A stretch of DNA of 39,992 nucleotides from Alphaproteobacteria bacterium. Lineage in GTDB: Bacteria > Pseudomonadota > Alphaproteobacteria > Rs-D84. Below the pieces are notes generated by a model. It saw only the letters and a program-made list of their open reading frames with translations, did not search any database and was not told where the DNA came from. Below are positions 1 through 39,992 of this stretch, one piece after another (position 1 is the first letter of the stretch; the number at the start of each line of letters is the position of its first letter). The stretch covers positions 1 through 39,992 of the forward strand of contig JAFWZK010000057.1 of assembly GCA_017522445.1 (NCBI GenBank). The letters run 5' to 3'. The translations under genes and the position numbers were made by a program.

Positions 1-1185
1 GCAAATGAAAACTGGGCCGATTGGTGGCATGGTGGGGACGATGTGTACTATGCACAGTTTATGGCCAAAGATAATATTTCTTTTCATTCAATATTCTTTC
101 CTGCACAGGAACTGGCAATGGATGATAACTGGAAAACTGTGGATTTATTAAAGGGTTTGAACTTTTTGAACTTTAACGGGGCAAAAATTTCTAAATCTAC
201 GGGTAATGGAATATTCCTGAACGACGCAATCAAAGAAGCACCAGCAGACGCATGGCGATATGCTTTGATGGCAAGCGCACCTGAAACTGATGATACAGAC
301 TTTACAATCGAAAGATTCGCAGATATCGTTAATAAAGACCTGAACGGTATGTTGGGAAACTTTGTTTCACGCGTATGTAAACTGACACAAAAGAACTTTG
401 GTAATAATGTGCCGGCCACAACAGAAAAAAATACAGAGCTGAAAGCCAAGCTGGATGCAAAACTGGCAGATTTAACAAACGCACTGGATGCATGCGAATT
501 CCGTAATGCAATTGCGGCACTGCGTGGAATGTACGCAATTGGAAATGAATATATGACGCGTATGGAACCTTGGACATTGGTCAAAAATGGAGATATGACT
601 GGGGCAGGAAATGTGCTGAACGAATGTTTCCAAATGATTGACCTGTTCGCACGGGTGTCGGCACCAATTATCCCAGATACCGCAAAAAAAATGCAAAATA
701 TTTTTGCACAAAAACATGACATGGTATGGCCAACAGAATACGAACATCGTATCGAAAATAACGCAGAATTTGCTGTGCCAGAAAACCTGTTCAACAGAAT
801 TGATGATGATACTGTCAAAGCACTGACAAACAAGTACTATGTAAAAAAACCTGACAATTCACCAAAACCAATTGTGGCGGAAATTGTATCCATGGAAAAA
901 CACCCTACACGTGATGATTTACATGTGTTAATGGTGGATTATGGGGCCGAAAAACCTGTGCAAATCGTATGCGGCGCACCAAATGTTTCCGTCGGTTTTC
1001 GCGGAATTCTGGCACCCGTTGGATGCAAATTGCCGGGGGCAAAAAAAACAATGGTGCAACGTACTGTCGCAGGCATAGAATCGTTCGGAATGATGTGCAG
1101 TGCGGCCGAACTGAAATGCGGAACAGATGATAAAAACTTGATTCAAATAAATGATAAAAAAACAGGAACTGAATACAAATGTTAG
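1..1185 (+). CDS. metG: Methionyl-tRNA synthetase, 3' part (5' end outside window)
   Basis: Charges tRNA-Met with methionine in the cytoplasm. The reading frame is open from base 1, so the gene is cut by the window edge; the first ATG inside it (43) is internal. The visible part begins late in the class I catalytic domain (the YYAQFMAKDNISFHSIFFPA region), followed by the KMSKS loop as KISKS at about residues 62-66 of the fragment, then the helical anticodon-binding domain. From about residue 285 an EMAP-like tRNA-binding domain follows. It carries VCGAPNVSVG and SFGMMCSAAEL, which resemble the N-terminal domain of PheT more than the usual MetRS C-terminal domain. The stop overlaps the next gene by 7 bases. 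Identity is secure. Confidence 0.95.
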   Translation, partial: ANENWADWWHGGDDVYYAQFMAKDNISFHSIFFPAQELAMDDNWKTVDLLKGLNFLNFNGAKISKSTGNGIFLNDAIKEAPADAWRYALMASAPETDDTDFTIERFADIVNKDLNGMLGNFVSRVCKLTQKNFGNNVPATTEKNTELKAKLDAKLADLTNALDACEFRNAIAALRGMYAIGNEYMTRMEPWTLVKNGDMTGAGNVLNECFQMIDLFARVSAPIIPDTAKKMQNIFAQKHDMVWPTEYEHRIENNAEFAVPENLFNRIDDDTVKALTNKYYVKKPDNSPKPIVAEIVSMEKHPTRDDLHVLMVDYGAEKPVQIVCGAPNVSVGFRGILAPVGCKLPGAKKTMVQRTVAGIESFGMMCSAAELKCGTDDKNLIQINDKKTGTEYKC

Positions 1186-1496
1186 ATAAAACAAGCAGAA
1201 GTATAACTGTAAACGGATACCGTACAGAACAAAATAATACGAAATCACCAATCGCAGAAAAAATTTTTTCTGCCAGATTTCATTGCGAGAATTGTAAAAA
1301 TATTTGTGATTGTAAAAATACACAAAACTGCACATTCGTTAAATATATTTGCGACAGAATATCCAGCACTGTGTATGAATACAATATTAAAAATCCAGAA
1401 CTGACCATCATTATGGACAGTACAGAAGGATGCAAAAAAGCCATGCAAGTAGTTAAACGTGCAAAAAAATTGCGTTCGTATGGGTACTGTAAATAA
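1179..1496 (+). CDS. Small cysteine-rich protein of unknown function
   Basis: I do not recognise this 105-residue protein. It starts inside the end of metG (7-base overlap) and stops just before queH, so it is probably translated from the same message. The middle carries a Cys cluster, C36-x2-C39-x3-C43-x-C45-x5-C51-x6-C58, with further Cys at the C-terminal end. This suggests a bound metal, possibly zinc or an Fe-S cluster. The C-terminal third is basic (KKAMQVVKRAKKLRSYGYCK). There is no signal peptide or membrane segment. The tight packing between two tRNA-related genes hints at a role near tRNA metabolism, but that is only context. Confidence 0.6.
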   Translation: MLDKTSRSITVNGYRTEQNNTKSPIAEKIFSARFHCENCKNICDCKNTQNCTFVKYICDRISSTVYEYNIKNPELTIIMDSTEGCKKAMQVVKRAKKLRSYGYCK

Positions 1497-1497
1497 C

Positions 1498-2040
1498 ATG
1501 AACAAGAATATCAGACTGGTACTGGTTTCATGCTGTGCACCATGCAGTGCCGGGGCAATTCGGCAATTGGTAAATAATGAAATAGACGGTGTGACAGACT
1601 TTGTCGTACTGTTCTTTAATCCAAATATTTTTCCAATGTCTGAATACAACAAAAGACTGGCAGAACAGATTAAGTACTGCCAAGAATGCGGTGCAAAATA
1701 CGATGTTCTGGAATACGACCACGATGCATGGCGTAACGCCGTTCGCGGATTCGAAACCGAACCTGAACGTGGTAAAAGATGCACGCTGTGCTTTGAATAC
1801 AGATTTAGACGGGCCGTAAAATACGCCCAAGATAACGGATATAACGCAATCGCCAGTGTTCTGGGGGTGTCACGACACAAAGACCAATCCCAGGTCGATA
1901 ATGCCGCACGGCAGGCATGCACAGACGTTTTGTATTTGCCAATTATGTGGGACGAAAATCTGCGGGTGAAATTAAACCGTGAATCTGATTTCTATCGACA
2001 GAATTATTGCGGTTGCGAATTTAGTATTCGCAAAGTATAA
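1498..2040 (+). CDS. queH: Epoxyqueuosine reductase QueH (DUF208 family)
   Basis: Catalyses the last step of queuosine biosynthesis, reducing epoxyqueuosine in tRNA to queuosine; QueH is the non-homologous alternative to cobalamin-dependent QueG. The family signature is clear: an N-terminal Cys cluster SCCAPCSAG (C12, C13, C16), a central RCTLCFEYRFRRA motif, and a C-terminal FYRQNYCGCEFS. These cysteines ligate the cluster(s) and form the redox pair in the family. The ATG at 1498 is chosen because the homologous region begins there and the upstream gene stops at 1496; an in-frame ATG at 1459 would overlap that gene. There is no strong ribosome site, so translation may be coupled. At about 180 residues the length is normal. 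Confidence 0.9.
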   Translation: MNKNIRLVLVSCCAPCSAGAIRQLVNNEIDGVTDFVVLFFNPNIFPMSEYNKRLAEQIKYCQECGAKYDVLEYDHDAWRNAVRGFETEPERGKRCTLCFEYRFRRAVKYAQDNGYNAIASVLGVSRHKDQSQVDNAARQACTDVLYLPIMWDENLRVKLNRESDFYRQNYCGCEFSIRKV

Positions 2041-2069
2041 TCAATTCATGATTTAACAAAGGAATATAT

Positions 2070-2945
2070 ATGGCATCTGTTTTTGTTTTCCCAGGCCAGG
2101 GCGCACAATTCGTCGGTATGGGACACGATTTGTATAAAACTTGTCCAGCGGCACGGGCCGTGTTCGATGAAGTTGATGCGGCACTGAATCAAAAACTGTC
2201 GGATATTATTTTTAATGGACCGGCAGAAGAACTGACACTGACGGCAAATGTGCAACCCGCAATTATGGCAACTTCAATCGCAATGCTGCGGGCGACAAAT
2301 GCAAATATCCCAGAATATGTTGCAGGACATTCGCTGGGGGAATATACCGCACTGTGTGCCGCAGGGGCATTAACCGTTGGTCAGGCCGCAAAACTGCTGA
2401 GGGTGCGGGGCAATGCAATGCAAAGCGCAGTGCCTGTGGGACATGGACTGACCGCAGTGGTACTGGGGATGGATATTGATGTACTGCGTGATATTTGTGA
2501 AAATAATGACTGTGATGTCGCAAATGATAATTCGCCAGGACAGGTCGTGATTTCTGGTCTGAAAGAAAATGTCGAGGCAGCAATGGCCGCTGCAAAAGAA
2601 AATGGTGCAAAACGGGCAATGCCATTGGCACTGTCGGTGCCGGTACACTGTCGTGTGCAAAAACCCGCCGCAGATGCAATGCGGGCAGCAATTGAAACAG
2701 TTGATTTCAAACAACCAACTGTACCAATCATATTGAACAAAACATGCCAACCAACACAGGATATTGATGAAATAAAAGACGCGTTGGTATACCAAATGAC
2801 ACACGGTGTGCGTTGGCGTGAAAGTGTGCTGAATATGGTAAACCTGGGTATCACAGAACAAATCGAAGTCGGACCAGGTAATGTTCTGACAGGACTGTGT
2901 TCCAGAATCACAGATAAAATAACCGCTAGAAAATTGGAGGATTAA
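2070..2945 (+). CDS. fabD: Malonyl-CoA:ACP transacylase FabD
   Basis: Transfers malonyl from CoA to acyl carrier protein, supplying extender units for type II fatty acid synthesis. The N-terminus VFVFPGQGAQ and the nucleophile elbow GHSLGEY (Ser at about 88) are diagnostic. The second catalytic residue is expected in SVPVHC near residue 192, and the GPGNVLTGL motif near the C-terminus is also typical. The length of 291 residues is close to the usual 305-310. A good ribosome site (AAAGGA) lies 5' of the ATG. The gene ends two bases before fabG, and a GGAGG serving fabG lies inside its last codons, so the two are one transcript. Confidence 0.95.
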   Translation: MASVFVFPGQGAQFVGMGHDLYKTCPAARAVFDEVDAALNQKLSDIIFNGPAEELTLTANVQPAIMATSIAMLRATNANIPEYVAGHSLGEYTALCAAGALTVGQAAKLLRVRGNAMQSAVPVGHGLTAVVLGMDIDVLRDICENNDCDVANDNSPGQVVISGLKENVEAAMAAAKENGAKRAMPLALSVPVHCRVQKPAADAMRAAIETVDFKQPTVPIILNKTCQPTQDIDEIKDALVYQMTHGVRWRESVLNMVNLGITEQIEVGPGNVLTGLCSRITDKITARKLED

Positions 2946-2947
2946 TT

Positions 2948-3676
2948 ATGTTTGATTTATCAGGTCGGGTCGCACTGGTTACAGGTGCAACAGGCGGAAT
3001 TGGTGGGGCAATCGCAAAAAAAATGCAGGCGGCAGGGGCAACCGTTGTCGTGTCTGGACGAAATATCACAAAAATGAACGCTGAATTTGATGATTCTTAT
3101 GTGAAAATCCCATGTGATTTGGCCGCAGATGGCGGGGCAGTCGAACTGGTGATGAACACAATCGAAAAATGCGGAAAAATCGATATCTTAATCAACAACG
3201 CAGGTATCACAAAAGATACACTGATTATGCGTATGACAGACGAACAATTCGATGACGTGATTAATACAAATCTGCGGTCATGCTTTAAAATGTGTCGGGC
3301 CGCAATTATGCCAATGATGAAAAACAGATTTGGACGTATTATTAATATGGCGTCTATTATCGGGGCCATCGGGGGACCAGGACAGGCAAACTATGCCGCA
3401 TCCAAAGGCGGTATAATCGCAATGACAAAATCAATCGCCGCCGAAGTTGCCAGCCGCGGTATTACTGCAAACGCAATCGCACCTGGGTTTATCAAAACAC
3501 CTATGACGGATGTTCTGCCAGAAGAACTGAAAAAATCTTACCTGGCACAAATCCCAGCGGGACGATTTGGCGAACCAGACGACATCGCAAATGCATGTGT
3601 GTTCCTGGCATCGGATGAAGCCGCATATATAAACGGACAAACACTGCATGTAAATGGTGGGATGGGACGCTTTTAA
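2948..3676 (+). CDS. fabG: 3-oxoacyl-ACP reductase FabG
   Basis: NADPH-dependent reduction of 3-ketoacyl-ACP in fatty acid elongation. It is a classical short-chain dehydrogenase: cofactor motif TGATGGIG at residues 12-19, NNAG at 83-86, and the catalytic triad Ser136, Tyr149, Lys153 in MASIIG...YAASK. The C-terminus ends LHVNGGMGRF, typical of FabG. At 242 residues the length is normal. It follows fabD directly and its stop shares one base with the mnmG start. acpP and fabF, often next to fabG, are not here. Paralogous SDRs are numerous, but pairing with fabD makes FabG the best assignment. Confidence 0.93.
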   Translation: MFDLSGRVALVTGATGGIGGAIAKKMQAAGATVVVSGRNITKMNAEFDDSYVKIPCDLAADGGAVELVMNTIEKCGKIDILINNAGITKDTLIMRMTDEQFDDVINTNLRSCFKMCRAAIMPMMKNRFGRIINMASIIGAIGGPGQANYAASKGGIIAMTKSIAAEVASRGITANAIAPGFIKTPMTDVLPEELKKSYLAQIPAGRFGEPDDIANACVFLASDEAAYINGQTLHVNGGMGRF

Positions 3677-5319
3677 TGAAACAATATGATGTGATTGTTA
3701 TTGGTGGGGGACACGCAGGCGTCGAAGCTGCAACAGCCGCCGCCAGACGTGGGGCAAAAACACTGCTGATGACCCAGCGGGTCGATGACCTGGGCGCTTT
3801 GTCGTGTAACCCCAGCATCGGTGGACCTGGAAAATCACAAATGGTGGCAGAAATGGACGCGTTTGGCGGTGTTATGCCACGGGCCGCAGATCGTGCCGGT
3901 ATTCATTGGCGTACACTGAATGCAACACATGGGGCCGCAACCCAGGCACTGAGGGCGCAAATAGACCGAAACCTGTATCACAGGGCAATTGTCGATATTT
4001 TGAGTGAATATAAAAACCTGGATACTGTATTTGAAACAGTCGTTGATATCGATAAAACCGCAACAATTATTAATGATAAATACCAGGGCAGGGCAATCGT
4101 TTTTACAACTGGGACTTTCCTGAACGGGATGGTCACATGTGGCGATGAAAAAATACCGTCTGGACGACTGATGGACAGCGGGCAATACCAAGAAAATGAT
4201 GCAAAAACATCAAATTTCTTGCAAGAAATGGGGTTTAAGATACTGCGACTGAAAACAGGGACACCGGCACGACTGAAACGCGACAGCATAAACTGGGACG
4301 TGTGCGAAGTGCAACCAGGTGATATGCCACATGACTGGTTTTCAGATGGTGATGAAAATAATAAATATGAATCTGTGTGCTTTATAACCTATACAAATGA
4401 AAATACACATAATGTCATTCGGGAAAATATAAAAAATGCACCAATGTATAATGGGGACATAGTCGGAACAGGGCCACGGTACTGCCCCAGTATCGAAGAC
4501 AAAGTTATGCGGTTCCCAGAACATACATCACACCACGTGTTCCTGGAACCCGAAGGGGCAGACAGTGATATAATCTATCCAAATGGATTGTCCACCAGTT
4601 TCGGCAAAGACGAACAAGAAAAATGGCTGCGGACAATTCCAGGACTGGAAAACGTGGAAATCGTTCGCTATGGATACGCAATCGAATATGACGCAATCGA
4701 TGCACGGGCATTGAATGATAAACTGCAAAGCAAAGACTGGCCACACCTGTTCTTTGCGGGGCAAATTAATGGTACATCTGGATATGAAGAGGCGGCGGCC
4801 CAGGGACTGGTCGCGGGTGCAAATGCCGCAGCATATGCGTGCGGGTTGCCATACCTGGAAATCGACCGTACAAATTCAATGATTGGGGTTTTAATTGACG
4901 ATATAACAACAATCGGGGTTGATGAACCCTATCGTATGTTTACATCACGTGCGGAATATCGTTTGCACCTGCGGGCAGATAATGCAATTAAAAGATTGGG
5001 AAAAATTGGTGTGGAACTGGGACTGATTGGACAGGGTGCGTATGAAAAAAAACTGGCCGCCAAGGCAGATATTTTTACAAAAAACGATGCCTTTTATGCC
5101 GGATATATCGCCCGCAACGAACGGGAAATTGCCGCATATAAACGTGATGCAGAATTGAAAATACCTGTCGATTTTGTTTATGCAGGATTGCCGGGGTTGA
5201 CCAATGAATTGGTTGAAAAATTGACTGCGACACGGCCTGAAAATATTGCCGATTTGTCCCGCATACCGGGCATGACCCCCGCAGGGATTATGGTGGTGCT
5301 GCGAAAAATCAAGGCATAA
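3676..5319 (+). CDS. mnmG: tRNA uridine-34 carboxymethylaminomethyl modification enzyme MnmG (GidA), short form
   Basis: FAD-dependent partner of MnmE that installs the (carboxymethyl)aminomethyl group at wobble U34. Visible motifs are the dinucleotide fold GGGHAGVEAATAAARRG at the N-terminus, SCNPSIGGPGKSQMVAEMDAFGG, LNATHGAATQALRAQIDR, GTFLNGM, LKTGTPARL, EPYRMFTSRAEYRL (about residue 420) and the C-terminal RIPGMTPAGI. At 547 residues it is about 75 shorter than usual (about 620). The missing part lies between the TSRAEYRL region and YAGYIARNEREI, in the linker and helical C-terminal domain. The frame is continuous, so this is a compact allele and not a frameshift. Several motifs differ from the norm (GPGKSQM where GxGKGHL is common). 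The partner mnmE is at 32914-34239. Confidence 0.9.
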   Translation: MKQYDVIVIGGGHAGVEAATAAARRGAKTLLMTQRVDDLGALSCNPSIGGPGKSQMVAEMDAFGGVMPRAADRAGIHWRTLNATHGAATQALRAQIDRNLYHRAIVDILSEYKNLDTVFETVVDIDKTATIINDKYQGRAIVFTTGTFLNGMVTCGDEKIPSGRLMDSGQYQENDAKTSNFLQEMGFKILRLKTGTPARLKRDSINWDVCEVQPGDMPHDWFSDGDENNKYESVCFITYTNENTHNVIRENIKNAPMYNGDIVGTGPRYCPSIEDKVMRFPEHTSHHVFLEPEGADSDIIYPNGLSTSFGKDEQEKWLRTIPGLENVEIVRYGYAIEYDAIDARALNDKLQSKDWPHLFFAGQINGTSGYEEAAAQGLVAGANAAAYACGLPYLEIDRTNSMIGVLIDDITTIGVDEPYRMFTSRAEYRLHLRADNAIKRLGKIGVELGLIGQGAYEKKLAAKADIFTKNDAFYAGYIARNEREIAAYKRDAELKIPVDFVYAGLPGLTNELVEKLTATRPENIADLSRIPGMTPAGIMVVLRKIKA

Positions 5320-5391
5320 AATGCATACGGTCTTGTTCGTATTCACGCAATAATGCGGTATCTAAAAATTATAATCCTTAAAAAAAACCAC

Positions 5392-5420
5392 TGGAAATTA
5401 TTTCCGTTATGATTTATAGT
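5392..5420 (+). promoter_or_regulatory. Probable sigma-70-type promoter of tRNA-Thr
   Basis: A -35-like TGGAAA (5392-5397) and a -10 TATAGT (5415-5420) are separated by 17 bases and end 14 bases before the mature tRNA 5' end. The 115-base gap between mnmG and the tRNA holds no gene. Both boxes are imperfect, so this is a moderate call. Confidence 0.4.
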
Positions 5421-5434
5421 CTTTGCACATGTCG

Positions 5435-5510
5435 GCCGGTGTAGCTCAGCTGGTAGAGCATCTCATTCGTAATGAGGGGGTCGCAGGTTCAAGTCCTGTC
5501 ACCGGCACCA
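5435..5510 (+). tRNA. tRNA-Thr (anticodon CGT)
   Basis: A full cloverleaf can be drawn. The acceptor stem is GCCGGTG/CACCGGC, the D arm has GCTCAGCTGGTAGAGC, the anticodon stem TCTCA/TGAGG carries loop TTCGTAA (anticodon CGT, reads ACG), and the T arm is GCAGG-TTCAAGT-CCTGT. The discriminator is A and CCA is encoded. A spurious open frame reading AGVAQLVEHLIRNEG crosses it, a familiar translation artefact of this tRNA. It is followed by a terminator. Confidence 0.97.
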
Positions 5511-5520
5511 TAAATATAAA

Positions 5521-5550
5521 AAAAACACCGGTCTTTGCCGGTGTTTTTGT
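5521..5550 (+). terminator. Rho-independent terminator after tRNA-Thr, probably bidirectional
   Basis: A stem of 11 pairs (A5CACCGG with CCGGTGT5) around a 6-base loop has an A-run on the 5' side and a T-run on the 3' side. It can therefore also terminate the convergent pheT, whose stop is at 5564. Confidence 0.88.
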
Positions 5551-5563
5551 TATTTTTACAACT

Positions 5564-7867
5564 TTATTTATCACGGATGTTTGCATCGCATTTCTTTTCA
5601 ACCAATTTTATTACAGATTCCTGCAACGATAATAAATCTGAATCTGACATATTATCATTTGGCTGAATCGTTATTGTAAATGCAATCGATTTTGTGCCGT
5701 CACCCATATCAAATGCATCAAATACAACAACATCTATAATACGACTGTCCGCAACACGGGCCACAGATGTCAATTTTTCCGCAGGCGTATCCGCATCAAC
5801 AATAAATGCAAAATCACGCGTTATTGGTTGAAAATCTGGTAAAGCGGGCTGGCGACCACAACGTGCGGCAGGCAATACAGAAATATCATCAACAATCGCA
5901 ATTACTACATTTGTTTTTATACGCAATTTCTTTGCAACAGATGGATGCAGTTCACCAAATTCCGCCAACTTCTTTTTGCCCTGCATCAATGCACCATAAC
6001 GATATGGATGCGCCCAACGTGGTGCATTGTCAGACGATACTGTAAAACGTTGACCCGACATCAGGGAAATTAAGTCTGCCTTGACATCATAAATATCAAC
6101 ACTGCGATTGCGGCCTGTCCAATGCTTGGGCGATGTGGCGCCTGTTCTGACAATCGCAACCTGGGTATGCTGCTGCCCAGGCATATCACCATCAAAAACA
6201 GTTCCCAATTCAAATAAATTCAAATCTGGGTATCCACGTTTTTCGTTATTTGAAACCGCAATCAACAGATTTCCCAATAAATTATTTCGTGCGGTATTCA
6301 AATCTACAATTATAGGATTTGCAACAGGAATTATTGGTTTATCAGTCAACAATTCTTCAACAACAGAATTACCAAAACCAAATGTTACCGTTTCGTTTAA
6401 TCCACGATTTGCCAATTTTTGTTTTAATTCTAAATCTATGTCTTTATGAAAAGTGTTTGTTACGGTGTCTGACATTTTTTTAAGACCAACTTTTTCATAA
6501 CCATATATACGAACCAAATCAGCAACAATTGTTTCTGGAATTTCAACATCAACACGTGCAGGACTTGGTGTAACAGTCCATGTATCACCACTGATTTTTA
6601 TTGTATACCCCAAACGTTCTAATATAGATTTTTGGGTTTCTGGATCCATATCAAAACCAATTTTTTGTGCAAAATATTTTGGCGTATATTTAATTTTAAC
6701 ATCTGGGGCGGCATCTGTACCGGCGGCAAATGTAGAAACAATTTCACCACCACACGCGTCCATAATTATATGGGCAGCATTCATTGCAGCCACGCCTGTA
6801 ATCGTTGGATTAATACCGCGTTCATAACGATATGATGCATCGGTTGATATACCCAATCTTTTTGCAGATTTACGAACAGATACAGGGTCAAAATACGCAG
6901 ATTCCAGAATTATATTCTGGGTCGTGTCCGTTGTCGATGCACGTGCACCACCAATAACACCCGCCAATGCCAAAATGCCATCATTATCAGCAATAACCAT
7001 GTCGTTTTCGGTCAATTCATGTTCGGTATCAAACAGGTCTGTAAACTTCTCGCCCGGGGTGGCCATACGTACAACAATATCACCGCGAACCGCATCTGCA
7101 TCAAAGCAATGCATGGGTTGTGCCATGTCATAACAGATATAGTTCGTTGCATCCACAGGTGCATTTTTTGGATTTATACCAATTGCAGCCAGCCGTGATG
7201 CAATTCTGGTATTGCTGGGGCCAACCTTTATACCACGAATTTCAATCATTTTATATGTACGACATTTGTCTGTCTTTAATACAACCTGACGATTTCCAGA
7301 AATATTTTTGAACGCTGGGTCGTTTGGTTCAATATATTCACCAATACCCGCCGCAGATAAATCGCGTGCAATACCACGAACAGATAAATAATCAGGTCTG
7401 TTTGGTGTTATACCTGCATCAAATATAGTTTTTGTTTCAATAACAGGTGTTCCAATTTTTGTATTTTCTGGTAATTCAATAATTCCACTATGGTCGTCAT
7501 TTATCCCCAATTCTTTGCCAGAACACATCATGCCATCTGATAAAACCCCACGTAATTTACCAGATTGAATTTCATGTCCATCAATTACACACCCTGGTAT
7601 TGCCAGCGCAGATATTAAACCCACACGTGCATTTGGTGCACCACATACAACCTGACGCAGGGTGGGTGTCCCATCATCAACACGCAACACATGCAGATGA
7701 TCACTGTTTTCATGTGGTTTACACTCTACTATTTTCGCTGCAATTGGTGAAACAGGCAACTGTAAATCTTCTACCTCGAGTCCGATACGGGTCAAGGTTT
7801 CAGATATAGTTTGTGCATCCGCATCTGTTTTTAAATAATCCTTTAACCAATCATATGTCCATTTCAT
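5564..7867 (-). CDS. pheT: Phenylalanyl-tRNA synthetase beta subunit
   Basis: Beta chain of the alpha2-beta2 PheRS; it provides tRNA binding and editing. The domains appear in order. The N-terminal EMAP-like tRNA-binding domain is at about residues 40-150 (VVCGAPNARVG, SDGMMCSGKELGI). The B3/B4 editing region follows, with GIKVGPSNTRIASRLAAIGI before it. B5 comes next, and the C-terminal anticodon-binding FDX-ACB fold starts at QPITRDFAFIVDAD. I chose the start MKWTYDWLKDYL (ATG at 7867, about 767 residues) over an upstream start at 7897, because the family begins there, a GGGGGT ribosome site precedes it, and the longer form would overlap pheS. It is translated from the pheS message. Confidence 0.95.
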   Translation of the reverse strand: MKWTYDWLKDYLKTDADAQTISETLTRIGLEVEDLQLPVSPIAAKIVECKPHENSDHLHVLRVDDGTPTLRQVVCGAPNARVGLISALAIPGCVIDGHEIQSGKLRGVLSDGMMCSGKELGINDDHSGIIELPENTKIGTPVIETKTIFDAGITPNRPDYLSVRGIARDLSAAGIGEYIEPNDPAFKNISGNRQVVLKTDKCRTYKMIEIRGIKVGPSNTRIASRLAAIGINPKNAPVDATNYICYDMAQPMHCFDADAVRGDIVVRMATPGEKFTDLFDTEHELTENDMVIADNDGILALAGVIGGARASTTDTTQNIILESAYFDPVSVRKSAKRLGISTDASYRYERGINPTITGVAAMNAAHIIMDACGGEIVSTFAAGTDAAPDVKIKYTPKYFAQKIGFDMDPETQKSILERLGYTIKISGDTWTVTPSPARVDVEIPETIVADLVRIYGYEKVGLKKMSDTVTNTFHKDIDLELKQKLANRGLNETVTFGFGNSVVEELLTDKPIIPVANPIIVDLNTARNNLLGNLLIAVSNNEKRGYPDLNLFELGTVFDGDMPGQQHTQVAIVRTGATSPKHWTGRNRSVDIYDVKADLISLMSGQRFTVSSDNAPRWAHPYRYGALMQGKKKLAEFGELHPSVAKKLRIKTNVVIAIVDDISVLPAARCGRQPALPDFQPITRDFAFIVDADTPAEKLTSVARVADSRIIDVVVFDAFDMGDGTKSIAFTITIQPNDNMSDSDLLSLQESVIKLVEKKCDANIRDK

Positions 7868-7883
7868 AATTATACCCCCATTT

Positions 7884-8837
7884 TTAGAACCCAGCACTTT
7901 TTAACCAGCGCACATCAGAATCTGTAAACGCACGTATATCGTTCAAACCATATTTAATCATTACCAGACGTGCCCAACCGAATCCAAATGCAAAACCCTG
8001 ATATTTATCTGGATTAATATTACAATTTTTTAATACATTTGGATGAACCATGCCACCGCACAATAATTCCATCCATTTGTCACCAAATTTCATATCTATT
8101 TCAATTGATGGGTCCGTAAATGGAAAGTATGATGGACGAATTCTTAGTTCCAGGTCATCCTTTTCAAAATATTTAGATGCAAATGTTCGCATTGTTGCCA
8201 ACATATCAGACAAATTTACACCTTTTTCAATTGTATCAATATACAAACCTTCTATTTGACCAAACATTGCAGAATGTGTTGCATCTAATTCTTTGCGATA
8301 ACATTGACCAACAGTAAACATTTTAATTGGTACACCATTTTTTTTCATCGCACGAATTTGTACCGCAGACGTTTGTGTACGCATTACATTGCCGTTTGTT
8401 AAAAAGAAAGTATCCTGCATATCACGGGCAGGGTGATGCATCGGTGTATTTAATGCCGTAAAATTATGCCAATCATCTTCTATTTCTGGACCCGTCATAT
8501 ATGTATAACCCAAAGATTCAAAAATATTTACAACTTCTTTGAAACTTTGTGTCAAAGGATGCAATGTACCACGATTTTCAGGCATTGGATTTAACGATAC
8601 ATCCAATTTCTGTTTCTGCAACCCAGCCATCAGAACCGCGTTCTCGATTTCTGTTTGACGCGTTTTGAATAATTCACGTAAAACCTGGTTTTCTTGGTTC
8701 AGTGCCGCACGGGCATCGTTGTCCAGATTCTTCATTTCTTTTAATCGGGCAGTCATTGTGCCATTTTTACCAAATGTGGCAGAATACAGTGCCTGCAATT
8801 CTTCCAATGTGTTTATGTTTTTAATTTGTTCGTGCAT
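7884..8837 (-). CDS. pheS: Phenylalanyl-tRNA synthetase alpha subunit
   Basis: Catalytic chain of PheRS. An N-terminal coiled-coil arm (residues 1-80) is followed by the class II catalytic core. Motif 2 is around FTVGQCYRKELDATHSAMFGQIEG, and motif 3 is GFAFGFGWARLVMIKYGLNDIRAF near the C-terminus. The Phe-binding and zinc-free core looks intact. At 317 residues it is slightly shorter than the usual 327-350, mainly in the N-terminal arm. An AAGGT ribosome site lies just upstream. A terminator-like hairpin separates it from rplT, so pheST may have its own promoter or depend on read-through. Confidence 0.95.
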   Translation of the reverse strand: MHEQIKNINTLEELQALYSATFGKNGTMTARLKEMKNLDNDARAALNQENQVLRELFKTRQTEIENAVLMAGLQKQKLDVSLNPMPENRGTLHPLTQSFKEVVNIFESLGYTYMTGPEIEDDWHNFTALNTPMHHPARDMQDTFFLTNGNVMRTQTSAVQIRAMKKNGVPIKMFTVGQCYRKELDATHSAMFGQIEGLYIDTIEKGVNLSDMLATMRTFASKYFEKDDLELRIRPSYFPFTDPSIEIDMKFGDKWMELLCGGMVHPNVLKNCNINPDKYQGFAFGFGWARLVMIKYGLNDIRAFTDSDVRWLKSAGF

Positions 8838-8854
8838 GTCTTTTACCTTAAACT

Positions 8855-8881
8855 GAAAAAAGCCGTCATGTGACGGCTTTT
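8855..8881 (-). terminator. Terminator hairpin between rplT and pheS
   Basis: On the minus strand an 8-pair stem AGCCGTCA/TGACGGCT with a 2-base loop is flanked by A-run and T-run. It lies 18 bases before the pheS start. It could end the rpmI-rplT message or act as an attenuator for pheST. I see no phenylalanine-rich leader peptide in the 78-base gap. Confidence 0.75.
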
Positions 8882-8915
8882 ATTATTACAAAACAGATAC
8901 CCCGCCGACAAGGTA

Positions 8916-9284
8916 TTATTTACTTTCGGCAGCAATAAATCGTTTCGCTGTGTCAACCAATTTTACGAAATTTGCATCACCTGCGTATGCCATTTCGGCC
9001 AAAACCTTGCGGTCCAGGGCAATGCCGGCCTTTTTCAGGCCATTCATAAACTGGCTGTAAGTCATACCATTTGCACGTACCGCAGCATTAATGCGAACAA
9101 TCCACAAACCACGAAATTCACGTTTTTTAACGCGTCTGTCACGGTATGCGTACTGACCCGCTTTTTCTGTCTTTTCACGGGCGGCACGATATGTTGAATG
9201 ATGACGGCCCAGGTAACCCTTGGCACGTGCCAATATTTTATTATGTTTTTGTTTTACGGTTGTTCCGCGTTTAACTCTTGCCAT
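8916..9284 (-). CDS. rplT: 50S ribosomal protein L20
   Basis: Early-assembly protein of the large subunit that binds 23S rRNA and, in many bacteria, represses its own operon. At 122 residues it has normal length. The N-terminus [24 protein letters not shown] and the core [19 protein letters not shown] are classical. It follows rpmI by 14 bases on the same strand. infC, usually first in this operon, is not in front of rpmI here. Confidence 0.97.
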
Positions 9285-9298
9285 GACTTGTTACCCCC

Positions 9299-9502
9299 TT
9301 ATTTCAAACCGTATGGTGCCAAGATTTTCGCCTGACCCATCATGTTTTCGTTCAGATACTGTGGTTTTGCACCCGCTTTGTTCGCACGTGCAGACTTTTT
9401 ACGCAACAGTTTCTTGTGAGAGTTACGTGCAACACGGATTTTACCGGTCGCAGTCATAGAAGCGCGCTTTTTCAAGTACGACTTTGTCTTTAATTTTGGC
9501 AT
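9299..9502 (-). CDS. rpmI: 50S ribosomal protein L35
   Basis: 67-residue large-subunit protein. I start it at MPKLKTKSYLKKRASMTATGK (ATG at 9502), because this is the universal L35 N-terminus and AAAAGGATATAA gives a ribosome site directly upstream. The frame stays open upstream to 9697, but that extension is not L35-like. Highly basic, as expected. First gene of the rpmI-rplT unit. Confidence 0.96.
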   Translation of the reverse strand: MPKLKTKSYLKKRASMTATGKIRVARNSHKKLLRKKSARANKAGAKPQYLNENMMGQAKILAPYGLK

Positions 9503-9539
9503 TTTATATCCTTTTGTTTTTTTATAAACACTTGGCCTG

Positions 9540-9556
9540 GTGGCAATGCCTGCCAC
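9540..9556 (-). promoter_or_regulatory. Hairpin in the rpmI leader
   Basis: A perfect 6-pair stem GTGGCA/TGCCAC with a 5-base loop sits in the 140-base gap upstream of rpmI, 38 bases before its start. It is not followed by a T-run on the minus strand, so it is not a terminator. L20 commonly binds its own mRNA leader, and this could be part of such a site; that is inference from gene order. Confidence 0.3.
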
Positions 9557-9605
9557 TTTGACCACAGTGTATTTTGGCATAAATAAATCAAAAATCAAGT
9601 TTTTA

Positions 9606-9634
9606 TTGAATATCTGTATTTTACGGGGTAAAGT
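9606..9634 (+). promoter_or_regulatory. Probable promoter of the mreC-mreD-mrdA-rodA unit
   Basis: TTGAAT (9606-9611) and TAAAGT (9629-9634) have 17-base spacing. The expected start of transcription would fall at about 9641-9643, on or next to the mreC ATG. There is no clear ribosome site before mreC, so the message may be leaderless. Confidence 0.4.
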
Positions 9635-9642
9635 ATCCCAAA

Positions 9643-10467
9643 ATGAATAAAAATAAATTGTCATCAAAATTATATCCACTGGTAAAAACAGTCGCAACGG
9701 CGGCGGTGTTGCCTGTGCTGTTCATTTATATCATGATTGCAAAACCAGATTATAAACTGATGAACGCACTGGGACATGTGGTGGTGCCTGTCGCACAGGT
9801 GATTGGTAACATAATAACATGGCCCATTCGGGCAGTCGCCGATGCATTCGATGGTATCGTTCAGGTTTCTGTGCTGAAGGCGGAAAATCAAGAGTTACGG
9901 GCCAGACTGGATGCAGCAAATATAAATAAAAATCTGTGCGATATCGCAATTGCTGAAAATAAAAAACTGAGTCGCGAATTAGACCTGGTTTTGGCACAAC
10001 CACGTGATACAATTATCGCAGATGTTATTCATGATGACAGTGTTCTGGGACATAATACATACATAATTAACCGTGGACAAAATGACGGGGTTATGGCCGG
10101 TATGGTTGTCACAACAACCGATATGATGATGGCTGGGGTTGTAATGGATTCTGCAAATAACTTTGCACGGGTGCGGGCATTGACCGATTCTGACACAAAT
10201 ATCGCTGTTCGAGTAATCGGTTCAGATGTTTATGGTTTTATGACAGGAAATGGTTCAAAATATCCAACATTGGGATTTTTCAGTAATCCAAACTTTCAAC
10301 CGACCGCGGGTGTAAAATTGGTTTCCAGTAATATTTCTGGGGTTTTGCCCGCCGGGCTGATGGTTGGTGAAATGATAGATGAAACAGATGTAAAAATCGC
10401 AAATCCAAATGAGTTTTCCAGGGTTATGGTCCTGAAATTCGATACGCCACAGAATGAATACAGATGA
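9643..10467 (+). CDS. mreC: Rod shape-determining protein MreC
   Basis: Periplasmic scaffold of the elongasome, anchored in the inner membrane, linking PBP2/RodA to MreD and MreB. It has one membrane anchor at about residues 15-37, a coiled coil at about 75-115 (AENQELRARLDAAN, AENKKLSRELDLV), then the paired beta-barrel domain with INRGQNDGVMAGMVV and VRALTDSDTNIAVRV typical of MreC. At 274 residues it has normal length. The stop overlaps mreD by 4 bases. mreB, often just upstream, is not in this position; instead rpmI-rplT diverges. A ribosome site is not obvious. Confidence 0.93.
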   Translation: MNKNKLSSKLYPLVKTVATAAVLPVLFIYIMIAKPDYKLMNALGHVVVPVAQVIGNIITWPIRAVADAFDGIVQVSVLKAENQELRARLDAANINKNLCDIAIAENKKLSRELDLVLAQPRDTIIADVIHDDSVLGHNTYIINRGQNDGVMAGMVVTTTDMMMAGVVMDSANNFARVRALTDSDTNIAVRVIGSDVYGFMTGNGSKYPTLGFFSNPNFQPTAGVKLVSSNISGVLPAGLMVGEMIDETDVKIANPNEFSRVMVLKFDTPQNEYR

Positions 10468-10916
10468 ACGATAAAATTATTATGTTTTTACGCACAATAT
10501 TCCCGTTTCTGTTGACAATCGGGCTGTGGCGGTTAATACACCCAATCTGGAACCCTGGGGGAATATTGGCAATTATACCAATATTCTTTTGCACTTTTAT
10601 CAGACCACGTGATTACTTTTTGATTTTTTCAATTATAATGTGTTTTTGTTTGGATTACAGTTTTGAAACTGTATGCTTTTGGGTGGCAATTTACTGTTTC
10701 TTTTTTGCTGTGAACGGATTTCAAAATATTCTTGATTTAACCCGTATGGATTTTGATGGCATTGCCGCATTCATGTTTTTCCTGGGGATTACGATTTTAA
10801 TCCAGATTTTTACAAACTTTACATGGTTAAATATCGCAAACGGAATTTGGATTTTTATCCTGGTTACAGCTTGGTACAGACCATGTGTGTGGTTAATTAA
10901 AAAGGTGCAAAAATGA
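10464..10916 (+). CDS. mreD: Rod shape-determining protein MreD
   Basis: Small integral membrane protein of the elongasome. At 150 residues it has about five hydrophobic segments and almost no soluble part (for example IIPIFFCTFIRPRDYFLIFSI). MreD sequences diverge strongly, so the call rests on size, topology and its place between mreC and mrdA with 4-base overlaps at both ends. That order is the standard mre operon order. Confidence 0.85.
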   Translation: MNDKIIMFLRTIFPFLLTIGLWRLIHPIWNPGGILAIIPIFFCTFIRPRDYFLIFSIIMCFCLDYSFETVCFWVAIYCFFFAVNGFQNILDLTRMDFDGIAAFMFFLGITILIQIFTNFTWLNIANGIWIFILVTAWYRPCVWLIKKVQK

Positions 10917-12688
10917 TAGATACCGAAGTTTCACGCACCTTTGACAGACGAAGCGCACTGTTTCTGACCGCAGGGGCCGTATTAACATCGGCGTTGGTGC
11001 TGCGTATGCTGCAGATGCAATTGTTCAGCTATCAGGACTATAAAAAGAAAAGTGAAAATAACTCGTTCAGAATCCAAATGAATATGCCAGAACGTGGAAA
11101 AATTCTGTCCAGAAATAATACCCCTATTTCACACGATGTACAGGTTTACAGAATCTATATCATACCAGAAGAAACAAATGATATTGAACAACTGGTCGAT
11201 ACTGTGGCAAAAGAATTAAGATTAAGTAAAAAAAAGATTAATAAAATACATGCAAAAATAAAAAAACAATTAAAGTTTCAACCCGTACTGGTTAGCGAAA
11301 ATACAAATTGGAATACACTGGCAAAGTTGCAGGCAAAAAACCTGGCAGGGGTACATGTGGAAAACGGTTTTTCACGCGTCTATGAACTGGGGCCGGCAGG
11401 GGCACACATATTTGGCTATGTGGGTGACCCGGCAAAACCTGTGGCAAATGCACCCTTTTTAACAACCGGTATAACCGGACTGGAAAAACGGTTTAACGAT
11501 AAAATGAAGGGTACCGCAGGACAGACTGTTTTTATAACAAATGCAATGGGACGTATAACAGGTGAAGATAAATCTCAGTTCATACCACCAATCGTTGGCG
11601 ATAATGTGAAAACAACCATCAGTAAAAATATTCAACGTGTTTTATATGATGCCTTGACACAACACAGGTCTGGATGTGGGGTGGTGCTGGATATTCAAAA
11701 CGGAGATATTCTGGCCATGGTTTCAACCCCCAGTTTCGACCCAAATATATTCCGAAATGACGACGGTGAAGAATATATAGATAATCTGAACCAAGATATT
11801 GCTAAACCATTTATGAACAAGGCAATCGAAGGACAATATCCGCCCGGTTCTACATTTAAAATCGTTGTGGCGTTGGCCGCACTGGAAGCAGGTGCAATAA
11901 ACCCAAAAGAAAAAATATTCTGTCCAGGATATTGGGACTATGGCGACAGGCGTTATCACTGTTGGCAACACCAAGGACATGGTAAAGTTGACCTGGCGGG
12001 GGCATTAAAACATTCATGTGATATCTATTTCTATCAAATCGCACTGCGTATCGGTATTGACGCAATCAAAGATATGGCCGTTAGATTAGGATTTACCGAA
12101 AAATTTATGGATGATATTTTAACCCGCGAAATGGGCGGTGTTATGCCCGACAGGTACTGGAAAGAAAAAAATATAGGATACAGATGGGTGCATGGCGATA
12201 CCGTTATATCAGGTATCGGACAAGGTTTTATCCTGGCAAACTGTCTGCAGTTGGCCGTCATGACCGCACGGGCAACCTCGAACAGGCGGGTTATACCACG
12301 ATTAATCGCAGATAAAAAATGGCCTGTATTTAAATCTATGAACCTGCAACAAAAAAATATCCAGGCAGTACTGACAGGATTAGAACAGGTAACAAAAAAA
12401 GGCGGAACCGCAGCAGCCAGCGCAATAAATATAAACGGTAAAAAAATGGGCGGAAAAACAGGCACTTCACAGGTTCGTAGCATCTCGAAAAAAGAGCGTG
12501 AAAGTGGTGTTCTGACAAACGAACAATTAAAATGGCATATGCGAAACCATGGACTGTTTGTGGGATATGCACCAACCGATAAACCAAAATATGCCGTCTG
12601 TGTCGTAACAGAACACGCAGGGGGCAGCGGCCCCGCCGCAAGAACCGCCGCAAAAGTAATGAGCGAACTGTTAAAAGGAAATATATAA
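10913..12688 (+). CDS. mrdA: Penicillin-binding protein 2 (elongasome transpeptidase)
   Basis: Class B PBP that cross-links peptidoglycan during lateral growth, working with RodA. A short cytoplasmic N-terminus and one membrane anchor (about residues 17-37) precede a dimerisation/pedestal domain, then the transpeptidase. The active-site motifs are visible: SxxK as S313-T-F-K316 in PPGSTFK, the SxD/N motif as SCD in KHSCDIYFYQ, and K515-T-G-T in GGKTGTSQV. The YHCWQHQGHG stretch is typical of PBP2 and not of PBP3. At 591 residues it has normal length. It overlaps mreD by 4 bases and precedes rodA by 4. Confidence 0.95.
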   Translation: MIDTEVSRTFDRRSALFLTAGAVLTSALVLRMLQMQLFSYQDYKKKSENNSFRIQMNMPERGKILSRNNTPISHDVQVYRIYIIPEETNDIEQLVDTVAKELRLSKKKINKIHAKIKKQLKFQPVLVSENTNWNTLAKLQAKNLAGVHVENGFSRVYELGPAGAHIFGYVGDPAKPVANAPFLTTGITGLEKRFNDKMKGTAGQTVFITNAMGRITGEDKSQFIPPIVGDNVKTTISKNIQRVLYDALTQHRSGCGVVLDIQNGDILAMVSTPSFDPNIFRNDDGEEYIDNLNQDIAKPFMNKAIEGQYPPGSTFKIVVALAALEAGAINPKEKIFCPGYWDYGDRRYHCWQHQGHGKVDLAGALKHSCDIYFYQIALRIGIDAIKDMAVRLGFTEKFMDDILTREMGGVMPDRYWKEKNIGYRWVHGDTVISGIGQGFILANCLQLAVMTARATSNRRVIPRLIADKKWPVFKSMNLQQKNIQAVLTGLEQVTKKGGTAAASAININGKKMGGKTGTSQVRSISKKERESGVLTNEQLKWHMRNHGLFVGYAPTDKPKYAVCVVTEHAGGSGPAARTAAKVMSELLKGNI

Positions 12689-12692
12689 AAGT

Positions 12693-13838
12693 ATGGCAAA
12701 ACAAACACGTGTGGCAAACGCAAATATGATGACACTGTCGGAAAAACTGGGACGATTTTCCTGGGGGTTGTTTGTGCCTGTATGTATGGTTCTGACTATA
12801 TCTATTGTGGTGCTGTATTCGGCGGGGGGCGGCAGCTGGAAACCTTTTGCGTTGTCACAATTGATGAAGATTATATTGGGGCTGGGGGTATTCTTTGTTG
12901 CCGCATTTACAAATATAAAAACATGGATTAAATCCGCGTATCTGATTTATGCAATTGCACTGATTATGATTATTTTGGTGACATTTGTTGGGCATACAGG
13001 TATGGGTGCACAACGGTGGTTAAATCTGGGGTTTATTCATATTCAACCGTCTGAACTGATTAAAATTGCGCTGGTATTCGCATTGGCACGCTATTTCGCA
13101 TGGTTAAATTCGGTGGAACTGTCACAATTCAGAAATTATTTAATACCTATGATGATGCTGTTGGTGCCGTTTGGTTTAATCGTTGCACAACCCGACCTGG
13201 GAACAGCTTTGTCACTGGGGATGATTACAGTGGGGATGTTCTATATCGTTGGGGCAAATAAAAAATGGTTTATTATCGCAGCAATTCTGGGACTGATGGC
13301 AGCACCTGCAATTTGGTACGGGGGACTGCATGACTATCAAAGGGGACGAATTATTACGCTGTTTAACCCAGACAGTGATTTACAAGGGGCAGGTTATCAA
13401 ATACATCAGGCAAAAATCGCATTTGGCAGTGGCGGTATGACCGGCAAAGGGTATTTGCAAGGGTCACAATCACAACAATCGTTCCTGCCGGAAAAACAGA
13501 CGGACTTTATTTTCACCATGCTGGGGGAAGAGTTCGGATTTATCGGGGCTTTTGCTTTGCTGATGATTTATACATGGATTGTGGTGTTGCTGTTCTGGAC
13601 TGCAAAAAAATGCAGAAACAGATTTGGGCAACTGATGTGTTTTGGTTTTATGTTGAACTTTTTTGTTTATTACTTTATAAATATCTCGATGGTTTTGGGT
13701 TTACTGCCGACGGTGGGGGTGCCGTTGCCGCTGATGTCGTTCGGTGGCAGCAGTTTATTATCACTGATGTTCGGGTTCGGTTTATGCCAAAATGCATATA
13801 TTCACAAAGACCAACAATTATCTGCAAAAGGGAGTTAA
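12693..13838 (+). CDS. rodA: Peptidoglycan glycosyltransferase RodA (SEDS family)
   Basis: Polymerises lipid II into glycan strands during elongation, paired with PBP2 from the adjacent mrdA. A polytopic membrane protein of 381 residues with about ten segments. The SEDS signatures are clear: HTGMGAQRWLNLGFIHIQPSELIK in the middle, QPDLGTALSL, the FLPEKQTDFIFTMLGEEFGF loop, and GVPLPLMSFGGSSLL near the end. The position directly after mrdA favours RodA over FtsW. It ends 4 bases before the topA start. Confidence 0.95.
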   Translation: MAKQTRVANANMMTLSEKLGRFSWGLFVPVCMVLTISIVVLYSAGGGSWKPFALSQLMKIILGLGVFFVAAFTNIKTWIKSAYLIYAIALIMIILVTFVGHTGMGAQRWLNLGFIHIQPSELIKIALVFALARYFAWLNSVELSQFRNYLIPMMMLLVPFGLIVAQPDLGTALSLGMITVGMFYIVGANKKWFIIAAILGLMAAPAIWYGGLHDYQRGRIITLFNPDSDLQGAGYQIHQAKIAFGSGGMTGKGYLQGSQSQQSFLPEKQTDFIFTMLGEEFGFIGAFALLMIYTWIVVLLFWTAKKCRNRFGQLMCFGFMLNFFVYYFINISMVLGLLPTVGVPLPLMSFGGSSLLSLMFGFGLCQNAYIHKDQQLSAKGS

Positions 13839-13842
13839 GGAT

Positions 13843-16077
13843 ATGAATTTACTGATTGTGGAATCTCCGTCAAAGGCAAAAACTATTGAAAAATACCTGG
13901 GGGCCGGGTGGCGGGTGGTTGCATCTGTTGGTCATGTGCGGGACCTGGTGCCAGAAAACGGCAGTGTCGATACAGAAAATAAATTCAAAATGAAATGGCA
14001 TATCATGCCAGGAAAAGAAAAACAAATTAAACTGATTACAGATGAACTGAAAAAAGCAGATGCTGTTTATCTGGCAAGCGACCCTGACCGCGAGGGAGAG
14101 GCAATCGCATGGCATTTGCTGGATATTCTGAAGGCAAAAAAATTACTGAAAGATAAAAAAGTCTATCGCGTCGCATTTCATGAAATTACAAAAAAAGCCG
14201 TCCAGGCCGCAATCGAAAATCCACGCGAAATCGATAAAAACCTGGTGGATGCATATTTGGTGCGGCGGGCATTGGACTATTTAATCGGTTTTGGTATTTC
14301 TCCGTTGTTGTGGCGGAGAAACCTGGGAAAATCAGCAGGACGGGTTCAGTCAGTGGCGGTTAAACTGGTGGTGGACCGGGAAAAAGAAATCGAATCTTTT
14401 AATCCACAAGAATATTGGTCGCTGGAATCGCTGTGTACGGCAGAAAACGCCCAGTTCAAGGCAAACCTGAATATGTTTGATGGACAAAAACAAGATAAAA
14501 TGTCTATTCAATGCCGTGAACAAATTGATAATATTTTGGCAAAAATCGGTACACCAGAATTAAACGCAACAGTCGTAAATATAGACAAGAAAAAAACATC
14601 CAGAAAACCCGCCGCCCCTTTTACAACATCAACCCTGCAACAAGAGGCCGCACGTAAACTGTATTTTTCTTCTAAACGTACAATGGGTGCCGCACAAAAA
14701 CTGTATGAACAAGGGTTAATCACATATATGCGTACAGACGCAACAAACCTGAACGCAGATGCAGTTAATGAAATCAGAAACCTTATCGTACGGGAATATG
14801 GTAATGATTTCCTGCCAAAGTCCACAAATGTTTATGCAACAAAATCAAAAAATGCACAAGAGGCACACGAAGCAATTCGCCCCACACACTTTGATGCACC
14901 CGCAAAAAATCTATCCGGGGACGAAGCAAAACTGTACGATTTAATCTGGAAACGTACAATCGCATGCCAAATGAAAAATGCAGAATTTGATTCGGTCACA
15001 GCAGATATAGAAACAGATAATCATGTCGCGGTTTTTCACGCCGTCGGTTCAACACGTACGTTTGACGGATTTATGCGGGTCTATACCGAAGATAAAGATG
15101 ATGAAGAAGATAAAAAAGATACAAAATTACCACCAATGAATGTCGATGATGTAATTAAAATTACTGAACTGATACCCGAACAACACTTTACTCAGCCGCC
15201 TGCAAGATATACAGAAGCGTCACTGGTGAAAAAACTGGAAGAATTGGGTATCGGACGGCCTTCTACATACGCAACAATTATGTCAACTATTGTTGACAGG
15301 GAATATGTAGAACAAGATAAACAAAGACGGTTTCACCCAACAAATGGCGGATGGATTATCGCATCGTATCTGAATAAATATTTTACAGATTTGGTCGATG
15401 TAAACTTTACCGCAAAAACAGAAGATACATTGGACGATGTGTCAAATGGTAAACAAGATAAATTAACCGCACTGGAAAATTTCTGGGGACCAACAAATAA
15501 AATGATTGATGGTGCACGTGGTATAAAAACGTCTGATATAATTGATGAAATAAATGACTTTATGCACAAACACCTGTTCGCAGATGATAATGATAAATGC
15601 CCAGATTGTGGTGCAAAACTGGGGATTAAGTTGTCTAAGTTTGGACCGTTTATCGGATGTGAAAACTATCCAAACTGTAAATATACAAAGCAACTGGGTA
15701 AAATTGATGCCGCCGCACAGGCGGATGCAACACCCCAGGTAAAATCTGATGCAGTCGAACTGGGGGACGGAATCGAATTCCGCGTGGGAAAGTTTGGGCC
15801 ATATGTCACAGATGGTGCAAAAAATGTCGCTGCAAAACAATATACCGCAGAAACAATAACACTGGAAATCGCACGTGAATTGCTGGCAAACGCAGGCAAA
15901 AAAGCAGAACCAATCAAAATCGGTGAAAATCCACAAACAAAAAAGATGATTTTCTTTTACCCAACTGGAAAATTCGGGGCATATATTTCTTCGAACCGGG
16001 TCAATGTTTCTGTTAAAAGTCAACCCGATTTAGAAACCGCAATTAAACTGATAAATAACAAGGCACAGAAAAAATAA
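13843..16077 (+). CDS. topA: DNA topoisomerase I
   Basis: Relaxes negative supercoils by transient single-strand breakage. I start it at MNLLIVESPSKAKTIEKYLG (13843, 744 residues), with AAGGAT directly upstream; a frame start at 13792 would run deep into rodA. The Toprim domain shows SDPDREGEAIAWHL, and the active-site Tyr is Y295 in ITYMRTDATNL. The C-terminus has a single four-Cys zinc finger (C586, C589, C606, C612), then two repeats of the GKFGPYV/GKFGAYI type. That is fewer zinc fingers than in E. coli but common in alphaproteobacteria. Its stop shares a base with the dnaG start. Confidence 0.96.
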   Translation: MNLLIVESPSKAKTIEKYLGAGWRVVASVGHVRDLVPENGSVDTENKFKMKWHIMPGKEKQIKLITDELKKADAVYLASDPDREGEAIAWHLLDILKAKKLLKDKKVYRVAFHEITKKAVQAAIENPREIDKNLVDAYLVRRALDYLIGFGISPLLWRRNLGKSAGRVQSVAVKLVVDREKEIESFNPQEYWSLESLCTAENAQFKANLNMFDGQKQDKMSIQCREQIDNILAKIGTPELNATVVNIDKKKTSRKPAAPFTTSTLQQEAARKLYFSSKRTMGAAQKLYEQGLITYMRTDATNLNADAVNEIRNLIVREYGNDFLPKSTNVYATKSKNAQEAHEAIRPTHFDAPAKNLSGDEAKLYDLIWKRTIACQMKNAEFDSVTADIETDNHVAVFHAVGSTRTFDGFMRVYTEDKDDEEDKKDTKLPPMNVDDVIKITELIPEQHFTQPPARYTEASLVKKLEELGIGRPSTYATIMSTIVDREYVEQDKQRRFHPTNGGWIIASYLNKYFTDLVDVNFTAKTEDTLDDVSNGKQDKLTALENFWGPTNKMIDGARGIKTSDIIDEINDFMHKHLFADDNDKCPDCGAKLGIKLSKFGPFIGCENYPNCKYTKQLGKIDAAAQADATPQVKSDAVELGDGIEFRVGKFGPYVTDGAKNVAAKQYTAETITLEIARELLANAGKKAEPIKIGENPQTKKMIFFYPTGKFGAYISSNRVNVSVKSQPDLETAIKLINNKAQKK

Positions 16078-17699
16078 TGGCACCAAACAGAACCAATTTT
16101 TCCAACTTTACAGACGAACTGCGGGCACGATTGTCAATCGTAGATGTGGTGGGGAAACGGGTGCCACTGACAAAAAAAGGTGACAGATATTGGGGGTGCT
16201 GTCCGTTCCATAATGAAAAAACCCCCAGTTTTACCGTGGTAGAAGATAAAGGTTTTTATAAATGCTTTGGCTGTGGCGAAGGCGGCGATATTATTTCGTT
16301 CACAATGAAAATTAATAATATGGATTTCAAGGCCGCTATTGAAGAACTGGCCAATATGGCAGGGATGAAATTGCCGGACTTTAAACCACGCGACCCAAAT
16401 ATCGTTAAACATGAAGAAGAACTGTTTAATATATGTGATGCCGCTGCAAATACATTTCATGAAAAATTATTTACACCAGATGGTGCAGCCGCACTGGAAT
16501 ATTTGCGTAAACGCGGATTTACAGATGATATGATTAAAAAGTATCGTATCGGTTATGCACCAAAAAATAATATCATCGCAAATAAATTCGCAGGGTCAAA
16601 ATATCTGGTCGATGCAGGACTGTGTCGGCGGGGGGATTTTGGATTGTATGACTTCTTTCGTGACAGATTGATGTTCCCGCTGTTTAACGCAAATGGTAAA
16701 ATTGTGGCTTTTTCGGGACGGTCGCTGGATGGCTCGGAACCAAAATACAAAAATACAACCGATACAGATGTTTTTCATAAAAGACGGACTGTGTTTGGAT
16801 TGAACTTTGCACGCGATGCAATTCATCGTGCAAACCGCAGTATCGTTGTCGAAGGACAAATTGATGCAATCAAAATGCAAACAAATGGATTCGGTGAAAC
16901 AGTTGCACCATTGGGAACAGCACTGACCGATGAACATATCGCAATACTGTGTAAACTGAACAGAAATATCACATTCTGTTTTGATGGTGATGGGGCCGGA
17001 CAAAAGGCCGCCGCACGGGCGTGCAGTATTATGATGCCATTCCTGCGGGATATATCTGATGTCAGGTTCGCATTCGTTTCAGGTGGAAAAGACCCAGATG
17101 AAATACTGGAAAAAAATGGCGTGGATGCCATGAAAAAAATAATCGATAACGCGGTGCCACTGGTCGATTTTCTGTGGGAATTGGCAAATAAAAACTTTGT
17201 TGTCGCAACACCTGGGGGAAAATTGCAGGCGGAAAAATTCTTGGATGCAGAACTGGATAAAATCGCAGACCCAGAATTAAAAAAATTCTTTAAACAGGAA
17301 TATGACAAAAGAAAATTTCAATCCTGGCAAAGCTGGAAAAAAAACAAGGAAGTGGTAAAAGTAAAACTGCCCGATATCGATGCGATTACAAAAAATACAC
17401 TGATTTATATCGTGAATAATTTTCCAGAACTGGCCGAAAAATATCTGGATTTTTTGGGGTCGCTGGGGATTGATTTTGATGGCGATGCGTCTGGATTAAA
17501 TATGGATTTGGCGGCGGCAGAAAAGTTTATTGTGTCACTGAAATTGCACAGGTATTTGGATAAGTTAAATTCACAAAAACGCGAACTGACCAACCAATGG
17601 CTGGAAACCGGTGATAATTCAGTTCGTGATGAAATAAATAATTTAGACGCTGAAATTGAAAAGTATACCGAAAAGCTGGAAGTGTTATTGACAATTTAA
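16077..17699 (+). CDS. dnaG: DNA primase
   Basis: Makes RNA primers for replication. The N-terminal CHC2 zinc domain has ligands C42, H45, C63 and C66 (CCPFHNEKTPSF...KCFGCGEGGD). The RNA polymerase core with Toprim motifs follows: IVVEGQIDAIKMQ and CFDGDGAGQKAAARA. The C-terminal helicase-interaction region is short and divergent, total 540 residues. It starts on the last base of topA, so the two are cotranscribed. rpoD, which often follows dnaG, is absent; a palindromic element sits immediately downstream. Confidence 0.95.
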   Translation: MAPNRTNFSNFTDELRARLSIVDVVGKRVPLTKKGDRYWGCCPFHNEKTPSFTVVEDKGFYKCFGCGEGGDIISFTMKINNMDFKAAIEELANMAGMKLPDFKPRDPNIVKHEEELFNICDAAANTFHEKLFTPDGAAALEYLRKRGFTDDMIKKYRIGYAPKNNIIANKFAGSKYLVDAGLCRRGDFGLYDFFRDRLMFPLFNANGKIVAFSGRSLDGSEPKYKNTTDTDVFHKRRTVFGLNFARDAIHRANRSIVVEGQIDAIKMQTNGFGETVAPLGTALTDEHIAILCKLNRNITFCFDGDGAGQKAAARACSIMMPFLRDISDVRFAFVSGGKDPDEILEKNGVDAMKKIIDNAVPLVDFLWELANKNFVVATPGGKLQAEKFLDAELDKIADPELKKFFKQEYDKRKFQSWQSWKKNKEVVKVKLPDIDAITKNTLIYIVNNFPELAEKYLDFLGSLGIDFDGDASGLNMDLAAAEKFIVSLKLHRYLDKLNSQKRELTNQWLETGDNSVRDEINNLDAEIEKYTEKLEVLLTI

Positions 17700-17701
17700 A
17701 T

Positions 17702-17750
17702 AATTTTTCCCGGCCTTTTTGAACATTTTTATTAAAAAAGCCGGGAAATT
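17702..17750. repeat. 37-nt palindromic element, copy 1 (after dnaG)
   Basis: Core 17709-17745. Arms CCCGGC and GCCGGG are followed inward by CTTTTT and AAAAAA, one mismatch in the stem, with a 13-base AT-rich loop; flanking T and A runs lengthen the hairpin. It matches copy 2 (19177-19213) at 35 of 37 positions and copy 3 (19613-19649) at 34 of 37, counted by eye. It can act as a terminator for dnaG, but the loop sequence is conserved as well as the arms, which a plain terminator does not require. Confidence 0.85.
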
Positions 17751-17791
17751 GTATTATTTTTTTATTAAACTTTACCTGGCAAATATATTAC

Positions 17792-17823
17792 AAAAAAACA
17801 CCGGCATTTGCCGGCTTTTTTTT
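17792..17823. terminator. Bidirectional terminator between dnaG and ychF
   Basis: The stem CCGGCA/TGCCGG with a 2-base loop is flanked by an A-run on the left and eight T on the right, so it can serve both strands. It ends 8 bases from the ychF stop codon. It is similar in sequence to the tRNA-Thr terminator at 5521. Confidence 0.85.
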
Positions 17824-17830
17824 AACATTT

Positions 17831-18910
17831 TTAGGTATTAAACAAGAAATGACAGATGTCGCCGGGTTGCATCACATAATCACGACCAACCAGACGCATT
17901 TTTCCGGCCTCTTTTACGGCGACTTCGCCGCCCAGGGAAATATAATCTGCTGGGGATATAACCTCGGCCCGGATGAATCCACGTTCAAAATCTGTGTGGA
18001 TTTTGCCCGCTGCCTGGGGGGCAGTCATGCCAACTGTTATTGTCCAGGCGTGTGCCTCTTTGGGGCCAATGGTATAATAAGTTTGCAGCCCCAATGTTTT
18101 ATAACCCGTCTTGATAACCTGGTCCAGACCGGATTCTGTTAACCCCAAATCATCCAAAAACATTTTCCGTTCGTCCGGGTCAACAATTTGCGATATTTCC
18201 ATCTCTATCTTGGACGAAATAATCAAAACATCGTTTGTCGCGCCAAACTTGTCACGAACCAGGTCCGAATATTTATTGCCGGTGGCGGCCGAACCCTCGT
18301 CCACATTACAAACATAAATAACAGGTTTGTTCGTTAATAAATTAAATGGCGTGGCATCAACATCACCCAAACGGGCAGGTATTGATTTCTGTAATCTTTC
18401 ACGAATTGTATTCGCATCCGCCAGTAACTTTATAGCATCTTTGTCCAGACCACGGGCGCGCTTTTCCAGATTTTTTATCTGTTTTTCAATACTTTCCAGG
18501 TCAGCCAGCATCAATTCTGTTTCAATCGTTTCAATGTCATCTAATGGATTAATTTGGCCATGAACATGCACAATGTCGTCATTTTCAAAACAACGTACAA
18601 CATGAATTATCGCATCTGTTGATAGTATGTTTCCCAAAAATTTGTTCCCCAAACCTTCGCCAGTGGATGCACCACGGACCAGACCCGCTATGTCAACAAT
18701 TTCCAATTGTGTCGGTATTATCTTTTGTGCACCAGAAACCGCAGCCAATTCATGCAATGTTGCATCCGGTACAACAACACGGCCTGTGTTCGGTTCAATC
18801 GTACAAAATGGATAGTTCTGGGCGTCGGCCGCAGCACTTTGTGTTAACGCATTAAATAATGTCGATTTGCCAACGTTTGGTAAACCAACAATCCCACAGT
18901 TGAATCCCAT
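17831..18910 (-). CDS. ychF: Redox-regulated ATPase/GTPase YchF
   Basis: Universally conserved Obg-family P-loop NTPase that binds ribosomes; it prefers ATP and is linked to stress responses. The N-terminus has the P-loop GLPNVGKST (residues 8-16), switch II DIAGLVRGAS, and the NVDE sequence in place of the usual NKxD, which is characteristic of YchF. A coiled-coil insertion lies at about 130-180, and the C-terminal TGS domain contains AHAWTITVG and RAEVISPADY. At 359 residues it has normal length (about 363). AAGGATTTTATT precedes the start. Divergent from the SufBD-like gene, 27 bases away. Confidence 0.95.
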   Translation of the reverse strand: MGFNCGIVGLPNVGKSTLFNALTQSAAADAQNYPFCTIEPNTGRVVVPDATLHELAAVSGAQKIIPTQLEIVDIAGLVRGASTGEGLGNKFLGNILSTDAIIHVVRCFENDDIVHVHGQINPLDDIETIETELMLADLESIEKQIKNLEKRARGLDKDAIKLLADANTIRERLQKSIPARLGDVDATPFNLLTNKPVIYVCNVDEGSAATGNKYSDLVRDKFGATNDVLIISSKIEMEISQIVDPDERKMFLDDLGLTESGLDQVIKTGYKTLGLQTYYTIGPKEAHAWTITVGMTAPQAAGKIHTDFERGFIRAEVISPADYISLGGEVAVKEAGKMRLVGRDYVMQPGDICHFLFNT

Positions 18911-18937
18911 AATAAAATCCTTTATAATGCGGATAAT

Positions 18938-19609
18938 ATGTCATACATGTGGAACAAATTCAACATAAAAACAATCCCCGCAGAAACTATCGTTTTCTGT
19001 GATGGAAAATACTGCCCCGAACTGTCAACACTGGAATATAAACCAATTATAAAAAAATACGATTTACCTGTGCATGTTATTTACGTCGGGGAAATAGATG
19101 GAAATAACAATTTGAAAATTACTGTTGGGGTGGAAAATCAAATCGTAATAGTCAGTGCAAATGTAAAAATAAAAAAGCCGGCCTTTTTGAACATTTTTAT
19201 TAAAAACGCCGGGAAAAATTCAAAAATTTCCGGAACAGTCTTGATTGAAAATGATTCAGAATTAAAATACAACTGTTATATGCATAATATGTATGAAAAT
19301 ACGGCCATTTTGATAAAAAATCGCGTTTTTGCCGGGAAAAATTCAAAAAACGAATTGTCCGGAACAGCAATAATAGATGAACAATGCCCAGATTGCGAAT
19401 CTGACCTGGGGTTCGTTGTAATGGCAGATAAAAACGCAAAGCTGGAGTTTGTACCAGCACAAAAAATAAAATCGGAACCAAAATCCGCAGAACACAGTGC
19501 CGCCGTATTTAAACCAACAGATGCACAGATATTTTATCTGAGGGGGGCCGGATTATCCGGTGCCGAAGTCGATACAGCTTTGAAAGAAGCTTTTTTGTCG
19601 TTCGATTAA
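18938..19609 (+). CDS. Short SufB/SufD-like protein (Fe-S cluster scaffold family)
   Basis: A 223-residue protein whose C-terminal half resembles the SufB/SufD beta-helix and C-terminal helices. Supporting stretches are AKLEFVPAQKI, EHSAAVFKPTDAQIFYLRGAGLS and a final helix ALKEAFLSF, matching the family pattern of an acidic strand, HSA, FYL-x-GLS and aF. Full SufB/SufD are 400-480 residues, so most of the N-terminal half is missing. Residues 79-92 (KKPAFLNIFIKNAG) are encoded by a palindromic element whose other copies are intergenic. Two further in-frame repeats (AGKNSK..SGT at 91 and 132) follow. No other suf gene is adjacent. Starts at 18938 or 18947 are both possible. Function in Fe-S assembly is inferred from the fold only. 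Confidence 0.6.
   Translation: MSYMWNKFNIKTIPAETIVFCDGKYCPELSTLEYKPIIKKYDLPVHVIYVGEIDGNNNLKITVGVENQIVIVSANVKIKKPAFLNIFIKNAGKNSKISGTVLIENDSELKYNCYMHNMYENTAILIKNRVFAGKNSKNELSGTAIIDEQCPDCESDLGFVVMADKNAKLEFVPAQKIKSEPKSAEHSAAVFKPTDAQIFYLRGAGLSGAEVDTALKEAFLSFD
19177..19213. repeat. 37-nt palindromic element, copy 2 (inside the SufBD-like gene)
   Basis: Differs from copy 1 only at positions 1 and 31. It lies wholly inside the coding frame and is read as PAFLNIFIKNAG. The CCGGC/GCCGG arms remain paired. In this frame copies 1 and 3 would also be open (PAFLNIFIKKAG, PVFLNIFIKKAG). This is the pattern expected of a mobile palindrome tolerated inside proteins, as known for Rickettsia palindromic elements. 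Confidence 0.85.
19208..19238 (+). repeat. In-frame AGKNSK..SGT repeat, copy 1
   Basis: 31 bases starting GCCGGGAAAAATTCAAAAA and ending TCCGGAACAG, overlapping the right arm of palindromic copy 2. The ends CCGG...CCGG make it an imperfect palindrome itself. It is read in frame as AGKNSKISGT (residues 91-100). Confidence 0.7.
19331..19367 (+). repeat. In-frame AGKNSK..SGT repeat, copy 2
   Basis: Shares the first 19 and last 10 bases with the copy at 19208 but is 6 bases longer in the middle. It is in the same frame, giving AGKNSKNELSGT (residues 132-143). It could be a duplicated beta-helix turn or a second palindromic insertion. Confidence 0.7.
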
Positions 19610-19610
19610 T

Positions 19611-19656
19611 TTCCCGGTGTTTTTGAATATTTTTATTAAAAAAGCCGGGATTTTTT
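19611..19656. repeat. 37-nt palindromic element, copy 3 (after the SufBD-like gene)
   Basis: Core 19613-19649, starting four bases after the stop codon. It differs from copy 1 at three positions; one leaves a G-T pair, so the hairpin still forms. Followed by ATTTTTTATTTT, so this copy would work as a Rho-independent terminator. A short open frame running through it (MFLNIFIKKAG...) is not regarded as a gene. Confidence 0.85.
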
Positions 19657-19693
19657 ATTTTATCATTGCAGAGTTATGGTTCCCCACCAAAAT

Positions 19694-19725
19694 AAAAAAA
19701 ATCCGCCGGTCGGCGGGATTTTTAT
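19694..19725 (-). terminator. Terminator of rpmJ
   Basis: A GC-rich stem (CCGCC against GGCGG) with A-runs on the left and T-runs on the right lies immediately after, and partly into, the rpmJ stop codon on the minus strand. It could also stop rightward transcription. Confidence 0.7.
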
Positions 19726-19856
19726 TTCTTCTTGAAACCCTGTTTCGCTTTGAACTTTGGATTATCTGGGTCAATCAAGATAACCTGTTTACCACGGCGA
19801 ATTTGTTTTACATTGCCGCGTTTTTTCCAGGCCTTTAATGAACTTAAAAATTTCAT
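19722..19856 (-). CDS. rpmJ: 50S ribosomal protein L36
   Basis: A 44-codon gene. The protein begins MKFLSSLKAWKKR, continues with GKQVILIDPDNPKFKAKQG and ends in FKKK. The MK..SSLK start and the NP-FKAKQG end are the L36 signature of the type without zinc; no Cys or His ligands are present. Ribosome site AAAAGGAT precedes the ATG, and a near-consensus promoter lies 24 bases further upstream. L36 is needed for 23S rRNA packing in the large subunit. It stands alone here, away from the other ribosomal genes in the window. Confidence 0.88.
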   Translation of the reverse strand: MKFLSSLKAWKKRGNVKQIRRGKQVILIDPDNPKFKAKQGFKKK

Positions 19857-19879
19857 GTCGTTATCCTTTTTACATGCAG

Positions 19880-19907
19880 ATTATATACATATTTTTTGAA
19901 AAATCAA
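19880..19907 (-). promoter_or_regulatory. Promoter of rpmJ
   Basis: On the minus strand TTGATT (19907-19902) and a perfect TATAAT (19885-19880) are spaced by 16 bases. The start of transcription falls about 17 bases before the ATG. Confidence 0.7.
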
Positions 19908-19948
19908 ATATTATTGTGTTTTTATTTCTGTAAATGCAATACGCCCTG

Positions 19949-20225
19949 TTTTCAACAGGTGAAATAAAAAATACACGTTATTTATATTTATTGTAGTTGT
20001 TGTAGTAGGGGCTGTTGAAATTGTTGAAAACTGTTTTTAACAAAATGTTAACAAGTTTTTAACAAAAAATTGCACAGTTTCTGTGTTGTTTAGACGGCGT
20101 GTTGAAAATTAATGCATGTTTTTTAACATGTTGAAAACTGTCCAGTTATTAACAATTTTAACAATTTTTTGTGGGGGTCAGTTTGTACTTGTTGAAAAGT
20201 GTTGAAATTGTTATAATTATCAACA
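19949..20225. other. Cluster of DnaA-box-like nonamers: candidate replication origin or DnaA-controlled region
   Basis: No gene is present from 19857 to 20237. The stretch carries about 13 copies of a nonamer TTWTYAACA, allowing one change. On the plus strand: 19949, 20034, 20056, 20120, 20146, 20155, 20217. As the complement TGTTGAAA(A/T): 20013, 20022, 20100, 20129, 20190, 20200. Several are spaced exactly 9-10 bases. TTATCAACA at 20217 is one base from the DnaA box TTATCCACA; the others keep TT-T---ACA or nearly so. The left part (19891-20010) is very AT-rich, as a strand-opening region would be. mnmG, gyrB and mnmE, often near origins, lie within 20 kb. An operator array for virB3 is the main alternative. 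Confidence 0.5.
20189..20217 (+). promoter_or_regulatory. Probable promoter of virB3-virB4
   Basis: TTGTTG (20189-20194) and TATAAT (20212-20217) have 17-base spacing, 20 bases before the virB3 ATG. Both boxes overlap copies of the nonamer, so the factor that binds them would compete with RNA polymerase. Confidence 0.5.
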
Positions 20226-20237
20226 AGGAAGAAGAGA

Positions 20238-20534
20238 ATGAAACAGCAAGTTTTAAAAGCACTGGCAAATCCATCACATATTTTTTATGTGCCATATTCT
20301 TTGGCGGTGTTAAACTTTTTAATACAATTCGTGATTTTTACAGTGCTGTTTGTTGTGTCTTTGATTGTTACCAAAGGTAAAAATCCATTAAATCCTTTGT
20401 TCTTTTTGTTGTCTGTTATTGCAGTCCATTCAATCATAGCAATCTTTTCAAAACGTGACCCGCAACTGGGGCAGATTGTGTCCGCAAAAATTCAATTGTT
20501 CAAAAAGAAAGTACCAGGAAAGTTAGCAGCATGA
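20238..20534 (+). CDS. virB3: VirB3-like type IV secretion protein
   Basis: Small inner-membrane subunit of type IV secretion systems that works with VirB4. It has 98 residues with two adjacent membrane segments (about 22-45 and 53-75), a basic N-terminus (MKQQVLKALANPSHIFYVPY) and a C-terminal KRDPQ motif, as in the VirB3/TrbD family. The ribosome site AAGGAAGAAGAG is strong. It overlaps virB4 by 4 bases, the usual arrangement. No other channel component is near. Confidence 0.82.
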   Translation: MKQQVLKALANPSHIFYVPYSLAVLNFLIQFVIFTVLFVVSLIVTKGKNPLNPLFFLLSVIAVHSIIAIFSKRDPQLGQIVSAKIQLFKKKVPGKLAA

Positions 20535-22960
20535 TAAACCAATTAAATGATTTCTTTGATTATTTTGCAGGCAGCGGTTTTGAAATCACCACCGCTGTGA
20601 TGGTGATGATTACACTGTTGGTATTTATTGTATTGCTGATATTCGTGCCGACACTGACCAAGAAAGTTTTTCCACGGTTCGGCTATGATAAATATGCAAA
20701 CTATATCCCTTTTAAGACAGTGTTTACTGATGACTCGATGGAATTGACAGATGGCAGTTTAATCCGTGTCTATCGTGTTGCAGGTCTGCAAACCAGTATG
20801 CTGGATAATGCCGCAAAAGAAAAGTTCCTGGATTTGCGGGCGCAATTGTTTAATCAAATTCGTGACCCAAATGTTGTGTTGCGGTTCTTTATGACACGTG
20901 ATGCGGCCGATGAAAATACAAACTATGAATTCGATCAGCCAACCCTGCAACGCATTTATAATAAATGGCAGGGACAGGGATTAAAAATATTCTTGAATAA
21001 TTATTATATCGTATTGTCGGTGGCGGGGCCGGATAAAAGGGCAAAATTAAATCAATATGGAAACTATGTCGAATCAATTTTGGCGGCATATAAACCACAG
21101 GTGTTGAAAAATAACAGCCGGGATAATATGGCGTGCTTTTTCGGCAGAATATTGTCCCCAATTTCAAAGCCAAAACCAAGGTTTGCAGATAATAATATCG
21201 CAAAACTGACAACTGTTGATGATGTCGAATTCTTGCGTGATGGATTAATCAGATACGTCAGTGGGACACAACAATCGTTCGCTGCATGCGTGTCGTTTAA
21301 AATTTCACCTGACTATCTGGATGAAGAGTTTTTCGAAACGGTTTCAACCATTCAGACGGAAATGATTTGTTTGAATGCATTTAGGATTATGGGAACGGCG
21401 GATATAGAAAAAACCTTTCAACAAAGACGGGCAACCGCAGATGAAAAACAAAAATCAACCGAAGAACAAATCATGCATGCACAGACTGCTATGGATGAAA
21501 ATATTTCAGGTAATCAAAGCTTGGTAAATTATTATCCTTTGTTCGTGATTTATGGTGCCACACCGGCAGAAGTTAATAAATACGTTGACGAGTTTAAAAA
21601 AATCGCCGCAGGATTTGGTATCTCGCCTGTGGTGGAAACGTTTGCAGCAAAGGTTTCATGGTTTGCACAAATCCCAGGATTTGATGTGTTCCCGCGTACA
21701 TTTAAACTGTTATCACGGGCCGCTGCCATTACTGTGCCTATGGCAACACAGCCGCGTGGGGTGGAAAACTCGGACTGGGGGCCGGGGCCGCTGGTTGTGT
21801 TCCCAACCGCACAGGGAACACCGTATCAATTCCAATTTCATGTGTCAGATAAACCGGCCGCAGTGGGACATACGTTGACAATCGGACCAACCGGTGGTGG
21901 TAAAACAACGTTGTTCTCGTTCTTAATCGCACAAAGTTTAAGACATCCAAAGTTAAAAGCATTTTTCTTTGACCGTAATAAAGGGGCGGAAATATTTACA
22001 CTGGCGGTGGGGGGAAAGTATATAACTATGCAGGGAAAAGAAAAAAATACAGATCCCATGGCACACAGTTTTATGACACATTTAAACCCATTGAAAATGC
22101 CAGATACAGCCATAAATCGTGCGTTCCTGCGGCGGTGGTTTGCAATTATTTCTGGGCAAAATGACGCGTTGTCTGCAGATGAAATAGCACGGGCTGTGTC
22201 CGTTAATTTCGATTATTTGAATGATAAAGACAGATTGCTGAAAAATCTGTGGGAAAGTTGTTTCTCGTCGGCGGGAAAAATGCGACCCGCCCTGAAAAAA
22301 TGGGTCGATCCTTTGCAATATGGTGATATATTTAATGAAGCGGCAGATACACTGGATTTACATTCTAGACTGACAACATTTGACTTTACCGATATTTTGC
22401 AGGACGAAACGTTGGCACCTGCGGTCATTTCTTATATACTGCACAGAATTAACAGTATTACTGTGTCGGGCGGAAATCCATCGCTGATTATGATTGACGA
22501 AACGGCACCTATGTTGGAAAACAAAATGTTCCGTGATAACTTTATCACAGGATTACAAGAGGGACGTAAAAATCGTCAGGCATATATGGTGGCATTCCAG
22601 CGGGCAAATGTTCTGGATAAACTGGGGATTGGTGATGTCGTGCGTGGACAGGCACAGACAGTCATGTTTTTCAGAAATCCTGCAGCAGATGTAAATGATT
22701 ATGCACACTGGAACCTGAATCCAATGGAAATGGCATTTATCCAAGGCAAGGCATATCCAAACCTGAAACGGGCGGTGTTGTTGTCAAGGCCTGTTAATAG
22801 GGAATCGGTTATTTTAAATACAGAACTGGGGGGACTGGGGAATCTGTTGCGACTGTTTGAGTCGGGACGCTCGTCAGTGCTGCTGGCCGAAGAATTGTAT
22901 AAAATGTATGGAAATAACTTTGTTAACGAATACCTGAAAAAACAGGGGGCCGCAGATTAA
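20531..22960 (+). CDS. virB4: VirB4-like type IV secretion ATPase
   Basis: Hexameric ATPase that powers T4SS assembly and substrate transfer at the inner membrane. At 809 residues it has the usual length. It carries a short hydrophobic N-terminus (about 15-40), the CagE/TrbE/VirB N-terminal domain, then the P-loop G452-PTGGGKT-459 and Walker B LIMIDE (652-657). Conserved RecA-fold stretches follow, such as LQEGRKNRQAYMVAFQ. In Rickettsiales the same virB3-virB4 pair occurs apart from other vir genes, with further rvh genes elsewhere; a similar scattered arrangement is likely here. A conjugative origin seems unlikely because no relaxase, coupling protein or tra genes are present. Confidence 0.92.
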   Translation: MINQLNDFFDYFAGSGFEITTAVMVMITLLVFIVLLIFVPTLTKKVFPRFGYDKYANYIPFKTVFTDDSMELTDGSLIRVYRVAGLQTSMLDNAAKEKFLDLRAQLFNQIRDPNVVLRFFMTRDAADENTNYEFDQPTLQRIYNKWQGQGLKIFLNNYYIVLSVAGPDKRAKLNQYGNYVESILAAYKPQVLKNNSRDNMACFFGRILSPISKPKPRFADNNIAKLTTVDDVEFLRDGLIRYVSGTQQSFAACVSFKISPDYLDEEFFETVSTIQTEMICLNAFRIMGTADIEKTFQQRRATADEKQKSTEEQIMHAQTAMDENISGNQSLVNYYPLFVIYGATPAEVNKYVDEFKKIAAGFGISPVVETFAAKVSWFAQIPGFDVFPRTFKLLSRAAAITVPMATQPRGVENSDWGPGPLVVFPTAQGTPYQFQFHVSDKPAAVGHTLTIGPTGGGKTTLFSFLIAQSLRHPKLKAFFFDRNKGAEIFTLAVGGKYITMQGKEKNTDPMAHSFMTHLNPLKMPDTAINRAFLRRWFAIISGQNDALSADEIARAVSVNFDYLNDKDRLLKNLWESCFSSAGKMRPALKKWVDPLQYGDIFNEAADTLDLHSRLTTFDFTDILQDETLAPAVISYILHRINSITVSGGNPSLIMIDETAPMLENKMFRDNFITGLQEGRKNRQAYMVAFQRANVLDKLGIGDVVRGQAQTVMFFRNPAADVNDYAHWNLNPMEMAFIQGKAYPNLKRAVLLSRPVNRESVILNTELGGLGNLLRLFESGRSSVLLAEELYKMYGNNFVNEYLKKQGAAD

Positions 22961-22966
22961 TACATT

Positions 22967-23599
22967 GTGGATGGTGTGGCCAGAATGATACGTTTCTTTG
23001 TTGTGTTTCTTTGTTGGTGCTGTGTGTTCCCGTCGTGGGGAAATGATTGCCTGAAATATAAAAATATCCCAAGAGTTATTTTAAATGTGCCAAAATGGAA
23101 AAAAAATGTCGTTCAGCCAAGTGTGCCAATGGGGGGACACTATGGCAAAGTCGAAGCGACACTGATTGAAAATTTTGAGATTATTACAGATATAAATCAG
23201 GTCGATGATGGATATTGTGTGGCACTGAAAACCGTTAATGCAGAAATTGGATATAATGACTTTGAAGTACAAATTGATGTTAAAAATAAACCAAATTCAT
23301 GCGAATATAATGCTGTGATGGAACATGAAAATATGCACATTAAAACATATCTGGGGGTTGTAGATGATTTTAAAGTGGATTTGCAAAGGTCGGTCTTTAA
23401 TGCTGCAGATTCAATCATGCCAGTATGGGTTCAATCATTTGATGATATTGACATGATTATTAATAAAATGCATGATAACCTGGTTAAACATCCAGATTTA
23501 ATACTGGTTAAACAAAAACTGCATGCGGCCGAAGAAATAAAAAATAAAAAGGTTGATGAACAGGAAACAGGTGAAAGTTTGAAAAAATGCAATTTATAA
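22967..23599 (+). CDS. Secreted protein with HExxH motif, putative zinc metalloprotease
   Basis: A 210-residue protein that I do not recognise as a named family. An N-terminal signal peptide (FFVVFLCWCCVFPSWG) predicts export. The mature part has an HExxH motif, H120-E-N-M-H124, in the context SCEYNAVMEHENMHIKTY, which is the zinc-binding signature of many metallopeptidases; the third ligand is not identifiable by eye. Cysteines at 28, 84, 112 and 208 could form disulphides. It starts 6 bases after virB4 and is probably cotranscribed; the start may be 22967 or ATG 22985. A role in cell-wall opening or effector processing for the VirB system is speculation from position. Confidence 0.6.
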   Translation: MDGVARMIRFFVVFLCWCCVFPSWGNDCLKYKNIPRVILNVPKWKKNVVQPSVPMGGHYGKVEATLIENFEIITDINQVDDGYCVALKTVNAEIGYNDFEVQIDVKNKPNSCEYNAVMEHENMHIKTYLGVVDDFKVDLQRSVFNAADSIMPVWVQSFDDIDMIINKMHDNLVKHPDLILVKQKLHAAEEIKNKKVDEQETGESLKKCNL

Positions 23600-23610
23600 A
23601 CGAGGGGACT

Positions 23611-24174
23611 ATGAACTTTATTAAAACGCAAATTAATGGTGTATATATTATAGAACCAAAAATCTTTAAAGATGAACGTGGGTATTTCTTTGAAAGTTAT
23701 AATGAATCTGTATTCCTGAGAAATGGTATAAGAAATAAGTTTGTACAGGATAATCAATCGTGTTCAACATATGGTGTTGTTCGTGGACTGCATGCCCAAG
23801 ATGGCAGGTTCGCCCAGGCAAAATTGGTGCGGGTTCTGCATGGCAAGGTGCTGGATGTGGCGGTCGATATTCGACCAGAATCAAAAACGTTTGGACGCTA
23901 TGTGGCGGCAGAATTAAGTGCGGATAATCAACGGCAACTGTTTATCCCACGTGGATTTTTACATGGGTTTTCTGTGCTGTCCCCAGTGGCGGTATTTGCA
24001 TATAAATGTGATAACTTTTATGCACCACATGCCGAGATTGGTGTTAAATATAATGACCCAATGATAAATGTAGACTGGCGGGTGCCGGCAGATAAAATTA
24101 TCGCATCACAAAAAGATAAAAATGCGATGTTGTTAAGTGAACTGATTGAAAAACAAAAAATTAAGGTAAAATAA
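23611..24174 (+). CDS. rfbC: dTDP-4-dehydrorhamnose 3,5-epimerase
   Basis: Cupin-fold epimerase of dTDP-L-rhamnose synthesis, feeding surface polysaccharide. I start it at MNFIKTQINGVYIIEPKIF (23611), preceded by GAGGGG; the frame is open upstream to 23587 inside the previous gene. Motifs are DERGYFFESY, the catalytic base His61 in VRGLHAQ, KLVRVLHGKVLDVAVDIR and IPRGFLHGF. At 187 residues it has normal length. The other rhamnose genes (rfbA, rfbB, rfbD) are not in the window, so it may act in another deoxysugar route. Confidence 0.93.
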   Translation: MNFIKTQINGVYIIEPKIFKDERGYFFESYNESVFLRNGIRNKFVQDNQSCSTYGVVRGLHAQDGRFAQAKLVRVLHGKVLDVAVDIRPESKTFGRYVAAELSADNQRQLFIPRGFLHGFSVLSPVAVFAYKCDNFYAPHAEIGVKYNDPMINVDWRVPADKIIASQKDKNAMLLSELIEKQKIKVK

Positions 24175-24175
24175 A

Positions 24176-24203
24176 AAAATATCCGCCCATGGGGCGGTTT
24201 TTA
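24176..24203. terminator. Bidirectional terminator between rfbC and the barrel gene
   Basis: The stem CCGCCC/GGGCGG with a 3-base loop has A-run left and T-run right. It lies between convergent genes, overlapping the stop of the outer-membrane gene. Confidence 0.8.
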
Positions 24204-24788
24204 AAATATATACCGTATACCAATCGAAAATTCAGACATGTTTTTGAATAATTCATTGGATAAGGGTGTGTATTGATACTGAAGCAGGCCGGACATATTG
24301 TCCTCAGGAAATGTGTATAAAATACCAATGCCAAATCGACTGGTTACTGTGTTATCAGATATTTTGTCGGATGTTTCGTAAAAAGGACTGATGTATTCAT
24401 ATTTGTTGTAAATATGATAATTAGCAATGCCAAATGATGTGAAAAAATCAAAGTTTCTAGATACTGGGTAATACCCAAATATATCAAAACCATAACCCAT
24501 ATAATAAACTTCGTGGTCAAGGGTGCTGAATGAATCAATCATGCCAAGTTTGTTTGTAGACGAGTGGGTAAAAAATAACTCGACCCCGAAATTGTGACCA
24601 ATGCGGGCACCCGCATTTATTGTCGCAGAATAGTATATGTCGTCCAGGTCGGTTTCATAGGTGTAATCTGATATATTTAAACCAGCATCAATGCCAATAT
24701 AAGGGCGAAAATTTGATGTGTTTGTATAAATACCTGCGTTTGTAGACATTGTAAACATTATCGCAAATATTGTAAATGTTTGTTTCAT
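24201..24788 (-). CDS. Outer-membrane beta-barrel protein (OmpA/OMP_b-brl-like)
   Basis: 195 residues starting at MKQTFTIFAIMFTMSTNA (24788), with AAGGGG upstream; an in-frame ATG at 24815 lacks support. The signal peptide is cleaved after ...STNA. The mature part alternates hydrophobic and polar residues in short strands (FRPYIGIDAGL, ATINAGARIGHNFGVELFF, FDFFTSFGIANYHIY) and ends in Phe (FSIGIRYIF), the C-terminal signal for barrel assembly. This fits the small eight-strand porin-like or surface-antigen family seen in many alphaproteobacteria. The specific function is unknown. Confidence 0.75.
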   Translation of the reverse strand: MKQTFTIFAIMFTMSTNAGIYTNTSNFRPYIGIDAGLNISDYTYETDLDDIYYSATINAGARIGHNFGVELFFTHSSTNKLGMIDSFSTLDHEVYYMGYGFDIFGYYPVSRNFDFFTSFGIANYHIYNKYEYISPFYETSDKISDNTVTSRFGIGILYTFPEDNMSGLLQYQYTPLSNELFKNMSEFSIGIRYIF

Positions 24789-24863
24789 TTCGGTCCCCTT
24801 GGAATGTAATAACAATAATAAAAATGTTGTTTTTTCGCAACAGGATTATGATTTTTGAAATGT

Positions 24864-24893
24864 AAAAAAAACACCCCATTGGGGGCATTTTTT
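24864..24893 (-). terminator. Terminator after initiator tRNA
   Basis: On the minus strand a short stem GCCCCC...GGGGTG is followed by eight T, 9 bases after the tRNA 3' end. The stem is short but GC-only. Confidence 0.65.
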
Positions 24894-24901
24894 ATTAAAA
24901 C

Positions 24902-24978
<77 letters not shown>

Positions 24979-24991
24979 ATAAGGTGCTCAC

Positions 24992-25019
24992 ATTATATAC
25001 TGTTTTTATAAATAGTCAA
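24992..25019 (-). promoter_or_regulatory. Promoter of the initiator tRNA
   Basis: On the minus strand TTGACT (25019-25014) and TATAAT (24997-24992) have 16-base spacing and end 13 bases before the tRNA 5' end. This is the closest match to consensus in the window, as expected for a tRNA gene. Confidence 0.8.
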
Positions 25020-25065
25020 ATAAAAAAAATAAAAATAACTATTTTGATGCTGTAAGCGGTCGGTC

Positions 25066-25094
25066 TTGAATTATGTCTTTTTTATTGCTAAGAT
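25066..25094 (+). promoter_or_regulatory. Probable promoter of the lipid A gene cluster
   Basis: TTGAAT (25066-25071) and TAAGAT (25089-25094) have 17-base spacing, 38 bases before the GTG start at 25133. The rest of the gap 24979-25132 holds only this and the divergent tRNA promoter. Confidence 0.45.
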
Positions 25095-25132
25095 TTGTTT
25101 CAATATAGCTGTACAATTAAGGATTTTTAGTC

Positions 25133-25933
25133 GTGATTAAAAATAAAAAGTTCAGAAAATATTGGAAAAAATTCTGGCAACCTATCCTGGGGTTGGGGAT
25201 TTTTCAGTGGATTGTTGCAGCTTTTATGGCTGTTCCAATCTGGTTTGTTTATTTTACGTCAAAAAAACAGGTGTCTAATATTGATGTGTTCTATGAATAC
25301 CGCAAAAAACCTGCGATTTTTGTCGTTTGGCATGGACGAAGTATGATGTTTGGGCCAATCGCTTTATTGGGCGGATTAAAGGCGTACGTGGTTGCCAGTC
25401 GACATAAAGATGGACGTATGATGGCCAAATTGCAACGCTTGTTCGGTATGAAGGCGATTTATGGTTCTACACACAAAGGTGGGGTTTCAGTCCTGCGTGA
25501 AGGATTGCGTGTTTTGTCACACGGAAAATATGGAATTTGTATGTCGCCAGATGGACCAGGGGGACCTTCATTAAGGGTTCAAGATGGTGCAATGTATTTC
25601 GCAAAAATGAGTGGGGTACCAATTATTCCGGTCTGCTATACATGTTCGCGGGCCTGGATTCAGGAAAGATGGGACAGGTATTTGGTGGCGTTGCCTTTTT
25701 CTAAAATAGTTTGTAATATCGGTAATCCAGTATTTGTGCCAAGACGGGCAACAGCCCAAGAGTTTGAATCTATCAGAAAAAATCTGGAAGACTTTATGGT
25801 TAAACAAATGCGAGAGTTAGATGCAAAATTTAACCTGCCGGTCGTTGAACAAGATTTGACCTCGTCTGAATTTAAACGCAAAAAACGCGAGGCCGCAGAA
25901 CAAAAAAAACATCGTAAAAAAGGAAAGCAATAA
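25133..25933 (+). CDS. Lysophospholipid acyltransferase-like protein (DUF374)
   Basis: A 266-residue membrane-associated acyltransferase-fold protein. It starts with GTG, supported by AAGGA nine bases upstream. One hydrophobic segment (about 23-42) is followed by the DUF374 region: FVVWHGRSMMFGP, ASRHKDGRMMAKL, YGSTHKGGVSVLREG, MSPDGPGGPSLRVQDG. The C-terminus is very basic (EFKRKKREAAEQKKHRKKGKQ). DUF374 genes commonly sit next to lpxK or waaA in alphaproteobacteria, as here, so a role in lipid A or membrane lipid acylation is likely but unproven. It overlaps lpxK by one base. Confidence 0.85.
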   Translation: MIKNKKFRKYWKKFWQPILGLGIFQWIVAAFMAVPIWFVYFTSKKQVSNIDVFYEYRKKPAIFVVWHGRSMMFGPIALLGGLKAYVVASRHKDGRMMAKLQRLFGMKAIYGSTHKGGVSVLREGLRVLSHGKYGICMSPDGPGGPSLRVQDGAMYFAKMSGVPIIPVCYTCSRAWIQERWDRYLVALPFSKIVCNIGNPVFVPRRATAQEFESIRKNLEDFMVKQMRELDAKFNLPVVEQDLTSSEFKRKKREAAEQKKHRKKGKQ

Positions 25934-26832
25934 TGAAAACTCCATGGTGGTTTTTAACAAAAAATCCAGTCGCAATTTTGTTGGTGCCTGTTTCATGGGT
26001 GTACTTTTTAATTGGGCGAATTGTGTTTTTGTTCAGAAAAATAAAACCCATAAAATCAAAAAGAAAAATTATTTGCGTGGGTAATATTCTGGCCGGTGGT
26101 GTTGGAAAAACACCCGTCGTGCGTACAATAGCAAGTCGTATCGGCGCCGTCGTTGTTATGCGGGGATATAAAAAAGGTAAAAATAATGGCGATGTTGGAG
26201 ATGAAGCAGCTATGCTGGCACGGGCAGGACTGGTGGTGCATGTGGGGGACAGAAAGTCTAATATCGTTTTGCTGAATAAACAAAAAGATAAAACACCAAT
26301 CGTTATGGATGATGGATTGCAAAATCCAACAATTAAAAAAGATATTAAAATACTGGTGTTCGATCAAAGTATTGGATTTGGTAATGGTTTTATGTTGCCA
26401 GCAGGACCTTTGCGGGTGCCAAAAAAATTCACAAAAGATGCTGATGCTATTATTCTGATTAAAAATAAACGTGTGAAAAAAAACTTTGACCTGCCCGTCG
26501 GTATACCAGTGTTTAATGCAGAAAATTCCACAATTTCACCGTATGATGATAATGAAAAACTGGTCGCGTTCGCAGGTATCGGATATCCAAAAAAATTCTT
26601 TGATTCACTGAAAAATGTTGTGGCAAAATTCGGTTTCCCAGACCACTATCAGTACACAAATGATGATTTGCAAAAATTAATCGTGTTGGCAAATAAAAAA
26701 AATGCCAGATTAATTACAACTGAAAAAGATTGGGTCAGATTGTCGCCACAAATGCAGGATGTAATTAAATATGCAAAACTGGAAACTGTAATAGAAAATA
26801 GATTTTGGGACTGGTTAAAAGAAAGGATGTAA
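25933..26832 (+). CDS. lpxK: Tetraacyldisaccharide 4'-kinase LpxK
   Basis: Phosphorylates the 4' position of the lipid A precursor at the inner membrane. The N-terminal membrane helix is at about 12-34, then the unusual P-loop GNILAGGVGKT (residues 50-60), MRGYKKG, GDEAAMLAR, VMDDGLQNP and FDQSIGFGNGFMLPAGPLRVP. The last is a strong LpxK signature. The C-terminal half has GFPDHYQYTNDDL and TTEKDWVRL. 299 residues is a little short (usual 310-340). It lies between the DUF374 gene and lpxC. Confidence 0.95.
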   Translation: MKTPWWFLTKNPVAILLVPVSWVYFLIGRIVFLFRKIKPIKSKRKIICVGNILAGGVGKTPVVRTIASRIGAVVVMRGYKKGKNNGDVGDEAAMLARAGLVVHVGDRKSNIVLLNKQKDKTPIVMDDGLQNPTIKKDIKILVFDQSIGFGNGFMLPAGPLRVPKKFTKDADAIILIKNKRVKKNFDLPVGIPVFNAENSTISPYDDNEKLVAFAGIGYPKKFFDSLKNVVAKFGFPDHYQYTNDDLQKLIVLANKKNARLITTEKDWVRLSPQMQDVIKYAKLETVIENRFWDWLKERM

Positions 26833-26833
26833 T

Positions 26834-27763
26834 ATGATGGAAGTTGACTTTTCTGGTGTGGGAATTCATTCGGGAAATAATGTTAATCTGGTGGTGAAAC
26901 CAACCAAAGAAAAAGGAATCTTTTTCCGCAGGGTCGATATGCAAAAATCTGAACTGATACCCGCAACGTTTGATAATGTAGGCGAGGCAAAACTGCGAAA
27001 TACTACAATCGGTAATCCAAATGCAGAACATGTCCAGACAATTGAACATTTAATGGCCGCACTGTTTATCACAGGTATAGATGGGGCAATCGTTGAAATA
27101 GATGGACCAGAAACACCAATATTGGATGGCAGTGCCGCACAATTTATAGAAAAAATACGTGCCGCAGGTATTAAACCAAATAAAATGAAAAAAATTGTCG
27201 TAAAAAAAGAAGTCGTCGCAAAGGCAAATGAAATTACACGACAGTTGCCAATCTTGGTCAGATTAAAAATGTGGATGTTAAATAAAATCGCCGGCAGAAA
27301 AAGCGATGGTTTTGTTAAACTGTCTCCAAATAATGGGAATTGTTTGAATATAAATGCAACCTTGGTTTATCCAGAAAAAATAATAGGAAAACAATCTTGC
27401 CGTTATGTGTATGATGGTACGGATGATAGTGTGGCGGATTTTGTACAGAACTTTGCACAGGCCAGAACATTCGGTAAATATTCCGAATGGGAATATCTGA
27501 AAAAACGTGGTATGGGACGGGGGGCAAATGAAAATAATGTTATCGCATTAAATGATGCAGGTGATGGAACAATAAATAAAACAATTTGGCCAGATGAATT
27601 TGTTAGACATAAAATCATAGATGTGGTCGGTGATATGTTTACCACAGGTGGTGTCGTTTGTGCCGATTTAATATCTTTTAAAGGAAGTCATGCAATGAAT
27701 AATCTGGTGCTGAAAAAACTGTTCAGTAACCCAGATAATTATGATATAATAGAACCAGAATAA
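26834..27763 (+). CDS. lpxC: UDP-3-O-acyl-N-acetylglucosamine deacetylase LpxC
   Basis: Zinc enzyme for the committed step of lipid A synthesis. The visible residues are E71-H72 in TIEHLMAAL, GPETPILDGSAA, RGMGRGANENNV, the second zinc pair H259 and D263 in HKIIDVVGD, and catalytic H286 in GSHAMNN. The 27-residue spacing of the last three matches the E. coli enzyme. Between the two halves there are about 28 more residues than in E. coli, around EITRQLPILVRLKMWMLNKIAGRKS. The N-terminus lacks about eight residues. An AAAGGATG ribosome site lies in the end of lpxK. It is not in the usual dcw position. Confidence 0.93.
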   Translation: MMEVDFSGVGIHSGNNVNLVVKPTKEKGIFFRRVDMQKSELIPATFDNVGEAKLRNTTIGNPNAEHVQTIEHLMAALFITGIDGAIVEIDGPETPILDGSAAQFIEKIRAAGIKPNKMKKIVVKKEVVAKANEITRQLPILVRLKMWMLNKIAGRKSDGFVKLSPNNGNCLNINATLVYPEKIIGKQSCRYVYDGTDDSVADFVQNFAQARTFGKYSEWEYLKKRGMGRGANENNVIALNDAGDGTINKTIWPDEFVRHKIIDVVGDMFTTGGVVCADLISFKGSHAMNNLVLKKLFSNPDNYDIIEPE

Positions 27764-27777
27764 AAAAGAAGGTATAT

Positions 27778-28146
27778 ATGAAGAAATTTTTTGCGTTGTT
27801 TGCTGTCTTGTTCATGGTTGCTGCATGTGGGGGATTAATAAAAAACGAAAATGGCAGCCAATATTTGACCAAATTAGATGCAGAACCAATTGGGTGTACG
27901 TTTTTATATAAACTGGAATCAGAAGTGTCGGTCTATGATGCAGATGATGCACGCAGATATCTGGAAAACAGAATAGTTGATCAGGCCAGACCAGGTAATG
28001 CATATTGGATTACCAGCCAAAGAACAAAACCAAATGAATGGGTTATATTTGGGCCTGAACGGGCGTTCGTTCTGGTCGCAAATGTTTATGATTGCCCGCG
28101 TCCAAATAATGTTCGTACCGCAACAGATATATTGACTGATTTTTAA
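27778..28146 (+). CDS. Small lipoprotein, possibly DUF4156-like
   Basis: 122 residues. The signal peptide ends in a lipobox (MVAAC, Cys at 17), so the protein is lipidated and carried to the membrane. The mature part resembles small enterobacterial lipoproteins of the DUF4156 type: LDAEPIGCTFLYKLE, DARRYLENRIVDQARPGNAYWI. The similarity is weak and by eye. A further Cys pair could form a disulphide. It follows lpxC by 14 bases with AAGAAGG as ribosome site, then a terminator. Function unknown. Confidence 0.65.
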   Translation: MKKFFALFAVLFMVAACGGLIKNENGSQYLTKLDAEPIGCTFLYKLESEVSVYDADDARRYLENRIVDQARPGNAYWITSQRTKPNEWVIFGPERAFVLVANVYDCPRPNNVRTATDILTDF

Positions 28147-28170
28147 ATGCAGAATATCTAATTAAATATA

Positions 28171-28190
28171 ATCCCCAAACGGGGGTTTTT
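28171..28190 (+). terminator. Terminator after the lipid A cluster
   Basis: The stem CCCC/GGGG with loop AAAC, plus a T-run, lies 25 bases after the lipoprotein stop. Confidence 0.75.
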
Positions 28191-28192
28191 GT

Positions 28193-28222
28193 TTGCGTTG
28201 TTTTATTCTTTTGTGTTATAAT
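28193..28222 (+). promoter_or_regulatory. Probable promoter of the pil operon
   Basis: A perfect TATAAT (28217-28222) is preceded by TTGCGT (28193-28198) at 18-base spacing. It is followed by a GAGAGAGAG ribosome site at 28239-28247. Confidence 0.55.
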
Positions 28223-28248
28223 ATTAAACGAATATTCAGAGAGAGAGT

Positions 28249-29514
28249 TTGTTGGCCAGTCAAATTATATCTGTTAACAGAAGAAAATACGCAGTCGGTC
28301 TGTTTTGGCAGCCCGTCGGTGCAGGTTTTGCACCACGTAATTATGCACGCAGTTTGGCACATAATATAGATAAAAAACTGAATCTGTATACAGAATATCG
28401 GGCCATGATTGGACTGGGGGCACGCAGATACGGACAGCGGGTCGGTATGATAAGTGCCGCCGCAGAGGTTATGGAAAGTTTTTCTGAATATACTTCCTTT
28501 TTGGCCGTGTTCCAGTTGAACAAAGTGTTCTTTTTGGTCGCTGCACGTAATGGTGTTATCCTGGAAGATAAAATATTCTATTCAGAAGATGAAGCACGAA
28601 ATGAATATATGAAATTGTCCGAAATCCCAGATTGGGGGGCGTTCTTTGCACCTGGGGTCTGGGGAATGCCGCGGGCCGCAGAAAGAAATCTGGCAGATTT
28701 GTTGACAGGGCGTTCGCATGCCGTGCTGCATTCAATCAGTCGATTTGGTACAGGTATGATATCGGTGGGATTGATTGTGTTATTTGTATTGGGATTGGGG
28801 GTGGTGTTCAAAGATTCTGTTAAACAGGTTATGCAACCAAAACAGAAAATTGAAGGGCTGAATCCAGAACTGGTCGCGGAATATCATAAGCAAATCGAAC
28901 AAAAAAATAAAGAACTGGATGAACAGTTTGAAATCGAAAAAGTGGCACCGCCTGAACCAATTGTTATGCCGTTTGAAATCTTGCCAGACAGAATAGAACG
29001 GGCAAAAGTGTGCTATCAGGCAATGGGGTTTTTGATGCAGCCAATCCCAGGATGGAATCAGGTCTGGGTGCGGTGTTCTGAAAATGGGGCCGTGGCCGAA
29101 TTAAAACGAACATTCGGTACATTGGGGGATTTTTACGCGGTGGCAAACGAATTGATGGCGGGTGCATTTGTTCAGGAACTGGATGAAAATACCGTGCGGG
29201 TAAGTGCAAACCTGCCTGTGATAGATGTTGTCGCGTCCCAAGATGAACGCGATGCAGAGACCATTGTTCGTGATATTACAACACTGTTCCAGGAAATAGA
29301 TACAGATGTCGTAACGCAAATAGTGGTGGATACTTTGACCAATGGGGTCGATGTAGAAAAAATTAATCTGGTCGAGGTAGAGGTTAACTCGAAACTGGTG
29401 CCAATGCAATTTATGAAGATATTCGAGGAATTTGGCGGCGTGTATATGGTGCAATGTGCATGGGATGTGCGGTCGCGGATGTGGAACTATGAGGTGATAA
29501 TCTATGCAAAGTAA
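28249..29514 (+). CDS. pilO: PilO-like type IVb pilus accessory protein
   Basis: 421 residues resembling the R64 thin-pilus accessory protein PilO (PAP_PilO family). The N-terminal cytoplasmic part has the early motif RRKYAVGLFWQP, one membrane segment lies at about 168-188 (GMISVGLIVLFVLGLGVVF), then a periplasmic coiled coil and two alpha-beta domains. The start is TTG at 28249 or the adjacent TTG at 28252; the polypurine ribosome site favours the second. The family match is weaker than for pilQ/pilR and leans on gene order O-P-Q-R. It overlaps pilP by 11 bases. Confidence 0.75.
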   Translation: MLASQIISVNRRKYAVGLFWQPVGAGFAPRNYARSLAHNIDKKLNLYTEYRAMIGLGARRYGQRVGMISAAAEVMESFSEYTSFLAVFQLNKVFFLVAARNGVILEDKIFYSEDEARNEYMKLSEIPDWGAFFAPGVWGMPRAAERNLADLLTGRSHAVLHSISRFGTGMISVGLIVLFVLGLGVVFKDSVKQVMQPKQKIEGLNPELVAEYHKQIEQKNKELDEQFEIEKVAPPEPIVMPFEILPDRIERAKVCYQAMGFLMQPIPGWNQVWVRCSENGAVAELKRTFGTLGDFYAVANELMAGAFVQELDENTVRVSANLPVIDVVASQDERDAETIVRDITTLFQEIDTDVVTQIVVDTLTNGVDVEKINLVEVEVNSKLVPMQFMKIFEEFGGVYMVQCAWDVRSRMWNYEVIIYAK

Positions 29515-30181
29515 AAGTATGTTTTTGGTTGGTTTTATTGTGTGTGCGATGTCTGTTAATACATTCGCTGCAACAACCCAAGTTACAGAAGAAGTTGAAA
29601 TTATAGAAGAAGATGCATCTGCAAACGCGGTTGCAGATTATCAGGTTGAGGGGTCTTTGTTCCAGCAAATTACAGAATTGGAACAGGAAAAAATATTGAT
29701 GCAGTTGGAAAAAGAACGGGCACAGCTGGATTTGGAACTGGACAGATTGGCGGCAGAAAAAATTAAACTGCATATGGAAATCGATACTTTGTCCGGACGG
29801 GCCGAACAACAACAACAGGAAATAGAAACACAAAAGGCAAAGCTGGAAGCCGAAGCCGCACGTATAGAACGTGAAAAAGAATCCTGGATGGCGGATGCAG
29901 AACGTAAAATCTCTCAGCAGTCAAACTCGGCTGCAGGGTCGCAACCAGAAGAAGCACCACTGGTCGATATTACAAAAAAATACAGGTTGGTTAATGTTGT
30001 TGGGGCCGGGTCCCAGCTGCAGGCAACAATAGAAGATTTAGACAGTGGACAAAGTCGTCGCGTCAGCGTAGGACGTGATGTTGATGGTTTCACAGTAAAG
30101 TCTATTTCACTGTATGATGGGGTCGTGTTCGTGGATCCCCAGGGAACAACACAAACGTTAAATGTCAGCAATGGGAAGTAA
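29504..30181 (+). CDS. pilP: PilP-like type IVb pilus biogenesis protein
   Basis: 225 residues, exported. The signal peptide (SMFLVGFIVCAMSVNTFA) is at about residues 4-23. A long charged coiled coil (about 45-130, rich in E, Q, L and K) follows, then a C-terminal beta domain with YRLVNVVGAGSQLQATIEDLDSGQSRRVSVGRDV, the pattern of R64-type PilP. In R64 PilP is thought to link inner-membrane parts to the secretin. It overlaps pilO by 11 bases and is 7 bases from pilQ. Confidence 0.78.
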   Translation: MQSKSMFLVGFIVCAMSVNTFAATTQVTEEVEIIEEDASANAVADYQVEGSLFQQITELEQEKILMQLEKERAQLDLELDRLAAEKIKLHMEIDTLSGRAEQQQQEIETQKAKLEAEAARIEREKESWMADAERKISQQSNSAAGSQPEEAPLVDITKKYRLVNVVGAGSQLQATIEDLDSGQSRRVSVGRDVDGFTVKSISLYDGVVFVDPQGTTQTLNVSNGK

Positions 30182-30188
30182 TTAAACA

Positions 30189-31820
30189 ATGGTCAAAGAA
30201 AATGTCTTGGATACCAGTTTGATAGACCAGCAACCATCTGTCCCGGTGGGATTGGAAAATGCTGAATCAAAAGATATTCTGGATTATTTGTTTGCAAATG
30301 GAAACAGATTGCTGACCGTGACAGGTGCAGTATTCGAATTGCCACGTGATACACAGGGAATAATTGCCTATTTTTCAGGGGGCGAGATTATTATTTCCAG
30401 AACACACAGATTTGATGGACGGGTGCTGGCGTTTATAGAATTGCTGAAAAAACGCGGAAAAAAAATCAAAGAACCGTTCTATTCTGACCTGGGGTTGGTG
30501 GCAAATATTTATAAGTCTTATGAATTACGTTTGGGGGCCGCTGGACGTACCAAGGTGGACTTTGATAATCAAATGCAAAAGGACTTTGTTGATATTATCG
30601 CCAAGGCCGCAGCACAAAAGGTTTCTGATGTCCATATAGAGGTGGCTGACCAGACAACTGTGTTTTTCCGAATTGATGGCAGTATGCAACCAGTTATGGA
30701 ATATAACTCGCAATGGGGCGAGTCGTTCGTGCGTGCCGCGTTTGCTTCGTCTGATATGTCAAATGCAAACTATGCACAAAATGAATATCAGTCTGCACAA
30801 AAAGATGGACGGACACCACTGCGTGGAACCAAGGATTTATATCTGCCCAGTGGGGTGCTGGGGGTGCGTATGCAATTCAACCCAATCGCATTTGGCAGCA
30901 GGTATGTGGTTATGCGATTGTTGTACGATAACCCGTCCGAAGGTATTAAAACAGAACAAGAGTTTGGACCATATGAACAAAGACTGTTGGCACGTATGCG
31001 GTCGTTCCCAACAGGACTGGTTATTGTGGCGGGACCAACCAGTTCAGGTAAATCCACTACGTTGGTCAGAAATATGGCACTGATGTTAAAAGAAAGAAAT
31101 TATGAAATTAATCTGATTACGGTCGAAAACCCCGTCGAACAAAAGATTTTTGGTGCACGACAAATGCCGGTTGTTAATACAACAAACGAAGAACAACGCG
31201 AAGAAAAGTATGTGGAAGCGTTGGCCGCAGCACTGCGAAGCGACCCTGATACGTTAATGGTGGGGGAAATTCGTACGTTGGCCGCTGCGGAACTGACTGT
31301 GCGAGGAGCGTTGTCTGGGCATAATGTGTGGACAACACTGCATGCCAATTCTGCAATGGCTGCTTTGACGCGTCTGCTGGACCTGGGGGTTGAACCGTTT
31401 AAGTTAAAAGAAGAAACCTTGATGCGGGGACTGGTGTCAATGCGACTGTTTAAAAAATTATGCCCGCATTGCAAAGAACAATTAAAAAATCATCCAGAAA
31501 GTGGCGCCTATAAACGCATGATGGATATGTACAGCGAGTTGGGCGTTAATCAGGCATTTATTCGTGGCAGTGGATGCGAGTACTGCAAAGGAACAGGTAC
31601 AATCGGGCGTATCAAGGCTGGGGAAATTATTATCACCAACAGCGAATTTTTAAGACTGGCATTGGCGGGTAATACTGATGGGGCGGTGCGATACTGGCTG
31701 GAAGAAATGAACGGCAGAACGCTGAAAGAGGCCGCAGCCGCACTGGTTCTGCAGGGAATTATCGGTGTAGATGAAATGGAGCGTTGGGTCGGTTATATAA
31801 ATGATCCAGGGACATACTGA
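30189..31820 (+). CDS. pilQ: PilQ-like type IVb pilus assembly ATPase (GspE/PilB superfamily)
   Basis: Cytoplasmic hexameric ATPase that drives pilus extension. Here PilQ is the R64 name for the ATPase, not the secretin of type IVa pili. Features in order: an N-terminal domain (1-140), KVSDVHIEVADQTTVFFRIDG, the P-loop G282-PTSSGKS-289, Walker B TLMVGEIR (about 355-362) with the following TLHANSA His box, and a zinc motif C425-x2-C428 ... C463-x2-C466. At 543 residues it matches the family. Three bases separate it from pilR. Confidence 0.93.
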   Translation: MVKENVLDTSLIDQQPSVPVGLENAESKDILDYLFANGNRLLTVTGAVFELPRDTQGIIAYFSGGEIIISRTHRFDGRVLAFIELLKKRGKKIKEPFYSDLGLVANIYKSYELRLGAAGRTKVDFDNQMQKDFVDIIAKAAAQKVSDVHIEVADQTTVFFRIDGSMQPVMEYNSQWGESFVRAAFASSDMSNANYAQNEYQSAQKDGRTPLRGTKDLYLPSGVLGVRMQFNPIAFGSRYVVMRLLYDNPSEGIKTEQEFGPYEQRLLARMRSFPTGLVIVAGPTSSGKSTTLVRNMALMLKERNYEINLITVENPVEQKIFGARQMPVVNTTNEEQREEKYVEALAAALRSDPDTLMVGEIRTLAAAELTVRGALSGHNVWTTLHANSAMAALTRLLDLGVEPFKLKEETLMRGLVSMRLFKKLCPHCKEQLKNHPESGAYKRMMDMYSELGVNQAFIRGSGCEYCKGTGTIGRIKAGEIIITNSEFLRLALAGNTDGAVRYWLEEMNGRTLKEAAAALVLQGIIGVDEMERWVGYINDPGTY

Positions 31821-31822
31821 GA

Positions 31823-32893
31823 ATGAATAAACTGGAACTGTTGTATGCAAAACTGATTTTTCGGACGAATACCGAAAAACGTATGGCCATCTGTCGCAAG
31901 TTGGCATCGCTGTTGCGTAATGACTTTACATTAATAGATGCGCTGGAACGTTTGGAAATGGTGGAATCGCAAAATGGTAGAAAACCAAACGAACCCTTTG
32001 CAATCGTTATGCGAGAATGGCAAAAAAACCTGGAACGAGGAATGAGCTTTTCCGAGGCAACACGTGGATGGGTGCCACCAGATGAAACACTGTTGGTGAC
32101 CAGTGGTAATCTGTCAAATCTGGTTGTGGCGTTGGAAAATGTTGGACGTGTCGTAGATGGAACACAGCGTATCAGACGTGCAATGACAACCGCAGTTGCA
32201 TATCCACTGTTTCTGTTGGCGTTGACGTTCGGTATTATTATTATGGTGGGAATCTATTTGGTGCCACCATTGTTAGAGGTTGCAGGTAATGATATTGTTT
32301 GGCGGGGAACTGCAAAATCACTGATTATCTTGTCGGACTGGGCAATAAATTATTGGTATGTGTTCCTGGTCGGATTCGCAGGATTTGTTGGGGTCGTGTG
32401 GTTAAGTTTGCCAAACTGGTCGGGACGTGTGCGGACGATGTTCGATAATTTGCCACCGTGGAGTACATATAAAATTCAGGTGTCGGTCGGATGGTTGATG
32501 AGTTTGGCCGCCATGGTCGGGGCAGGGGTCACAATACCAGATGCAATGCGAATGCTGGCCGATAATGCAAACAGGTATTTACGCAGTATCCTGGAAAAAG
32601 CACTGCGGTTCATCGCAAATGGTGATAATCTGGGGGTGGCATTGAATCATACAAAAAGCAACTTTCCAGATAATGAAATTGTCGGGGATTTGACAATATA
32701 TGCCGATATGAACGGGTTCGGGGAAAACCTGAAACGGGTGGCTGATGATTATTTGAATGAATCTGTACGAAAAATGGAAAAAATTTCAAATATACTGAAC
32801 AGTGTGGGGATTTTGCTGGTGTCGGTAATCATTGCATGGGTGGTGTTTGGAACCTTTGAAATGCAGGAACAGATTACAGCCGCATTGTCATAA
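31823..32893 (+). CDS. pilR: PilR-like type IVb pilus inner-membrane platform protein (GspF/PilC superfamily)
   Basis: 356-residue integral protein that couples the ATPase to pilin insertion. Two GspF-type domains are separated by membrane segments at about 126-150 and 172-194, with a last one at about 325-346. The first domain has RKLASLLRNDFTLIDALERLE and RGMSFSEA; the second has MSLAAMVGAGVTIPDAMRML and DNLGVALNHTKSNFPDNEIVGDL. It ends the operon. The prepilin, peptidase and secretin genes that would follow or flank it in R64 are absent; mnmE converges 20 bases away. Confidence 0.9.
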   Translation: MNKLELLYAKLIFRTNTEKRMAICRKLASLLRNDFTLIDALERLEMVESQNGRKPNEPFAIVMREWQKNLERGMSFSEATRGWVPPDETLLVTSGNLSNLVVALENVGRVVDGTQRIRRAMTTAVAYPLFLLALTFGIIIMVGIYLVPPLLEVAGNDIVWRGTAKSLIILSDWAINYWYVFLVGFAGFVGVVWLSLPNWSGRVRTMFDNLPPWSTYKIQVSVGWLMSLAAMVGAGVTIPDAMRMLADNANRYLRSILEKALRFIANGDNLGVALNHTKSNFPDNEIVGDLTIYADMNGFGENLKRVADDYLNESVRKMEKISNILNSVGILLVSVIIAWVVFGTFEMQEQITAALS

Positions 32894-32913
32894 AAAATCT
32901 GATAATTTATTTT

Positions 32914-34239
32914 CTATTTTCCCAGACATAATTGACCAAATGTTTTATCCAAAACCTCGGTCGTGGTGATTGTACCCAATATTTTGCCAATTGCGTCCGC
33001 CGCACGGCGTGTGTGTTCGGCAAATATGTCAAAGTTGTCCCCGGATTTTATTGCACTGTTTAAATCAGAACATGCCTGTTCCAGTAATGCATGTGTGCGT
33101 GCGTTAATCGATACACCAGATTCAGCACCGTCGGTAATTTCATGAATCTTGGTACGCAGTAATTCTAATAACTGGGGCATACCATCACCAGTTTTGGCAG
33201 AAACATATAAATCAAACCTGGAATCAAAATCGGTCGATGTATCAGATTTGTTCACAATGTTTATTTTTATACTCGATTCAGTGGCCAAATTGTCGCTGCC
33301 TGTTTTATACAGGAAGGTGGTTTCCGGGGTAAATACATTTAATATAATATCCGCATTTTCAAGCTCTTTCTTAGTGCGTTCTATGCCAATGTTTTCTATT
33401 TCGTCATCGGTTTCACGGATGCCCGCTGTGTCCGACAGGTTAACCAGAAATCCATCCAGGTCCAAATTTACAGATACAACATCACGAGTGGTCCCAGCAA
33501 TGTCAGAAACAATTGCACGATTGGCACCAACCAGATAATTAAATATCGATGATTTACCCGCATTTGTTTGCCCACACAGAACAATATTTATCCCACCACG
33601 AATTGCACGTGCAGTTTTATATTTTGCCAGTGCATTTGATATTTCTGTGTGTAAATGACGTGTTCGTGTCATTATGGTTTCTGTGATATTTGCAGGTAAA
33701 TCGTCAGAATTATAATCCAGGATTGCTGCCGCATAGGCCGATATCTCGACCATTTGTTCACGCCAGGTGCTGTAAATCTGACTGTCGTGGCCCAACATAG
33801 AACGCAGGGCATGTTTGCGCTGGTTATCTGTTTGTGCATCCAGTAATGCCGCCAAACCATCAATGTCCGCCAAATCCATTTTGTTGTTATAAAAAGCACG
33901 ACGTGAAAACTCGCCAGGTGTTGCCATCCGCATGCCCAGGGTTTTCAGATATTCAAATACTGCGTTAATTGTTGCCGGTGCACCGTGTGTGTGCAGTTCA
34001 ATAATATCTGTGCCGGTAAAACTGTGTGGGGCAGGGAAATATATTGCCAAGCATTGGTCAATTAAATCGCCCGCGGTGTCGTGCAAATTGCAAAAGTATG
34101 CATGGCGGGGGGAAAAATCTGATTTGCTGATAAACTGGCTGAATGTGTCGTGCAGATTGTCACCCGATATGCGAATTACCGCAACACCGGATTTGCCGTG
34201 ACCAGATGAAAGTGCAAAAATTGTGTCGTTGTTGTTCAT
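32914..34239 (-). CDS. mnmE: tRNA modification GTPase MnmE (TrmE)
   Basis: GTPase that with MnmG forms (carboxymethyl)aminomethyl-U34. The N-terminal tetrahydrofolate-binding domain begins DTIFALSSGHGKSGVAVIRISG. The helical domain and inserted G domain have the P-loop GQTNAGKSSIFN, G2-G3 region GTTRDVVS...DTAGIRE and NKSD. The protein ends in the invariant C-x-GK as CLGK. At 441 residues it has normal length. It is four bases downstream of ruvA and probably cotranscribed. The partner mnmG is at 3676. Confidence 0.96.
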   Translation of the reverse strand: MNNNDTIFALSSGHGKSGVAVIRISGDNLHDTFSQFISKSDFSPRHAYFCNLHDTAGDLIDQCLAIYFPAPHSFTGTDIIELHTHGAPATINAVFEYLKTLGMRMATPGEFSRRAFYNNKMDLADIDGLAALLDAQTDNQRKHALRSMLGHDSQIYSTWREQMVEISAYAAAILDYNSDDLPANITETIMTRTRHLHTEISNALAKYKTARAIRGGINIVLCGQTNAGKSSIFNYLVGANRAIVSDIAGTTRDVVSVNLDLDGFLVNLSDTAGIRETDDEIENIGIERTKKELENADIILNVFTPETTFLYKTGSDNLATESSIKINIVNKSDTSTDFDSRFDLYVSAKTGDGMPQLLELLRTKIHEITDGAESGVSINARTHALLEQACSDLNSAIKSGDNFDIFAEHTRRAADAIGKILGTITTTEVLDKTFGQLCLGK

Positions 34240-34242
34240 GTT

Positions 34243-34836
34243 TTATTTGCCTTTGCTGATTTCCTTTAATGCCATGGGGACCAGTTTTGATACATCCGCT
34301 GTTGGGTTTTTGTTTACCAATGATTGGGCCATTTCAATGATGTCCAGACGGCGATAGCCCAATGATTCCAACGCCATCAGCAAATCGGGCAGGGCGGATG
34401 ATGCGGATGTGGTTGCACCGGTATCTGGTGCAAATAATGTCGCAGACACCCCACCGATTTTATTTTTTAATTCAACAATGATTTTTTCCGCCATCTTTTT
34501 ACCAACGCCCGGGGCCGTCGCAATTGTTTTGGCATCGCCGGTCGCAATCGCGGACATTAATGTGTCGGAATTTATTGTGCCAAGTATGGCCAGTGCAACC
34601 TTGGGGCCCACGCCGGAAACGGCGGTTAGCATATTAAACAGGTTTTGACCGTTCAAGGATGAAAAACCAAACAGGCGGATGGAATCTTCGCGGACAACCG
34701 TTTCAATCCACAGTTCAACGGTGCTTTTATGTATCAGGTATTCCGCGGTGAATACCTTGTACCCAACGCCGTTCACCAATAAAATCACAAATCCGTCACC
34801 GATATAGTCAACTATGCCTTGCAATTTACCAATCAT
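34243..34836 (-). CDS. ruvA: Holliday junction helicase subunit RuvA
   Basis: Binds four-way junctions and loads the RuvB motor. The OB-fold N-terminus is MIGKLQGIVDYIGDGFVILLV, two helix-hairpin-helix motifs lie in the middle (LTAVSGVGPKVALAIL and IATAPGVGKKMAEKIIVELK), and the C-terminal domain III that contacts RuvB is at about 150-197. At 197 residues it has normal length. An AAAAGGATATC ribosome site precedes it. ruvB and ruvC are not adjacent; instead mnmE follows and yebC diverges. A RusA-like gene lies 1.4 kb away. Confidence 0.95.
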   Translation of the reverse strand: MIGKLQGIVDYIGDGFVILLVNGVGYKVFTAEYLIHKSTVELWIETVVREDSIRLFGFSSLNGQNLFNMLTAVSGVGPKVALAILGTINSDTLMSAIATGDAKTIATAPGVGKKMAEKIIVELKNKIGGVSATLFAPDTGATTSASSALPDLLMALESLGYRRLDIIEMAQSLVNKNPTADVSKLVPMALKEISKGK

Positions 34837-34886
34837 TTGATATCCTTTTGAGGTAATTTTAATCTAAATAAATAAAAAGGTCAAAT

Positions 34887-35603
34887 ATGAGTGGACACAG
34901 TAAATGGCATAATATCCAACATAAAAAAGGTGCAGCCGATGCAGCACGCAGTGGGTTGTTTACAAAACTGGCACGTGAAATCACAATGGCGGCCAAGCTG
35001 GGCGATAAAAACCCAGATAATAATCCCAGATTAAGGTTGGCTATTTTGACGGCACGTAAAAACTCGATGCCAAATGATAATATCAAACGTGCAATAGATA
35101 AGGCATCAGGTGCAAATACAGAAAGTTATGAATCTGTTAGATACGAAGGTTATGGGCCAGGTGCTGTCCCCGTTATTGTCGAGGCACTGACCGATAATCC
35201 ACGTCGTACTGTGCCTGAAATTCGCAATATCTTTGGTAAAAACGGTGGTAATATGGGGGAAGAAGGCAGTGTTGTGTTTATGTTCACACGGGCAGGTCAG
35301 ATTATGTACCCTGCATCCATCGGTAAAACCGAAGATGAAATGATGGAAATTATTATGGAGGTTAACGCAGATAATCTGGAAACATCCGAAGAAGGTTTTA
35401 TTATTACAACAAAACCAGAAGACTTTATCACAGTGCAAAAGTATCTGGCTGATAAATTGGGGGAACCAGAACAGGCGGAATTGACATGGATACCAAACAT
35501 GCCAATGGACTTAGACGATGAAACATATGCAAAATTAGAAAAATTGGTGGATGCACTGGATGATAACGATGATGTACAAAAAGTGTTCACCGCAGCTGCA
35601 TAA
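34887..35603 (+). CDS. yebC: YebC/PmpR-family transcription or translation regulator
   Basis: 238-residue member of the TACO1/YebC family. Members act as DNA-binding regulators or help ribosomes through difficult stretches. The N-terminus MSGHSKWHNIQHKKGAADAARS is nearly invariant, followed by ARKNSMPNDNIKRAIDKASG, RYEGYGPGAVPVIVEALTDN and GGNMGEEGSVVFMF. AAAAAGG ribosome site. It is divergent from ruvA across 50 bases; yebC and ruv genes are neighbours in many bacteria. A strong terminator follows. Confidence 0.96.
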   Translation: MSGHSKWHNIQHKKGAADAARSGLFTKLAREITMAAKLGDKNPDNNPRLRLAILTARKNSMPNDNIKRAIDKASGANTESYESVRYEGYGPGAVPVIVEALTDNPRRTVPEIRNIFGKNGGNMGEEGSVVFMFTRAGQIMYPASIGKTEDEMMEIIMEVNADNLETSEEGFIITTKPEDFITVQKYLADKLGEPEQAELTWIPNMPMDLDDETYAKLEKLVDALDDNDDVQKVFTAAA

Positions 35604-35605
35604 TT

Positions 35606-35633
35606 TAATCCCCCAAAATGGGGGATTTTTTTT
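35606..35633. terminator. Bidirectional terminator after yebC
   Basis: The stem ATCCCCC/GGGGGAT has a 5-base loop and a run of eight T. It also overlaps the stop of the convergent RusA-like gene. Confidence 0.88.
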
Positions 35634-36201
35634 ATACCATAAATGGCAGGTTTTCCAGTGTTCCTTCGGCAACACGGACGTTTACGTCAATCATCATAAA
35701 TACCGAATCTGGTGTGCACATTGCGTGATTCGCAAATATTTCAGAATCCAGCAAGTGACTGGTGTTAACTGACAATTTTGTAATCAGATGGTCGTCATCC
35801 AGTAATGTATAAATTGGGCCAATATCACGTGGGGTGTTCGCACCAATTTCGTGTTCGTTCTGGGGACAACGCAGACCGTCCATAATCGTTTTTACGCGGT
35901 TGTCAATGTCACTGCGTGGTACGCCAACAATTTCAGGGTGCAACATCTGGATGTCCAGTTCGGCAATCAATTTTAAATTTGGTGTAATAATCGGATTCCA
36001 GTCAATTCCACCAACATGACGGGTGGTAATAGGGCTTTTGGTCGGGTTGGGGACCATGTACTGGGTCAGGTTATTCCATGGGCTGTGTTCCACCAGTTTT
36101 TTTAACTGGGGATGAAACTGCATGCGAATGTCTGCAATATGTTGGGCCCGCTTTTTCGGGTTAATTAAAATATCGCCAAAGTATAATAGTTTGAACTTCA
36201 T
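35632..36201 (-). CDS. RusA-like Holliday junction resolvase candidate
   Basis: 189 residues of a protein I would not name from overall sequence, but the centre carries the RusA active-site pattern: D98-x-D100-N101 followed by K104 and D108 (SDIDNRVKTIMDGL), then an acidic D135-D-D137 followed by HLITKL. In E. coli RusA the equivalents are the D70/D72 pair in RDLDN and D90/D91 in LDDAQV. The spacing between the two acidic groups is about 17 residues longer here. RusA dimers cut four-way junctions and can stand in for RuvC. RusA genes are usually of phage origin, yet no other phage gene is near. It is one base from the 89-residue gene upstream. Confidence 0.55.
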   Translation of the reverse strand: MKFKLLYFGDILINPKKRAQHIADIRMQFHPQLKKLVEHSPWNNLTQYMVPNPTKSPITTRHVGGIDWNPIITPNLKLIAELDIQMLHPEIVGVPRSDIDNRVKTIMDGLRCPQNEHEIGANTPRDIGPIYTLLDDDHLITKLSVNTSHLLDSEIFANHAMCTPDSVFMMIDVNVRVAEGTLENLPFMV

Positions 36202-36202
36202 G

Positions 36203-36472
36203 TTATTTACCTTTTTGTTCCAATAATTCTACAAATTTAGGAAATGCCAATGGGTGTAAGTGCAGACGTTCGGGATTTGATAATACAACGTGTTTTGTGC
36301 GATTAATAATAATCATTGGGCAATAATTGCTGCCTATTTTGATTTGTGTGCCTTTTTTATATTCACGCAACATTATTTTGTGAATTTCTTCGACCGGACG
36401 ATTTAATTTTTCAACCAGTTGAATGGCGTTTAAAAAATCGTCTTTTGTAAATTTTGGTGTTGGTTTTGCCAT
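36203..36472 (-). CDS. Small protein of unknown function upstream of the RusA-like gene
   Basis: 89 residues that I do not recognise. It is basic and soluble, with an N-terminal helix (KDDFLNAIQLVEKLNRPVEEIHKIMLREYKKG), then a short beta-rich part (TQIKIGSNYCPMIIINRTKHVVLS) and a C-terminal helix. The gap to the RusA-like gene is one base, so the two are one transcription unit and may be functionally linked, perhaps both acting on DNA. It diverges from gyrB. Confidence 0.55.
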   Translation of the reverse strand: MAKPTPKFTKDDFLNAIQLVEKLNRPVEEIHKIMLREYKKGTQIKIGSNYCPMIIINRTKHVVLSNPERLHLHPLAFPKFVELLEQKGK

Positions 36473-36491
36473 ATTTTTTTACCCTTTTTTC

Positions 36492-38951
<2,460 letters not shown>

Positions 38952-38957
38952 TAATAT

Positions 38958-38984
38958 GGTGCGGATTTTCCGCACCTTGTTTTT
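38958..38984 (+). terminator. Terminator after gyrB
   Basis: A 7-pair stem GGTGCGG/CCGCACC with a 5-base loop is followed by TTGTTTTTAT. It starts 6 bases after the gyrB stop. Confidence 0.88.
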
Positions 38985-38996
38985 ATAGGATGAAAA

Positions 38997-39257
38997 ATGG
39001 CAAGTAAACAAGATTTAACCCAGGAATTACACAGGTTAGAAGCGGAACTGGAATCGTATGGTTCGGCCGTGTCGGAATCGCAAATTTGGCATAAAAAGGC
39101 CAGAATTGAACAGATAAAAAAAGAATTGGCTGAATTGGATAAGCCAAAAAATCAACTGAATGCAGGCACAGATATGCTGAAGGAAAAAATGGCAAATATG
39201 GATATGCAAAAGGTAACACCTGAACAAATTGCAGCAAAGAATGCAGGGCGCGGGTAA
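38997..39257 (+). CDS. Small coiled-coil protein of unknown function
   Basis: 86 residues, soluble and strongly helical. Residues 3-50 form a likely coiled coil (QELHRLEAELES, KKARIEQIKKELAEL). The C-terminal part is MANMDMQKVTPEQIAAKNAGRG. I recognise no family. An AGGATGAAAA ribosome site precedes the ATG, and its last base is the first base of the next start, so it is cotranscribed with the glycosylase and ung. It may be a small partner of DNA repair or a structural protein; nothing in the sequence decides this. Confidence 0.6.
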   Translation: MASKQDLTQELHRLEAELESYGSAVSESQIWHKKARIEQIKKELAELDKPKNQLNAGTDMLKEKMANMDMQKVTPEQIAAKNAGRG

Positions 39258-39898
39258 TGCAATTTTCACGGGATTGGTTTTTTGATTTAGATGCGCGACT
39301 GCGTGCGGCCGGGTTGGACAGCGATGTGCAATCGTTTGATGAAATACTGGAAAACCTGCGTGCACGGAAAGTTTATGATGCAGATACTTTTGCAGCACAC
39401 TGTGTGTATGTAATTCTGGCAGGTGGATTTTCACAAAAAACAGCCAAGAAAATTCATGAAAAAATTATGGGCTTTTTACATGTGTCTGGGGCGGATTTTG
39501 ATGGATTGATTCAGATTTTTAATAATAAAAACAAAATTAATGCAATTTGTAAAATCTGGAATAATCGAAAACAGTTGCGTGATGGCTACTATGCGTTGGA
39601 ATCATTGGATGATAAATTAATGTTCTTACAAAAATTGCCGCATATCGGAAAGATAACTGCAAACCATTTGGCACGAAATCTGGGCGAAGATATTGTAAAG
39701 TATGATGTCTGGATTCAGCGACTGGGGTGTGCGTTTGCAGGTAAAAAATTGGTGGTTGATAATGCAAAATTGTTGCCGGAAATCAAAGATGCCTGTGATG
39801 CGATGTTTGCACATTTGGTAGGGCAGACAGGTTTGCCACGGGGTTATATTGATGTAGTTTTGTGGAAGGGGGGGCAGCAGGGGTTAATAAAATTATGA
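39257..39898 (+). CDS. HhH-GPD DNA glycosylase, probably monofunctional
   Basis: 213 residues of the helix-hairpin-helix glycosylase fold, which removes damaged bases at the start of base excision repair. The hairpin is LPHIGKITANHLARNLG at about 127-143, followed by the catalytic Asp150 in VKYDVWIQRLG. The Lys of bifunctional Nth (LPGVGRKTA) is replaced by Ile134, and no four-Cys Fe-S cluster is present at the C-terminus. Both point to a monofunctional enzyme without lyase activity. Substrate unknown. It overlaps ung by 4 bases (ATGA), forming a repair pair. Confidence 0.78.
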   Translation: MQFSRDWFFDLDARLRAAGLDSDVQSFDEILENLRARKVYDADTFAAHCVYVILAGGFSQKTAKKIHEKIMGFLHVSGADFDGLIQIFNNKNKINAICKIWNNRKQLRDGYYALESLDDKLMFLQKLPHIGKITANHLARNLGEDIVKYDVWIQRLGCAFAGKKLVVDNAKLLPEIKDACDAMFAHLVGQTGLPRGYIDVVLWKGGQQGLIKL

Positions 39899-39992
39899 AT
39901 GTGAAAATTGAACAATCTTGGAAAAATGCCTTGGCGGCAGAATTTGACAAGGATTACTTTATCAAACTGACAGATTTTGTGCGTGGGGAATA
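39895..39992 (+). CDS. ung: Uracil-DNA glycosylase, 5' end (cut by window)
   Basis: The ATG overlaps the TGA of the previous gene. The 32 visible codons begin MNVKIEQSWKNALAAEF and continue DKDYFIKLTDFVRGE. This is the N-terminus of family 1 Ung, which has I-x-x-SW-x-x-x-L-x-x-EF then YF-x-x-L-x-x-FV. The catalytic Asp and His motifs lie beyond the window. The product removes uracil from DNA. Confidence 0.85.
   Translation, partial: MNVKIEQSWKNALAAEFDKDYFIKLTDFVRGE

Follow-up and report, generated by a model that had tools for sequence, protein, structure and literature searches.

The region 19949-20225 of the window (the whole stretch of DNA analysed here, 39,992 nucleotides) is crowded with short repeated nonamers on both strands, and the question is whether they mark the chromosomal replication origin (oriC) of the host or serve another purpose at this locus. 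The exact nonamer TTWTYAACA occurs 10 times in these 277 bp (six on the plus strand, four on the minus strand), and its core TYAACA 15 times (eight plus, seven minus), compared with four cores in the next densest 280-bp stretch of the 40-kb window. In 5000 dinucleotide shuffles of the array region, which served as the chance baseline, the core reached a mean of 1.96 and a maximum of 7, and the nonamer a mean of 0.27 and a maximum of 3; the cluster is real and lies far beyond chance. The initial annotation had reported about 13 copies of TTWTYAACA; the cluster itself stands, while that number gives way to 10 exact nonamers and 15 cores. The array is intergenic, with an rpmJ-like gene on the minus strand on one side and virB3 on the plus strand on the other, and its G+C content is 28% against 41% for the window, in keeping with the gene-free, AT-rich site described at the outset. 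The 9-10 base spacings pointed out there are those within tandem box pairs, and mnmG, mnmE and gyrB were located within 20 kb of the array, as had been stated. No RNA-family match was found for the array region. What is expected of an oriC, a beyond-chance box cluster in AT-rich intergenic DNA, is thus present, with boxes that deviate at position 6.

The closest records are animal-gut metagenome-assembled alphaproteobacteria, several of them named Candidatus Enterousia, a genus that belongs to the reduced-genome order Rs-D84 (PMC12306168); the genome of the window comprises 0.99 Mb in 62 contigs. Conservation was examined in an alignment of 77 sequences (the window and 76 congeners) covering 330 bp upstream of virB3, and since these loci were collected via virB4, conservation of the array beside virB3 is partly by design. 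Upstream of virB3, the 77 sequences hold a median of 9 TYAACA cores (range 2-15), while 2488 background 330-bp windows from the same loci hold a mean of 0.83 and a maximum of 5. About 11 sites are conserved, mostly as tandem pairs (20013/20022, 20045/20056, 20146/20155 and 20190/20200). Among 142 genomes from the order, 84 have close tandem TGTTGAAA pairs, and nearly all of these belong to the window's genus; the reversed control pattern gave almost none. The tandem pair is the sole match or one of very few per genome, which agrees with the expectation that the nonamer be enriched only here. Most other genera of the family likewise have the array in front of virB3 (weak or absent in part of g20), so that the conservation in relatives proposed as a check extends across the genus and most of the family. 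In the sister families, no array was found upstream of virB4, although virB4 itself is kept there, which places their origin elsewhere or makes it different in kind. In one genome (G032), contig C13 past ~152 kb consists of N at the expected lpxC-virB region, and the missing virB4 there is not evidence of loss.

In the usual DnaA box, TTWTNCACA, position 6 is C and any base may stand at position 5. The 847 aligned sites of the array give the consensus TTTT[C/T/A]AACA: position 5 varies among C, T and A, and position 6 is A in 94-100% of the sequences at 10 of the 11 sites. Relatives with few TYAACA matches, some with only 2-5 cores, carry A at position 5. As a fact of sequence, the box shift is well supported, the C of the canonical box being replaced, and the A-for-C substitution that had been proposed as lineage-specific is borne out. 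Because the free position 5 and the T-rich first half are those of TTWTNCACA, the sites are most simply read as DnaA boxes in which A has replaced C6; they are very probably a lineage-specific DnaA box with the consensus TTTTNAACA, at which binding by DnaA is predicted as part of the oriC reading. The exact standard box TTATCCACA is scattered in both genomes searched for it, with 17 copies in the complete chromosome G059 and 9 in G003, and forms no cluster in either; the standard-box cluster elsewhere that would have spoken against the shifted box was thus not encountered in them. In the sister families, no clear TTATCCACA cluster was seen except in G043, where three exact copies lie within 700 bp (G043:C2:25975-26643), possibly a standard-box origin in that genome.

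The order of elements across the locus can be followed from left to right. The rpmJ-like gene (ribosomal protein bL36; 19722..19856, minus strand) is a 44-aa frame read from the sequence and named by eye, and the stretch upstream of it is kept in congeners. Its probable promoter at 19880..19907 (minus strand), with TTGATT, a gap of ~17 bp and TATAAT, was assigned by eye from conserved columns in the 77 sequences. Next comes an AT-rich stretch at 19913..20008, a candidate DNA unwinding element according to a duplex-stability scan and the alignment; the 80 bp with the lowest stability in the window start at 19861, and 19960-20000 is weak too. Positions 19914-19980 are mostly an insertion of the window's lineage, and a lineage-specific box TTTTCAACA (19949..19957, plus strand) lies inside it. 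The palindrome CCTGTTTTCAACAGG is found at these same positions, with this extra box in a ~67-bp insertion that most relatives lack.

To the right of the triplets and spacer at 19991..20012, which are treated below, the first box pair (ATTTCAACA, TTTTCAACA) occupies 20013..20030 on the minus strand, with A at position 6 in 97-99% of the 77 sequences. It is followed at 20034..20064 by the plus-strand boxes TTTTTAACA (20034), ATGTTAACA (20045) and TTTTTAACA (20056), the last two of which form the conserved second pair. A single minus-strand box TTTTCAACA at 20100..20108 has A at position 6 in 99% of sequences, and two facing boxes, TTTTTAACA (plus strand, 20120) and TTTTCAACA (minus strand, 20129), lie at 20120..20137, the second being displaced by one base in most relatives (~20120/20130). 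The third pair (TTATTAACA, ATTTTAACA; 20146..20163, plus strand) has A at position 6 in 97-100%. The fourth (TTTTCAACA, ATTTCAACA; 20190..20208, minus strand) is the most conserved, with the TYAACA core in 100% and 82% of the 77 sequences at its two sites, and it overlaps the -35 region of virB3. A near-invariant TATAAT at 20212..20217 (plus strand) is the probable virB3 -10 element, in agreement with the overlap with the virB3 promoter already suspected in the initial annotation. The last box, TTATCAACA (20217..20225, plus strand), is poorly kept in relatives. Beyond it lie the type IV secretion genes virB3 (20238..20534, plus strand; PF05101, E 2.5e-05) and a virB4-type ATPase (20531..22960, plus strand; PF03135, E 2.4e-11).

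Immediately to the left of the first pair, the plus strand reads TTG TAG TTG TTG TAG TAG (19991..20008), followed by the GC-rich spacer GGGC (20009..20012). In the 36 relatives parsable by a simple pattern, to which the triplet count is limited, the T-W-G register is strong (TTG 98, TAG 36), and some relatives have three consecutive TAG. In Bacillus subtilis, the unwinding system combines a pair of DnaA boxes with a short GC-rich spacer and with trios that read 3'-GAT-5' (PMC8287927), and a DnaA-trio unwinding module has also been described in Clostridioides difficile (PMC7561715). The array shares with the basal system of B. subtilis and other bacteria the tandem pair, the 4-bp GC spacer, triplets on the same side and AT-rich DNA beyond them, and differs in that its triplets are mostly TTG, not TAG (PMC8287927). 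The strict DnaA-trio rule asks for three or more NAN triplets no farther than 16 bp from a box; the window lacks these, its triplets next to the spacer being two TAG and then TTG, and shows the relaxed T-W-G register. Since the central-A rule fails here, a trio role is a proposal. The triplets and GGGC may thus be a degenerate DnaA-trio unwinding module, by analogy with the known ones, and deviant trios without a central A were suspected by the authors of that earlier work (PMC8287927).

GC skew offers a test of the origin, and relatives were used for it because the 62 contigs of the window's assembly cannot be ordered for skew. In the complete chromosome G059 (OX097180.1, 1,001,484 bp), where the array lies at 597 kb, skew is negative to ~596 kb, weak to ~680 kb and then positive, with the opposite switch at ~120-150 kb and a flat cumulative-skew basin. 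With virB3 as the reference for orientation, six genomes show negative skew upstream of the array and positive skew downstream of it, the negative-to-positive switch expected of an oriC. Cumulative skew reaches its minimum at -10.6, +31, -10.5, -30, -31 and -45 kb from the array, that is, 10-45 kb to either side of it and not on it; the skew check suggested earlier yields a flip near the array. In five of these genomes, the mreC-dnaG block sits directly upstream of the array and is transcribed toward it, probably lifting local skew. In the sixth, G066, the array and virB3-virB4 are inverted relative to both flanks (~226.5 kb of the contig), the block lies downstream, and the apparent minimum shifts to +31 kb. 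As the minima fall on opposite sides under opposite local gene order, they bracket the array. In a box-density survey of 1.42 Mb (220-240-kb stretches of the six genomes), the array outranks every other cluster in five; G061, whose boxes carry A at position 5, is the exception, with weak clusters of 6 TYAACA cores. One such locus per chromosome is thus the rule, G061 being excepted for its TYAACA count. hemE, encoding uroporphyrinogen decarboxylase, is the usual neighbour of the alphaproteobacterial origin; no match to it was found in any of the eight genomes searched (G000, G003, G010, G021, G025, G028, G029 and G059), and it was dropped as an origin marker.

The position of the fourth pair over the virB3 promoter, which is conserved and has its TATAAT at 20212, and the adjacency of the array to virB3 in nearly all relatives examined, would also suit a platform for a transcription regulator of virB3-virB4, or of rpmJ, unrelated to replication. 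Yet about 11 sites over 210 bp exceed the needs of one promoter, skew flips near the array in six genomes, all but one of the six 220-240-kb stretches showed no comparable cluster, and the triplets with their GC spacer suit an origin; such a platform is very improbable. That sister families have lost the array upstream of virB4 while retaining the gene is compatible with the regulator and origin readings alike. The distance of the single-genome minima from the array could instead indicate a locus at which DnaA is titrated or exerts regulation, the true origin lying elsewhere within ~50 kb. This is disfavoured by the lack of any other comparable cluster near the skew flip in the stretches examined of five genomes, G061 having its weak clusters, and by the bracketing of the array under opposite gene orders, and it appears very improbable.

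CtrA-type sites (TTAA-N7-TTAAC) occur in alphaproteobacterial origins too, and TTAACAAAATGTTAACAAGTTTTTAACA at 20037-20064 contains two TTAA-N7-TTAA spacings. Most of the conserved sites, however, read TTTTCAACA and not TTAA, and no OmpR-type DNA-binding domain (PF00486) matched over the cut-off in six genomes, which makes a CtrA cluster unlikely; we consider this assignment the least credible of all, with next to no probability. The region is very probably the chromosomal oriC of an Rs-D84 alphaproteobacterium of the Candidatus Enterousia type, equipped with a lineage-specific DnaA box. This reading, already put forward in the initial annotation, is supported by the skew flip, the conservation, the near-uniqueness of the array, the fixed A at position 6 and a changed domain IV of DnaA.

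Each genome encodes one full-length DnaA; its gene lies ~150 kb away from the array in G059 and at G000:C45:2000-5200 in the window's genome. The genus protein matches PF00308 and PF08299 over the cut-off as well as solved DnaA structures, and it has the Walker motifs of domain III and the DnaA signature of domain IV. The domain IV Pfam score is ~60-76 bits in the family against ~80-105 in sister family f4. By E. coli numbering, set by alignment to canonical proteins, P423 is replaced by S, T, A or M, T435 by A and H439 by Y in every family member aligned, while R399, D433, H434 and T436 are retained; T435A is common to the family and f4, whose proteins retain P423. Residues 399, 423 and 432-435 have been reported to contact bases (PMC5043019). 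The box shift and the change in DnaA have a similar family-wide distribution, a correlation and not proof of cause, and the domain IV changes may be causally tied to the shift. In addition, the arginine finger R285 is replaced by L, V or I and the sensor-2 R334 by H in all aligned family members, with the same columns recovered in a separate alignment to solved DnaA 8btg, and the Walker A and B motifs remain. Proteins of f4 and f6 retain R285 and mostly R334, and the only f2 protein carries E and K at these positions. E. coli DnaA requires Arg285 for ATP-dependent oligomers and Arg334 for ATP hydrolysis (PMC5742627). No box cluster lies upstream of dnaA, and control of dnaA itself by DnaA boxes was rejected.

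A working scheme for the locus can be drawn from these elements. DnaA would occupy the ~11 conserved TTTTNAACA sites, mostly abutting tandem pairs, and a DnaA filament would grow from the leftmost pair (20013-20030) across GGGC onto the T[T/A]G triplets. The AT-rich DNA to the left of the triplets would then open, helicase would load, and forks would leave both ways. Both binding and unwinding at the array are predicted from sequence. Given the overlap of the fourth pair and TATAAT with the virB3 promoter, DnaA may also affect virB3, and on the last pair, over the -35 region, it may restrain virB3 transcription. A bolder and rather doubtful idea is that the family, lacking the arginine finger and the sensor-2 arginine, dropped the ATP switch of DnaA, making opening ATP-independent or differently regulated, and that a new DnaA-origin code arose by co-evolution of domain IV with the box (C6 to A) and with the trios (central A to T or A).

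Compared with bacterial oriC built on TTWTNCACA, the array is likewise intergenic, AT-rich, unique per genome and near a GC-skew flip, with many boxes on both strands and a free position 5; it differs in its fixed A, not C, at position 6 and in lying between rpmJ and virB3, not beside dnaA or hemE. Epsilonproteobacterial origins also combine a lineage-shifted box with varied DnaA domain IV residues, but theirs fixed T at position 5 and kept the core TTCAC, whereas the array has lost the very C of the core, at position 6 (PMC5043019). An oriC with DnaA boxes is already known; what is new is the combination of an altered box, altered trios and an initiator that lacks both the arginine finger and the sensor-2 arginine, a combination of which no report was found in the literature searched.

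For a large uncultured gut lineage, the array provides a predicted origin that TTATCCACA searches miss, and coverage-based growth-rate methods could be anchored at it. The lineage also combines, in nature, changes in the DnaA box and the likely unwinding motif with changes in the contact residues and the ATP-sensing residues of the initiator. Co-evolution of initiator and origin is thereby testable with purified protein. The array and the family DnaA may thus illustrate an origin and its initiator drifting together.
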